Shown here: piece after piece, positions 1-48,072 of the stretch
Layout: every line of letters starts with the position of its first letter
Numbering within the stretch: position 1 is the stretch's first letter
Assembly (NCBI GenBank): GCA_024226555.1
Contig: JAAELO010000358.1
Location: 1-48,072, forward strand
From: Desulfobacterales bacterium
GTDB taxonomy: Bacteria > Desulfobacterota > Desulfobacteria > Desulfobacterales > JAAELO01
Length of the DNA stretch: 48,072 bases
Reading direction: 5' to 3'
Program-made: the position numbers and the translations under genes
Notes under the pieces: generated by a model
Told to the model about the DNA's origin: nothing
Database searches by the model: none
The model's input: the letters and a program-made list of their open reading frames with translations, nothing else

Positions 1-75
1 CAATAGGTTTTAACGGCAGAACATGAGGTGTATAGACACATAGCAGTTTGCTATGAGACTTCAACCATTTGTAAA

Positions 76-204
76 GGGAATTCTCTAATAACTGTTCTTT
101 TGGCAAAATACTTTGTTATTTCCAAAAAAAACTGTAATAAAGTCGGCTCGTTATTTTTTGAAATGCCTTGTATTTTATCCAAAATTCTAATTATTAGAGG
201 TTCC
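76..204 (-). repeat. MITE-like dispersed element, copy 1
   Basis: Begins GGGAATTCTCTAATAA and ends TTATTAGAGGTTCC, an imperfect terminal inverted repeat. The interior carries the reverse complement of the family core (ACAAGGCAT, then AACGAGC), so this copy is inverted relative to those at 5187, 13845, 20538 and 42207. No coding role is visible. Confidence 0.75.
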
Positions 205-267
205 AATATATAATTTTTCCAAAAAAGGTTTCATTATTAAAAAAGCATTTATTTTTATTCATGTCAA

Positions 268-290
268 GGGCCTCTAAGAATTAGAGCCTG
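268..290. repeat. Possible collapsed remnant of the dispersed element
   Basis: A short palindrome in which CTCTAA and TTAGAG, the subterminal motif of the dispersed family, are separated by only three bases. It could be two element ends joined by deletion, or chance. Nothing else is recognisable in positions 1-364 besides copy 1 and this palindrome. Confidence 0.3.
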
Positions 291-364
291 TTTTAAAGGG
301 GAATTATTGGACAAACTGTTTTTTTATGTTAAAATAAAATTTTTATGGCTAAGGATTTTAGTTA

Positions 365-943
365 ATGATTGAAACATCTCTCGGACTTAAATCAAGACGA
401 TTGATTTTAAGACCACTCAAAAAAAATGATGAACCATATCTTTATCAATGGAACATGGATCCCGATGTTCGCCACATGTGGACTCAGGACAGGGATATTC
501 CTTCCTATGATCGGTTCATAGAAAAATATACCAGAAAAATAAAAAATAGATTTGATCTTTTTTTTATGATTCAGCAGAAGACCTCTGGACAACCAATCGG
601 CTTCATATATGACTATGCCTCGGATTCCATAGATAGAAATGCTTATCTTTGTCTTTACATCGATGAAAATACAAATGCCAGGGGAGCTGGAATTGAGAGC
701 GCAGCTATATTTATGAATTATCTTTTTATGCACTACAATTACAGAAAACTTTACTCTGAAGTTTACGAGTTCAACACCCACGCTCTTTCCATAACCAGAA
801 AAGCAGGATTTCAGGAGGAGGGATGCCTTAAAGATTACCGCTACTGGAATGGTAAATATTGGGATCAGTATATTTTCTCCATCACTGCACAGGCTTTTTC
901 TGAGAAATATAAAAAATATGAATATTACTTTAATAAGCATTGA
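365..943 (+). CDS. GNAT family N-acetyltransferase (RimJ/RimL-like)
   Basis: A 192-residue protein with a GNAT fold of normal family length. The opening residues (SRRLILRPLKKNDEPYLYQW) are typical of the RimJ/RimL type. The acetyl-CoA loop is RGAGIESA near residues 106-113, followed by the helix and the late HALSITRKAGFQEEG block that closes the fold. Such enzymes move acetyl from acetyl-CoA to an amine on a small molecule, peptide or protein; the substrate cannot be told from sequence. It lies 25 bp upstream of the radical-SAM gene on the same strand and is probably co-transcribed with it, so it may act on the same peptide or give self-protection. That is inference. The start is an ATG with a weak AAGGA upstream. 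Confidence 0.85.
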   Translation: MIETSLGLKSRRLILRPLKKNDEPYLYQWNMDPDVRHMWTQDRDIPSYDRFIEKYTRKIKNRFDLFFMIQQKTSGQPIGFIYDYASDSIDRNAYLCLYIDENTNARGAGIESAAIFMNYLFMHYNYRKLYSEVYEFNTHALSITRKAGFQEEGCLKDYRYWNGKYWDQYIFSITAQAFSEKYKKYEYYFNKH

Positions 944-968
944 AAGATAATACAGGATTTTAAGTAAT

Positions 969-2834
969 TTGAATATATCACAAAAAACAACTACTGAGCC
1001 CAGACTTGTTCATCTTCTATATGTACCAACAACTTTCTGCAATTTAGGTTGTCGTTATTGCTATCTGGGAGACCAGATTGATGCTTCGGACCAGTTTAAT
1101 AAAGATTGTGAAGATGCATTAAACACACTCAAAAGAACTGTAGAAAAGTTAATTGATAACAATATATTGCCTTTTAATATTTCTCTTCATGGCGGTGAAG
1201 TAACCACTTTGCCTGAGCCTGTTTTAGAATCTTTATTTTTATATATAAAAGAGTATTATGATACCCATCGACAGACTCTTGAAAAACATGGTTTTAAAAA
1301 ATCAAACCCTCATATCAAGACAAATCTGTATAACTTCGGACAGTTATATGATCTGTTTGATAGACATGAGGTTTCAATAAGCGGTAGCATGGATCTTCCC
1401 TTTTCTCTTCATGAAAAATATAGAACAACCAGAAATGGGAATTCATCACTAAACAGGATTCTGGAAAATGTAAAACTTCTGGGACAGTATCCACACAGAA
1501 AAAAAATATCAGCAACCCTTTTCAGCGAGCATTTAAAAAGACAAGAGGAGATCGCTGATAATATTATTGAGCTTCATGAAACTTATGGTTTTGATATGAA
1601 TCGTTTCAATATTATGTTCGGGTTTGAATCCGATCTAAGCAAGAAGCGTCATGGAAAGTCAACTGATCCGTCTATAACTCTTAAAATGGCAACAGATCAG
1701 GAACAGGTTGCTTTTTATCGATTTTTAAAGGAACGATTTGCAGGGACAGACCTTACTAAGGGTTTTCAGACCTTATGGTTTGAGGAATTTACGCCTTCTT
1801 TCTGTACAAACAGTTTCAACTGTGGAGAAAAGTTCTATCTCCTCCAAAGTGACGGAGATGTCTACTCCTGTGTAAGAGGACAAGGAAATGATGCCTTTTA
1901 CTATGGAAACGTCTATAACGATACCATTGAGGATATTATCAAAACCGGTGAGAAGAGAATTTCACTTGTACACAAATCTCTGGGCTTACATGAAGATTGC
2001 AAGGGGTGTGATTATATAAAAGTTTGTCACACAGGTTGTCCCTTTGTGAAACTTCAACAGAGCTCAGGTAAATCTTATACGTGCCTACTACAGAAAGAGA
2101 TGTACAGGGAATCTGAATCCATTTATCCAAAGCCGGAAGATCAAAGAGAAAAGGATGACAATCTATTTGAATATGCTTCAGATATGCATCCAGCTGAAGT
2201 TGCAGAGCTAAAGGAAAATCTGGATCAATCTGCGAATCTTGTGTTACCCGGCGATTTTTATGATGAAAAAAATGTACTTCACCAAATTATACTGGATGAT
2301 CCGGTACTTACTGCACTATATTCACCTGATGCTTTCATCATAACTATTGATGATGATGATATAACCTTGTCCTCACAGATTCTGAAAACATACAGGGAAA
2401 TGTATCATCTGTATCCGGAACAAGAGGTAACAATACATATAAAAGAGGACATTTTTCGTAAAAACTGTCGTGAAACTGTACGCAACACTCTTTATATACA
2501 AATGCTCCGGGATACACGTGTAATTTATGGAGAAGAGAAAAGAACCAAACAGGAGCATCTTTTTACACATAAGGTCTATTTTAATCACCTTGAACAAAGC
2601 AAGCCTGGTTGGTTGAAATTCAGACTTTCCCCTTTACTTGAACTTCACAAAAATCTATACCTTTCCGGAGTAATAAATAACCTGTTTTTTACAACAGGAG
2701 ATCTTCGGGATTATCACTATTCAGTACAAAAAAATAACGGATTCTATCATGTACAGGCCATAAATCTTCCGTTTCAGAATTTTGAATTTTACTGGGATTC
2801 CCTAAACATAAAAGGAGAAAAAAATGTTAAATGA
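969..2834 (+). CDS. Radical SAM/SPASM peptide-maturase-like enzyme with long C-terminal extension
   Basis: A 621-residue radical SAM protein. The SAM cluster motif is C24-x3-C28-x2-C31 (CNLGCRYC), with HGGE at 74-77. A complete SPASM domain follows: C279, C285, then Gx4C ending at C301, then CxxCx5CxxxC (C344, C347, C353, C357) and C372, enough for two auxiliary 4Fe-4S clusters. SPASM proteins of this type usually modify ribosomal peptides. Residues from about 390 to 621 are an extension I do not recognise; it is longer than in usual SPASM maturases and could bind or position the substrate. The start is TTG, chosen because it leaves the usual short lead to the first cysteine. The stop overlaps the next gene by 11 bp, which implies translational coupling with the poly-Asn protein. 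I cannot name the exact family. Confidence 0.85.
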   Translation: MNISQKTTTEPRLVHLLYVPTTFCNLGCRYCYLGDQIDASDQFNKDCEDALNTLKRTVEKLIDNNILPFNISLHGGEVTTLPEPVLESLFLYIKEYYDTHRQTLEKHGFKKSNPHIKTNLYNFGQLYDLFDRHEVSISGSMDLPFSLHEKYRTTRNGNSSLNRILENVKLLGQYPHRKKISATLFSEHLKRQEEIADNIIELHETYGFDMNRFNIMFGFESDLSKKRHGKSTDPSITLKMATDQEQVAFYRFLKERFAGTDLTKGFQTLWFEEFTPSFCTNSFNCGEKFYLLQSDGDVYSCVRGQGNDAFYYGNVYNDTIEDIIKTGEKRISLVHKSLGLHEDCKGCDYIKVCHTGCPFVKLQQSSGKSYTCLLQKEMYRESESIYPKPEDQREKDDNLFEYASDMHPAEVAELKENLDQSANLVLPGDFYDEKNVLHQIILDDPVLTALYSPDAFIITIDDDDITLSSQILKTYREMYHLYPEQEVTIHIKEDIFRKNCRETVRNTLYIQMLRDTRVIYGEEKRTKQEHLFTHKVYFNHLEQSKPGWLKFRLSPLLELHKNLYLSGVINNLFFTTGDLRDYHYSVQKNNGFYHVQAINLPFQNFEFYWDSLNIKGEKNVK

Positions 2835-3201
2835 AAGACTTTCCGGAACCATTGATCATTTCTTTTCATTCATTCAAGCTGATGAAGGTGATTTGAGTGA
2901 AACCAAAAAAGAGATGCACTCTTTTTTTCAAAGCAATGCTGGGACCCATGTGGTTCATGATAGCGGTGCTATTTATTTCTATGAAGGAAAAAAACTGCTT
3001 CGGTTTTCTGATATAGCTATTTCTGATACCCAATTGATCCACACTTTTGATGGAAAAAAAATAACAGCAGTAACTCCTTACAATGGAAGTTATAAGATGA
3101 AGTCAGGTGATCAAAAGAGCGGGGGTACGAAAAGAAGAAGCAACGGTGATTCAGGTGGTGTTTCCTCCAATAACAACAATAATAACAATAATAATGGATG
3201 A
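2824..3201 (+). CDS. Putative RiPP precursor with Gly/Ser tail and nine-Asn run
   Basis: A 125-residue protein that I do not recognise. It has a strong AAAGGAG upstream of its ATG and overlaps the end of the radical-SAM gene by 11 bp. Residues 1 to about 90 look like an ordinary folded or leader region. Residues 94-125 are low complexity: Gly, Ser, Lys, Arg, then G111-G112, VSS, Asn116-124 and a final Gly. The Asn codons are a mix of AAT and AAC. There is no Cys. The arrangement (one small protein coupled to a SPASM enzyme, with an odd repetitive C-terminus) is that of a peptide substrate with its maturase. G111-G112 could mark a double-glycine cleavage giving a short Asn-rich core, but no other leader motif supports this. 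It could instead be a partner protein rather than a substrate. Confidence 0.65.
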   Translation: MLNERLSGTIDHFFSFIQADEGDLSETKKEMHSFFQSNAGTHVVHDSGAIYFYEGKKLLRFSDIAISDTQLIHTFDGKKITAVTPYNGSYKMKSGDQKSGGTKRRSNGDSGGVSSNNNNNNNNNG

Positions 3202-3222
3202 TCTCACTTTCACGAACATTTA

Positions 3223-3260
3223 ATAATAGAAGGGGATATTTTTACTCCCCTTCTTATTAT
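3223..3260 (+). terminator. Hairpin terminator after the putative precursor
   Basis: A stem of about 13 bp with one bulge (AATAGAAGGGG against CCCCTTCTTATT) around an A/T-rich loop, 20 bp after the precursor stop. A run of T is only moderate downstream. It probably ends the GNAT / radical SAM / precursor transcript. Confidence 0.55.
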
Positions 3261-3323
3261 CTCATGTCTTTTTATGAACCGGGGTTATGTCTACCGTTTT
3301 ACCTAGATTGCAAAGTTGCTGGA

Positions 3324-3391
3324 AGCTATAATATCAGGAATCTCCAGGACTTTTTTATTTTAATGAATTCTGATATTGGTATATTATAGCT
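3324..3391. repeat. 68-bp inverted repeat between convergent genes
   Basis: Perfect 11-bp arms (AGCTATAATAT and ATATTATAGCT) bound the segment, with further partial pairing inside (ATATCAG with CTGATAT). It lies between the convergent precursor and Cys-rich genes and differs from the dispersed element. It could be a bidirectional terminator or an unrelated small element. Confidence 0.45.
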
Positions 3392-3430
3392 CCTAAGTCA
3401 TCTCAAACAGTCATAGTTAAAAACCAAGAA

Positions 3431-3620
3431 CTAACAACAGTTATTATTCTTTGTTTTACCGTTGCTATTAAATAATCCACAAAAATCTGAGTTCTTCATT
3501 TTTTTCATAAACTTTTTCATTTTTGCCGGATCACAACAACTACAATTACTCATCATCTTTTTAAAATCTTTAGTGCGACATCCCTGTGCTTTACCATTTG
3601 TTTCTTGTTTCTTGTTTCAT
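3431..3620 (-). pseudogene. Cys-rich mini-protein, start out of frame across a 7-bp tandem repeat
   Basis: On the minus strand an excellent AAGGAG lies 5-10 bp before an ATG at 3620, but that frame stops after nine codons. Directly after the ATG come three copies of a heptamer (AAACAAG, AAACAAG, AAACAAA; 3617-3597). In another frame the DNA encodes a Cys-rich, Lys/Met-rich small protein down to TAG at 3431, with CSCC, one more Cys before GLF and a terminal NNNCC. Removing one 7-bp copy would join the good start to this frame and give a protein of about 60 residues. An internal ATG at 3556 could give 41 residues in the present sequence, but has no clear ribosome-binding site. This is either a contingency (phase-variable) gene now OFF, a frameshifted pseudogene, or an assembly slip. 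The protein family is not recognised. Confidence 0.5.
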
Positions 3621-3641
3621 TGTTTCTCTCCTTTTTTTTAT

Positions 3642-3769
3642 GGGAATCTCTAATAAACTCTCTTTTGGCGAAATACATTGTTATATCCAAAAAAATTGTA
3701 ATATAATCGGCTCGTTATTTTTTGAAATGCCTTGTATTTCATCCAAAAATTTAATTATTTGAGATTCCC
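3642..3769 (-). repeat. MITE-like dispersed element, copy 2
   Basis: Ends GGGAATCTCTAATAA and ATTTGAGATTCCC, core in the same inverted orientation as copy 1 and very similar to it. It is flanked on both sides by TTAT, an exact 4-bp target duplication. It lies just upstream of the Cys-rich mini-gene (minus strand) and could influence its promoter. Confidence 0.8.
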
Positions 3770-3836
3770 TTATGTTTTTTTTACCTTCAATCTATGTATG
3801 CTTTTCCTTTTTATCTTAAGTAAACTCTATTTTTTC

Positions 3837-4769
3837 TTAAAAACTAAGGTTAACATTCGAGTGATATGCTAATTTTTCGGTAGTTACATTCTTTTTTTCT
3901 GTAAACATATGTTTCTTTAAGAAATCTGTTACTAATTGGAAATGACTGCTATGAACTATAATATTTGAATGTGAACAATCAGGTAAAAGATGTAATTCAG
4001 TTAATTCACTATTTGAATTTTCATATAATATTGCCATATTTTCGGGTGGTATAAAGTTATCTTTTTTTCCATGAATTAACAATGTTGGAACCTTTATTTT
4101 ATGGATGTTATTGCGTGGAAAAATATTCTCAATTGGTTCACCAACCCATCCTCCTATAAACATAAATACAAGTTTTACAAAGGGCCATTCCGGAATGTGA
4201 AACTTCTTCATAAATTTGGTTGTTACACCAACAGGGTCGGCAAATGCGGATGTACTAATTATTGCATTAATTCTATTATCTAATGAACCTGCTAAAATAC
4301 TGCTTGCACCACCAATCGAATGTCCAAAAACACCGATATTATGCATATCAACATCTTTCCTTGTCTTCAGGTAATTAATTGATGATCTTAAATCTTCAGC
4401 CATTTTTAGTAATGTTACTGGCCCATCATTATCGCTTTCACCATGCCCTCTTGAATCAAACATAAATACAGAACAACCAACTTTATCTATAACTTCCTTT
4501 GCTACAGGCAACATTCTGGACTTACTATGTGACCATCCATGCTGTATGATAACAACGGGTTTTTTATTAGTTGAAGCTGGCATAAACCAACCTTGTAAAG
4601 TTCTGTTAGATGAAGGAAAGGATACGTTCTCATAGTGTATATTATATTCTTCAGGTCTCTTTTTTGATTTGTCTCTTTGTGGTAAACACCAAAGCCTTGC
4701 AATCAACCATGAAAAACCTGCCACCAGAAAAAATGTAATTAATAGTATTGTTAAAATAATGTTAACCAT
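3837..4769 (-). CDS. Alpha/beta hydrolase, membrane-anchored
   Basis: A 310-residue serine hydrolase of the alpha/beta fold. Residues 4-27 form an N-terminal hydrophobic anchor, so the catalytic domain probably sits on the membrane or in the periplasm. The nucleophile elbow is GHSIGG with Ser151; Asp237 (GKKDNF) and His267 (DCSHSN) complete a plausible triad, and the HGW near residue 77 can supply the oxyanion hole. The closest general type is the dienelactone hydrolase/prolyl oligopeptidase-like YqkD/FrsA group; the substrate is unknown. AAGGAG precedes the ATG. It stands alone between two dispersed elements. Confidence 0.85.
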   Translation of the reverse strand: MVNIILTILLITFFLVAGFSWLIARLWCLPQRDKSKKRPEEYNIHYENVSFPSSNRTLQGWFMPASTNKKPVVIIQHGWSHSKSRMLPVAKEVIDKVGCSVFMFDSRGHGESDNDGPVTLLKMAEDLRSSINYLKTRKDVDMHNIGVFGHSIGGASSILAGSLDNRINAIISTSAFADPVGVTTKFMKKFHIPEWPFVKLVFMFIGGWVGEPIENIFPRNNIHKIKVPTLLIHGKKDNFIPPENMAILYENSNSELTELHLLPDCSHSNIIVHSSHFQLVTDFLKKHMFTEKKNVTTEKLAYHSNVNLSF

Positions 4770-5186
4770 GCCTCAACTCCTTGTTACTTAATTTAGATTT
4801 TAGCTTCGTAGCAACTAAACCTGCGACTTCTTTATTTTTTTCAGGTCACCTGATATATGTTTGTATTAATTTAGGTTGCTTTATATATTTAAGACTTTTT
4901 TGGCCTGTAAAAGGTTACAAATATTTAATATTTTTAATCACAAATTTTCATATTATCGGAGGGAAAAGGGTGTAAAACCTTATTTATCCATTCAAGAGAG
5001 AAATCTGGAACAGGCCTCTATTCTTTCTAATTATCATTTTTTTTTATAATGATGATGTCAAATATCCACTTATTTTGTATACTATTAATGGCTATTTACT
5101 TTGACTTATTTTGGAGATACTCTTGTTTTCTATAGATTCCCTATTATTTATTTAGCCAGATTCGTAACAATAAAGGACTAAGTTTA
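4770..5186. other. Intergenic, no gene seen
   Basis: A/T-rich DNA upstream of the hydrolase (which reads leftward) and before element copy 3. A short open frame at 4781-4975 has no ribosome-binding site and a composition like the surrounding non-coding DNA. It should contain the hydrolase promoter, but no clear -35/-10 pair stands out. Confidence 0.5.
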
Positions 5187-5314
5187 GGGAATCTCTAATA
5201 ATTAAAATTTTTGATGAAAAACAAGGCATAACAAAAAACAACGGGTTGATTTTACTACAGTTTTATTTTTGTTATATCTGTGTTTCGCAAAAAGATCAGT
5301 TATTAGAGGTTCCC
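5187..5314 (+). repeat. MITE-like dispersed element, copy 3
   Basis: Ends GGGAATCTCTAATAATTA and CAGTTATTAGAGGTTCCC. The interior has the family core (ACAAGGCAT then AACG..TGATTTTAC). It is flanked by TTTA on both sides, an exact 4-bp duplication. It ends 41 bp before the solute-binding protein gene. Confidence 0.85.
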
Positions 5315-5355
5315 TTTAGTTAATTTCTCTTCACATACCATCTATTGGAGAAACG

Positions 5356-6123
5356 ATGAAACAATTCGTGCTGGCATACTTTTTTATAGGAATTGTATTT
5401 TTGTCTAACTCTTCGGCAGAAGAAACGATTCGTGTAGCTGTTGGAGAATGGCCTCCTTATTATTCTGAAAATCTCAAACATTATGGACCTGCTTTACATA
5501 TTGTAACTGAAGCTTTCGCTTTAGGGGGCATCAAAGTTCATTACGAATTTTTTCCCTGGGGACGAGCTTTGTATTTAGTGAAGAAAGGCGATTGGGATGC
5601 AACATGTTGTTGGGCAAAGACAATAGAAAGAGATACATTTATCATATTTTCTGAACCTGTACATCCAGATGAAACAGTTTTTTTTCATCTCAAAGAATAC
5701 AAATTTAAATGGAAGTCGGTTGAAGATTTAAAAGGAATTGAAATAGGTGCCACTATTAGTTACTCTTACTCAGAGGAACTTGAAGCCGCGGAAAAAGCAG
5801 GAAAGTTGATAATTGAACGTGTGCCTACAGATGAATTAAATTTCAGGAAATTATTAAAAGGACGTATTCAAATTTTTCCTCTGGCAAAAGATGTTGGTTA
5901 TGCTATGTTAAATAAGGTTTTTAAACCAGAGGATGTTCAAAAAATTACTCACCATCCAAAACCAACGCGAGTAGGCTATCTTAGGATTGCTTTTTCAAAG
6001 AAACTTAAACAAAGCAAAAAGTTGAAGACTATTTTCAATAATGGCTTAAACATTCTCAAAAAAAATGGTAAGTATGATAAATATTTTAAGGAATCACAAG
6101 AAGGAAAATATATATTAAAGTAA
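5356..6123 (+). CDS. Periplasmic solute-binding protein, family 3-like
   Basis: A 255-residue protein with a signal peptide (cleavage likely after SNSSA, about residue 21) and the SBP_bac_3 fold: the start GEWPPYYSE, the central RALYLVKKGDWDATCCW and the late LLKGRIQIFPL and KNGKYDKYFKES blocks are typical of amino-acid-type binding proteins. The same fold is used by transport receptors and by sensor domains. No permease or ATPase gene is near, so a transporter partner would be elsewhere, or the protein acts as a stand-alone sensor. AGAAACG before the ATG is only a modest ribosome-binding site. Two further proteins of this type are at 13999 and 14684 on the other strand. Confidence 0.85.
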   Translation: MKQFVLAYFFIGIVFLSNSSAEETIRVAVGEWPPYYSENLKHYGPALHIVTEAFALGGIKVHYEFFPWGRALYLVKKGDWDATCCWAKTIERDTFIIFSEPVHPDETVFFHLKEYKFKWKSVEDLKGIEIGATISYSYSEELEAAEKAGKLIIERVPTDELNFRKLLKGRIQIFPLAKDVGYAMLNKVFKPEDVQKITHHPKPTRVGYLRIAFSKKLKQSKKLKTIFNNGLNILKKNGKYDKYFKESQEGKYILK

Positions 6124-6414
6124 AAAAAGGGAGGAGTCAATCTTGATGACCTTTCAAAAGGTGTGTCCTTTGTTTTTAGGAATATGAATACACTCTACAT
6201 ATGAATACTGGTAAAAAAATGTATCGCAAATATGTTAAAGACTTGGATGCAAACATTTGCACTACAGGATATAGAATCATTCAAAGATTGGAAATAAAGA
6301 AGTCAATTCATTGGGATAAAGAATAGGCATAATCCATTAGTGCCAACAGCTACTTTTGAACCTGTAGCAAATACATAACAAGAGGCAGTTCTTAAAACGG
6401 CTCTGAAATTTAGA
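6124..6414 (+). other. Possible gene debris between SBP gene and element copy 4
   Basis: A strong GGGAGGAG at 6128-6135 is followed by only a 13-codon frame from ATG 6144. A 41-codon frame runs from 6201 to 6326. A third frame gives protein-like stretches (IESFKDWK, then NPLVPTATFEPVANT) broken by stops. This pattern suggests a decayed gene, but I cannot assign it to a family. Confidence 0.25.
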
Positions 6415-6543
6415 GGGAACCTCTATAACTGCCTTTTGATCGAACTACAGCGTTTTTTCGAATAAAAATTGTAGTATGCTTATAAATTAAAGCTTTTTAT
6501 AAACGTTGAATTTCAATCAAAATTCTAACTATTAGAGGTTCCC
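6415..6543 (-). repeat. MITE-like dispersed element, copy 4
   Basis: Ends GGGAACCTCTATAACTG and TATTAGAGGTTCCC. Its left part (CTTTTGATCGAACTACAGCG) matches the reverse complement of the right part of copy 7, so it is inverted relative to that copy. The inside carries AGCTTTTTATAAACGT, shared with copy 8. It sits 5 bp after the thioesterase stop (which reads leftward) and could act as its terminator. Confidence 0.75.
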
Positions 6544-6548
6544 TTTAA

Positions 6549-6968
6549 TTATTTATTATTTAAAACAGCCATTGTTAATCTTGAGACACAAACAGTTTTT
6601 CCCTCTTCATCTACTATTTTTATATCCCAGATCTGAGTTGTTCGTCCAACATGTACGGGCCTTCCAACGCCAGTCACAAGCCCCTTGCTAATACTTCTGA
6701 CATGGTTTGCATTTACTTCAAGGCCGACGCTGTAAGTACCTGGCTCTCCGGCCATGTGAGCTGCAATACTTCCAAGAGTCTCAGCAAGAACGACGGATGC
6801 TCCTCCATGTAAAATCCCCATGGGTTGATGAGTCCTATGATCCACAGGCATTGTAGCTTTGATATAATCATCTCCAACTTCTGTAATCTTAATATCCAAA
6901 TGATTAACTATCGTGTTCTCCATGGAGTTTATCTGCTCAGGAGTCATGGGTGATTTCCAAATAGTCAT
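6549..6968 (-). CDS. Hotdog-fold acyl-CoA thioesterase (PaaI/YdiI type)
   Basis: A 139-residue single hotdog domain, full length for the family. The signature HGGASVVLAETLGS covers residues 54-67, with the catalytic Glu63 at the same position as in E. coli YdiI/EntH-type esterases. These enzymes hydrolyse acyl- or aroyl-CoA thioesters. AAGGA precedes the ATG. It follows the giant activase/dehydratase gene by 81 bp on the same strand, with only a shortened element between, so the two may be co-transcribed and act on related CoA esters. The exact substrate (DHNA-CoA, aroyl-CoA or other) cannot be read from the sequence. Confidence 0.88.
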   Translation of the reverse strand: MTIWKSPMTPEQINSMENTIVNHLDIKITEVGDDYIKATMPVDHRTHQPMGILHGGASVVLAETLGSIAAHMAGEPGTYSVGLEVNANHVRSISKGLVTGVGRPVHVGRTTQIWDIKIVDEEGKTVCVSRLTMAVLNNK

Positions 6969-6991
6969 AATTCTTAAATCCTTTTAATTTA

Positions 6992-7045
6992 GTCTCTAAT
7001 AATCAAATCTTTGAGATTAATTCCTCAAAATAAGATTATTAGAGT
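6992..7045. repeat. Shortened derivative of the dispersed element
   Basis: Only the subterminal arms remain: CTCTAATAATC and GATTATTAGAG around about 30 bp, without the GGG/CCC tips. It can form a hairpin in the gap between the activase and thioesterase genes. Confidence 0.5.
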
Positions 7046-7049
7046 TTAA

Positions 7050-10000
7050 TTATGCTGCATGTACTCTATATGCAAAACTCTTAACCTTTCTAACATCGAT
7101 TGGAGTTCCATCGTCATAGAAGAAATGAAGTGGAATTTCCTTTTTATGTCGTAGCAGGCTCTCTTCAATTATACTGTTATCACATCCCCAGCAGCTTGCC
7201 ATCATAACGCCATCATAATCGCCATTATCCCAATGATGAAGAACATTACCAACAGCATAACCAGCACCACCATTTGTTTCAGTATCTATGATTTTAGAAG
7301 ATCTTTCAAGAGCTGCTTTCAGATCCGGCATTGGAATCCATGCATTTTCTTTTCTTATTACTTTATAAAGTCTTTTTCTAATTGCTATCATCACAGTAAG
7401 GTACATTTTAATCTGATTTTTGGATGCTCCTCTTCCAAACATAAATTCAGGTTTAACTCTTCCAAGAAATTCAAGGAAATCTCCAAATGGTTCATAGATT
7501 GTTCTGACTTTCAGATCGCTCAAATGTTTAAAAATTCCTGCGCCGGCAAAATCATTTCCTTTTGTCATAGCATCACCGGAAACAAATATCTTTTTGTATT
7601 CACTATCTGCAAGAGGTTTTTTCTCCATAGCTTTAAATGCATCTGAAGCATCTTTCAGTATCTTTTCGAGCTTAAACCATTCCTTTACTTTCTGCCTGCT
7701 TCCTTTAAAACCCTTCAATGAAGGTCTTTCAACTAATTTTACTACTTTCTTGTTGTAATAATGATATAAATTATTTGCTTCTCCTTCATTAAGTTCTGTT
7801 GCCTGGTAGTAAAGATAGAATTGACGGATAATATCTGCGGCTGCGATGGATGCTATGAGCTTTGCGGACATTGAAACTCCTCCTGCAATCTTTAAGGAAG
7901 AGATGTTAACCATATCGTTTAAACCCATATTATTTACTGAGATTCCATCTTTAATACCATACATTCCGGCACGGCACATACGGCCTGTTACCTGCATCAA
8001 TCTGGTTTCTTTATCCAGTTTATTCTTTTCAAGATATTCTTTGAATGCCCCCCAGATAAGTTGGTAAGACATGCACTCCTTACCTGAGCAGTCTGATCTT
8101 CCTCTAAGATAGTTCTCTTCTGTTAGTTCAGGAGCATGGGTTGTATCATATCCATAGGCTTTATATAAACCGGCATATAACTCTCCAAGATAATCGATAC
8201 TGCTTAGGAAAACATATTTAACATTCTTATCAAGATACTTGAATTTGTTACCACCAAAATTAAGAGAGTTCACAAGAACTGAGTTATCATAACTCTTTTT
8301 CTCTTCAACAATCCTATACTGCTTAACAGATTGTAAAAAAGCCTGGATACGTGTAATAAACCCTGCACCGCCACCATGCCCGTCACTTTCCAAAATGGTG
8401 TGTGGATATCCCTCAAGCAGGGAAGTAAAGACATGTTCAATAAATGAGGTTGGACCACAACCAAAAGATGCAAGCATTAATGGAAATGCATTTTTCATGT
8501 TTTTAGCTGCTTCTGCTGCACGAATATATCTGTTTGGATCTCCCCAGTATACTTTACCCATCATTGGAGTATCTTCTGGTATTGGAAAGCAATCCATTGG
8601 AACAGCCATGGCTCCATTTTGTCTTAAGTAATCAGGTATTTTTGAGTTTGCTGCTTTCTCATGGATTACATGCTGAGCCCCACAAACCAGAACGACTGGA
8701 AGCTTTTTTGAGTTTGCATAAGAAATTGCATCATTTCCGATTTTCGCAAGGAACAACTCGAACTCTTTCTGTGCTTGAATACCTTTTGCAACAGCTGATT
8801 TTACACTTCCAAAATCAATTCCAAGTGTCTTAGTCAATACTCTAAAACTTTCTATGGTGTCTGTGCCCTTTAAACCTTTACCAAAGTCAAACTTTGGAAT
8901 AAGTACTTCATTGTTTTTCCCCCTGCTTTTTAAAGCTTCGCGAACCATCTCCGGCATAGATTGTTCTGAAACACATGTTTGTCCACCAAGACCATCTCTA
9001 TCATCAATCTCAAGGATCTTTGGAAAAAAGATGTATGGATCATCTCCGTTACATAATGCATATGCAATCTTTACCGGGCCGCAGGAGTCAAAGCTGTTAC
9101 AAAGTCTCTCTCCGGTTTGAAGGGATTTTTTATCAGATTTTAGAAGTTTAACAGATAAACCAAGTTCTCCTAACACTGTTCCAAAAAATGGAATGTAACC
9201 ACCCACAGGACCTGTTACAGGAATTGCTATTTCAGGGAGTCCCTCTTTTAATACTGCATACTCATCGATTTTTTCAGCTCTTTGGAGAAATGGATCTGGC
9301 GCATCTTTTTCAAGTCTTGTTCCTTTTGCAGAGATTTCATACTTGGGACAGGCGCCACCAGATGTTGCTACTTTTTCCATGTCATTATACAAAATTGTTG
9401 TTCGTTCAATTGGACAAAGATTGTTGCACTCCTTGTCCTTGCAAGTGAACTCTTTCTTCTCTACAATTTCAGCATCCAGAATATTTTCAGGATTCAGTGG
9501 CTTTGCATCAAGTAAAGCATCAACGCCTGTTTCATCTATTGTATTTATACCTATTCCCCAGGCTCCCATAGCTCCAGGATTTGGTGGAATAGTGATCTCT
9601 CTTTCTGTAATTGATGCAAGAGTCCATGCTAAAGATTCATTTGAAGCAGGTTTTCCCTGAAAGAATATTTTATCACCAAGTGTTCTTTGACCCATTACGC
9701 GGTTAAGATAGTTAAAAATAACTGAGTATTGAAAACCAGCGAATATATCTTTTAATTCAAATCCCTCTTTAATGGCCTGGGCCCCGGATTCAGCAATAAA
9801 TACCGTACACATCTGCCCAAGATCAGGCGGTCTTTTTGAAGTTTTTGCAAGTTTTACAAAATCTCCTATATCATGCACATCATAAAATGCGGCCTGTTCT
9901 TCCAGAAAGGAACCAGTACCAGCACTACACGCTTTGTTCATATCACTTTCAATTATTCTTCCACCTTTAACTCTGATATACTTTGCGTCCTGTCCACCAA

Positions 10001-11270
10001 TTTCAACTATGGACATATCGGAACCATTATCCGGGTCAAGCTTTATGGCGGCAGTGGCATGGGCTACAATCTCATTTAAAACGCAGATATTACCTTCAGG
10101 AAAAACTGATCTTACAAGAGTAGCCACAGCTTCTCTTCCAGATCCGGTAAGACCAATTGACCGAATGTCAGGTGTGCCCTTTTCAAGTATTTGTTTGATA
10201 AGTCTTCTTGCAGCATCAACAGGATTTCCTTTTGTTCTGTCATAAACATCCAGAACAGGCAGACCTGTTTTGATAGAAGTAAGTACTGCTTTTGCACCTG
10301 TTGAACCAAGATCCATTCCAAGAACCATAGGTTCCTTGTCTATAATTCCATCAGAATTTATTTCTTCTAATATAGTTACATTATCTTTTGAATTGAAAGC
10401 AGGTGAAAGTACATGAAATCGTTTTTCAGATCGGTTTATAAAATCTTCAGGATCTTTTGGAAGAGTAACAGCCGAATCAATTTTTTCAGCTGCAATTCTT
10501 AAAGCTCCTTCAGCTTCAAAAGTAAAAAGATTTTCAGGATAGAGTATTTTTTCATCAATTCTGTTTTCAAATGATTCCTTTAAGGATTCAAAAGCGGTGC
10601 ATCCACCAATAAAACACACAGGGCCATCAACTTTGTTTCTTGATAGAATTGCCGCGATGTTCCCGGCTACAGAATCAAAGAAACCCTTGAATAACTCATT
10701 TGTTGGTTTTCCTGCATTTGCATAGTGAGTCATTTCACTTTTTGAGAATACTGAGCAGCGTGCGGTTATAGGGATAATATCAGTGGCATCTTTAGCAAGT
10801 TTATCAGCTTCATCTATTGTAATGCCAAATCGTGCTGAAATTTTCTGGATGTTCTCCCCGGAACCCGATGAACATTTATCATTTTCAAGATAGTTATAGA
10901 AAAAATTATTTGAGTCTGCATTTTGGAAAGGTGTTCTGGTAAGAACGCTATACCCACTTGCTCCTGCACTTACTAGATTCATAGTATCTGGCAGAGATGT
11001 GTTGCTTTCAAGCTCTTTCTCCTGGCAAGCTTCTTCAGGAAAAACCATAACAGGAGATATTAGCTCTTCAGCATAATGGCCTGTGGCTGAAAGAGAGGTG
11101 CAATTTGCAATATCTTTTGATTTGTACCACTCTTTGAATGCTTTGAAAGGCTTTCCATCATGAAAAACATAATCGGTCTCTTCAATTTTAACATCGCCAT
11201 TTTCCGATACAGATCCAATTGCAAAACTTATGGAAGCTTTACCCAGGTCACAACCTGCTACTCTTTTCAT
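7050..11270 (-). CDS. Giant fused acyl-CoA dehydratase activase / 2-hydroxyacyl-CoA dehydratase-like protein
   Basis: A 1406-residue protein of the BadF/BadG/BcrA/BcrD (HgdC-like) activase family fused to dehydratase-like parts. Two ASKHA ATPase domains follow each other: residues about 1-265 (start GCDLGKAS; Cys133 in KCSSGSGE, Cys172 in RCSVF) and about 315-580 (MDLGSTGAKA; Cys448 in ACSAGTGSF, Cys488 in MCTVF). In HgdC-type activases such a Cys pair binds the 4Fe-4S cluster between two subunits. A Cys-rich linker (CKDKECNNLCP, about 610-625) leads to the DUF2229/HgdB-like region from about 665 to the end. The reaction is ATP-driven one-electron transfer for radical dehydration or reduction of CoA esters; the substrate is unknown. 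AGGAGG precedes the ATG. A divergent GlxA-type regulator starts 237 bp away and a thioesterase lies downstream. Confidence 0.9.
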   Translation of the reverse strand: MKRVAGCDLGKASISFAIGSVSENGDVKIEETDYVFHDGKPFKAFKEWYKSKDIANCTSLSATGHYAEELISPVMVFPEEACQEKELESNTSLPDTMNLVSAGASGYSVLTRTPFQNADSNNFFYNYLENDKCSSGSGENIQKISARFGITIDEADKLAKDATDIIPITARCSVFSKSEMTHYANAGKPTNELFKGFFDSVAGNIAAILSRNKVDGPVCFIGGCTAFESLKESFENRIDEKILYPENLFTFEAEGALRIAAEKIDSAVTLPKDPEDFINRSEKRFHVLSPAFNSKDNVTILEEINSDGIIDKEPMVLGMDLGSTGAKAVLTSIKTGLPVLDVYDRTKGNPVDAARRLIKQILEKGTPDIRSIGLTGSGREAVATLVRSVFPEGNICVLNEIVAHATAAIKLDPDNGSDMSIVEIGGQDAKYIRVKGGRIIESDMNKACSAGTGSFLEEQAAFYDVHDIGDFVKLAKTSKRPPDLGQMCTVFIAESGAQAIKEGFELKDIFAGFQYSVIFNYLNRVMGQRTLGDKIFFQGKPASNESLAWTLASITEREITIPPNPGAMGAWGIGINTIDETGVDALLDAKPLNPENILDAEIVEKKEFTCKDKECNNLCPIERTTILYNDMEKVATSGGACPKYEISAKGTRLEKDAPDPFLQRAEKIDEYAVLKEGLPEIAIPVTGPVGGYIPFFGTVLGELGLSVKLLKSDKKSLQTGERLCNSFDSCGPVKIAYALCNGDDPYIFFPKILEIDDRDGLGGQTCVSEQSMPEMVREALKSRGKNNEVLIPKFDFGKGLKGTDTIESFRVLTKTLGIDFGSVKSAVAKGIQAQKEFELFLAKIGNDAISYANSKKLPVVLVCGAQHVIHEKAANSKIPDYLRQNGAMAVPMDCFPIPEDTPMMGKVYWGDPNRYIRAAEAAKNMKNAFPLMLASFGCGPTSFIEHVFTSLLEGYPHTILESDGHGGGAGFITRIQAFLQSVKQYRIVEEKKSYDNSVLVNSLNFGGNKFKYLDKNVKYVFLSSIDYLGELYAGLYKAYGYDTTHAPELTEENYLRGRSDCSGKECMSYQLIWGAFKEYLEKNKLDKETRLMQVTGRMCRAGMYGIKDGISVNNMGLNDMVNISSLKIAGGVSMSAKLIASIAAADIIRQFYLYYQATELNEGEANNLYHYYNKKVVKLVERPSLKGFKGSRQKVKEWFKLEKILKDASDAFKAMEKKPLADSEYKKIFVSGDAMTKGNDFAGAGIFKHLSDLKVRTIYEPFGDFLEFLGRVKPEFMFGRGASKNQIKMYLTVMIAIRKRLYKVIRKENAWIPMPDLKAALERSSKIIDTETNGGAGYAVGNVLHHWDNGDYDGVMMASCWGCDNSIIEESLLRHKKEIPLHFFYDDGTPIDVRKVKSFAYRVHAA

Positions 11271-11439
11271 TTTACCTCCTAAATAGTTTTTATCTCTAAA
11301 GATTTATGAAAATCTATCTATACTTTTATAAGTCGAAACAACTTTTCGGATGAACATACTAAATGCTTTTTAATTCTATATCGCACATTTTAAGGATAGA
11401 AAAATATTCATTGTTGTATTCTATCTTAAAACATATTCC

Positions 11440-11473
11440 TTGACACATAAAAAAGAAAGAGTCATATATGACT
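11440..11473 (+). promoter_or_regulatory. Promoter and 14-bp palindromic operator before the GlxA-type gene
   Basis: TTGACA at 11440-11445 is a perfect -35; the -10 zone about 17 bp later falls inside the perfect palindrome AGTCATATATGACT (11460-11473). The regulator ATG is at 11508. A repressor bound there would block the promoter. The -10 itself (CATATA) is a poor match. Binding by the adjacent regulator is a guess. Confidence 0.5.
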
Positions 11474-11507
11474 TATTTCATGCAATTTATGCCACAAAGG
11501 TTGTTTT

Positions 11508-12491
11508 ATGACAAATACAATTTCAATATTAGCGACAGATGGCTGTGTTTCATCAGTTTTAACAGGTTTATTAGATTATATTAACATTGCAAATATGCTT
11601 TGGATGACATCATCGGAAAGTAATGGAGAGATTCTTTGTAAAACAGAGATTGTTGGAATTGATGGAAATGGTGTTAAAACCAGCAGTGGTATTGTTATTC
11701 ATCCTGATAAAACAATAGATGAGATAAAAAAAACAAACTTTATTATGCTGCCTGCATTTTTATATCCTTTTGATGTGACCACCGAAAAACTAAAACCTGC
11801 TATTAACTGGATAAAAAAATCCTATGAAAAAGGAGCTACTATTGCATCCACCTGCACAGGAACTTTCCTTATGGCTGAAACAGGTCTTTTGGATGGAAAA
11901 TCAGCCACAACAAACTGGTATTTTGCAAATATGTTCAAAAGAAAATACCCTGAAGTCAAACTGAAAATTGAAAAAATTCTTAATGTTGATGGTCGTTTAA
12001 TAACTTCCGGAGCTGCAACGGCTTTTTTGAATTTAGCCCTTCATCTTATTGAGAAATTAGGATCTCAGGATCTCGCTCTCTTATGTGCTAAAGCCCTGTT
12101 GATTGACCCAAACAAAGAAAATCAGTCCCCATACATCCTCCATTCATTCTGGAAAAATCATCTTGATAAAGAGATTTTAGCAGCACAGGATTTTATGGAA
12201 AAAAACTTTGCTTCAAAAATTTACATTGATGACATTGCAGAGAATGCCGGGATTAGCTCAAGGCATTTTAAAAGAAGATTCAAAAAAGCAACAGATGAAA
12301 CTCCAATAGCATATATTCAACATCTCAGGATTGAAAAAGCCAAAGAGATGCTTGAAAAATCAAATGAAACAATTAACGAGATTACATGGGAAATTGGTTA
12401 CGAAGATATAAACTCATTTCGAAGGTTGTTTAAAAAGAATACAGGTATGTCACCTAAGGACTACAGAAAAAAATTTGCCACCGTTAATTAA
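11508..12491 (+). CDS. GlxA family transcriptional regulator (DJ-1/PfpI plus AraC HTH)
   Basis: A 327-residue two-domain regulator. Residues 1 to about 190 form a DJ-1/PfpI-like domain with the elbow STCTGTFLMAETGLL, including Cys116, and the usual ATTNWYFANMF that follows. Residues about 220-325 form an AraC/XylS double helix-turn-helix (IDDIAENAGISSRHFKRRFK and EITWEIGYEDINSFRRLFKK). Family members sense a small ligand and activate transcription. It is divergent from the giant activase gene and is followed 86 bp later by the NAD(P)-binding protein gene, so either may be a target. AAAGG precedes the ATG. Confidence 0.9.
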   Translation: MTNTISILATDGCVSSVLTGLLDYINIANMLWMTSSESNGEILCKTEIVGIDGNGVKTSSGIVIHPDKTIDEIKKTNFIMLPAFLYPFDVTTEKLKPAINWIKKSYEKGATIASTCTGTFLMAETGLLDGKSATTNWYFANMFKRKYPEVKLKIEKILNVDGRLITSGAATAFLNLALHLIEKLGSQDLALLCAKALLIDPNKENQSPYILHSFWKNHLDKEILAAQDFMEKNFASKIYIDDIAENAGISSRHFKRRFKKATDETPIAYIQHLRIEKAKEMLEKSNETINEITWEIGYEDINSFRRLFKKNTGMSPKDYRKKFATVN

Positions 12492-12577
12492 AACCTTCGT
12501 TTATTTTTTAAATAACTGTTATTATGGATAATAAATAGGATTGCCCTTTTTCAAAACTGTATTAGAAGGAGGAGGTT

Positions 12578-13213
12578 ATGAATATACTAATTATTGGCGC
12601 AACACGCGGTATAGGATACCAGCTTTTAGAGTATGCCCTGTCCAAAGATCATAAAGTCACAACCCTTGTAAGAGACCCAAACAAACTTGAAATTCTTCTG
12701 GAAAATGAAAATTTAGATGTAATCAAAGGTGATATTTTAGATTATGGCTCCGTCAGAAAAGCTGTAAAAGGTAAGGATACTGTCTTGACATGTGTTGGAG
12801 TAAATATAACAAGAAAACCTGTAGATGTGTTTTCAAGAGGAATTAAAAATGTAATAAAAGCTATGGAAGACAGAGATGTATCAACACTAATAAGTGTTAC
12901 AGGTATTGGTGCAGGAAATAGTAAAGGCCATGGTGGTTTTTTGTATGATAAGATTTTTAATCCACTTTTTCTTAAAACAATTTATGAAGACAAAGACAGA
13001 GAAGAGGAGCTAATTAAGAGTAGTGATCTGGACTGGATCATTGTAAGACCAGGTTTTTTAACAAATGGAACAATGTGTGGCAAATACAGAGTGATTACTG
13101 ATCTTAATGGTATAAAATCAGGTAAAATATCCAGAAATGATGTGGCTCATTTTCTTTTGGAACAGGCTGTTACTCCTGAATATGTCAGGCAGACACCACT
13201 TATTTGTTATTAG
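12578..13213 (+). CDS. NAD(P)-binding SDR/NmrA-like protein
   Basis: A 211-residue Rossmann-fold protein of the atypical SDR / NAD(P)H-binding group. The nucleotide loop is GATRGIG at residues 7-13, and TLVRDPNKL near 31-39 is the typical second-strand turn with an Arg that favours NADP(H). The later SVTGIGAGNS and DWIIVRPG blocks also fit. AGGAGGAGG precedes the ATG. The reaction is unknown. The stop codon TAG lies inside the fragment of the dispersed element (TTATTAGAGATTCCC), so the natural C-terminus may have been changed by a deletion there, though the protein length is normal. Confidence 0.85.
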   Translation: MNILIIGATRGIGYQLLEYALSKDHKVTTLVRDPNKLEILLENENLDVIKGDILDYGSVRKAVKGKDTVLTCVGVNITRKPVDVFSRGIKNVIKAMEDRDVSTLISVTGIGAGNSKGHGGFLYDKIFNPLFLKTIYEDKDREEELIKSSDLDWIIVRPGFLTNGTMCGKYRVITDLNGIKSGKISRNDVAHFLLEQAVTPEYVRQTPLICY

Positions 13214-13222
13214 AGATTCCCT
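13208..13222. repeat. Solo right end of the dispersed element
   Basis: TTATTAGAGATTCCC, identical to the right ends of full copies, without a left partner nearby. It supplies the stop codon of the SDR-like gene and directly abuts the 5'-truncated gene that follows. Confidence 0.65.
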
Positions 13223-13234
13223 ATAGTAATAATA

Positions 13235-13426
13235 TTGATATGCTTAACGGCTGGAACTCTCTATGCAGCAACTGCTTACAGAGGAAACACAAAATCACAT
13301 GTTTTCCATAAACAGTCTTGCAGATATTACAGTTGTAAGAATTGCAGTATTGTTTTCAGTTCACGTTCAGAAGCATTAAACAGAGGTTTCAGACCCTGTA
13401 AGGTAAACCCTGATGCATATTTTTGA
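13235..13426 (+). pseudogene. 5'-truncated Ada-like metal-binding exported protein
   Basis: The readable frame has a hydrophobic, signal-peptide-like core ending LYAATA, then a small Cys-rich domain (HVFHKQSCRYYSCKNC, SRSEALNRGFRPC) that resembles the stand-alone Ada-type Zn-binding domain often found in small exported proteins. TTG at 13235 is the only usable start and falls inside the hydrophobic segment. The frame stays open further upstream through further hydrophobic codons to the TAG at 13211, which is the stop of the SDR-like gene in the same frame and lies in the element fragment. The basic N-terminus and the ribosome-binding site are therefore missing, most simply by an element-linked deletion. 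The usual CxxC near the C-terminus is also reduced to one Cys. It may be non-functional. Confidence 0.55.
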
Positions 13427-13474
13427 AGTTAAGAAAAAGTACAGAAGTAACAAATTTTGTAAAAGAGGCGGAAA

Positions 13475-13843
13475 GTGAATAAACAAGGTGAAATAGAAGC
13501 AGTGTACAGTAAAATTTCCAAAGCTTTTGGAGAGAAGAACATCGATTTGGTTTTGAGTTTTTTTTCAGATAGTAAGGATATGATTAAAATAAGTCATGGT
13601 GTTGTTTTAAGGGGTAAGAATGAGTTAGCAAAGTATTACGAAAAATTAAAAAATGTTGAAGAGATAAATATATCTATTGAAAATATTGTTATAAATGAAA
13701 TAGATGAAAATCACATCTGGTCAACAGCTGATGAATATATAACAATTAATGGTGATCAGAAAAAAGCTGTGGTTTCGAATATATTTGTAAAATTGGATAC
13801 AGGATGGGTGATTTTACATGATCATACAACACATCTATTTTAA
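13475..13843 (+). CDS. SnoaL/DUF4440-like NTF2-fold protein
   Basis: A 122-residue protein of the NTF2-like superfamily, normal size for a stand-alone SnoaL/DUF4440 protein. The opening helix (IEAVYSKISKAFGEKNIDLVLSFF) and the late VSNIFVKLDTGWVILHDHTT strand pair are typical. Members bind small hydrophobic ligands or have isomerase or hydrolase roles; no function can be read. The start is GTG with an AGAGGCGG upstream. Element copy 7 begins within two bases of the stop codon. Confidence 0.75.
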   Translation: MNKQGEIEAVYSKISKAFGEKNIDLVLSFFSDSKDMIKISHGVVLRGKNELAKYYEKLKNVEEINISIENIVINEIDENHIWSTADEYITINGDQKKAVVSNIFVKLDTGWVILHDHTTHLF

Positions 13844-13844
13844 G

Positions 13845-13975
13845 GAGAACCTCTAATAATTAGAATTTTGAATGAAGTACAAGGGGTGATGAAAAAAAAC
13901 GAGCTGGTTTTAGAACAGTTATTTTTTTTGGAACAACGCTGTAGTACGATCAAAAGACAGTTATTAGAGATTCCC
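13845..13975 (+). repeat. MITE-like dispersed element, copy 7
   Basis: Ends GAGAACCTCTAATAATTAGA and AGTTATTAGAGATTCCC, with the family core (ACAAGG..TGATGA, then AACGAGCTGG). The flanks are TAAG and TAAA, a three of four match. It lies between convergent genes and may serve as a terminator. Confidence 0.8.
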
Positions 13976-13998
13976 TAAAGTATAAAAACCTTAATAAA

Positions 13999-14700
13999 CT
14001 ATTTAATTATACTATAAGCTGTCTCAATCATATTCATCAATTTGACATGGTCTTTGGATTTTTTTGAAACTATGAAATATAGATTAATTTTTTTTAGAGA
14101 TTTATCAGTTAAATCGGATGACAATGCTTTACCTGTCCAATTGGCTGGTCGTCTGTAATCAAGAAGATAGTTAGCTCGTTTTGCTTTTAGCATTCTGATC
14201 GCTTGAATGTGGTTATTTGTAGGATATATCTTTATCTCATTTATTGGATTTTTCAGATAGTCTATAAGGCCTCCATAAGAGTAGCCTCTGATAACAATAA
14301 TCCCTTTCCCATTCAAACTCTTTTTTTTCGAAGGTATTATAACATCCCCCCTTGTAAAAATTCTTAAATCTATAGCTGCTGGCGATGCTTTACTGTACAG
14401 AACCTCTTTATCATATGCTTTTACGCCCTTAATTCCAAGCCAGATATCAACGTTACCCACCTTTAAATTGTTATAAAGTCTTGATGGAGGAAAGCCCTGG
14501 ACAGAGTATTCAATACCTGTTCTGTTCAATACTTTTTTCAAAAGCTTTAGCAATGTTCCACTTAATTCTTTATCTTCTTCATAAATAAAATATGGAGGGA
14601 AATGAAGAATACCAACTCTATAAGTATTTGCTTTAAGTGTATTTAATGAAAAAAAAATTAACAGAATAATTAAGAAAAGGTGCCTAAATATTACTTTCAT
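13999..14700 (-). CDS. Periplasmic solute-binding protein, tandem paralogue B
   Basis: A 233-residue SBP_bac_3-like protein when started at ATG 14700, which gives a clean signal peptide ending SLNTLKA and a GGGG element upstream; an earlier in-frame ATG at 14745 would bury the signal. It overlaps the end of its upstream neighbour by 17 bp. It is clearly related to it: both have GDV before a Pro, RGY(S/T)YGGLI, a KNP turn and MLKAKRA(N/D)Y. No transport genes adjoin. Likely role: binding of a small polar solute, as an orphan receptor or sensor. Confidence 0.82.
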   Translation of the reverse strand: MKVIFRHLFLIILLIFFSLNTLKANTYRVGILHFPPYFIYEEDKELSGTLLKLLKKVLNRTGIEYSVQGFPPSRLYNNLKVGNVDIWLGIKGVKAYDKEVLYSKASPAAIDLRIFTRGDVIIPSKKKSLNGKGIIVIRGYSYGGLIDYLKNPINEIKIYPTNNHIQAIRMLKAKRANYLLDYRRPANWTGKALSSDLTDKSLKKINLYFIVSKKSKDHVKLMNMIETAYSIIK

Positions 14701-15418
14701 AGTTGATAACCCCATTTTTCTTAAGAATACTGAATGAATTAACAATTTTTTTCATTAATGTTGCTGCGTTTTTTGATCTTTTTGAGACAAGAAAATATAG
14801 TTTCACCTTGTTTAATGATCTATTATATATACCTTTGCAATCAGGATAGATGTTTTTACAGGACATGCTTAAAGGGAGTTTATAATCGATAATATAATCT
14901 GCTCTTTTTGCTTTTAGCATTTTTAGAGCATCGCCATGATTACTTGTTGGTTCAAGAGTTATTTTATTAGCAGGATTTTTCAGGAAATTTATCAAACCAC
15001 CGTATGTATACCCTCTAAGAACAATAAATTTTTTTTTCTTAAGATCTCTGTAATTTTGGGGCATAACGACATCCCCCCTTGTAAATACACTAAGATCGAT
15101 TGTTATAAGACCTATATTACTATATAAAACAAACCTATCTAACGCTTTGTCTTTAACTCCAATAAATATATTTATATCTCCGGTTTTTAATCCCCTGTAA
15201 ATTCTTTTTAGAGGGTACCCATCAATTTTGTATTTAATACCGGAATGATCAAGAACTTTTGTCATATCTTTGAAAAGACCAGCAAGATTATTATCTTCAT
15301 CAATGACAGAAAATGGTGGGAAATGTACAACACCCAAATTATACTCTTGAGAAATGCTATAATCGGTAGACAGAAGAAACAGGAAAAAAAATATAGGTAC
15401 TCTTAAATTTAGCTTCAT
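14684..15418 (-). CDS. Periplasmic solute-binding protein, tandem paralogue A
   Basis: A 244-residue SBP_bac_3-like protein. ATG 15418 is preferred over the in-frame ATG at 15448 because AGAGG lies 8 bp before it and it begins the signal peptide (cleavage likely near DYSIS). GVVHFPPFSVIDEDNNLAGLF opens the mature domain and VLRGYTYGGLINFLKNP is the central block. It is the first gene of a two-gene operon with its paralogue, the product of a tandem duplication that has since diverged well. Its ligand and partners are unknown. Confidence 0.82.
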   Translation of the reverse strand: MKLNLRVPIFFFLFLLSTDYSISQEYNLGVVHFPPFSVIDEDNNLAGLFKDMTKVLDHSGIKYKIDGYPLKRIYRGLKTGDINIFIGVKDKALDRFVLYSNIGLITIDLSVFTRGDVVMPQNYRDLKKKKFIVLRGYTYGGLINFLKNPANKITLEPTSNHGDALKMLKAKRADYIIDYKLPLSMSCKNIYPDCKGIYNRSLNKVKLYFLVSKRSKNAATLMKKIVNSFSILKKNGVINYESNI

Positions 15419-15594
15419 TAAAACCTCTGACAAATGTCGTGCTATCAAGGCACTATGGCATTTTTGTGAATTTGAGTAATTTATATTAACATATTTTCAA
15501 TAAAATTGCACACTCGTTACACTTGCATGTAGAATGTAGTGTTTAGAGCATCTTAGAATACTAAAAGTTCTGGTTCCTGACTGTACAGAAGGTG

Positions 15595-15624
15595 TAAAAA
15601 AAGATCATTTTTTATTTTGATCAA
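15595..15624 (-). terminator. Probable terminator of the VWA/kinase/regulator operon
   Basis: On the minus strand a short stem (GATCA with TGATC) is followed by seven T, starting 12 bp after the response-regulator stop. The stem is only 5-6 bp. Confidence 0.45.
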
Positions 15625-15634
15625 TTTTAGGATA

Positions 15635-16342
15635 CTAAGCCTTTAAATACTTATAGCCTGTTCCATGAACAGTTTTTAAATATTCTGGCGATGAGGGGTC
15701 TTTCTCAACCTTTTTACGCAGTTGTGCTATATGCTGGTCAAGAGTTCTTGTTGTTCCGTAATAATTCACACCCCATATCTCATTCAAAATAAAATCACGT
15801 TTTAAAACTTCGTTTGGATGGGTATAAAAAAGTTTTAAGATATCAACTTCGCGCTCAGACAGCTCAAATGTATCTCCTGCAAGAGTTGCCTCAAATCTTA
15901 GTGTATTCACTTTTGCAATCCCAAAATCAAAATTATCCACATTCCCCTGGGCCTTACTACTTTCTTTACCCCTCATCGTTCTTCTTAAAATTGCTGAAAT
16001 TCTCGCGAGTAATTCATGTATGCCAAATGGTTTTGTTATGTAATCATCGGCACCTAATTTTAAACCTACCACCTTATCTATCTCTTCGCTTTTTGCTGTC
16101 AGCATAATTACTGGAACATCTTCATCGGTCTGACGAATATGTTTACAAACGTCATAGCCATTCATCTCCGGCATCATAACATCAAGCAATACAAGATCAT
16201 ATTTACCTTCACCAAAAAGTTTAATAGCTTCTTTACCATCTTTTGCAGGAAATACTTTATAATCTTCGCTCTCAAGTACATCTGTTAAACCTGACAGAAT
16301 GTTTTCATCATCCTCAGCAACCAGTATTTTGATATTACCCAT
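15635..16342 (-). CDS. OmpR/PhoB-type response regulator
   Basis: A 235-residue response regulator. The receiver (1-120) has the acidic pair at D11-D12, phosphorylation site Asp54 (LLDVMMPEMNG), Thr81-type switch (VIMLTAKS) and KPF. The C-terminal winged helix (about 140-232) has the DNA-recognition block LDQHIAQLRKKVEKDP and ends GTGYKYLKA, typical of OmpR/PhoB. Its ATG overlaps the kinase stop by 8 bp, so both are translated together and form a cognate pair. Targets are unknown. Confidence 0.93.
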   Translation of the reverse strand: MGNIKILVAEDDENILSGLTDVLESEDYKVFPAKDGKEAIKLFGEGKYDLVLLDVMMPEMNGYDVCKHIRQTDEDVPVIMLTAKSEEIDKVVGLKLGADDYITKPFGIHELLARISAILRRTMRGKESSKAQGNVDNFDFGIAKVNTLRFEATLAGDTFELSEREVDILKLFYTHPNEVLKRDFILNEIWGVNYYGTTRTLDQHIAQLRKKVEKDPSSPEYLKTVHGTGYKYLKA

Positions 16343-18152
16343 TTTTTAAATCTCCCGTTAAAGGCAAAATTATTATAAAAGAACTACCACCGCCCTTTCG
16401 GGGCTCATAAATCATAGAACCACCAAGGTCCTGTACTATATTTTTTGCTATACTCAAACCTAATCCAGCACCTTGTTTTTTGCTGGTTAAGGAGTTATCA
16501 ACTCTATGGAATTTTTCGAATATTTTTTCGGAATGATCTTTCGGAATACCAGGCCCCCTGTCTGAAACATTTAATTTACAGCTATTCTCCTCGATCTCCA
16601 TCGACAGGTCTATGGTTTTTCCATCGGATGCATATTTAATTGCATTATCAATCAAATTTAGCATGACCTGTTTTATGGCATCTTTATCGGTCACTATATT
16701 CACATTATGTCCTGGGATATTGATGTTATAGTTAAGCTTTGTCCCCTTGGATGAAAAAGTAGCAGAATCAGCGATCTCTTTAAAATATTCAGTCATGGAT
16801 ATCTCAGCTAAGTTATACTTCTTTAATCCACGTTCCAGTCTTGAAAAGTTAAGAACATTATTTACAAGTCTTGTAAGCCTTCTACTCTCATCAATTATAA
16901 CTTCAAGATATTTCTTTTTCTTCTCTTCATCTTTAACTCTTCCCTCACCAAGCAGTTCAGCATACATTCGGATACTTGTGAGCGGCGTTTTAAGCTCATG
17001 TGATACGTTTGAAACAAAAGTGGTTTTTTGAGAAGCATCCAGCATATTTCTGTATGCAAGAAGTGTTAATAAAACACCTCCTGTAATTATTGAAAAAATA
17101 AAAATTCCCAGCAGTAAACCTGTTAAAATTACAAAAAGATCAAACCTGTTTTTAGATTTGAAATTTTTATCCATATAAACTGCTATTTGCCAATGTGGCA
17201 AGCTTGGCAGAAGATCAGAGGTAAAAAAGGGTTTTGATTTTTTTGGAATATCCAGATTTCCGGATTTATGGAGAATTGAGCCTGTACCATCTGTCAAAGC
17301 ATAAGCTAAGCCATCTGAAACTTTTTCAGGAAACTCAAGAGTTATCTGGGAAAGAATTGTAACAATTTCAAGTTCAAAACCGTAAATGATATTTTCGTTT
17401 AACTTTACCCAACCCAGAATATAGAGCCTGTTGTCTGAAAACCAGGTGAGCCATTCTGTATTTTTTTGTAAAGAGAAATCTACCAACTCTTTCTTGACTT
17501 CAGCTTTCTGTCTGGCAAAACTTACCAACTTCTTTCTTCCAGACTCTTTCATTCTTACTTTTTTTGATTTTGATTTAACGCTATAACCAGTATTGGTATC
17601 CAAGATGTCATCAGGTAACGCTTTGTTAGCCTTTATTGATTCATAACCACTCTTTTTTCTATCCAAACTATATAAACTATCTTTTTCAACATTTGCAATC
17701 ATCTCCTCTTCGATTTCGTCTATAATAAGATCTATGGTCGATTCAAATTTTACTCTTCCTGAGAAAAAAGCATCATATCTCTGAGTGAAAAGCTTCTCCT
17801 CTTTTGTTGAAGCAATGCCTTTGTATGGGTATTTAAGACCACTTTCATTATTGTATATAAAAACATTTCTTACGAGGGGATTGGTTTTTTCAAATGAAAG
17901 AAGAATTTCCTTTAAATTTCTATCATCAATGTTTATAAGAGCATTTCCAAGCTCGTCCTCAACTGTATCCATTGTTATTCTGATAGTTTCAGCAATCTGC
18001 TCCGCTTGATTCTTTACAGTTAAAAGAGCTTCATTTTCAAGCCTCTCTCTTTCATGACTTAGCAATTTAAAGAAATAGAAAGAGATTAGTAGAGTTGGTA
18101 TGAGAATTATAAGCCAGTATGATATTATTGTTCTTTTCTTCATTAAACCCAT
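16335..18152 (-). CDS. Membrane sensor histidine kinase
   Basis: A 605-residue kinase. Transmembrane segments at about 9-31 and 338-366 enclose a large periplasmic sensor domain of about 300 residues that I do not recognise. It has a Lys/Ser/Arg-rich stretch near 185-210. HisKA follows with His385 (FVSNVSHELKTPLTSIRMYAEL in outline), then HATPase_c with the N box (NLIDNAIKYA, about 499-508), DRGPGIP and GAGLGLSIAK. All catalytic motifs are present. AGGA lies before the ATG. The gene is 10 bp after the VWA gene and overlaps the regulator gene, so the three form one operon and the VWA protein may help signal detection. Confidence 0.92.
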   Translation of the reverse strand: MGLMKKRTIISYWLIILIPTLLISFYFFKLLSHERERLENEALLTVKNQAEQIAETIRITMDTVEDELGNALINIDDRNLKEILLSFEKTNPLVRNVFIYNNESGLKYPYKGIASTKEEKLFTQRYDAFFSGRVKFESTIDLIIDEIEEEMIANVEKDSLYSLDRKKSGYESIKANKALPDDILDTNTGYSVKSKSKKVRMKESGRKKLVSFARQKAEVKKELVDFSLQKNTEWLTWFSDNRLYILGWVKLNENIIYGFELEIVTILSQITLEFPEKVSDGLAYALTDGTGSILHKSGNLDIPKKSKPFFTSDLLPSLPHWQIAVYMDKNFKSKNRFDLFVILTGLLLGIFIFSIITGGVLLTLLAYRNMLDASQKTTFVSNVSHELKTPLTSIRMYAELLGEGRVKDEEKKKKYLEVIIDESRRLTRLVNNVLNFSRLERGLKKYNLAEISMTEYFKEIADSATFSSKGTKLNYNINIPGHNVNIVTDKDAIKQVMLNLIDNAIKYASDGKTIDLSMEIEENSCKLNVSDRGPGIPKDHSEKIFEKFHRVDNSLTSKKQGAGLGLSIAKNIVQDLGGSMIYEPRKGGGSSFIIILPLTGDLKNG

Positions 18153-18162
18153 TAAAGAATTC

Positions 18163-19494
18163 CTAATCCGCTTGTTGATTTCTGGTTTTAAAAGATTTCA
18201 TTTTAAGAAATTTTCTCTTCTTTTTAGAGAATTTACCTTTCTTTGTTACTTCCTCTAAATCCTGTTTCATCTCTTCTGCTTCTAAAAGAACATCTTCATC
18301 CTTATTAATATTTACAGCTTCTCTTAGTCGTTTAGTTGATTCTTTCAGTTCTGAAACGGCTTCTTTTTTCTTACCTTTATCAAGAAGTTTGAGAGCTTTT
18401 TCATTTGAGATTGCATTCAGGTTTTTGATATAGGATTTTTGAACATCATAATTTTCAGAGCTCTTTACGATGTTCTCCTTGTCACTATAAGATGCACTGA
18501 TAGCACCTTCTATATCACGATCTCTTTTTAAAAGGGGGTCTTCATAGGTGACATTGGCACTTGCTATTCCAATATTTTTTAAACTTTTTCCCTTAGGTAC
18601 CATTATCTCAAGAAGGGCAAACTTTTTTTGATATCTACAAAGCTGATCAAGATTTAAAGTAATTGTACTATTATTAATTCTGCCTTCTCTTCCAACAATT
18701 CTTATCGGTATAACACCATTTTGACACTTTATTTTTAATGAAATATCCCTTGCAACAACACTGGTTAGAAGTGATATTTCTGTTTCAAAAACTTTTAACA
18801 GTTTTTTTGCAGTTTCCACAAAATAGCTGTTACCGGAACTTTTCTGTGAAATACCGACCATAAGGTCTTCGTTGTATTCTGTACCGATACCAATTGTTGA
18901 TACAGAGATTCTCTCTTTTTTCAGTGAAGCTCCTAACCTCTCAAAATCTTCGGTATCTGTAATACCAATGTTAGCGAATCCATCTGATATGATAATTATT
19001 CTATTGATAAAATTTTTATTTAAATTTTTTCTAATTTCGTGAATTGCCCTACTTATCCCACTAAAAAGTGCTGTATTGCCTGATGGTTGAATTGAATTTA
19101 CTTTAGCAAGGTCTTCTTCGTTAAAACTTGTTCCTGCAGGTATTACTGTTTCAACACTGTTTCCATAGGTTACTATTGAAACTATATCATTTTTACCTAA
19201 CCTTTTGGCTGCATATATAGCTGAACGGAGTGCCATCTGCATTTTTGCGCCTTTCATGGAAGCGGATCTGTCAATAAGAATTGCCAGATTTACAGGTACT
19301 CTTCTTTTTGTTCTTCCTCTTGATTTAACACTGACTTTTAAAACAGCCTTCACAGGTTTTCCTGTATAAAAAATTTCCCGATCAAGTTCAATATCAAGAA
19401 TGATTTTGTTAGTTGAAAAACCTTTTGCAAAAGTAACGTTTGCTGTGAATATAAAGCAAAATGTAAATAAAATAGTTCCTATACCTGTTTTCAT
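18163..19494 (-). CDS. Exported von Willebrand factor A domain protein
   Basis: A 443-residue protein with a signal peptide (cleavage likely after TFA, residue 23). A short beta domain precedes the VWA domain at about 68-245. The MIDAS metal site is intact: DRSAS with Asp75, Ser77 and Ser79, Thr in GNTALF and Asp in IIISDGF. Residues 245-350 form a beta-rich module. The tail from about 370 is Lys/Glu-rich, helical and very basic at its end. VWA domains bind protein partners through a divalent metal. Being first in an operon with a two-component pair, it may be the periplasmic partner that feeds the kinase, or a target of the system. A GGGGTGG lies before the ATG. Confidence 0.88.
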   Translation of the reverse strand: MKTGIGTILFTFCFIFTANVTFAKGFSTNKIILDIELDREIFYTGKPVKAVLKVSVKSRGRTKRRVPVNLAILIDRSASMKGAKMQMALRSAIYAAKRLGKNDIVSIVTYGNSVETVIPAGTSFNEEDLAKVNSIQPSGNTALFSGISRAIHEIRKNLNKNFINRIIIISDGFANIGITDTEDFERLGASLKKERISVSTIGIGTEYNEDLMVGISQKSSGNSYFVETAKKLLKVFETEISLLTSVVARDISLKIKCQNGVIPIRIVGREGRINNSTITLNLDQLCRYQKKFALLEIMVPKGKSLKNIGIASANVTYEDPLLKRDRDIEGAISASYSDKENIVKSSENYDVQKSYIKNLNAISNEKALKLLDKGKKKEAVSELKESTKRLREAVNINKDEDVLLEAEEMKQDLEEVTKKGKFSKKKRKFLKMKSFKTRNQQAD

Positions 19495-19536
19495 TTTCCA
19501 CCCCTGTTTAGTTGAGGAATTTAATTAACCTCTTAA

Positions 19537-19640
19537 GGGAATCTCTAAAAACCGCCTTTTATCTGAATTATGACGTTTATAAAACTGAAAGCTTTTATAA
19601 ACGTCATAATTCACCAAAAATCTAGTTTTTAGAGGTCCCC
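19537..19640. repeat. MITE-like dispersed element, copy 8, with 20-bp perfect hairpin
   Basis: Ends GGGAATCTCTAAAAAC and GTTTTTAGAGGTCCCC, flanked by TTAA on both sides, an exact 4-bp duplication. Inside are perfect 20-bp arms (19565-19584 and 19593-19612) around an 8-base loop. Almost the whole element folds into one hairpin. The core of the other copies is replaced by the TTTATAAACGT module. Confidence 0.8.
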
Positions 19641-19827
19641 TTAATATACCATAACAAAAACTTTAGGATTTTTCCTATATTTTAATTAATTGAGTTTTTT
19701 TGCTGTCACTACAAGGTAAAAAAAATGTAAATAATTTGTAAAAACACTATCTTTAGTTTTTGACTTTAGAGGTTTTTTAATGTAATTTTTTCAATTTATT
19801 AGATGTTAACATTAGAGGTTCCCATTT
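19641..19827. other. Intergenic region with a solo element end
   Basis: A/T-rich DNA between the VWA gene and the lipoprotein gene. ATTAGAGGTTCCC at 19811-19823 looks like a solo right end of the dispersed element, 4 bp before the lipoprotein ATG. No gene is seen. Confidence 0.45.
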
Positions 19828-20439
19828 ATGAAAGAGATGAAAATGAATAAAATATTTACAATTTTAATGTTTGTTATTATAACCTCCTGTGCTCCTCATA
19901 AGGCTGAGAGAATTGTATATCTTGAGAGAGTTCATGTTATCGCTCTACTTGAAACAGGTGAGGAGATCAGACCTGTAATTTATGCAAGGTTCACATCAGA
20001 TAAGAGTTATAATAAAATTGAATTCAAACATAAATTCCGGGTTATATCTAAAAATGTCTTCAAAGACTATTCCTTAAAAAATATTGTCTATGGCAAAAAG
20101 AAAATACTGGATCAGAAAATATTTAAAGCTATGAAAACCAGCTATGCAGGTGAAATAGACTTTAAATTTGTTATAATTGAAAAGCTAAGCTATCCAAAAG
20201 ATATTAAAGATGGCTTTTTAAAGATAAACATAAAAAAGCAGGAGGTTCAGAGAACCAAATACCTTATCAGGCACGATACTCAAAAACTTAAATATATGAG
20301 ACACACATTCCAGAAAAAATACAGTAAAGATATTGAAAATAAAATCAAAGATCTGGAAACTGTAATCAGAACCTATCCTGATAAAATTAAGATTTTAAGA
20401 AATGAGATTGAAGCTATCAAAAAAAAGATGTCTTTATAG
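19828..20439 (+). CDS. Lipoprotein with C-terminal coiled coil, function unknown
   Basis: A 203-residue protein not recognised as a known family. A signal peptide ends in the lipobox IITSC with Cys21, so it should be a lipid-anchored envelope protein. The rest is Lys/Ile-rich; residues about 150-203 are strongly helical and probably coiled coil (DIENKIKDLETVIRTYPDKI in part). In-frame ATGs at codons 4 and 6 could serve instead of the first, and the first ATG is only 4 bp after an element end, which leaves little room for a ribosome-binding site; AAAGAG before codon 4 is an alternative. It stands alone between elements. Confidence 0.7.
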   Translation: MKEMKMNKIFTILMFVIITSCAPHKAERIVYLERVHVIALLETGEEIRPVIYARFTSDKSYNKIEFKHKFRVISKNVFKDYSLKNIVYGKKKILDQKIFKAMKTSYAGEIDFKFVIIEKLSYPKDIKDGFLKINIKKQEVQRTKYLIRHDTQKLKYMRHTFQKKYSKDIENKIKDLETVIRTYPDKIKILRNEIEAIKKKMSL

Positions 20440-20537
20440 ATTGTTTACTTTCAGGGTTACAAAAAAAAAATAATTTTTGTTGCCCCGTATACCCATAGAT
20501 GGGATATGACTTTTAATTCATCTACAAACTCTTTAAA

Positions 20538-20793
20538 GGGAACCTCTAATAATTAGATTTTTTGATGAATACAAGGCATGATCAAAAATAACGAGCTGAT
20601 TTTACAACAGTTTATTTTGGTAATAACGAAGTATTTCGCAAAAAGATCAGTTATTAGCGACTCCTCCAGAATAGATATTCTGGAACCTAACTGCCTAAAA
20701 GTGTTACTTAGAAGAAGAGCTTCCCTTTATTTTATAAAGTTTACAGTTTATTTTTTTCTTGTAACACAGTATTTCGGGTTATTAGAGATTCCC
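20538..20793 (+). repeat. MITE-like dispersed element, copy 9, enlarged
   Basis: Begins GGGAACCTCTAATAATTAGA with the full core (ACAAGGCATGATC, AACGAGCTGATTTTAC). A degenerate right end occurs at about 20650-20664 (TTATTAGCGACTCC) and an intact one at 20780-20793 (TTATTAGAGATTCCC), each after a GTATTTCG motif. It looks like an element with an extra 130 bp or a nested second right half. No convincing gene lies in it. Confidence 0.75.
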
Positions 20794-20816
20794 TAATGAT
20801 AATTGAGACATAATCC

Positions 20817-22298
20817 TTAAATTTTAGATATTGTAAGATTTTCAATTCTGACTTCCTGTTGCATATCTATTCTAAATCCAAACCCATTTCCCATAAACTT
20901 TTCATATTTTATTTTATTTATAAAATTTCCATTAATATACAAATTAAGGTCATCCTTAACCTTCTTTAACGAAAGTTTGTTTTTTTTGTTATTTTTGTTG
21001 ATAAATGGGCTTTTACTCCAGGGAATAATCTGGAAGTAATTTCCTTGATAACTTTTATACAATCTGTAGTGTCCGTTCCCCGATATTTGATAAAAGAAAC
21101 AGTTTCGAGCATCCTTTAGCCCGAAAACAATTCCAAACCCATTATTATTAATACCTTTGCTTTTCACCATTTCACTTTCAATTAGAAAGTCTTTTGTTTG
21201 ATCAACCTTAATTTTTATCCATGTAAGCCAGCTACTATTGTTTTTATTATGTGAAAACAGGTAATCCCCGGTATTGACTCTTAATGAAACTGTTTCATTA
21301 TCTTTTTCAGGCCACTTATTATTGTTGTTGTTGAAATTTTCGTTAAATACATTTTCCTTTTTTATTAAATTGGTAACTTTAATACTTTTAATAAAAACGG
21401 CTTGTTTATGGTCTATCTTAAACCCAACATTCTGTCCCATAAGTGGTTCATAGGGTGATGATCCAACCCAGTTATTGTTAATATAAAAATGTATAATATC
21501 TTCATATTTTTTTATTGAGAGTTTGTTAGTTTCATTGAATTTTCTAATATAGGAACTTTTAGTCCATGGAATTTTTTTATAAGACTTTCCTCCTGAATAT
21601 TTTGTAACTGTAAAATTGCCGTCACCGGATATCAGGAAAGTATAATTATTATTTGCATCCAATAGCCCCCAAGCTACACCATAACCATAATTATCAACAC
21701 CACTTTCTTTTTTCAAAACACATTCAAGTAGAAAATTCTTTTCATCAGGAAGTTTTATTGTGTTCCATGATAACCAACTGTCCTCTTCTCTTTTATGTGA
21801 AAAATAGTACCCACCTTTTTTTATAACAAGCTCAGCATTTTCATCATTTTTCAAATACCATTTGTTTTTATTGGTTTTAAAATCCTCATTATATGTAATA
21901 ACGTCTCTCTCAGCATCGGACAGCATTCTATTAGATCTGTAGCCCGAAAACGACATTTCATGTTTAAGGCTCTTTAATTTTTCTTCAACTTCAATTTTCT
22001 CTTTAGAAGCTTTTGTTAATGCATTTTCCAGATAATTTATCTCACTTTCATACCTCTGGTACATCAAAAAAGAGAAAACCCCCAAACCTATTGCAAAAAG
22101 GAAAAATATAGCAGCCAAAGCTTTATAAACAGAGGATGTTTTCTCTATAAACTGAGTAAACCGATCAAAATTACCAGAATATCCGGATATCTCCATCTGC
22201 CTTTTGGTTGTATAATCATCCATCGTTCTTTGATCTTTTGTAAGTTTTTTTTGTAATTTCTTTTCGTATTCCAGAAGCTCATTTTGTTTATTATTCAT
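20817..22298 (-). CDS. Membrane-anchored protein with two tandem beta-sandwich (LamG-like) domains
   Basis: A 493-residue protein. An N-terminal Lys/Glu-rich cytoplasmic stretch precedes one transmembrane segment (about 60-82), a short coiled coil (about 85-115), then two related domains of about 165 residues each. Both repeat the order: FxxNxNKW, SHxxxxSWLxW, (G)xxNxGxGxxxGLxDAxN, IPWxKSxxI, LYINxN, and a closing strand. This is the concanavalin/LamG-like type often called DUF1080-related, found on many bacterial surface or signalling proteins, which bind sugar polymers or protein surfaces. No catalytic residues are evident. ATG 22298 is preferred over ATG 22313 because AAGGCG lies upstream of it. 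The domains should face the periplasm. Confidence 0.78.
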   Translation of the reverse strand: MNNKQNELLEYEKKLQKKLTKDQRTMDDYTTKRQMEISGYSGNFDRFTQFIEKTSSVYKALAAIFFLFAIGLGVFSFLMYQRYESEINYLENALTKASKEKIEVEEKLKSLKHEMSFSGYRSNRMLSDAERDVITYNEDFKTNKNKWYLKNDENAELVIKKGGYYFSHKREEDSWLSWNTIKLPDEKNFLLECVLKKESGVDNYGYGVAWGLLDANNNYTFLISGDGNFTVTKYSGGKSYKKIPWTKSSYIRKFNETNKLSIKKYEDIIHFYINNNWVGSSPYEPLMGQNVGFKIDHKQAVFIKSIKVTNLIKKENVFNENFNNNNNKWPEKDNETVSLRVNTGDYLFSHNKNNSSWLTWIKIKVDQTKDFLIESEMVKSKGINNNGFGIVFGLKDARNCFFYQISGNGHYRLYKSYQGNYFQIIPWSKSPFINKNNKKNKLSLKKVKDDLNLYINGNFINKIKYEKFMGNGFGFRIDMQQEVRIENLTISKI

Positions 22299-22464
22299 AC
22301 AACACGCCTTCATAAAGGTTGGTAAAGAAGATTGTTGAAGAATTTAGACTTTATATCTTAAGAATATTGTAAATTACATATTTGTGCAAATAAAAAATCC
22401 GTAACTTTTTTATATTCAATATGTTAAAGTTAATTTAAAAATATTTTATAGAAAGGATAAAAAT

Positions 22465-22833
22465 TTGATACCCGGGTTTGATAAAATTGTAGAACAGAGA
22501 ATTAAAGATGGGCAAAAAGAGGGGAAATTTGACAATCTCTCAAAGAAAGGTCAAAAACTAAATCTTGAAGATGATTCAAATGTACCTGAGGATATGAGAC
22601 TTGCATATAAGATGTTAAAAAATGCAGGTTTTGTCCCCCCTGAATTAACTATAAGAAAAGAGATTCACTCGATAACCCAGTTATTAGAGAATGAGGAAGA
22701 TACTAAGAAAAAACATTCATTGGTAAAGAAACTAAACTACCTCAGATTGAAATTAGACCTTAAGTGTCACTCCACAGCACTTGATATTGATAATTCTTAC
22801 TCAAAGAAAATCATAAAAAAGCTGGATAAATAA
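22465..22833 (+). CDS. DUF1992 (DnaJC28-like) protein
   Basis: A 122-residue protein of the DUF1992 family, also called DnaJ homologue subfamily C member 28 conserved domain. The signature is clear: the start (I)VEQRIKDGQKEGKFDNL, the SKKGQKLNLED stretch, and RLAYKMLKNAGFVPPEL. Bacterial members are small cytosolic proteins without a J-domain and of unknown role. The start is TTG with AAAGGA 8 bp upstream. It stands alone; a left-end fragment of the dispersed element follows at 22839. Confidence 0.85.
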   Translation: MIPGFDKIVEQRIKDGQKEGKFDNLSKKGQKLNLEDDSNVPEDMRLAYKMLKNAGFVPPELTIRKEIHSITQLLENEEDTKKKHSLVKKLNYLRLKLDLKCHSTALDIDNSYSKKIIKKLDK

Positions 22834-22838
22834 TTTAT

Positions 22839-23251
22839 GGGAACCCCTAATATTTATAACTTTTTCGCTGAAACTTCATTTTCTCCTTAAAGGGAGGAGA
22901 TTGAAATAGATATAATTATTGAAATTATTATCCAGGTTAAAGATTTGCCAAAACCAAAAATAGTAGTTTTAAATCCAGTTCTCAGGAATTGCTTTTCAAT
23001 TTCATAATTTGTAGCTCTTGTATCCTCAGCTTTAAAAATCAGAAAGATTATATTAAAAAAACGTATCAATTTTAAGTTCTCCATCAATATTTAAAGACCT
23101 TAAGGACATATAATAAAAATTATTGGACAAAGATATTATATCAATACATCATATTTAATTTCCGATATTGTACAAAATTGCGGAAAGCCTGTTAAATTGC
23201 TCCTGAGTTTTTATTATCATTACGTAAATATTGTGTGGAAAGGAAAGCAAA
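22839..23251. other. Intergenic region with an element left-end fragment
   Basis: GGGAACCCCTAATA at 22839 resembles a left end of the dispersed element, with no right partner. A 66-codon frame on the minus strand (22887-23087) ends in an Ile/Ser-rich hydrophobic stretch but has no ribosome-binding site, so I do not call it a gene. TTTCCG and CGGAAA 16 bp apart near 23160-23187 could form a hairpin after the DUF3010 gene. Confidence 0.4.
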
Positions 23252-23662
23252 TCATGTTTGTAGCAATGCAAATCCTGTTTCAAAAGCACCGTGTTGATAT
23301 TTCTTTAGATCTTCAGGATAGTCAGGGTTTTTCTTTTTTATGCTTTTTGCAATAGTTGCAGAAGGCAACAATACTATCTTAACATCTAAAAGCTGGATTA
23401 AAGCTTCCATTTTAAAACTTAAAGCGCCTCCTGCAAAACGACCTTTTGTATTTCGTTTTTTAACACCAACAATATCAATATTTTCATCTATTACAAATTT
23501 TTTGAAATTCTTATGAAAATTTTTAATATCATAAGAATTTTCTGTATTTTCGATTGATATTTTTCTAATATCGCAATCTATTGTTTGAAAGTCCTTTGCT
23601 TCTCCTTCGAGTACAACAAGAACTGAGTCAGATCCTTTTATTTCGATTCCACACACTCTCAT
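23252..23662 (-). CDS. DUF3010 family protein
   Basis: A 136-residue protein that fits DUF3010 over its whole length: MRVCGIEIKGSDSVLVVLEG at the start, the KGRFAGGALSFKMEALIQLL block in the middle and the closing AFETGFALL. The fold is thought to be related to RNase H-like ATPase/nuclease folds, but the role is unknown. It follows the redox-protein gene by 36 bp and is likely its operon partner. Confidence 0.85.
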   Translation of the reverse strand: MRVCGIEIKGSDSVLVVLEGEAKDFQTIDCDIRKISIENTENSYDIKNFHKNFKKFVIDENIDIVGVKKRNTKGRFAGGALSFKMEALIQLLDVKIVLLPSATIAKSIKKKNPDYPEDLKKYQHGAFETGFALLQT

Positions 23663-23698
23663 ATTTCTGTCCTTAAAGTTTAAGTATAAAATTTACTT

Positions 23699-24142
23699 TT
23701 ACTTTAAAGAAAGGATCTCTTCAAGGATTTCAACACTTTCTTTTACAAAAGATGAACATTTTTTTTCTTTGGTTTTACTCTCTACAAATTTCTCGAATCC
23801 TTCATCAGTGAACACCTCAACCCCTGTTAACTCAACACATTTTATAGTGTCATTCCTATCTCTGAAAATTCTGGAAAACTCTTCGATCAAGCCTAATACA
23901 TCTCTAAAAACTTCACTCTTTTCAAGGTCTGATGTACCACATTCCATACTAATAACCATAAATGCTGCGGCCACTGCTCCGCAAGCCCCTCCCTCTCCTG
24001 AACCCCCTGCAAAAGCTGATGAGAGTTTCATAGCTGTGTCATAACTTATATCATAACGATCTCTAAATACCTCAAATACTGCTTGTGAACATTTAAAACC
24101 CTTATTCATAAAAAAATCTTCTGCTATCTTTGCTCTATTCAT
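23699..24142 (-). CDS. C_GCAxxG_C_C family redox protein
   Basis: A 147-residue protein of the C_GCAxxG_C_C family (putative redox-active protein). Cys18 (KCSQAVF), the Gly-rich GGSGEGGACGAV with Cys54, Cys68 (MECGT), Cys102 and Cys129 are in the family order. Members are common in anaerobes and are thought to bind a cluster or to do thiol redox work, often beside transporters or radical enzymes. AAAGGA lies before the ATG. It is divergent from the LysR gene, which is its probable regulator. Confidence 0.88.
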   Translation of the reverse strand: MNRAKIAEDFFMNKGFKCSQAVFEVFRDRYDISYDTAMKLSSAFAGGSGEGGACGAVAAAFMVISMECGTSDLEKSEVFRDVLGLIEEFSRIFRDRNDTIKCVELTGVEVFTDEGFEKFVESKTKEKKCSSFVKESVEILEEILSLK

Positions 24143-24180
24143 TTTTAAATCCTTTCTTTTTAAGTTTTTTTAAAATTTAT

Positions 24181-24210
24181 ATTATCGAATAAATTGAGTC
24201 AAACGATAAT
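24181..24210. promoter_or_regulatory. Candidate LysR operator in the divergent promoter region
   Basis: ATTATCG and CGATAAT form perfect 7-bp inverted arms 16 bp apart, midway between the LysR and redox-protein start codons. A T-N11-A unit (T24185, A24197), typical of LysR sites, lies within it. Confidence 0.55.
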
Positions 24211-24261
24211 ATCTGATAGGTTCGATCACATATTTCGATGCCAAACTGAGGGGAAATTAAA

Positions 24262-25143
24262 ATGGAACTTCGTCAATTAAAAACATTTCAAGTGGTTGGA
24301 AAGCTTTTAAGCTTTAACAGAGCAGCCGATACTCTAAATTATGCACAATCAACAGTTTCAGCTCAAATCAAGTCACTTGAGGATGAATTTGGTGTTCCTC
24401 TTTTTGACAGATTAGGTAAAAAGGTATTACTGACAGAAGCTGGAAAGTTATTAATGCGTTATGCCCAAAAGATGATAGAGATAGAAAAAGAGACTATAAC
24501 TGAAGTTTCGGGTTGGGAAACCCCAAATGCTTCGATCTCTGCAAGGGTTCCCCAAAGTATCTCCAATCATTTTTTACCTGATATCCTGTTAAAACTGGAC
24601 AGGAAATTACCCGGGCTTGGTTTTAATATAATATCATGTGCTTATGATTCATTACCCCATGAACTAAGGGCTGGAATTGTTGACATAGCATTTCTTGTGA
24701 CTGAAGGGATAAACACAAAGAATCTTAATGCTGAGGTTTTAAGAATTGTGCCAATAAATATGGTCGCAGCCCCCTTTCATGAGCTTTCACAAAAGGAATT
24801 TATTACAATAGAGGACCTTGAAAAGCATACTGCCCTTCTGCCTCTTCATGATTGCAGCTATAAAATGACGTTTCATAAAATGATTACAGAGAAAAATATA
24901 AAAATTAAAATTATGGAGTTTAACAGTATTGAATCAATAAAAAAGTGTGTGGAAAAGGGAGTTGGCTTTACAATAGCTCCTGATTTTTATGTTCAAAATG
25001 AGGTTCAAAAAGGAATATTAAAGGTTTTGCCATGGGAGGGGATGGACATTGAGTTTTCCCTTCTAATGATCCTGCATAAGGATAAATGGATATCACCACA
25101 TTTATATGAGTTTATGAAATTATCAAGAGATATAATTAGTTAA
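24262..25143 (+). CDS. LysR family transcriptional regulator
   Basis: A 293-residue LysR regulator of standard length. The N-terminal winged helix is plain (MELRQLKTFQVVGKLLSFNR, then AADTLNYAQSTVSAQIKSLE in the recognition part), followed by the linker helix and a type-2 periplasmic-binding-like effector domain (about 90-293). GGGG precedes the ATG. It is divergent from the C_GCAxxG_C_C and DUF3010 genes with 119 bp between, so control of that pair is the simplest proposal. The effector is unknown. Confidence 0.93.
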   Translation: MELRQLKTFQVVGKLLSFNRAADTLNYAQSTVSAQIKSLEDEFGVPLFDRLGKKVLLTEAGKLLMRYAQKMIEIEKETITEVSGWETPNASISARVPQSISNHFLPDILLKLDRKLPGLGFNIISCAYDSLPHELRAGIVDIAFLVTEGINTKNLNAEVLRIVPINMVAAPFHELSQKEFITIEDLEKHTALLPLHDCSYKMTFHKMITEKNIKIKIMEFNSIESIKKCVEKGVGFTIAPDFYVQNEVQKGILKVLPWEGMDIEFSLLMILHKDKWISPHLYEFMKLSRDIIS

Positions 25144-25147
25144 ATTT

Positions 25148-25789
25148 TCAGGATTTTAAAGAGTTACGACCTTTTGCATATTGGAAATCACTGAAATTAT
25201 ATTTTTTAAGAACCTTTACTATCTCTTTTTTCCAGATAAGATATGCTTTTTGGGTAATATGCAGACCATCAAAAGTGTATTTCCTCTTAAGTTTCTTTTT
25301 TGTGGATAGCGTTGCATTTAGGTCGATATAATCGATCCTGTTTTTTTCTGCGTATGCAACTAATAGTGAATTTAGCCTTTCAACTGATGGATTAAAAGCT
25401 TTTTTCCTTGAGTATAGTGTGGCCTGTATTACAGGAATAATACCTCGCCTTCTAAGGTTTCTAATTATTGTTTTGAAGTTTTTGAAAATACTATTTGGCG
25501 AGATTCCACCTGCTATGTCGTTAATCCCACCCATTATAAATACTATCTCTGGTTGATGCCTGTATACATCATCCATTCTATCCAGAAATCCAGAGGTCAT
25601 ATCACTTTTTAGTCCCTCATTTGCAATTATATCTGAGTTGAAAAGCTGGTCCCATTTTCCACCCATTGTGATCGAATCACCAAACATTACAACAACTTTG
25701 ACATCCGTTTCATTAAAATCTTCTGCTATTATTGGTGTTGTTGTAAATAGTAGAATTGCTAAGGAGATATAAAAAACGATATTCTTCAT
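25148..25789 (-). CDS. Exported SGNH/GDSL hydrolase
   Basis: A 213-residue SGNH hydrolase when begun at ATG 25789, which opens a good signal peptide (cleavage likely after PIIA). An in-frame ATG at 25864 would add 25 residues. Block I is FGDSIT with the catalytic Ser, the Gly block is GLKSDMTSG in altered form, block III is GGIND with the oxyanion Asn, and block V is DGLH with the catalytic Asp and His. These enzymes hydrolyse esters, including acyl groups on lipids or sugars. The gene is convergent with LysR with only 4 bp between stops. Confidence 0.85.
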   Translation of the reverse strand: MKNIVFYISLAILLFTTTPIIAEDFNETDVKVVVMFGDSITMGGKWDQLFNSDIIANEGLKSDMTSGFLDRMDDVYRHQPEIVFIMGGINDIAGGISPNSIFKNFKTIIRNLRRRGIIPVIQATLYSRKKAFNPSVERLNSLLVAYAEKNRIDYIDLNATLSTKKKLKRKYTFDGLHITQKAYLIWKKEIVKVLKKYNFSDFQYAKGRNSLKS

Positions 25790-25972
25790 AAAAATATTTA
25801 AAATTAATCCTGTTATTATTTTTTTCACAGTTACAAGTATAAATTTTTTGGAAGAAAACATCAAGTGACTTTTAACAATTTTAATAATTGTTAAACAAGC
25901 AGGGCAATAAACCCGTAATAATAATCATTGTTATAAAAAGGCGTGAAAATATTTGAAATATGTTCCTAATCC

Positions 25973-27310
25973 TTAAATTATTTCAAATTCAATTTTTTTA
26001 TTTTCTATGGCCATATTTAAATTTGATGCTATTTTTCTTAGTTCATTTTCATCAGAGCACAACTGAAAGGAACTAATTGTTTTTACACTTTTATTACGAC
26101 CATTTTGTTTTCCATGATAAAGCGCCCTGTCTGAAAGAGAGACAGCCTGTTCAAAATTCAAAATACCGGATGTACTTATAAAGAAAGGGTAGAAAATAAA
26201 ACCAATGGTACATGTAAGATTTATTACCCTGTCATCTGAAATTTCAAACTTATTAGTTTCCACAAGCTTTCTTATTTTTTCAGCATGTGTTGCTATATAG
26301 GATTCGTGAGTGTTTTTTAAAATCATTATGAACTCTTCCCCTCCAATCCTTGCAACAACATCATCCTGCCTGACATTTCTGGTCAATATATTGCTAAACT
26401 GCTTTAAAACCAGATCTCCTGAATCATGTCCATATGTATCATTGACCTTTTTAAAAAAGTCTATATCAATTACAAAGATACCAAATCCTTTATTTTCAGA
26501 ATCGTTTCTTCTATTAGTCCCCTTTTTATTTAACCAAATGTTGTGAAGGGTTATCTCTATCTCATCCATCAAAACTTCATAAAGATACCTTCTATTACTA
26601 AGCCCCGTTAAAGGATCTACCAAAGTGATCTCCTTTAATTTTTCATTCTTTACAATCAGCTCAAGATTCAAGTCATCAGTCTGCTTTTTTTCAATGTTAA
26701 GACGTTCAATCAGAAGTATATTATCGTACTGTATTTTAAGAGATTGGTTTAGATTCCTATTTAGTCTTAATACTGATAATAAAGAAATTCCATAGAAAAG
26801 GAGTCCCATTATAACCATTGGAGTTGTGATAGTGTTTTGTATCAAATATATGGCAAGGGTTGGAATTAAAAAAAGTGTTATTGTATAGGGAAAATAGATC
26901 TTTAAATTATTATGGGCTGCGACAACATTGCCTGCTACCATTATGGCTATTACAAAATAGAAAAACAGTATATAAACAAAAATGACATCATATACTAATA
27001 GAATTATTATCATTGAACTGAAGAAAGCTGCAGTTGTTACTGCTGATACAATCAGAATCTTTTCCCAGAGCAAAAAATCATCTTTTTTGTATCCTTTCTT
27101 ATAGATTAAAACCATAATAGCTCTTACTCCAATAAATAAAACATTCGCAATATACCAGTAAATAAGAGATTTGTTTGAAGCTTTATTCCAGAATACTATT
27201 GTTAAAATAGATGAATTTAAAAGCACAGAAAGCATGTTCCCGGATAAACTTGCAACAAGAAGATCAAGCTTTTCGCTTATTAAATAGGTGTTTTTATTTA
27301 TTATACCCAT
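25973..27310 (-). CDS. Membrane diguanylate cyclase (GGDEF)
   Basis: A 445-residue protein. Residues 1-195 contain about five or six hydrophobic segments of a MASE-like sensor region, then a short coiled coil (about 195-230) and a GGDEF domain (VDPLTGLSNRRYLYE onward). The active site is GGEEF at 323-327, so it should make cyclic di-GMP from GTP. R314QDD317 lies five residues before it and matches the RxxD inhibitory site, so product feedback is expected. It is a lone gene; c-di-GMP could be read by the PilZ protein (36935) and cut by the HD-GYP regulator (35246) in this window. Confidence 0.92.
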   Translation of the reverse strand: MGIINKNTYLISEKLDLLVASLSGNMLSVLLNSSILTIVFWNKASNKSLIYWYIANVLFIGVRAIMVLIYKKGYKKDDFLLWEKILIVSAVTTAAFFSSMIIILLVYDVIFVYILFFYFVIAIMVAGNVVAAHNNLKIYFPYTITLFLIPTLAIYLIQNTITTPMVIMGLLFYGISLLSVLRLNRNLNQSLKIQYDNILLIERLNIEKKQTDDLNLELIVKNEKLKEITLVDPLTGLSNRRYLYEVLMDEIEITLHNIWLNKKGTNRRNDSENKGFGIFVIDIDFFKKVNDTYGHDSGDLVLKQFSNILTRNVRQDDVVARIGGEEFIMILKNTHESYIATHAEKIRKLVETNKFEISDDRVINLTCTIGFIFYPFFISTSGILNFEQAVSLSDRALYHGKQNGRNKSVKTISSFQLCSDENELRKIASNLNMAIENKKIEFEII

Positions 27311-27483
27311 AGTTCAACTAACTTGCTTTCAATTTTTGTATGAGGTCCAAAAACAGGTATTAAAAAATACCTTCTTTTTTAAGTATTGCCAACATTTTTC
27401 TTAGTACCTTAAAGGGATTATTCTTTTTACTGTATTCATTTTTTCTTGATTTGAAACTTAAAAGGGTACATATAATTAGTCTC
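27311..27483. other. Intergenic region upstream of diguanylate cyclase
   Basis: A/T-rich. AGGTATT and AATACCT with a T-rich tail (27355-27380) could be a small terminator on the plus strand, although no plus-strand gene reads into it. No gene seen. Confidence 0.35.
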
Positions 27484-27668
27484 GGGAACCTCTAATAATT
27501 AGATTTTTGCCTTGATATAAGGCAGACGTTTATAAAAAATACAGAAATATGACCTATGATTTACAGGTTACTTTTCGAAAACCCAGTGTAATGCGAAGCA
27601 TTCACTAAATACATTGATAACCAAGAGCTACAGTAGTTCAATCAAAAGTCAATTATTAAGGGTTCCTT
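27484..27668 (+). repeat. MITE-like dispersed element, copy 11
   Basis: Begins GGGAACCTCTAATAATTAGA and ends with the altered TTATTAAGGGTTCC. The right part (AGCTACAGTAGTTCAATCAA) matches the right part of copy 7. The middle is unlike other copies. It lies 33 bp upstream of proC and may hold or disturb its promoter. Confidence 0.7.
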
Positions 27669-27701
27669 TAAATTAAATGCATAAACCAAAGGACTTTTCA
27701 A

Positions 27702-28547
27702 ATGGATCAAAACTATGAAAAAGTTGGGTTTATTGGTGCTGGAAATATGGCTGAAGCCATTGCAGGAGCACTTATAGACTCAGGTGTTTACAAAAGTAAA
27801 AATATTATGATGAGCGATATCAACACAGATCGCCTTGATTTTATTAAAAATACGTATGGGGTTGAAATCACAACAAATAGTGATGATCTTGTTATGAACA
27901 GCGATATTATAATCCTATCTGTTAAGCCACAGGTAATGGAAAAGGTATTGGATAATATCTGTAGTTCTTTTGAAACTAATAAGAGAAAGCTTTTTATATC
28001 AATCGCAGCTGGTATAAAATCTGAGAAGATTGAATCATATCTGTACAATAATATAACAGATGAAGCAAAAAGCCTCCTGCCTGTTGTAAGGGTTATGCCA
28101 AACACACCAAGTATGGTTCTTTCAGGAATGTCAGGAATGAGTGTAAACAATCACTGTACTGATAGTGATGTTGAAGTTACCAGAGTTATTTTAGAATCTA
28201 TGGGCAAAGTGATTCAAGTTAAAGAGGAAGAGATTGATGCTATAACTGCTATGTCAGGATCTGGCCCGGCTTATATATTCTATTTCATTGAATCTATGAT
28301 GCAGGCAGGTGTTGATATGGGTTTTAGTGATGCTGTGACAAAACTCCTGACTTTGGAAACATTTAAAGGAGCTTTAAAATTAATGGAAAAAAGTGGTAAA
28401 TCACCAGCTGTTTTAAGAAAAAATGTAACTTCACCAGGTGGGACAACAGAAGCTGCATTAAAGGTTATGGAAGATAGAAATATTAAAAACAGTATTGTTG
28501 ATGCTATCAAAACAGCAAAAAGACGATCAATAGAATTGAGTGGTTAA
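27702..28547 (+). CDS. proC: Pyrroline-5-carboxylate reductase
   Basis: A 281-residue P5C reductase, of usual length. The Rossmann start is GFIGAGNMAEAIAGALI; VRVMPNTPSMV, the MSGSGPAYIFYFIESMMQAG dimer/active-site block and SPGGTTEAALKVME are all present. It reduces 1-pyrroline-5-carboxylate to proline with NAD(P)H in the cytosol. AAGGA lies before the ATG. It leads a short cluster with the CcdA-like and thioredoxin-like genes, which have no metabolic link to proline; they are probably simply co-transcribed. Confidence 0.95.
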   Translation: MDQNYEKVGFIGAGNMAEAIAGALIDSGVYKSKNIMMSDINTDRLDFIKNTYGVEITTNSDDLVMNSDIIILSVKPQVMEKVLDNICSSFETNKRKLFISIAAGIKSEKIESYLYNNITDEAKSLLPVVRVMPNTPSMVLSGMSGMSVNNHCTDSDVEVTRVILESMGKVIQVKEEEIDAITAMSGSGPAYIFYFIESMMQAGVDMGFSDAVTKLLTLETFKGALKLMEKSGKSPAVLRKNVTSPGGTTEAALKVMEDRNIKNSIVDAIKTAKRRSIELSG

Positions 28548-28552
28548 TATAT

Positions 28553-29254
28553 ATGTTTGCAGAAGAAGTCAGTTATTCAGTTGCCTTCATTGGAGGGTTT
28601 TTATCTTTTTTTTCAGGATGTGTACTACCTCTCATACCTGCCTATTTTACATATATAACAGGTTTTTCAATCAAAGATATGACAGGTGATATTGATATTA
28701 AAATAAGAAGTAAAGTGTTACTATCAACACTTGCTTTTATTTTTGGTTTTTCAGTCATTTTTATATTGGTTGGAATGTCAGCAACATATCTTGGTAATGT
28801 TATAACAGATAATAATAAAGATTTAATAAGAATTATTGGAGGGCATTTTGTTATTTTTTTTGGTCTCCATTTAACTGGAATAGTTAAAATAAGACTTTTT
28901 GAATATGAAAAACGTTTTAACATGGTGCAAAAGAGAGTCAGCATTCTTGGAACATTTTTTATTGGGATGGCTTTTGCTGCAGGTTGGACTCCCTGCATAG
29001 GACCTGTTTTGGGTTCTATAACAATAATGGCCATGGAAAGACAAGATATTCAACATAGTATACTCTTATTAAGCCTTTACTCTTTTGGTTTTGCCATTCC
29101 TTTTTTATTGATTTCAATTTTTATAAATTTTATTTTAGTCTTTATTAAAAAAGCCAGTAGATTCATACCCTATGTAAATATAGCTTCTGGTTTGCTATTA
29201 ATTGCTATCGGTATTATGTTAATTCTGGATAGATTAAGTTTTATTTCATTATAA
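28553..29254 (+). CDS. CcdA/DsbD-type thiol-reducing membrane protein
   Basis: A 233-residue CcdA-like protein with six predicted membrane segments. Both redox Cys sit in the usual membrane positions: Cys23 in FFSGCVLPLIPAY and Cys148 in GWTPCIGP. Such proteins pass electrons from cytosolic thioredoxin across the membrane to periplasmic thiol proteins, for cytochrome c maturation or disulfide repair. It starts 5 bp after proC, and the next gene encodes a periplasmic thioredoxin-like protein that is its natural partner. Confidence 0.92.
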   Translation: MFAEEVSYSVAFIGGFLSFFSGCVLPLIPAYFTYITGFSIKDMTGDIDIKIRSKVLLSTLAFIFGFSVIFILVGMSATYLGNVITDNNKDLIRIIGGHFVIFFGLHLTGIVKIRLFEYEKRFNMVQKRVSILGTFFIGMAFAAGWTPCIGPVLGSITIMAMERQDIQHSILLLSLYSFGFAIPFLLISIFINFILVFIKKASRFIPYVNIASGLLLIAIGIMLILDRLSFISL

Positions 29255-29277
29255 AGTTTAAAATTAAGGTTTTTCCT

Positions 29278-29724
29278 ATGAAGAAAATAATTGTAATAAT
29301 GATAATAGTAGTTTTTGCTATGGCACCTTTTGCATCAGCAGATAACAAGAAAATTAACTGGCTCTCTTATAAAGAGGGTATTGCTCTTTCAAAAAAGACC
29401 AATAAAAATGTATTTATCTTTTTTCACACAACATGGTGTAAATATTGTGAACAGATGAAAAAGACAACATTTAAAAATAAAAAAGTCATAGGATATTTAA
29501 ACACTAACTTTATTCCAATTACAGTTGACGGTGATAAGGAAAAAGATATTGTAAAAAAATATAAAATAAGAGGATATCCTGATTCTGTATTTGTGGTTGA
29601 TGGGAAGAAATTTCACAGACCTGGTTATGTTCCTGAAGAAACTTTTTATGTTATATTATCCTATGTACATACAAAAAGTTATCAGAAGATGTCATTTTCA
29701 AAATTTCTTAAATTAAATGGGTAA
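29278..29724 (+). CDS. Exported thioredoxin-fold protein (DsbD-gamma/DUF255-like)
   Basis: A 148-residue protein with a signal peptide (cleavage likely after FASA) and a thioredoxin fold. The active site is WCKYC with Cys54 and Cys57, and RGYPDSVF carries the cis-Pro. This resembles the C-terminal domain of DsbD and the thioredoxin_7 group. It probably takes electrons from the CcdA-like protein encoded just upstream (23 bp apart) and reduces periplasmic disulfides. A GGTTTTTCCT stretch before the ATG is a poor ribosome-binding site. Confidence 0.88.
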   Translation: MKKIIVIMIIVVFAMAPFASADNKKINWLSYKEGIALSKKTNKNVFIFFHTTWCKYCEQMKKTTFKNKKVIGYLNTNFIPITVDGDKEKDIVKKYKIRGYPDSVFVVDGKKFHRPGYVPEETFYVILSYVHTKSYQKMSFSKFLKLNG

Positions 29725-29732
29725 AAGGTGAT

Positions 29733-29963
29733 ATGGAACCTGTTTTTCGTAAAATAATTCCACCTTGGTATGATTCAGATTTGATCTGTGTAATTCTTAT
29801 TATTTCTATGATTTTTGTAATTATGTTTGGATTAGCCGGGTTTTCAGTAGCACAGTCAAAAAAAGAGTTTTTTGAGTTTATATGGGTTCCGTCTTTGATT
29901 GTTCTGTTGGGGGGGTTTGTATTTTTATCAGTATCAATTCGATTGATTAAGAGAAAATTTTAA
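29733..29963 (+). CDS. Small membrane protein, function unknown
   Basis: A 76-residue protein not recognised. Two hydrophobic segments (about 18-38 and 50-70) with a short loop and a basic end (RLIKRKF) suggest an inner-membrane protein with both ends in the cytoplasm. AAAGGTG precedes the ATG and it lies 8 bp after the thioredoxin-like gene, so it is probably a real last gene of the proC-ccdA cluster and may assist the thiol pathway. That role is inferred only from position. Confidence 0.65.
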   Translation: MEPVFRKIIPPWYDSDLICVILIISMIFVIMFGLAGFSVAQSKKEFFEFIWVPSLIVLLGGFVFLSVSIRLIKRKF

Positions 29964-30165
29964 ATCCAACATCATTATATGGTTAGGGTTGTTTTAAGAT
30001 AATAATCTTTTGAATTTTATGCAAAAATAAATTATCTGCTTACAGCACTGTTTTAAAGGGTTATTTATAAATCGAATTTCGTGTTTTTTAGTTTACGTAT
30101 CTTTTTTTGCTATTAATCCCCTGTTTTTCTTATATATATTTCTATGGTCATGAAATCATTGACAA
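29964..30165. other. Upstream part of the nrdD promoter region
   Basis: A/T-rich non-coding DNA following the small membrane protein gene. No gene or strong hairpin was seen. TTGACA at 30159-30164 could be a -35 near the NrdR-like boxes. Confidence 0.4.
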
Positions 30166-30212
30166 TATCAATATATTGAAAAAACAATTTGACACCACAC
30201 AAGATGTTGGGT
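30166..30212 (+). promoter_or_regulatory. Two NrdR-like boxes upstream of nrdD
   Basis: Box 1 (30166-30181) holds the perfect palindrome TCAATATATTGA. Box 2 (30197-30212) is ACACAAGATGTTGGGT, which I count as 13 of 16 matches to a NrdR-type consensus ACACAATATATTGTGT. Their centres are 31 bp apart, the three-turn spacing usual for NrdR pairs. They lie about 80-125 bp before the nrdD start. NrdR represses ribonucleotide reductase genes when dATP is ample. Confidence 0.6.
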
Positions 30213-30292
30213 TAACGTCTCTTCAAGATTTAACAGTTTTTATTCAAATCAAATAACTCACATTTAATTACAAACCATAAAGAGGATTATTA

Positions 30293-32383
30293 GTGTTCGA
30301 AAAAATCAGGAAAAGAAACGGAAGTGTTGTGGAATTTGACTCCTCAAAAATTACCCACGCCATAAATAAGGCAGGAAAAATAACAGGGGAATTTGAGGAA
30401 AGAGATGCAAAAAAATTGACACTTAGAGTACTGACGCTAGCCCATGAACTGAGAATGGGGCCGTTACCTGAAGTTGAAGAGGTTCAGGATATAGTGGAAA
30501 GAGTTCTGCTTGATTCACCCTTTTATAAAACCGCGAAATCTTATATCCTATACAGAGAACAACATAATCAGATTAGAAATATAGCGATCAAAGCTAATGT
30601 GGATCTTGTAGATCAATACATTAGTAAGCTTGACTGGAAAATAAAAGAGAACAGCAATATGAGTTATTCCCTTCAGGGGTTAAACAACTATATCGCTTCA
30701 GACATTACTGCTGAATACTGGCTTAACCAGATATATCCTCCTGAGACAAGAAAGTTACATTATGAAGGGGATATTCACATCCATGACCTTAGTCTACTTG
30801 CGATTTATTGTGTTGGATGGGATCTACAGGATCTTTTAAGAACCGGGTTTAAAGGTGTTGCCGGGAAGGTTGAAAGCTCGCCTCCAAAGCACTTCAGATC
30901 AGCTCTGGGCCAATTGGTAAATTTCTTTTATACACTTCAGGGAGAAGCTGCTGGTGCTCAGGCCATGTCGAATTTCGACACACTAATGGCTCCATTTATT
31001 CGTTACGACGACTTAAATTATAAAGAAGTTAAACAGGCTCTTCAGGAGTTTGTTTTCAATATAAATATCCCAACAAGAGTAGGTTTTCAAACACCATTTA
31101 CAAATATAACTATGGATCTTTATGTTCCTTCAACTCTTAAGGATACTCCTGTTATATTAGGTGGTAAGGATCTTGACCTAACATATTCAGAGTTCCAAAG
31201 TGAAATGGATATTCTGAACAAAGCTTTTGCAGAAGTAATGATGGAAGGTGATGCGAAGGGAAGAGTTTTTACATTTCCTATTCCAACCTATAACATCACT
31301 AAAGATTTTGACTGGGACAACCCTAATCTTGATCTCATCTGGAAAATGACCGGAAAATACGGAATTCCTTACTTTTCTAATTTTGTGAATTCTGATATGT
31401 CACCCGATGACGCAAGGTCGATGTGCTGCAGACTACGTTTGGACAACAGGGAACTTCGGAAACGTGGCGGTGGACTCTTTGGCGCAAATCCTCTAACAGG
31501 GTCTATTGGGGTTGTTACAGTCAATCTTCCAAGAATTGGTTTTCTTGCAGATAGTGAAGAAGATTTTTTTGCAAGAATCAGAAAAAATATTGGAGTTGCA
31601 AAGGAAAGTCTTTCAATAAAAAGAAAAATCCTCGAAAAATTTACTGAAAGAAACCTGTATCCATATTCAAAATACTATCTTAGAGATATTAAAGAGAGAT
31701 TTGGGTCATACTGGAAAAATCATTTCTCAACAATTGGCATTATCGGTATGAATGAAGCATGTCTTAACTTTATTGGAACAGGAATTGGAACCTCAGAGGG
31801 GCAGGCTTTTTCCTTAAAGGTTATGGATTACATCAGGGACCTTATGGAAGAGATTCAGGATGAAACTGGTGAAATCTTTAATTTAGAGGCAACACCAGCT
31901 GAAGGAACAGCCTACAGATTAGCTCTTATGGATAAAAAGAGTTATCCAGATATAATAGTTGGAAACGAAAAAGAGGTAAAGGATGGCGCCGAACCCTTCT
32001 ATACCAATTCAACCCATCTACCAGTAAACTATAGTGATGACCTTTTTGAGGTTCTTGATCTTCAGGACGAGCTTCAAACCAAATACACAGGTGGAACAGT
32101 TCTACATATATTCCTTGGTGAGGAAATAACTGACGTAGAAGTTACAAAGAAACTTGTAAAGCAAATAGCGGGAAATTACAGACTTCCTTATTTTACACTT
32201 AGCCCAACTTTCAGTGTTTGTTCTAATCATGGCTATATTTCAGGAGAGCATCCAGTTTGCCAGTCATGTGAAACTGAGACTGAGGTCTATTCAAGGGTTG
32301 TTGGTTATTTAAGACCTGTTAGCCAGTGGAACAATGGCAAGAAAACTGAATTTGGCATGAGAGAAACATATAATGTTGCCTAA
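30293..32383 (+). CDS. nrdD: Anaerobic (class III) ribonucleoside-triphosphate reductase
   Basis: A 696-residue class III ribonucleotide reductase. Residues 1 to about 90 form an ATP-cone (IRKRNGSVVEFDSSKITHAI), so overall activity is likely set by ATP/dATP. The catalytic barrel follows. Near the end a Zn site CSNHGY...CQSC and the glycyl-radical motif RVVGYLRP with Gly671 are intact. It turns ribonucleotides into deoxyribonucleotides without oxygen. The start is GTG with AGAGGA upstream. nrdG follows after a terminator and an element remnant, so it may have its own promoter. Two NrdR-like boxes lie upstream. Confidence 0.95.
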   Translation: MFEKIRKRNGSVVEFDSSKITHAINKAGKITGEFEERDAKKLTLRVLTLAHELRMGPLPEVEEVQDIVERVLLDSPFYKTAKSYILYREQHNQIRNIAIKANVDLVDQYISKLDWKIKENSNMSYSLQGLNNYIASDITAEYWLNQIYPPETRKLHYEGDIHIHDLSLLAIYCVGWDLQDLLRTGFKGVAGKVESSPPKHFRSALGQLVNFFYTLQGEAAGAQAMSNFDTLMAPFIRYDDLNYKEVKQALQEFVFNINIPTRVGFQTPFTNITMDLYVPSTLKDTPVILGGKDLDLTYSEFQSEMDILNKAFAEVMMEGDAKGRVFTFPIPTYNITKDFDWDNPNLDLIWKMTGKYGIPYFSNFVNSDMSPDDARSMCCRLRLDNRELRKRGGGLFGANPLTGSIGVVTVNLPRIGFLADSEEDFFARIRKNIGVAKESLSIKRKILEKFTERNLYPYSKYYLRDIKERFGSYWKNHFSTIGIIGMNEACLNFIGTGIGTSEGQAFSLKVMDYIRDLMEEIQDETGEIFNLEATPAEGTAYRLALMDKKSYPDIIVGNEKEVKDGAEPFYTNSTHLPVNYSDDLFEVLDLQDELQTKYTGGTVLHIFLGEEITDVEVTKKLVKQIAGNYRLPYFTLSPTFSVCSNHGYISGEHPVCQSCETETEVYSRVVGYLRPVSQWNNGKKTEFGMRETYNVA

Positions 32384-32403
32384 ATTATAAATTCTAAATA
32401 TTA

Positions 32404-32435
32404 ATCCCGCATTTTTAGAAATTTGCGGGATTTTT
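32404..32435 (+). terminator. Intrinsic terminator after nrdD
   Basis: An 8-bp stem (ATCCCGCA with TGCGGGAT) with a 12-base loop followed by TTTTTG, 20 bp after the nrdD stop. Classic form. Confidence 0.8.
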
Positions 32436-32446
32436 GTTTCAAATAG

Positions 32447-32480
32447 CCTCTAATAATTGTCTTTATCATAAACATTAGAG
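32447..32480. repeat. Shortened dispersed-element remnant between nrdD and nrdG
   Basis: CCTCTAATAAT and CATTAGAGAC around about 15 bp: the subterminal arms of the family without the GGG/CCC ends. Confidence 0.4.
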
Positions 32481-32499
32481 ACTACAAGGGTAAAATTTA

Positions 32500-33180
32500 A
32501 TGATTATTGGTGGTTTCCAGAAAAATTCGATGATCGATTATCCTGGCAAAATTGGTTCGGTTGTTTTTACAGGAGGTTGTAATTTCCATTGTCCATATTG
32601 TCATAACCCATCTCTTGTGGACGGGAGTTATGGTGAGCTCCATGAATCAGAAATATTTAATTTTTTAAGGAAGAGAGTTGGACTAATAGAGGGAGTGGTT
32701 TTAACAGGTGGTGAACCAACTCTCCACAGAGACTTACCATTTCTTTGCAGCAGGATAAAGAATATGGGTTTTAGCATTAAGCTTGATACCAATGGAAGTA
32801 AACCTGAAATTATCAAAAAAATGATCAATTCAAAATGTGTAGATTACTTTGCAATGGATATAAAAACAGCTCCGGAAAATTATCATACTTTGACAAATGA
32901 ACCCGATATGGCAGAAAAAATTATCTCATCTGTAAATTTAATAATTAAATCGGGAATTGATTACGAATTTAGAATAACCTGTGCAAAAACTTTTATTGAT
33001 AAAAAAAATATAAAAGGAATTTTAAAAGTGCTGGAGGGATCAAAAAGAGTTTATTTGCAAAAACTAGTCAGAAAAAAAATGCTTGATGAAGACTATATTA
33101 AAAATGAAGAAGATCCAGACCTGGAAAATTTAAAATCAATTATAGAACCCTATGTTCTCGATTGTTCAATAAGATCATAA
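32500..33180 (+). CDS. nrdG: Anaerobic ribonucleotide reductase activating protein, radical SAM
   Basis: A 226-residue radical SAM activase of the type often paired with nrdD. The cluster motif is GCNFHCPYCHNPSLV, CxxxCxxC within residues 27-34, and TGGEPTLH follows near residue 68. It makes the glycyl radical on NrdD with SAM and a 4Fe-4S cluster. A weak AAGGG lies before the ATG. It follows nrdD by 116 bp; the intrinsic terminator between suggests partial read-through or its own promoter. Confidence 0.9.
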   Translation: MIIGGFQKNSMIDYPGKIGSVVFTGGCNFHCPYCHNPSLVDGSYGELHESEIFNFLRKRVGLIEGVVLTGGEPTLHRDLPFLCSRIKNMGFSIKLDTNGSKPEIIKKMINSKCVDYFAMDIKTAPENYHTLTNEPDMAEKIISSVNLIIKSGIDYEFRITCAKTFIDKKNIKGILKVLEGSKRVYLQKLVRKKMLDEDYIKNEEDPDLENLKSIIEPYVLDCSIRS

Positions 33181-33333
33181 AATTATAAAAAACTTAAATT
33201 TTTTTTTCAAAACCTCTAATCGAAATGTGACTTTTTATTCCATTTCAAGAAAGACCACAAATTCCTTCTACCTAAAAATAAACGATCTGTTTTTTTTTAT
33301 AAAAGCTTTAAACCCAGAGAACTTTGTAATTGC

Positions 33334-33362
33334 TTGACATAAAATCCTTATTTTTCTATATT
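33334..33362 (+). promoter_or_regulatory. Sigma-70 promoter for minCDE
   Basis: TTGACA, then 17 bp, then TATATT: a near-consensus housekeeping promoter. Transcription should begin near 33369, about 70 bp before the minC ATG. Confidence 0.7.
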
Positions 33363-33438
33363 TTATAAAAGTTTAATTTTAAATATACTAATTTTTCTTC
33401 TTACTTAATTGCTTTAAACAAAGTTTTGCTTTAAAATT

Positions 33439-34107
33439 ATGGATATATTAAGCACCAATAATAATTCAGTTAAGTTGAAAGGGATTGGTAAAAGTTTGTG
33501 GCTTACAGTGGACCTCACTACCAGTGAGTTTAATTTAAAAGTTGCAGTAGATAGAATCTTTAAAAATAAAGATAACATATCAGGAAAGTCGCGTATTGTA
33601 ATTGATTATGATGAAAACGAAAAAGTTTCCACTGATATAATTGAAAGATTGGGTTCTTACCTTATCAATTCCTATGGAGTTGCTGTAACAATAATGCATC
33701 CTCATAGAATTGATACTCAGAATGTTGAATACTTAAGTGCAAAGCGTGAAGTTAAAATATTTTCAGGGAAATTGAGATCCGGTCAGAATGTATCAACTGA
33801 CAGTCACCTTGTCTTTTATGGGGACGTTAATCCAGGTGCTAAGCTTTCTGCCGGTGGTGACATTGTTGTTGTTGGCAATCTAAAGGGAACTGCTTTAGCA
33901 GGACAGCCCTCAAATGAGGATGCTATTATTATTGCCCTTGCTTTTAGGCCACTGCAAGTACAGATAGGATGCTGTGTTGCTGCGGGACCTCCCTCATCAC
34001 CAAGCGATAAAGCTGAGTATGCTTATGTCCAAAACGATGAGATTGTTGTAGAGGAATATTTAAAAGCAAATCCCTTTGGAGATATTAATTCTCTTGAGAT
34101 GAGATAA
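33439..34107 (+). CDS. minC: Septum-site inhibitor MinC
   Basis: A 222-residue MinC. The N-terminal domain (1 to about 100) is the less conserved FtsZ-inhibiting part. The C-terminal beta-helix (about 112-205) is clear: SGKLRSGQNVSTDSHLVFYG, NPGAKLSAGGDIVVVGNLKG and AIIIALAFRPLQVQIG. MinC is brought to the membrane by MinD and blocks FtsZ ring formation near the poles. It is the first gene of minCDE; minD starts 26 bp later. Confidence 0.92.
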   Translation: MDILSTNNNSVKLKGIGKSLWLTVDLTTSEFNLKVAVDRIFKNKDNISGKSRIVIDYDENEKVSTDIIERLGSYLINSYGVAVTIMHPHRIDTQNVEYLSAKREVKIFSGKLRSGQNVSTDSHLVFYGDVNPGAKLSAGGDIVVVGNLKGTALAGQPSNEDAIIIALAFRPLQVQIGCCVAAGPPSSPSDKAEYAYVQNDEIVVEEYLKANPFGDINSLEMR

Positions 34108-34133
34108 ATTTAATATAAAACTGGAGTTTAACC

Positions 34134-34937
34134 TTGGCAAGTAGTAGAGTGATTGTAGTAACTTCCGGGAAAGGTGGGGTTGGAAAAACCACAGCAGCAG
34201 CATCAATAAGTGCAGCTCTTGCGATCAATGGCTTTAGGGTTGTTGTAATGGATCTTGACATAGGCCTTCGAAATCTTGATGTTGTTATGGGGCTTGAGAA
34301 TAGGATTATTTATAACATTGTTGATGTTGTTCAGGGTAAATGCGATCTTAAACAGGCTTGCATTAAGGATAGAAGAATTGAGAATCTTTATCTTATTCCT
34401 GCATCCCAGAGCGATAATAAAGATGTTCTTAAACCTGATGATATTATAACGCTCACAGAACAGCTAAAGTATGAATTTGATTATGTAATTATTGATTGCC
34501 CGGCTGGTATTGAACAGGGATTCGAGAATGCAATTGCTCCTGCTGATGAAGCCATTGTTTTATGTACTCCAGAAGTTTCATCAATAAGAGATGCTGACAG
34601 AATCATTGGTATCCTACATTCAAAATCTATAGAGTCAAAACTGATAATAAACAGGATAATACCAAGGCTTGTTAAAAGTGGCGACATGTTAAGTCATGAG
34701 GATGTTACTGATGTTCTTTCCATCGAATTGATTGGGCTTGTTGAGATGGATGACAAGGTTGTCGTAGCTACCAATACGGGAAAACCCCTTGTTCTTGATA
34801 AGGAGTCCATTGCGGGATATGCATTTAAACGAATTGCCCGTAGAATAGTTGGAGATAGCGATGTACCCGTTGAGATTCCTGAATACAATGTGGATCTTTG
34901 GAGTAAGATAGGGAAAAAATTTGGGTTTGGTAAATAG
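34134..34937 (+). CDS. minD: Septum-site ATPase MinD
   Basis: A 267-residue MinD, normal length. The deviant Walker A is GKGGVGKTT (11-19), and DLDIGLRNLDVVMGLENR is the typical MinD block. The last residues (WSKIGKKFGFGK) form the amphipathic helix that binds the membrane in the ATP form. It recruits MinC and is released by MinE. The start is TTG with GGAG upstream, chosen to give the usual MinD N-terminus. It differs from the flagellar FlhG type by its company with minC and minE. Confidence 0.94.
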   Translation: MASSRVIVVTSGKGGVGKTTAAASISAALAINGFRVVVMDLDIGLRNLDVVMGLENRIIYNIVDVVQGKCDLKQACIKDRRIENLYLIPASQSDNKDVLKPDDIITLTEQLKYEFDYVIIDCPAGIEQGFENAIAPADEAIVLCTPEVSSIRDADRIIGILHSKSIESKLIINRIIPRLVKSGDMLSHEDVTDVLSIELIGLVEMDDKVVVATNTGKPLVLDKESIAGYAFKRIARRIVGDSDVPVEIPEYNVDLWSKIGKKFGFGK

Positions 34938-34946
34938 GAGAGATCT

Positions 34947-35216
34947 ATGATTTATGGCCTGCTAAATAAGAGAAATAAGAAAACCAGCAAAGATATTGCT
35001 AAAAGCCGGCTAAAAAACACATTAATATGTGATAGGGTAGCTGTGTCCGAAGATCTGCTAATATCACTTAAAGATGAAATTTATAATGTGGTCTCAGGTT
35101 ATTTTGAGATTGATAAAGAGGCTTTTAAAGTAAAGCTTAAAAAAGAGAAACACCCGTTTTCATTAGTTTTTAACATGCCTATCCTTTCCAATAAAAGAAA
35201 CACCAATAGAGCATAG
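34947..35216 (+). CDS. minE: Cell division topological factor MinE
   Basis: An 89-residue MinE. The N-terminal part (IAKSRLKNTLICDR) is the segment that contacts MinD, and the C-terminal topological domain ends near 78. It stimulates MinD ATPase to give pole-to-pole oscillation. AGGAGAG precedes the ATG, and it begins 9 bp after minD. MinE is usually absent from lineages that place the septum with DivIVA/MinJ, so its presence is a useful taxonomic hint. Confidence 0.88.
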   Translation: MIYGLLNKRNKKTSKDIAKSRLKNTLICDRVAVSEDLLISLKDEIYNVVSGYFEIDKEAFKVKLKKEKHPFSLVFNMPILSNKRNTNRA

Positions 35217-35245
35217 TTTTTTAAAAAATCATAAACCATTATTGA

Positions 35246-36781
35246 ATGGGAACTATGAGCGAAATTAAAAATACAACACTTCTATTTGTTGATGATGAAG
35301 AAAGTATCCTTGAAATTGCTGATGAGTATTTCAGATATAAAGGGTATAATGTAATCACAGCAAATGATGGTACCGTTGCAGTTGAGGTACTGAAAAATAA
35401 CAAGGTTGATCTTTGTTTTACTGACATAAACATGCCTGAGATGGGTGGCGTTGAGTTAACTCAACATATCAGGGCACATTACAAAAACATACCGGTTATA
35501 GTTATGACCGGTTTCCCTTCTCTTGATAACAGTATTAAAATTCTAAAAAATGGTGTTGTTGACTTTTTAATTAAACCAGTTAACCTGGAACAGATGGAAT
35601 TTTGTATTAAAAGGGTTTTAAGAGAACATAAGCTTTATGTTGAAAACCTTATACTCACAAGAGAGGTTGAAGATAAAAAAAGAATTGAAGCTCTTAACAG
35701 GGAACTTACGATAAAAGTTGATGAGTTAAACACTCTTAATAAAATTATGAGTGGGTATTCCTCTATTAGAACGAGTGCAGAGCTTTTCAACAGCGCTGTA
35801 AGCATGTGTACAGAGATCCTGAAAGCTAATGAATCTGGTTTTTATTTCTATAACGAAGGTATGGATATACCATATGAGATTGTTTTAAAATCTGATGAAA
35901 ATGTGGATAAATTTGAAAAAAACCTTATTAACGAGCTGATAATTGAGATAGTTAAGGATAAAACCCCATTTCTTGTTAAAGATTCAAAAAATTTGAAAAA
36001 AGATGCGGGAAAAATCAAATCCATAATAATAGTCCCTCTAAAAATCAGAGGTAGAGCCTTTGGAGCTATAACTGCTGTTTCAAGAGATATAAGTTTTACT
36101 GAAAAAGATATTTATTATCTGTCTTTTCTAACTGAAAATGCCGCAAAGACAATAGAAAATATAGCTCTATACGAAAATATATACGAAAATCTATTTGCAA
36201 CCCTTTCAGCTTTTGTTGCTGCAGTTGAAGTCAGGGATTCTTATACTCACAGCCATTCAAACAGGGTTGCTTGTCTTGCTGTAGAACTTGCAAAAAACCT
36301 GAACTGTACGAAAGGTGAAATTAATGTAATTGATGTTGCTGGTCGTCTCCATGATATTGGTAAAATTGGTATCAGGGATGATATTCTTTTAAAACCAGAC
36401 GTTTTAACAAAAGAGGAGTTTGAAAAGGTCAAAGAGCATCCGGCAATTGGATCAACCATTGTAAGTCAACTTGGTCTTCTTAATGAAGAGGGGATAATTA
36501 TTAAGCACCATCATGAAAGATTTGACGGCAAAGGCTACCCTGATGGATTATCGGGAGAAAATATCCCTTATTTATCAAGGATTCTGACTGTTGCAGATTC
36601 TTTTGATGCTATTGCCTCTGACAGGCCCTATAGAAAAAAACTTCCGTTTCCAAAAGCTATAGATATAGTTAAAAAAAATTCAGGCTCCCAATTTGACCCT
36701 GATATTGTTAATGAACTGCTTAAAATGAGTGAAGATAATATTTTAAAAATACTTAACTCTGAATCCATAGAAAAGGCCTGA
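35246..36781 (+). CDS. Response regulator with GAF-like and HD-GYP domains
   Basis: A 511-residue protein. The receiver (about 9-125) has D16-D17, the phosphate-accepting Asp60 (FTDINMPEMGG), Thr88 and Lys110 (IKPV). A coiled coil (about 130-165) leads to a GAF-like domain (about 170-305), then HD-GYP (about 315-505). His369-Asp370 (RLHDIGKIG), HHHERFDGKGYPDGL with GYP at 430-432 and DSFDAIASDRPYR are all intact, so cyclic di-GMP hydrolysis is expected. ATG 35246 is used; ATG 35255 is also possible. The cognate kinase is not in the window. The gene lies between minE and the pilZ/chemotaxis genes. Confidence 0.9.
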   Translation: MGTMSEIKNTTLLFVDDEESILEIADEYFRYKGYNVITANDGTVAVEVLKNNKVDLCFTDINMPEMGGVELTQHIRAHYKNIPVIVMTGFPSLDNSIKILKNGVVDFLIKPVNLEQMEFCIKRVLREHKLYVENLILTREVEDKKRIEALNRELTIKVDELNTLNKIMSGYSSIRTSAELFNSAVSMCTEILKANESGFYFYNEGMDIPYEIVLKSDENVDKFEKNLINELIIEIVKDKTPFLVKDSKNLKKDAGKIKSIIIVPLKIRGRAFGAITAVSRDISFTEKDIYYLSFLTENAAKTIENIALYENIYENLFATLSAFVAAVEVRDSYTHSHSNRVACLAVELAKNLNCTKGEINVIDVAGRLHDIGKIGIRDDILLKPDVLTKEEFEKVKEHPAIGSTIVSQLGLLNEEGIIIKHHHERFDGKGYPDGLSGENIPYLSRILTVADSFDAIASDRPYRKKLPFPKAIDIVKKNSGSQFDPDIVNELLKMSEDNILKILNSESIEKA

Positions 36782-36790
36782 TTTACTTGT

Positions 36791-36824
36791 AAGTGTTTAC
36801 ACTTTGAATTGGAAATGATATAAT
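36791..36824 (+). promoter_or_regulatory. Sigma-70 promoter and overlapping palindrome before the pilZ gene
   Basis: TTTACA (36796-36801), 17 bp, TATAAT (36819-36824): a near-perfect promoter. The -35 lies inside the perfect palindrome AAGTGTTTACACTT (36791-36804), which has the look of a repressor site. The PilZ start is about 105 bp from the likely start of transcription. Confidence 0.65.
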
Positions 36825-36934
36825 TCTCGTGTTAAATGGAACATTAGGGGATATCTTATATAAGATTCACCATAAATGATTCATTGTTTTTCATTTTACT
36901 TTAATCTGGTCTATTTCTCGAAGGAATAGCTATT

Positions 36935-37267
36935 ATGGAAAAGAAAAAAAACGAAAAAAGAAAAAACGAACGTGCTGTTTTCGAAACACAAGTAATCATT
37001 AAAGGTGTTGGTTCTGCACCAATTCAGACAAAGGGTAGTTCAAAAGACCTTAGCTTAAAGGGTATTTTTGTTACCACAGATGAAGATGTTCCAATTGGCA
37101 GTGAATGCGAAATAGAGGTTGTTTTAACTGGTATGGTCGATGATGTGGTTTTGAAGATGAATGGGAAAGTTATGAGAAAAGAAACGACAGGTGTGGGGGT
37201 ACACTTTGAATCCATTGACCTTGAAAGCTACACACATCTAAAAAATATTGTGCTGTACAATGCATAA
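36935..37267 (+). CDS. PilZ domain protein
   Basis: A 110-residue stand-alone PilZ protein. A very basic start is followed by the RKNER motif (RxxxR in the loop that holds c-di-GMP) and DLSLKGIFV (DxSxxG), the two binding signatures. It should bind cyclic di-GMP and act as an effector, possibly on motility given its neighbours. AAGGAA precedes the ATG. A good promoter lies at 36796-36824, and cheX follows after 99 bp. Confidence 0.9.
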   Translation: MEKKKNEKRKNERAVFETQVIIKGVGSAPIQTKGSSKDLSLKGIFVTTDEDVPIGSECEIEVVLTGMVDDVVLKMNGKVMRKETTGVGVHFESIDLESYTHLKNIVLYNA

Positions 37268-37366
37268 TTTTTTAGCAGGATATACTATTTTGTTGCTAAT
37301 GCATTCAGTTAATAATAAATATCAAAAAAGGGATTTTTCCATAAAAATTGGAGGGCAGTACTGAAT

Positions 37367-37828
37367 ATGGATGCATCGATGATTAATCCATTTATAAATG
37401 CTACTTTAAATGTGTTGGAAACCATGGCATTTTTAAAATCGGTTCCGGGAACTCCTTACCTTAAAAAAGATGATGTTGCGATTGGTGACCTAACTGGAAT
37501 TATTGGTCTTACTGGTGAATCAAATGGGACTGTTGCAATTACTTTTGACGAGGGAAGTATATTAAAAATTGTATCCAATATGTTTGGTGAAGAGATGTTG
37601 GAGCTTAACCATGAAATTGCAGATGCGGTTGGCGAAATAACAAACATGATAGCTGGACAGGCAAGAAGAGATCTGGAATTGATAGGAAAAGTATTTGAGG
37701 CAGCAATTCCTTCTGTTGTAAGTGGTAGAGGACATCGAATTACTCATTATACAGATGGTCCCAAAATTGCGATTCCGTTTGAAACTGATGGGGGCAAGTT
37801 TGTGATTGAAGTGTGTCTTGAAGATTAA
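37367..37828 (+). CDS. cheX: Chemotaxis phosphatase CheX
   Basis: A 153-residue protein of the CheC/CheX/FliY family, CheX type. The phosphatase signature ExxN is Glu90 and Asn93 (GEITNMIAGQARRDLE). The N-terminal NPFINATLNVLETM and the closing IPFETDGGKFVIEV are typical. It removes phosphate from CheY-P. GGAGG lies before the ATG and cheY begins 12 bp after the stop, so enzyme and target are made together. Confidence 0.92.
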   Translation: MDASMINPFINATLNVLETMAFLKSVPGTPYLKKDDVAIGDLTGIIGLTGESNGTVAITFDEGSILKIVSNMFGEEMLELNHEIADAVGEITNMIAGQARRDLELIGKVFEAAIPSVVSGRGHRITHYTDGPKIAIPFETDGGKFVIEVCLED

Positions 37829-37840
37829 AAAGGAGGCAAA

Positions 37841-38212
37841 ATGGATAATACAACAAAAATCCTGATTGTGGACGATTTTGCAACAATGAGAAGGATTATG
37901 AGGAACATTCTCAAACAGCTTGGTTATTCAAATATATCTGAAGCTGATGATGGCACAACAGCCCTTGAAGAACTGAAAAAGACAAACTATGATGTTATTA
38001 TTTCCGACTGGAATATGCCTAAAATGACAGGATTGGAGTTGCTCAAAATTGTTCGCGCTGATGCTTCATACAAAGCAGTACCTTTTTTAATGGTTACCGC
38101 GGAAGCTCAGAAGCAAAATGTTATTGAGGCTGTTCAGGCAGGTGTTTCAAATTATGTTGTAAAACCATTTACAGCTGAAGCAATCTCAGAAAAATTAAAG
38201 AAGATATTGTAA
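37841..38212 (+). CDS. cheY: Chemotaxis response regulator CheY
   Basis: A 123-residue single-domain receiver. All key residues are present: D11 and D12, phosphorylated Asp56 ([10 protein letters not shown]), Thr86 and Lys108 (VVKPF). The sequence is close to flagellar CheY ([15 protein letters not shown]). CheY-P binds the motor switch (FliM/FliN). It is preceded by AAGGAGG, and lies between cheX and the sigma-54 activator in an apparent operon. Confidence 0.94.
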
Positions 38213-38253
38213 TTTTGTTTTTAATTTCTAAAATTTTCAGGATGTGCTAGCTA

Positions 38254-39315
38254 ATGTCAGGAATTTCAAAAAACCTTGCTGTAACTGAAGAAGATAAACC
38301 TTCCGGGGAGGTTATTAACTTCGATGAATTTGTAGGCGAAAGTAAAGACCTGTTAAAAGTTCTGAAAGTAATTAAGAAAGTCTCAAAAACCAGCAGCAGT
38401 GTTTTAATAACAGGTGAAAGTGGCACTGGTAAAGAGTTGGTGGCGAGATCCATCCATTATAATAGTTCAAGAAAAGATAAGCCCCTCATAATAATAAACT
38501 GTGGCGCTATTCCAGGAGAACTTCTGGAAAGTGAGTTGTTTGGGCATGAAAAAGGAGCTTTCACAGGTGCTCATAAATCAAGAATTGGAAGACTTGAAAT
38601 AGCAGATGGTGGAACAGTTTTTCTTGATGAAATTGGAGATATGACACCTGAACTTCAGGTTAAGCTCCTTAGAGCTGTTCAGGAAAGACAATTTGAGAGA
38701 GTTGGTGGTACAAAATCGATTGAAGTTGATATAAGAATTATCTCTGCTACAAATAAAGATCTTTTAAATTCAATTAAAGAGGGTTCATTCAGAGAAGACC
38801 TTTACTACAGGCTTAATGTTATTCCCATTGAGGTTCCTCCTCTTAGAACAAGGAAAACTGATATTCCGTTATTGATAGAGCATTTTCTATCCAATCTTGC
38901 TGTTAGAATTTGTCAGAAAAAAAAGATTGTTGCAAAAGATGCATTATCAAAATTCCTGGACTATCGTTGGCCTGGAAATATAAGAGAACTTGAAAATTTG
39001 ATGGAAAGACTTTCTGTTCTTGTTGACGGAGACACAATTAAAAAAAGTGACCTTCCACAATATATCTCTATATCAGAAATTAAGGATTCCTTGCCTGAGA
39101 TAGATCCTGATCTGGGTTTTAATGAATCTGTGGAAAAATTTCAAAAAACATTGATAATAAATGCACTTTCAAGGACTAACTGGGTTAAAGCCAAGGCTGC
39201 TGAACTTTTGAAGATGAACAGAACTACTCTTGTTGAAAAGATAAAAAAACTCAAAATAGAGAAAAATACAGATAAAAAAGATAATAAACCCTCAGTGGAA
39301 GACCTTTTTGGTTGA
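38254..39315 (+). CDS. Sigma-54 activator without receiver domain
   Basis: A 353-residue bacterial enhancer-binding protein made only of a short lead (1-25), the AAA+ core (about 26-262) and a Fis-type helix-turn-helix at the end (about 300-335, KAKAAELLKMNRTTLVEKIK). Walker A is GESGTGKE (54-61), the sigma-54 contact loop GAFTGA is at 101-106, and Walker B is GTVFLDEIGD. With no receiver or GAF domain it may be active by default or be controlled by another protein, as FleQ/FlrA-type masters are. It follows cheY by 41 bp. A role in switching on flagellar genes is likely from its context. Confidence 0.92.
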   Translation: MSGISKNLAVTEEDKPSGEVINFDEFVGESKDLLKVLKVIKKVSKTSSSVLITGESGTGKELVARSIHYNSSRKDKPLIIINCGAIPGELLESELFGHEKGAFTGAHKSRIGRLEIADGGTVFLDEIGDMTPELQVKLLRAVQERQFERVGGTKSIEVDIRIISATNKDLLNSIKEGSFREDLYYRLNVIPIEVPPLRTRKTDIPLLIEHFLSNLAVRICQKKKIVAKDALSKFLDYRWPGNIRELENLMERLSVLVDGDTIKKSDLPQYISISEIKDSLPEIDPDLGFNESVEKFQKTLIINALSRTNWVKAKAAELLKMNRTTLVEKIKKLKIEKNTDKKDNKPSVEDLFG

Positions 39316-39639
39316 TCCCCTTTCAATAATTTCATATCATTAATTAAATAATATTTTTGCAACCTGATAATTGGCTTGGATTGGACCACTTGGATTTGGC
39401 TCAACAATGCTTTTGATGGATCTTCATTCAAAAGGCAGGGCAAAATAATAGAGTAGGGATAAAATAAATCTGCGTTTGTTAGGATGTAGGTTAGAATTTT
39501 TAAGTTTAAGATTTGTATAAACAATAAATTTAGTTTTTTATTGCTTGGTATGTATATTGCACATTTAGTTTCACAATAAAGAAATTTTGTATAAAGCATA
39601 TTGTTTGTAGTATCATATTTATATAAGTTCTATATTAAT
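39316..39639. other. Intergenic region, no gene seen
   Basis: About 320 bp of A/T-rich DNA after the sigma-54 activator gene. A minus-strand frame crossing 39141-39599 has no ribosome-binding site and overlaps the activator gene, so it is not called. Confidence 0.5.
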
Positions 39640-39666
39640 TAAACTTTTTTTTATTTGAGCCGATAC
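39640..39666 (+). promoter_or_regulatory. Sigma-28 (FliA) promoter of the AMIN/TPR gene
   Basis: TAAA at 39640-39643, a 15-bp spacer, then GCCGATAC at 39659-39666. The consensus is TAAA, 15 bp, GCCGATAA, so only the last base differs. The gene starts about 66 bp downstream. Confidence 0.7.
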
Positions 39667-39731
39667 TATAAATGATATGGGGTTTTTCGTCAGTTATTTG
39701 ACTATATTTGATTCATATAGGAGATTATGAA

Positions 39732-42161
39732 TTGTTCAAGATACGAAAAAAAAATAGTACCTTAAATTTTAAGAGATTCAGTTATTGCCTTTTTATTGTT
39801 GGTTTATTTATTTTATTATCTGAACCTAGTTTTGCAAAAAGAGCTTCAATTAAGAAAATACATTTTCAAAAATCTCCTTTAAAAATAAAAATCAACTTAA
39901 GCGATAAATCCTCATATAAAGTTATTAAAATCGATGACAAACAGGTTCTTATTGCATTTAAAAATACACTTTTTAAAAGAGATATTAAAAAAAGTGGAAC
40001 AGGTAAACCATTTTTTAAATGGCTTGATTTAGACAGTAATGATCGTGATGTTACTATAATCGTTAATACAAGTTTACCTGTTGATAGTGTTAAGTCCAAA
40101 TGGTCTAATAACAGCCTTTCGCTTATTTTCACACCAGGTGTTGAAGCTGAAGCAATTGCAAGTAGAAAGAAAAAATCAAAAGTTCCATTTGTTCCTGGAG
40201 TTGAGCACATAAGAATCAGCAAAGCTGTTAATGACAGATTCAAAGAAAACAAATTTAATGGAAATGCTGACGACTTTGTAAATGAGTACATGGCAGATTT
40301 CTGTAAAACCAATGAACTTGATAGTGGGCTTGAAATGCTTAAAACCGAGCAGTATGAAAGTGCATACAAGTTTTTTAATAATTACTTCAAAGCCAGTTCT
40401 CCAGGTCCTTGCACAGAAAGCGCTGCCTTTCTTAAAGCTTATTCATATTTTAAGACAGATACTGATGATAAACTCATGAAAGTAAAATTATATCAGGATG
40501 CAATCAGTTTCTATCCTGAATCAAAATATATTCCATATGCCTTTGCTGCTCTCGGTCAAATACAATTATCCATGGATAACAGAGCTGAAGCTGTAGGTTA
40601 TTACAAACTTATCCTCAAAAAATACAAAAACTACACTGGCATACCGGAGGTATACTACCAGCTTGGTTTAATGGATATAGAAAAGAAAAAGTTAAATAAT
40701 GCAATCTCAAATTTTGCAGTAATAATAGATAATTTCGAAGGAAATGCTTTTGTAACTGATGCAATGGTTTCTTTGGGTAAAGTTCTTTATCTAAAAGATA
40801 ATTTTATAAATGCTTTAACCGTACTAAATGAAGTTTTGGCAATTGCTCCGGCAAAAATATACAACTCTCCAGATCTGCTTTTTTTCATAGGTAACGCAAA
40901 TTACGAGATAGGTAGAAATAAAGAAGCAGAAAAAGCATTGATGCATCTTTATAATCTCTACCCAGATCTTGAAAATAGAGGGGAAGTGTTAACAAAAGTT
41001 GGCTATACATTTGTTAATAGAAAGTTGATACCGAAAGCAATTAAGGTATTCAAATTTGTTATCAAAAAGTTTGAGGGACAAAAGGGATTCTTAGAGAGTT
41101 CACTAGGTTTGGCACAGGTTATTGAGAGCAGTGATGAAAAGAAGAAGATCTACAACATGATAATTGAAAAATTTCCTAGATCTCCTTTATCAAAAATTGC
41201 CATGCTGAGACTTGCAATACTACAAAAAGATTTAAAGGAGTATCAAGCAAGTATAGATACTGTCAAAACACTTCTCACTAAAAAAGCAAAAGCATTAAAA
41301 CCAGAAGCGATAGAACTTATGCAGCAAACATCGGAGCTCTTGTACGAAGAGCTTCTGATAAAGGATGATTACCCTGCTGTTTTAAAACATTTTGAATTAA
41401 ACCGAAATATACTAATTAAAGCTGAAACCCCGAGATTTTTTGAACTTGTTGGTGCATCATACTATAAAAGCTATCTTTATATACAGTCTTTAAATCTTCT
41501 GACAACTGCATATAAATTAACTCCAAGAGGAAAGAGATCCTCAGCATTAATTTACAAACTTACAGTATCTATGCATGAAACAGGACGAATCATTAATACT
41601 ATGAAGCTTGCCAATGAATATAAAAAGTACTACCCTAATGGACCTGAGATCATAGATATTTATAGAAGAATTGCCAAAATAGCTCTAGGTAAAAATGAGT
41701 TTAAAAAAGCTCTGGCTAATTTCAATATCTCATACAGCAGAAGCATAACTATTAAGGAAAAAGCTGGTATTCTTATTGATGAAGTTAAAGCATTTAATGG
41801 TATGAAAGATTATAAAAGCAGTGTCCTTGCTCTAAGAAAAGCTATTAACCTTATATCTGCATCACCTGAAAAATATAATGAAACAATGTCTAAAGCCCAA
41901 AGAACCTTGGGTGATAACTACATGCTATTAAAATCATATGTTAATGCTTCAGATGCTTTTTCTCTTGCTTTAAAGCTAACAAAAGATGAGCAGGATAAAA
42001 TTACTATACGTTTTTTACTTGCAGAAGCTTTCAGAAAAGCTAGCAATAGTGAAAAAGCTATAGAAAACTACCAGAGCGTACTTGACTCCGGAGATGACTT
42101 GTGGGCTAACCTGGCACAGGAAAGATTAAATGAGATGAATCTTTCAAACGATTTAAAATAG
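39732..42161 (+). CDS. Exported AMIN-like / TPR-repeat protein
   Basis: An 809-residue envelope protein. TTG 39732 is preferred over TTG 39708 since AGGAG lies 8 bp before it; it then starts with a basic stretch and a signal peptide ending PSFA. Residues about 30-135 are beta-rich and resemble an AMIN-type domain, which targets proteins to the cell wall. Residues about 190-800 form many tetratricopeptide-like helical pairs (for example AEAVGYYKLILKKY and DALNE-like turns). Such proteins act as scaffolds in the periplasm. Its sigma-28-type promoter and position between two sigma-54 activators suggest a late motility protein, perhaps for placing or bracing the motor. I cannot name it. Confidence 0.8.
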   Translation: MFKIRKKNSTLNFKRFSYCLFIVGLFILLSEPSFAKRASIKKIHFQKSPLKIKINLSDKSSYKVIKIDDKQVLIAFKNTLFKRDIKKSGTGKPFFKWLDLDSNDRDVTIIVNTSLPVDSVKSKWSNNSLSLIFTPGVEAEAIASRKKKSKVPFVPGVEHIRISKAVNDRFKENKFNGNADDFVNEYMADFCKTNELDSGLEMLKTEQYESAYKFFNNYFKASSPGPCTESAAFLKAYSYFKTDTDDKLMKVKLYQDAISFYPESKYIPYAFAALGQIQLSMDNRAEAVGYYKLILKKYKNYTGIPEVYYQLGLMDIEKKKLNNAISNFAVIIDNFEGNAFVTDAMVSLGKVLYLKDNFINALTVLNEVLAIAPAKIYNSPDLLFFIGNANYEIGRNKEAEKALMHLYNLYPDLENRGEVLTKVGYTFVNRKLIPKAIKVFKFVIKKFEGQKGFLESSLGLAQVIESSDEKKKIYNMIIEKFPRSPLSKIAMLRLAILQKDLKEYQASIDTVKTLLTKKAKALKPEAIELMQQTSELLYEELLIKDDYPAVLKHFELNRNILIKAETPRFFELVGASYYKSYLYIQSLNLLTTAYKLTPRGKRSSALIYKLTVSMHETGRIINTMKLANEYKKYYPNGPEIIDIYRRIAKIALGKNEFKKALANFNISYSRSITIKEKAGILIDEVKAFNGMKDYKSSVLALRKAINLISASPEKYNETMSKAQRTLGDNYMLLKSYVNASDAFSLALKLTKDEQDKITIRFLLAEAFRKASNSEKAIENYQSVLDSGDDLWANLAQERLNEMNLSNDLK

Positions 42162-42206
42162 TTTGCAAAGATATATTAAATCCCATAAACATACAAACTG
42201 GATAAA

Positions 42207-42414
42207 AGGAATTTCTAATAATTAGAATTATGATTGAAACTCTTATAAAATTTCAATTTAATAAGATACAAAGATGAGAAAAAAATAACGAGCTGATTCG
42301 TTTATAAAAAGCTTTAATTTTATAAACAACAGTTCTTTTTTGGGAATAACCTCTGTTGTTTTGTTTTTTGAACAACATAAGGATTTAAATCAAAAGCATT
42401 TATTAGAGATTCCC
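42207..42414 (+). repeat. MITE-like dispersed element, copy 13
   Basis: Begins AGGAATTTCTAATAATTAGA and ends TTATTAGAGATTCCC. It holds the core (AACGAGCTGATTCG) and the TTTATAAAAAGCTTTA module of copies 4 and 8, which shows both inner types can occur in one copy. It ends 28 bp before the FleR-like gene. Confidence 0.75.
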
Positions 42415-42442
42415 TTAATAGAAGTTTATAACGGATTTTTAG

Positions 42443-43789
42443 ATGAATATTCTGATAGTAGATCAAAACCGTGCTGACAGGAAAAATATATGTGGAATTC
42501 TCGAAAACTGGGGATACCATATCGATATTGCCCATGATACTAATGAAGCCCTTGAAAAAATAGGTAGTGATACTTTCTTCATAATTGTAGATCATGAAAC
42601 CCCAGGATTAAATCCCCTTGTATTTTTAAAATCTTCAATACAGAAAAACAGTGAAGCAAAAATCCTTTTTACATCCCAGACTGCATCGGTTGAAAATGCT
42701 GTAAATGCTGTTAAAAGCGGAGCTCTTGACTATATTGTAAAACCTGTTGAAGAGGATTATTTAAGATTAACAATCGATAAAATTCAGCAGGATAAAGCAC
42801 CAATTAAAAAAACAGTTCAAAAGAAAAAAACCAAAATCATCACAAATGATCCAAAGATGAAACAGATTCTTGACATGATCAGACAGGTTGCTGATAGTTC
42901 TGCATCCATAATGGTTCAGGGGGAAAGTGGTACCGGTAAAGAGTTGGTAGCAAGATATATTCATGAAAACAGTAACAGAAACCAAAAGCCTTTTGTAGCC
43001 GTAAACTGTGCGGCTTTACCTGAATCACTTCTTGAAAGTGAACTGTTTGGACATGAAAAAGGAGCTTTTACCGGAGCAATTTCAAGAAAAGCAGGAAAAT
43101 TTGAACTTGCAAACGGCGGTACACTTCTACTGGACGAGATTACAGAGATGCAGATAGGGCTGCAATCAAAACTTCTTCGTGTAATTCAGGAAAGAGAGGT
43201 GGACAGAGTCGGTGGAACATCTCCTATTAGTGTTGATATCAGAATTATTGCAACAACCAACAGGGATATCAAATCATACATAAAAGAGGGCGAGTTTAGA
43301 GAAGACCTTTATTACAGACTGAATGTCATACCTGTACATATACCCTCTCTTAAAGAGCGCTTTTCAGACATCCCCATACTCATTGAGCATTTTATAAAGA
43401 AATTCAACGAATTAGATGGAAGGAATGTCAAAACTTTGACAGACTCAGCTCTTAATTTGTTAAAGGGTTTTCCATTCAAGGGTAATGTACGTGAAATGGA
43501 GAATATAATCCATCGGGCAGTTCTTTTGTGCTCGGGAGATAAAATAGAGAAAAAAGATCTTTTACTGGAAAATGGAGTTGCAACTGAAGGTTCTATTATG
43601 GAAAATCGGGCTGAAAATTCTTCAACTAACGAGGAATTTTTGACAGGTCCTCTTAAAGAAGTTGAGAAAAAAATGATATTTCATACACTTGGGAAAACTG
43701 AAGGTAACAGAACCCATGCTGCTAAAATCCTTGGTATTAGTGTTAGAACTTTACGTAATAAATTGAACGAATACAAATCCAATCAGTAA
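42443..43789 (+). CDS. NtrC/FleR-type sigma-54 response regulator
   Basis: A 448-residue protein with receiver (1-118), AAA+ core (about 130-365; Walker A GESGTGKE at 160-167, GAFTGA at 207-212, LLLDEITEM) and a Fis-type helix-turn-helix (about 415-445, NRTHAAKILGISVRTLRNKL). In the receiver the phosphorylation Asp50 (IIVDHETPG), Thr77 and Lys100 are present, but one of the two Mg-binding acids is Gln8 (VDQN), which is unusual. It lies 80 bp upstream of flgB, whose promoter is a sigma-54 type, so it is very probably the activator of this flagellar operon, like FleR/FlrC/FlgR. The cognate kinase is not in the window. Confidence 0.92.
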   Translation: MNILIVDQNRADRKNICGILENWGYHIDIAHDTNEALEKIGSDTFFIIVDHETPGLNPLVFLKSSIQKNSEAKILFTSQTASVENAVNAVKSGALDYIVKPVEEDYLRLTIDKIQQDKAPIKKTVQKKKTKIITNDPKMKQILDMIRQVADSSASIMVQGESGTGKELVARYIHENSNRNQKPFVAVNCAALPESLLESELFGHEKGAFTGAISRKAGKFELANGGTLLLDEITEMQIGLQSKLLRVIQEREVDRVGGTSPISVDIRIIATTNRDIKSYIKEGEFREDLYYRLNVIPVHIPSLKERFSDIPILIEHFIKKFNELDGRNVKTLTDSALNLLKGFPFKGNVREMENIIHRAVLLCSGDKIEKKDLLLENGVATEGSIMENRAENSSTNEEFLTGPLKEVEKKMIFHTLGKTEGNRTHAAKILGISVRTLRNKLNEYKSNQ

Positions 43790-43809
43790 TAATCCCACAA
43801 TTAAAAAAC

Positions 43810-43823
43810 GGCATGTAATTTGC
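43810..43823 (+). promoter_or_regulatory. Sigma-54 promoter of the flgB operon
   Basis: GGCATG, TAAT, TTGC gives GG at 43810-43811 and GC at 43822-43823 with exactly 10 bp between, as sigma-54 needs for -24/-12. It lies between the FleR-type regulator gene and flgB, 46 bp before the flgB start. Confidence 0.75.
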
Positions 43824-43869
43824 ATTAGTTTCTTCTAAAGAAAAATTTTATAAATTTAGGAGAACTATA

Positions 43870-44268
43870 ATGGCTGATAATTTTCTCTTCAACAATACAT
43901 ACAGTATGCTTGGAAAATCCATGGACATCTCAACAAAGAGACACTCTATGATTTCAAGTAACTTAGCTAATATGGACACTATCGGTTACAAGTCCAAAGA
44001 TATTGACTTTCAAAAGGCTTTGAAAGTTGAGATGGAAAAAACCGGAGGACTTTCTGTAACAGATAAGAAACACTTTGATGTGGGTGTGAATAATCCCCTT
44101 GAAGGTGAATTCCGGGAAAACGATGATCCATATAATATAGATCCTGTAAATATAGATACTGAAATGAATAATCTAATTGAAAACAACATTAAATTTAAAA
44201 GTAATGTTGAGATGATGTTAAGAAAAGTTGGTATTTTAAGACATGCGATAGCTGAAGGAGGTAGATAA
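43870..44268 (+). CDS. flgB: Flagellar basal body rod protein FlgB
   Basis: A 132-residue proximal rod protein. The N-terminal motif (KRHSMISSNLANMDTIGYKS) is the flagellar rod/hook signature and IDTEMNNLIENNIKFKSNVEMM is the C-terminal helix. It is exported without a signal peptide by the flagellar type III system. TAGGAG precedes the ATG. Its stop overlaps the flgC start by one base. First gene of the operon under the sigma-54 promoter. Confidence 0.95.
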   Translation: MADNFLFNNTYSMLGKSMDISTKRHSMISSNLANMDTIGYKSKDIDFQKALKVEMEKTGGLSVTDKKHFDVGVNNPLEGEFRENDDPYNIDPVNIDTEMNNLIENNIKFKSNVEMMLRKVGILRHAIAEGGR

Positions 44269-44699
44269 TGAATTTACTTAACTCACTTAAATTGAGTGGC
44301 ACCGCATTAGCCTCCCATAGAACCAAAATGAACGTTATATCAGAAAACCTTGCCAATACAGAAACCACACGAACTGCAGATGGTGGTCCGTATAGAAGAA
44401 AAATGGTGGTTTTCCAGGAAAAAAACATGTCTTTTCAGGAAACTTTGGATAATGAACATGATAAAATGACTGGTGTTGAAGTTTCTGAGATTGTAAAATC
44501 ACAGGAAGATTTCAGGCTGGTTTATAATCCAAGTCATCCTGATGCTGATCCAAAAACCGGATATGTTAAAATGCCAAATGTGAATCCTCTTACTGAGGTT
44601 GCAGATATGATGGTAGCAAGAAGATCGTTTGACGCAAGTGTTACTGCAATATCAAACACGAAAAGTATGATAATGAAGGCCCTTGAGATAGGAAAATAA
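44268..44699 (+). CDS. flgC: Flagellar basal body rod protein FlgC
   Basis: A 143-residue proximal rod protein. The rod signature is HRTKMNVISENLANTETTRT near the N-terminus; GYVKMPNVNPLTEVADMMVA and RSFDASVTAISNTKSM form the conserved end. It assembles with FlgB and FliE above the MS ring. It is translationally coupled to flgB by the TAATG overlap. Confidence 0.96.
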   Translation: MNLLNSLKLSGTALASHRTKMNVISENLANTETTRTADGGPYRRKMVVFQEKNMSFQETLDNEHDKMTGVEVSEIVKSQEDFRLVYNPSHPDADPKTGYVKMPNVNPLTEVADMMVARRSFDASVTAISNTKSMIMKALEIGK

Positions 44700-44729
44700 T
44701 ATAAATCCGATTTTTAGGATGGAGAAACT

Positions 44730-45017
44730 ATGAAAATAAATTCCGATATATCAAAACTTGCAGGATTAGATAAACAAAGCGAAAAGGTTTCACAAAGTGG
44801 ACCAAGTTTCAGCCAGAGAATGAAATCTGCTGTTTTAGAAGTAAACAACAAGCAACACTTTGCAGACAAATCTATTGAAAACGTAATTCAAAATAAAACT
44901 GGTATCCATGAAGGAATGCTTGCAATTCAGGAAGCAGATATCTCTTTCAGGTTACTGGTTCAGGTTAGAGCTAAAGCTATGGAAGCTTATAAAGAAATTA
45001 TGCATATGCCTGTGTAG
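44730..45017 (+). CDS. fliE: Flagellar hook-basal body protein FliE
   Basis: A 95-residue FliE, a usual length. The conserved C-terminal half (GIHEGMLAIQEADISFRLLV, then RAKAMEAYKEIMHMPV) is clear; the N-terminal part is variable as in other FliE. It links the MS ring to the rod and is the first exported flagellar protein. GGATGGAG lies before the ATG. Confidence 0.95.
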   Translation: MKINSDISKLAGLDKQSEKVSQSGPSFSQRMKSAVLEVNNKQHFADKSIENVIQNKTGIHEGMLAIQEADISFRLLVQVRAKAMEAYKEIMHMPV

Positions 45018-45077
45018 TCATCATAATCTTTAGCATTATGAAAGTAATTAATTTAAAAACTATAAAAAGATTAAGAT

Positions 45078-46637
45078 ATGGACAATCCAGCTGACCAAAT
45101 ATTGAGTATAATAAAAAAAATGCCAACATCCCGTAAGATAATTATGGGAGCAATTGTGCTGCTTGTGATTTTAGCTTTTTCAAGTATGTTTTTTATAAAT
45201 AATAAAAAATCCTACAAGCCATTATACAGAGACCTTACAACTGAAGATGCAGCAGCAATAGTCGAAGAATTAAAGAAAAATAAAGTTGGTTATGAGTTTT
45301 CAGATAATGGAACTACACTTTCAGTTTCATCTGACCAGGTCTATGATGCCAGATTACAACTTGCATCTGCCGGTCTTCCAAAAGGCTCAGGAGTAGGATT
45401 TGAGATATTTGATAAAACCGATTTTGGTACCACAGAGTTTGTTCAGAAACTGAATCTTCAAAGAGCAATTCAGGGTGAACTTTCAAGAACAATAAAAGAA
45501 TTTGATGAAGTACTTGATGCAAGAGTCATGATTGTTATGCCCAAGGACTCGGTTTTTGTTGAAGAAGCAAAACCACCATCAGCATCAGTTCTTTTAAGAT
45601 TAAGATCAAAACTTTCAAAATCCAAAATTCAAGCTGTATTACATTTGGTTTCAAGTTCCATTGAGTCTCTGACTCCTGACCTTGTATCCATAGTAGATAC
45701 AGCTGGTAACGTACTTTCAAAAGGAACTCCGGATGATGAATCTGAAGTTCTTGCAAATACCCAACTTGAATATAAAAAAACCTTCGAGCGAGATAAAACT
45801 AACAGAATCCAGTCCATGCTGGAAAAAATTGTTGGTGAAGGAAAAGCAATTGTCAGGGTTTCAGCCGATATGGACTTTAGCCAGGTTGATACAAGTGAAG
45901 AGAGATACGACCCGGATGGTCAGGTTGTTCGAAGCAGACAAAATACATCCGATAGAACAAGTAAGAAAAATCAGGTTGGAAAAGTATCCACTGTTAATCC
46001 TGTTGTACCACCAGGCAACAGACAAAGAGAAATTTCAGAGGAAAGAGATCGTAAAAATGATACTGTAAATTACGAAATAAACAAGACTTTAATAAGAACC
46101 AAAAAACCACTTGCCCTTGTAACAAAACTTTCTGTTGCTGCGGTTTTAGATGGAACTTATACATACGAAAAAGATGAAACAACAGGTAAAAAGAAGAGAA
46201 TTTACCACCCAAGAACACCAGCTGAAATAGAAAATTTCCAGAAAATTGTACAAAATGCGATGGGTTATAGTGCTGACCGTGAAGATCAGATCACTGTTGA
46301 ATCATTTGCTTTTTCTATTATTGATGAAGATCTTTTTGAAGAAGAGGGATTTAGCTGGAGCGACTTTAAAAAAGAGTATGGTCAGGCAGTAATAAACATA
46401 TTCCTTGTAATTTGTCTCTTCCTTTTCGTAGTTAGACCAATTATTAAAACAATAAGAGAAATTTACGAACCAGTTGAAGAGCTTGATATTCCGATTGCAG
46501 AAGAGGAAGATATCATTATTGAAGAGCCACCTAAACCGAAGATGATGTCACTGCAAGAGAAAGCGATTGCCGCGGCAAGGACAGATATTGATAAGACTGC
46601 TAATATTCTTAGAGGATGGATTTCAGAGGCATTATAA
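45078..46637 (+). CDS. fliF: Flagellar MS-ring protein FliF
   Basis: A 519-residue FliF. Transmembrane segments at about 21-43 and 435-455 enclose the periplasmic ring-building motifs: YKPLYRDLTTEDAAAIVEEL, KGSGVGFEIFDKTDFGTTEF, QRAIQGELSRTI and ARVMIVMPKDSVF. The C-terminal cytoplasmic tail, which holds the FliG-binding part, is Glu/Pro-rich. It makes the MS ring in the inner membrane. Its stop is immediately followed by the fliG ATG. Confidence 0.96.
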   Translation: MDNPADQILSIIKKMPTSRKIIMGAIVLLVILAFSSMFFINNKKSYKPLYRDLTTEDAAAIVEELKKNKVGYEFSDNGTTLSVSSDQVYDARLQLASAGLPKGSGVGFEIFDKTDFGTTEFVQKLNLQRAIQGELSRTIKEFDEVLDARVMIVMPKDSVFVEEAKPPSASVLLRLRSKLSKSKIQAVLHLVSSSIESLTPDLVSIVDTAGNVLSKGTPDDESEVLANTQLEYKKTFERDKTNRIQSMLEKIVGEGKAIVRVSADMDFSQVDTSEERYDPDGQVVRSRQNTSDRTSKKNQVGKVSTVNPVVPPGNRQREISEERDRKNDTVNYEINKTLIRTKKPLALVTKLSVAAVLDGTYTYEKDETTGKKKRIYHPRTPAEIENFQKIVQNAMGYSADREDQITVESFAFSIIDEDLFEEEGFSWSDFKKEYGQAVINIFLVICLFLFVVRPIIKTIREIYEPVEELDIPIAEEEDIIIEEPPKPKMMSLQEKAIAAARTDIDKTANILRGWISEAL

Positions 46638-47675
46638 ATGGTTGATGTAGGAGCTAAAACAAAAAGTAAACCGAAGTCGAAGATACTCTCCGGCCCAAAA
46701 AAGGCAGCGATATTCCTTCTTACTATGGGTGAAGAGTTTGCATCAGAGATTTTCAAAACTATGACAGAGAGCGAGATCAAAAGAGTTGCAACAGCAATGG
46801 CTCAAATCGATAACATCTCTCCTGAAGATATCGATAAAGTTGCTGAAGATTTTCTTGATAACTTTGAAGGTCAGGCAAGACTTGTTGTTGAAGGAGAATC
46901 CTTCCTTAAATCTGTTATTGGTAAAACACTCAGTACTGAAGAAGCGAACAAGATCCTTATGGATCTTGAAGATAGAAAAAGAGATAAACCATTTATCTGG
47001 AGTAGGGATGTAAATGTTAACACGCTTTCAGCAGCTCTTGCACAGGAGCACCCCCAGACAATTGCCATGGTTCTTGCACATCTGCCACCTGAAGTTGCAT
47101 CAGAAGTTATGACAGGTATCCCTGAAGAGCGAATTGGTGATATCTCCATGCGTGTTGCTCAGTTAGGTCAGGTTCCTGAAGAGATTGTACGTGATGTTGA
47201 TGATGCCCTTAGAACTGAACTTAGAACACTTGGTAGTTCAAGTGGTAAGGTTGGAGGCCTTCAGGTTCTTGTTGATATTCTTAATGGTGTTGATAAATCA
47301 ACTGAAGATTCTATCATGGAATATATCGAAGATGAACATGCTGATATGGCAACTGAAATCAGAGAGATGATGTTTGTATTTGAAGATCTCATTAATATAG
47401 ATGACAGAGGTATGAGAGAAGTACTCAAAAAGGTTGAAGGACAGCAACTCACACTTGCACTTAAAACAGCAAGTGATGATATGAAAAATAAGATTTTGGG
47501 CAACCTTTCACAGAGGGCTTCCGAGATGCTTCTTGAAGACCTTGATGTTATGGGCCCTGTTAAACTTTCAGAGGTTGAAGATGCTCAGCAGGAAATCGTC
47601 AGGGCTGCTAAGGAACTTGAAGCTGATGGAACGATAGTACTTGGCGGAAAGGGTAAGGACGATATCCTTGTCTAA
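46638..47675 (+). CDS. fliG: Flagellar motor switch protein FliG
   Basis: A 345-residue FliG, full length. The N-terminal FliF-binding part (KKAAIFLLTMGEEFASEIFK), the middle EHPQTIAMVLAHLPPEVASE with the EHPQ motif, and the C-terminal torque domain with the charged helix (DDRGMREVLKKVEGQQLTLA) are all present. It couples stator force to rotor turning and sets direction with FliM. It directly follows fliF without a gap, and fliH overlaps its end. Confidence 0.97.
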   Translation: MVDVGAKTKSKPKSKILSGPKKAAIFLLTMGEEFASEIFKTMTESEIKRVATAMAQIDNISPEDIDKVAEDFLDNFEGQARLVVEGESFLKSVIGKTLSTEEANKILMDLEDRKRDKPFIWSRDVNVNTLSAALAQEHPQTIAMVLAHLPPEVASEVMTGIPEERIGDISMRVAQLGQVPEEIVRDVDDALRTELRTLGSSSGKVGGLQVLVDILNGVDKSTEDSIMEYIEDEHADMATEIREMMFVFEDLINIDDRGMREVLKKVEGQQLTLALKTASDDMKNKILGNLSQRASEMLLEDLDVMGPVKLSEVEDAQQEIVRAAKELEADGTIVLGGKGKDDILV

Positions 47676-48072
47676 TGATGATGATTTTATACCATTTAGT
47701 ATTACGAAAGCTGAGAATGTTGCTTTTAAGGCGATTCATAAAAGAAAGCCTGTAGAAAGAGGGGCGGAGTTTTACGATCTACTTGAAAAGTCAGGTATTA
47801 AGAGAAGAAAAAAACTTGAACCCAGTCCTTTGTACTCATCAGGTAAAGACCCGGATGAACTTGATGAAGCGGAAATGTTAGAAAAGGAAAAAAAAGAAGA
47901 GATAAAAGCCCTTAAGAATGAAAGAAATGCGCTGGACAATGAAGCTGAAGGGATCAAAAAAGAAGCACATGATCAGGGTTTTGAAGAGGGCAAAAAAGAG
48001 GGTTATGAAGAGGGCTTAAAGCAAGCAGGAGAAGATCTAGAAAAATTTAAAAAAATATTAAATGATGTTGAA
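47668..48072 (+). CDS. fliH: Flagellar assembly protein FliH, cut by the window end
   Basis: An open frame of 135 codons that runs off the window. TTG 47668 is used because AAGGA lies 9 bp upstream and the frame overlaps the fliG stop by 8 bp, as in many fli operons. The N-terminal part is variable; residues about 70-110 are Lys/Glu-rich coiled coil, followed by the FliH signature EAHDQGFEEGKKEGYEEGLK. FliH holds the export ATPase FliI. The conserved C-terminal domain is outside the window. It fits the usual order flgB-flgC-fliE-fliF-fliG-fliH. Confidence 0.88.
   Translation, partial: MSNDDDFIPFSITKAENVAFKAIHKRKPVERGAEFYDLLEKSGIKRRKKLEPSPLYSSGKDPDELDEAEMLEKEKKEEIKALKNERNALDNEAEGIKKEAHDQGFEEGKKEGYEEGLKQAGEDLEKFKKILNDVE

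What the first reader, a model, noticed from the sequence alone, without database searches (positions are those of the whole stretch)
365..3260. Radical-SAM/SPASM cassette with a poly-Asn peptide: possible new RiPP class
Seen: a complete radical SAM plus SPASM enzyme with a 230-residue unknown extension, coupled by an 11-bp overlap to a 125-residue protein ending in a Gly/Ser tail and nine Asn, then a terminator; a GNAT gene lies 25 bp upstream. Known: SPASM enzymes usually modify ribosomal peptides encoded next to them. Inferred: the Asn/Ser tail is the modified core and the GNAT may acetylate or protect. No Cys in the peptide argues against thioether products, so epimerisation, C-C or C-O links on Asn/Ser are more likely.
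Basis: partly seen in the sequence, partly recalled or inferred. Interest (0 to 1): 0.78.

Follow-up and report, generated by a model that had tools for sequence, protein, structure and literature searches.

The report
Radical enzyme paired with asparagine tails
A rare radical enzyme sits next to proteins that end in a run of asparagines, small carrier proteins in bacteria and mostly tail fibres in phages, which suggests that it chemically finishes such protein tips.

Summary
In detail: a radical SAM/SPASM enzyme (969-2834) overlaps by 11 nt a 125-residue protein (2824-3201) ending Asn9-Gly; a GNAT gene lies 25 bp upstream. All 13 other cellular relatives found (Geobacterales, Gammaproteobacteria) are followed by a small protein ending in an Asn run (7-18; one masked after five). 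Enzyme and small protein occur in the same 8 of 141 and 3 of 63 genomes. In eight genomes tested, this gene holds the only run of eight Asn codons.

Unexpectedly, the same enzyme, C-terminal domain included, lies in Campylobacter phages and prophages, one gene after a tail fibre (in three contigs, another large protein). That protein ends in NNNNY, GNNF, GNNS or CNNNNN (14 of 14 records). Fibres with the same N-domain but no enzyme never do (0 of 16).

Best reading: SPASM maturases that modify a C-terminal Asn tract, or a residue beside it, on dedicated carriers and on phage tail proteins. A RiPP is possible, not shown. The GNAT is not conserved. Only cluster Cys are conserved, which argues against epimerisation. 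The chemistry is unknown.

The parts
969..2834 (+). Radical SAM/SPASM enzyme, 621 aa, TTG start
   Evidence: ORF; Pfam and NCBIfam radical SAM and SPASM domains; 13 other cellular loci and 14 phage, prophage or plasmid records with relatives over nearly the whole length
1038..1061 (+). CxxxCxxC motif (C24, C28, C31) for the SAM-binding [4Fe-4S] cluster
   Evidence: invariant in 12 aligned family members
2136..2831 (+). C-terminal extension, residues 390-621; the last ~90 residues (about 520-609) are the most conserved
   Evidence: no PDB sequence match and no Pfam match above cut-off; conserved in cellular and phage members
2824..3201 (+). Carrier protein, 125 aa, gene overlapping the end of the enzyme gene
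   Evidence: ORF; related protein next to the enzyme in all 13 other cellular loci
2824..3078 (+). N-terminal carrier domain (residues 1-85, two helices and five strands predicted)
   Evidence: AlphaFold2 model, block means of pLDDT 71-85 for residues 1-80; profile A3
3169..3198 (+). C-terminal Asn9-Gly tail, preceded by Ser-Ser: proposed recognition/modification site
   Evidence: sequence; conserved tail in relatives; only run of eight Asn codons in the assembly
3216..3267 (+). Imperfect 20-nt inverted repeat after the cassette, possible terminator
   Evidence: not listed by the terminator scan
365..943 (+). GNAT acetyltransferase; neighbour, not part of the conserved system
   Evidence: Pfam Acetyltransf_3/4; no match in the 13 other cellular loci

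Best explanation
This is a two-gene protein-modification cassette. The radical SAM/SPASM enzyme, marked by a family-specific C-terminal domain, recognises an asparagine tract at the extreme C-terminus of a partner protein and modifies that tract or the Ser/Thr/Cys next to it. In the window and in Geobacter, Thiothrix and other relatives, the partner is a dedicated carrier: a domain of about 85 residues, a flexible linker and 7-18 Asn, usually ending in Gly. In Campylobacter phages the partner is mostly the tail fibre, whose last residues are an Asn tip. Shown: the pairing, the co-occurrence, the tail conservation, the tip/enzyme association in phages, and the intact three-cluster Cys set. Inferred: that the tail is the substrate, and that the C-terminal domain reads it. 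Unknown: the bond that is made. My best guess is an anSME-like two-electron oxidation, or an ether/thioether/C-N link between the residue before the run and an Asn carbon. Cyclophane formation and epimerisation look unlikely.
For: Cellular: 14 of 14 loci have the enzyme followed by a carrier with an Asn tail (one, L053, is masked after five Asn). Separate searches with the enzyme profile and with the tail-less carrier profile find the same 8 of 141 and 3 of 63 genomes (and 28/58). In eight genomes the run of eight Asn codons occurs only here; codons are mixed in the 13 readable tails. Phage: a relative at 33% identity over 96% of the window enzyme in phage CAM-P21 and in a C. coli plasmid record, and in 12 IMG/VR contigs. 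In 14 of 14 the protein before the intervening ~211-aa ORF ends in an Asn tip. It is an identified tail fibre in ten (PF12571 in L070, L077, L079, L089, L092; fibre N-domain match for L072, L074, L075, L076; annotated so in CAM-P21), a C-terminal piece of one in L073, and a different large protein in three (L078, L080, L081). The ~211-aa protein is present in all 12 contigs (51-100% identity). Control: of 28 contigs with the same fibre N-domain, 7 have the enzyme and all 7 fibres end in NNNNY or GNNF. Of 21 without it, 2 fibres are cut, 3 have under 1.3 kb downstream, and of the other 16 none has the tip (contigs p = 4e-6 with near-copies). By distinct fibre-tip type within this fibre-anchored set, 4 of 4 against 0 of 7, p = 0.003. 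The residue before the run is Ser, Cys or Thr in 14 of 14 cellular loci. All eight SPASM Cys align with those of anSME. Nearest solved folds: anSME Z 22.3 (rmsd 3.9, 330 aligned) and ChlB Z 21.6 (rmsd 3.8, 324 aligned), tied.
Against: No chemistry was measured. The Asn tract could be only a docking tag, with the modified residue elsewhere. Phage tips are short (2-5 Asn), and four of 12 viral contigs have Gly, not Ser/Thr/Cys, before the run. In three of 12 contigs the tip-bearing protein is not recognisably a tail fibre. Two of 12 viral contigs carry a broken enzyme gene (L080 altered end, L092 split in two ORFs) while the tip persists; L092's contig is one of the seven in the control. In phages, tip, 211-aa protein and enzyme may travel as one recombining module, so the association could be linkage. 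The six phage enzymes placed in the tree form one group. The enzyme model is only moderately confident (mean pLDDT 71.8), and the C-terminal domain's fold was not searched alone.
Confidence: 0.72

Rival explanations
1. A true RiPP: the Asn tail is a core peptide that is modified, cut from the carrier domain and released as a small bioactive product.
For: Small protein encoded next to a SPASM enzyme, folded N-domain plus disordered tail, repeat-like core; a SPASM enzyme acting on a repeated motif has precedent (TvgB, PMC9062424, abstract, passages and section 4 read).
Against: No recurring protease or exporter noticed among the ORFs listed for the cellular loci (not scanned systematically). In phages the partner is a 263-368-residue tail fibre or a larger protein, from which release of the tip would make little sense. 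The recurring neighbours of the carrier gene are membrane proteins without Pfam match above cut-off.
Confidence: 0.25
2. The Asn run is a docking or solubility tail; the enzyme modifies Ser/Thr/Cys at its N-side (formylglycine-like oxidation to an aldehyde or ketone), which then serves as a covalent attachment point.
For: Closest family by sequence (88 bits) and, tied with ChlB, by fold is anaerobic sulfatase maturase; Ser, Cys or Thr precedes the run in 14 of 14 cellular loci and 8 of 12 viral contigs, against 20% S/T/C in the linker of eight carriers.
Against: The residue after the third auxiliary-cluster Cys, where anSME has its proposed base Asp (role and number recalled, not read), is Val, Pro or His here; four viral contigs have Gly before the run, with Ser/Thr one or two residues further up; Thr cannot give an aldehyde.
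Confidence: 0.25
3. Epimerisation of Asn to D-Asn along the tail, as in proteusins.
For: Asn-rich cores are known from polytheonamide-type peptides (recalled); the uniform repeat would suit an iterative enzyme.
Against: Known peptide epimerases use a critical Cys for catalysis (PMC8326336, passages read); here only the 11 cluster-position Cys are conserved in 12 aligned members. EpeE ranks well below anSME in the fold comparison (Z 12.9 against 22.3), which is weak evidence.
Confidence: 0.1
4. Coincidence: an ordinary SPASM orphan beside an unrelated low-complexity protein produced by triplet slippage.
For: Low-complexity runs do arise by slippage, and tail length varies from 7 to 18.
Against: 14 of 14 pairing over two phyla, same genomes in two searches of 204 genomes, mixed codons, unique run per genome in eight genomes, and recurrence with phage tail fibres.
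Confidence: 0.02

Closest known systems
Anaerobic sulfatase maturase (anSME, TIGR03942; PDB 4k36-4k39)
   Same: Radical SAM barrel plus SPASM with eight auxiliary Cys that align; best NCBIfam and PDB-sequence match and, tied with ChlB, best fold match
   Different: Scores 88 bits against a cut-off of 349; the match ends near residue 390, before the ~230-residue extension; the residue aligned with anSME's proposed base (recalled) is not Asp; the apparent target here is an Asn tail, not a sulfatase motif
PHROG 1802, 'radical SAM domain-containing protein' of phages
   Same: The window enzyme matches it over nearly its whole length, extension included (residues 19-611, E 1e-39); the Campylobacter plasmid-record enzyme gives E 6e-142
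   Different: Described only as a protein cluster; no substrate or function given; the window version is cellular and paired with a carrier
Peptide-modifying SPASM maturases: GrrM/OscB, YhhB, FxsB, DynA, PapB
   Same: Same enzyme class, substrate encoded next door (recalled for several)
   Different: All far below their cut-offs; cyclophane formers need an aromatic residue in the target and thioether formers a Cys (recalled), neither present in the window tail
TvgB (PMC9062424)
   Same: SPASM enzyme acting repeatedly on a repetitive substrate segment
   Different: Substrate is a TVGG repeat; no Asn-tail pathway appears in the passages and section 4, which I read; the supplement with all clusters was not read
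Proteusins (PoyD type)
   Same: Large leader region and Asn-rich core (Asn content recalled)
   Different: The carrier domain shows no family match; the window enzyme lacks the extra Cys; PoyD has no SPASM domain (recalled)

Membership tests
Radical SAM/SPASM enzymes | CxxxCxxC plus Pfam Radical_SAM above cut-off | tested here: met
   30.7 bits against 29.5; motif invariant in 12 members
Radical SAM/SPASM enzymes | SPASM domain with Cys set for two auxiliary [4Fe-4S] clusters | tested here: met
   PF13186 23.2 against 21.5, TIGR04085 44.5 against 27; eight invariant Cys at 279, 285, 301, 344, 347, 353, 357, 372
Anaerobic sulfatase maturase | TIGR03942 curated cut-off | tested here: not met
   88.1 bits against 349.45
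Anaerobic sulfatase maturase | Asp after the third auxiliary-cluster Cys, proposed base (recalled) | tested here: not met
   Val, Pro or His there in the family; role recalled, not read
RiPP system | Precursor encoded beside the modifying enzyme | tested here: met
   14 of 14 cellular loci
RiPP system | Core is modified and cleaved from a leader | not testable with these tools
   no recurring protease or exporter noticed by eye in the stretches read; not scanned systematically
Radical SAM peptide epimerase | Conserved catalytic Cys beyond the cluster ligands | tested here: not met
   only 11 Cys columns conserved, all at cluster positions; requirement from PMC8326336 passages
Three-residue cyclophane formers | Family model cut-off and aromatic residue in the target motif | tested here: not met
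   GrrM 62.7 against 310; YhhB, AmcB, FxsB also below cut-off; no aromatic residue in the window tail
Sacti-/ranthipeptides | Cys in the core peptide | tested here: not met
   0 Cys in the window protein; Cys directly before the run in 3 of 14 cellular loci
PHROG 1802 | Near full-length profile match | tested here: met
   E 1e-39 over residues 19-611

The most novel reading that the evidence does not exclude
A radical SAM enzyme family makes a previously unseen modification on C-terminal asparagine tips, and phages have recruited it to finish the receptor-binding end of their tail fibres, so that the fibre tip carries chemistry that the ribosome cannot make. The cellular carriers would be the same chemistry mounted on a small protein that works with a membrane partner.
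Probability: 0.45. Interest if true: 0.9.

Novelty: new variant of a known kind. Interest (0 to 1): 0.77.

Why it matters
Radical SAM chemistry on a phage structural protein would be a new way for phages to diversify or harden their adsorption tips, and a tail-reading SPASM enzyme would be a general tool for marking C-termini. The apparent substrate is defined by a simple motif and the module is two genes, so the chemistry can be tested directly. It would also give a function to PHROG 1802 and to a group of unassigned small proteins in Geobacter and Thiothrix.

Tried and rejected
GNAT as part of the system: rejected, no match in the 13 other cellular loci within the stretches held. Cyclophane, thioether and epimerase readings: see the membership tests. 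Terminator: only a long-loop inverted repeat. Carrier domain fold: no significant match (best VIA Z 4.8; no Foldseek hit at E <= 0.001), so the fold is unassigned rather than new. PDB sequence matches of the carrier profile are mostly poly-Asn stretches in maltose-binding-protein fusions, plus two SMC1 entries at E 0.016-0.018, taken as chance. Carrier domain and enzyme extension are not related by profile. Two other radical SAM/SPASM genes in the window's genome match only weakly (28 and 31% identity over parts). The membrane partner of type A was not found in the window's own genome (without a positive control there); type B was not searched there. Viral contigs: none with the first, cellular-only enzyme alignment, 12 once phage members were included; the C-terminal extension alone found the same 12 contigs. 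No viral contig has a nine-Asn run ending in Gly-stop by the pattern used. Defence library: only a weak viperin match, E 4e-4. Papers: searches. Judged from the listings, none of them returned a description of this system; one search listed 15 of 27 papers and most were not opened, and most subscription papers are not held, so absence in print is not shown. Opened: PMC13060819 (abstract only, C-terminal nitriles, unrelated enzyme), PMC8326336 (passages), PMC9062424 (abstract, passages, section 4), PMC2853527 (passages). The last reports 11-12 radical SAM proteins in two virulent Campylobacter phages; I did not test whether any is related.

Dropped before counts: in the fibre control, 2 cut fibres (L107, L108) and 3 with under 1.3 kb downstream (L111, L119, L122) were left out of the 16; the 3 complete ones also lack the tip. 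Of the 16, ten are one near-identical type, L129 has a short fibre ORF (197 aa), and L130 comes from the same genome number as the enzyme-bearing contig of L080. Fibre types were clustered on about 64 residues upstream of the last six. Adding the enzyme-anchored loci gives 7 types with the enzyme against 7 without (p = 0.0006), but three of those seven types (L080, L081, L089) came only from scans with the enzyme and two of these are not recognisable fibres, so the fibre-anchored 4 against 7 (p = 0.003) is the fair count. L053 was left out of the codon count.
Full report
What is there. The window begins at the start of a contig of a 7.69-Mb genome. The described genes are present as stated: GNAT 365-943, radical SAM/SPASM enzyme 969-2834, small protein 2824-3201. 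The small protein ends Ser-Ser-Asn9-Gly and has no match in Pfam, NCBIfam, PHROGs or PADLOC. The enzyme has both expected domains, but the NCBIfam maturase models listed (25 of 47 families shown) are far above its scores; the best is anaerobic sulfatase maturase, 88 against a cut-off of 349 bits. Its C-terminal extension of about 230 residues has no PDB sequence match and no Pfam match above cut-off.

Relatives in cells. A scan of species genomes with the enzyme gave seven loci: Trichlorobacter, Geobacter and other Geobacteraceae or Pelobacter, and Thiothrix caldifontis, 42-51% identical over nearly the whole length, extension included. Searches with the alignment added two in the Geobacter order (8 of 141 genomes in all), two in the Thiothrix order (3 of 63) and two more Gammaproteobacteria (3 of 321). 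The window's own order gave only the window (1 of 291, single-protein query; 1 of 58 relatives with the profile), its phylum 2 of 345 and the phylum of Thiothrix 1 of 378. So the system is rare and scattered.

The pair. In all 13 other cellular loci the gene after the enzyme encodes a small protein ending in an Asn run: 7-18 Asn and a terminal Gly, with the run broken by Gly (..NGNNNG) in three Thiotrichales and ..NGNNGNNG in L103. One run (L053) passes into masked sequence after five Asn. The rest of the protein is a weakly conserved domain (17-23% identity to the window). AlphaFold2 gives it two helices and five strands with a disordered tail (mean pLDDT 67), and no solved fold stands out. 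Searching the same genomes with the carrier domain alone, tail removed, returned the same 8 of 141 and 3 of 63 genomes: neither gene was found without the other there. In eight whole genomes, eight consecutive Asn codons occur only in this gene. The codons are mixed in all 13 readable tails, with no pure run over four, so the tail appears to be kept at the protein level. Ser, Cys or Thr precedes the run in 14 of 14 (9, 3 and 2).

Other neighbours differ. A protein of about 150-167 residues lies upstream in eight loci and an unrelated one of 266-269 residues downstream in four; two hydrophobic segments were computed in the two members of each type that I tested. The GNAT occurs in the window only.

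The phage link. Searching plasmids and phages with the window enzyme gave one record each: a Campylobacter coli plasmid record and Campylobacter phage CAM-P21, 33% identical over 96% of the protein, extension included. Both show a tail-gene cluster; I call these phages Mu-like from gene content and memory. Scans of IMG/VR gave 12 contigs. In all 14 records the enzyme follows an ORF of about 211 residues (51-100% identical to that of L070 in all 12 contigs), and the protein before that ends in an Asn tip: NNNNY in 9, GNNF in 3, GNNS in 1, CNNNNN in 1. That protein is an identified tail fibre in ten records, a C-terminal piece of one in L073 (cut by the contig start), and a different, large protein of unassigned PHROG families in three (L078, L080, L081). 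So the tip recurs on proteins that differ otherwise.

Control. I searched with the fibre's N-terminal domain. Of 28 contigs, seven have the enzyme downstream, and all seven fibres have the tip. Of 21 without it, 19 have complete fibres and none has the tip; 16 of those have enough downstream sequence to judge. By type of the sequence just upstream of the tip this is 4 of 4 against 0 of 7, p = 0.003. In the five enzyme-free contigs I read, the fibre is followed by a 164-170-residue protein (DUF4376 in the one scanned, L117) and then a DUF1353-like gene (by eye; scanned in L070 only), instead of by the 211-residue protein and the enzyme. The window enzyme matches PHROG 1802 over nearly its whole length. 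In a tree of 20 enzymes the six phage sequences form one group (100/100), and the window groups with the Geobacter-type sequences and L101 (99/98), on a long branch.

How it most likely works. Three Fe-S clusters are supported by exactly 11 invariant Cys that align with those of anaerobic sulfatase maturase, and the predicted fold is closest to that enzyme and to ChlB. The only feature I see in common between the carriers and the phage proteins is the C-terminal Asn tract, so I infer that the enzyme reads it, perhaps through its C-terminal domain, and modifies it or the residue next to it. Which bond is made is not shown. Cyclophanes lack an aromatic partner in the window tail, thioethers lack Cys in most tails, and epimerases described so far use a critical additional Cys (PMC8326336, passages read), which this family lacks. 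That leaves oxidation or an ether, thioether or C-N link, possibly repeated along the run; a SPASM enzyme acting on a repeat is known (TvgB, PMC9062424, abstract, passages and section 4 read).

Limits. Everything is comparative. The tail may be only a docking signal. The phage association could be partly linkage of a recombining module. Two of 12 viral contigs carry a broken enzyme gene, one of them among the seven of the control. The enzyme model has a mean pLDDT of 71.8, and the extension's fold was not tested alone. Neighbouring genes of the cellular loci were not scanned systematically.

Verdict. It is better described as a tail-directed radical SAM maturation module shared by bacteria and phages than as a RiPP class with a GNAT.

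Noticed in passing
window 66-212, 3631-3776, 5178-5325 (minus): Three copies of a ~130-nt repeat with inverted repeats at its ends (about GGGAA..CTCTAATAA / TTATTAGAG.TTCC), MITE-like; two lie in direct orientation on either side of the cassette. A partial copy lies near 6494-6554.
   Followed up: partly
window 3431-3556, minus strand: A 41-codon Cys-rich ORF just downstream of the cassette, ending ..KNNNCC; no NCBIfam match. Possible small protein, function unknown.
   Followed up: partly
L080 and L092 (IMG/VR Campylobacter prophages): The phage enzyme gene is broken: altered C-terminal end in L080, split into two ORFs in L092. The tip of the neighbouring protein (GNNS, GNNF) is still present.
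   Followed up: no
L072-L081, L089, L092 compared with L110, L113, L117, L123, L131: Campylobacter phages seem to exchange a module: tip + ~211-aa protein (phrog_10241 in L070) + radical SAM, or fibre + 164-170-aa protein (DUF4376 in L117), both followed by a DUF1353-like gene.
   Followed up: partly
L078 4049-5356, L080 4272-5354, L081 3286-5355: Large phage proteins without Pfam match, in PHROG families of unknown function, that carry the same kind of C-terminal Asn tip as the tail fibres; probably other fibre-like proteins.
   Followed up: partly
L004 5517-5969, L101 2404-2904 (minus); L009 8166-8966, L103 2235-3038: Two unrelated membrane-type proteins without Pfam match above cut-off accompany the cassette, one upstream in Geobacterales and L101, the other downstream in Thiotrichales and L103; in L009 its start overlaps the end of the Asn-tail gene.
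   Followed up: partly
window 7050-11270, minus strand: A 1406-residue ORF that looks, from memory, like a fused activase/component of the 2-hydroxyacyl-CoA dehydratase type; not scanned.
   Followed up: no
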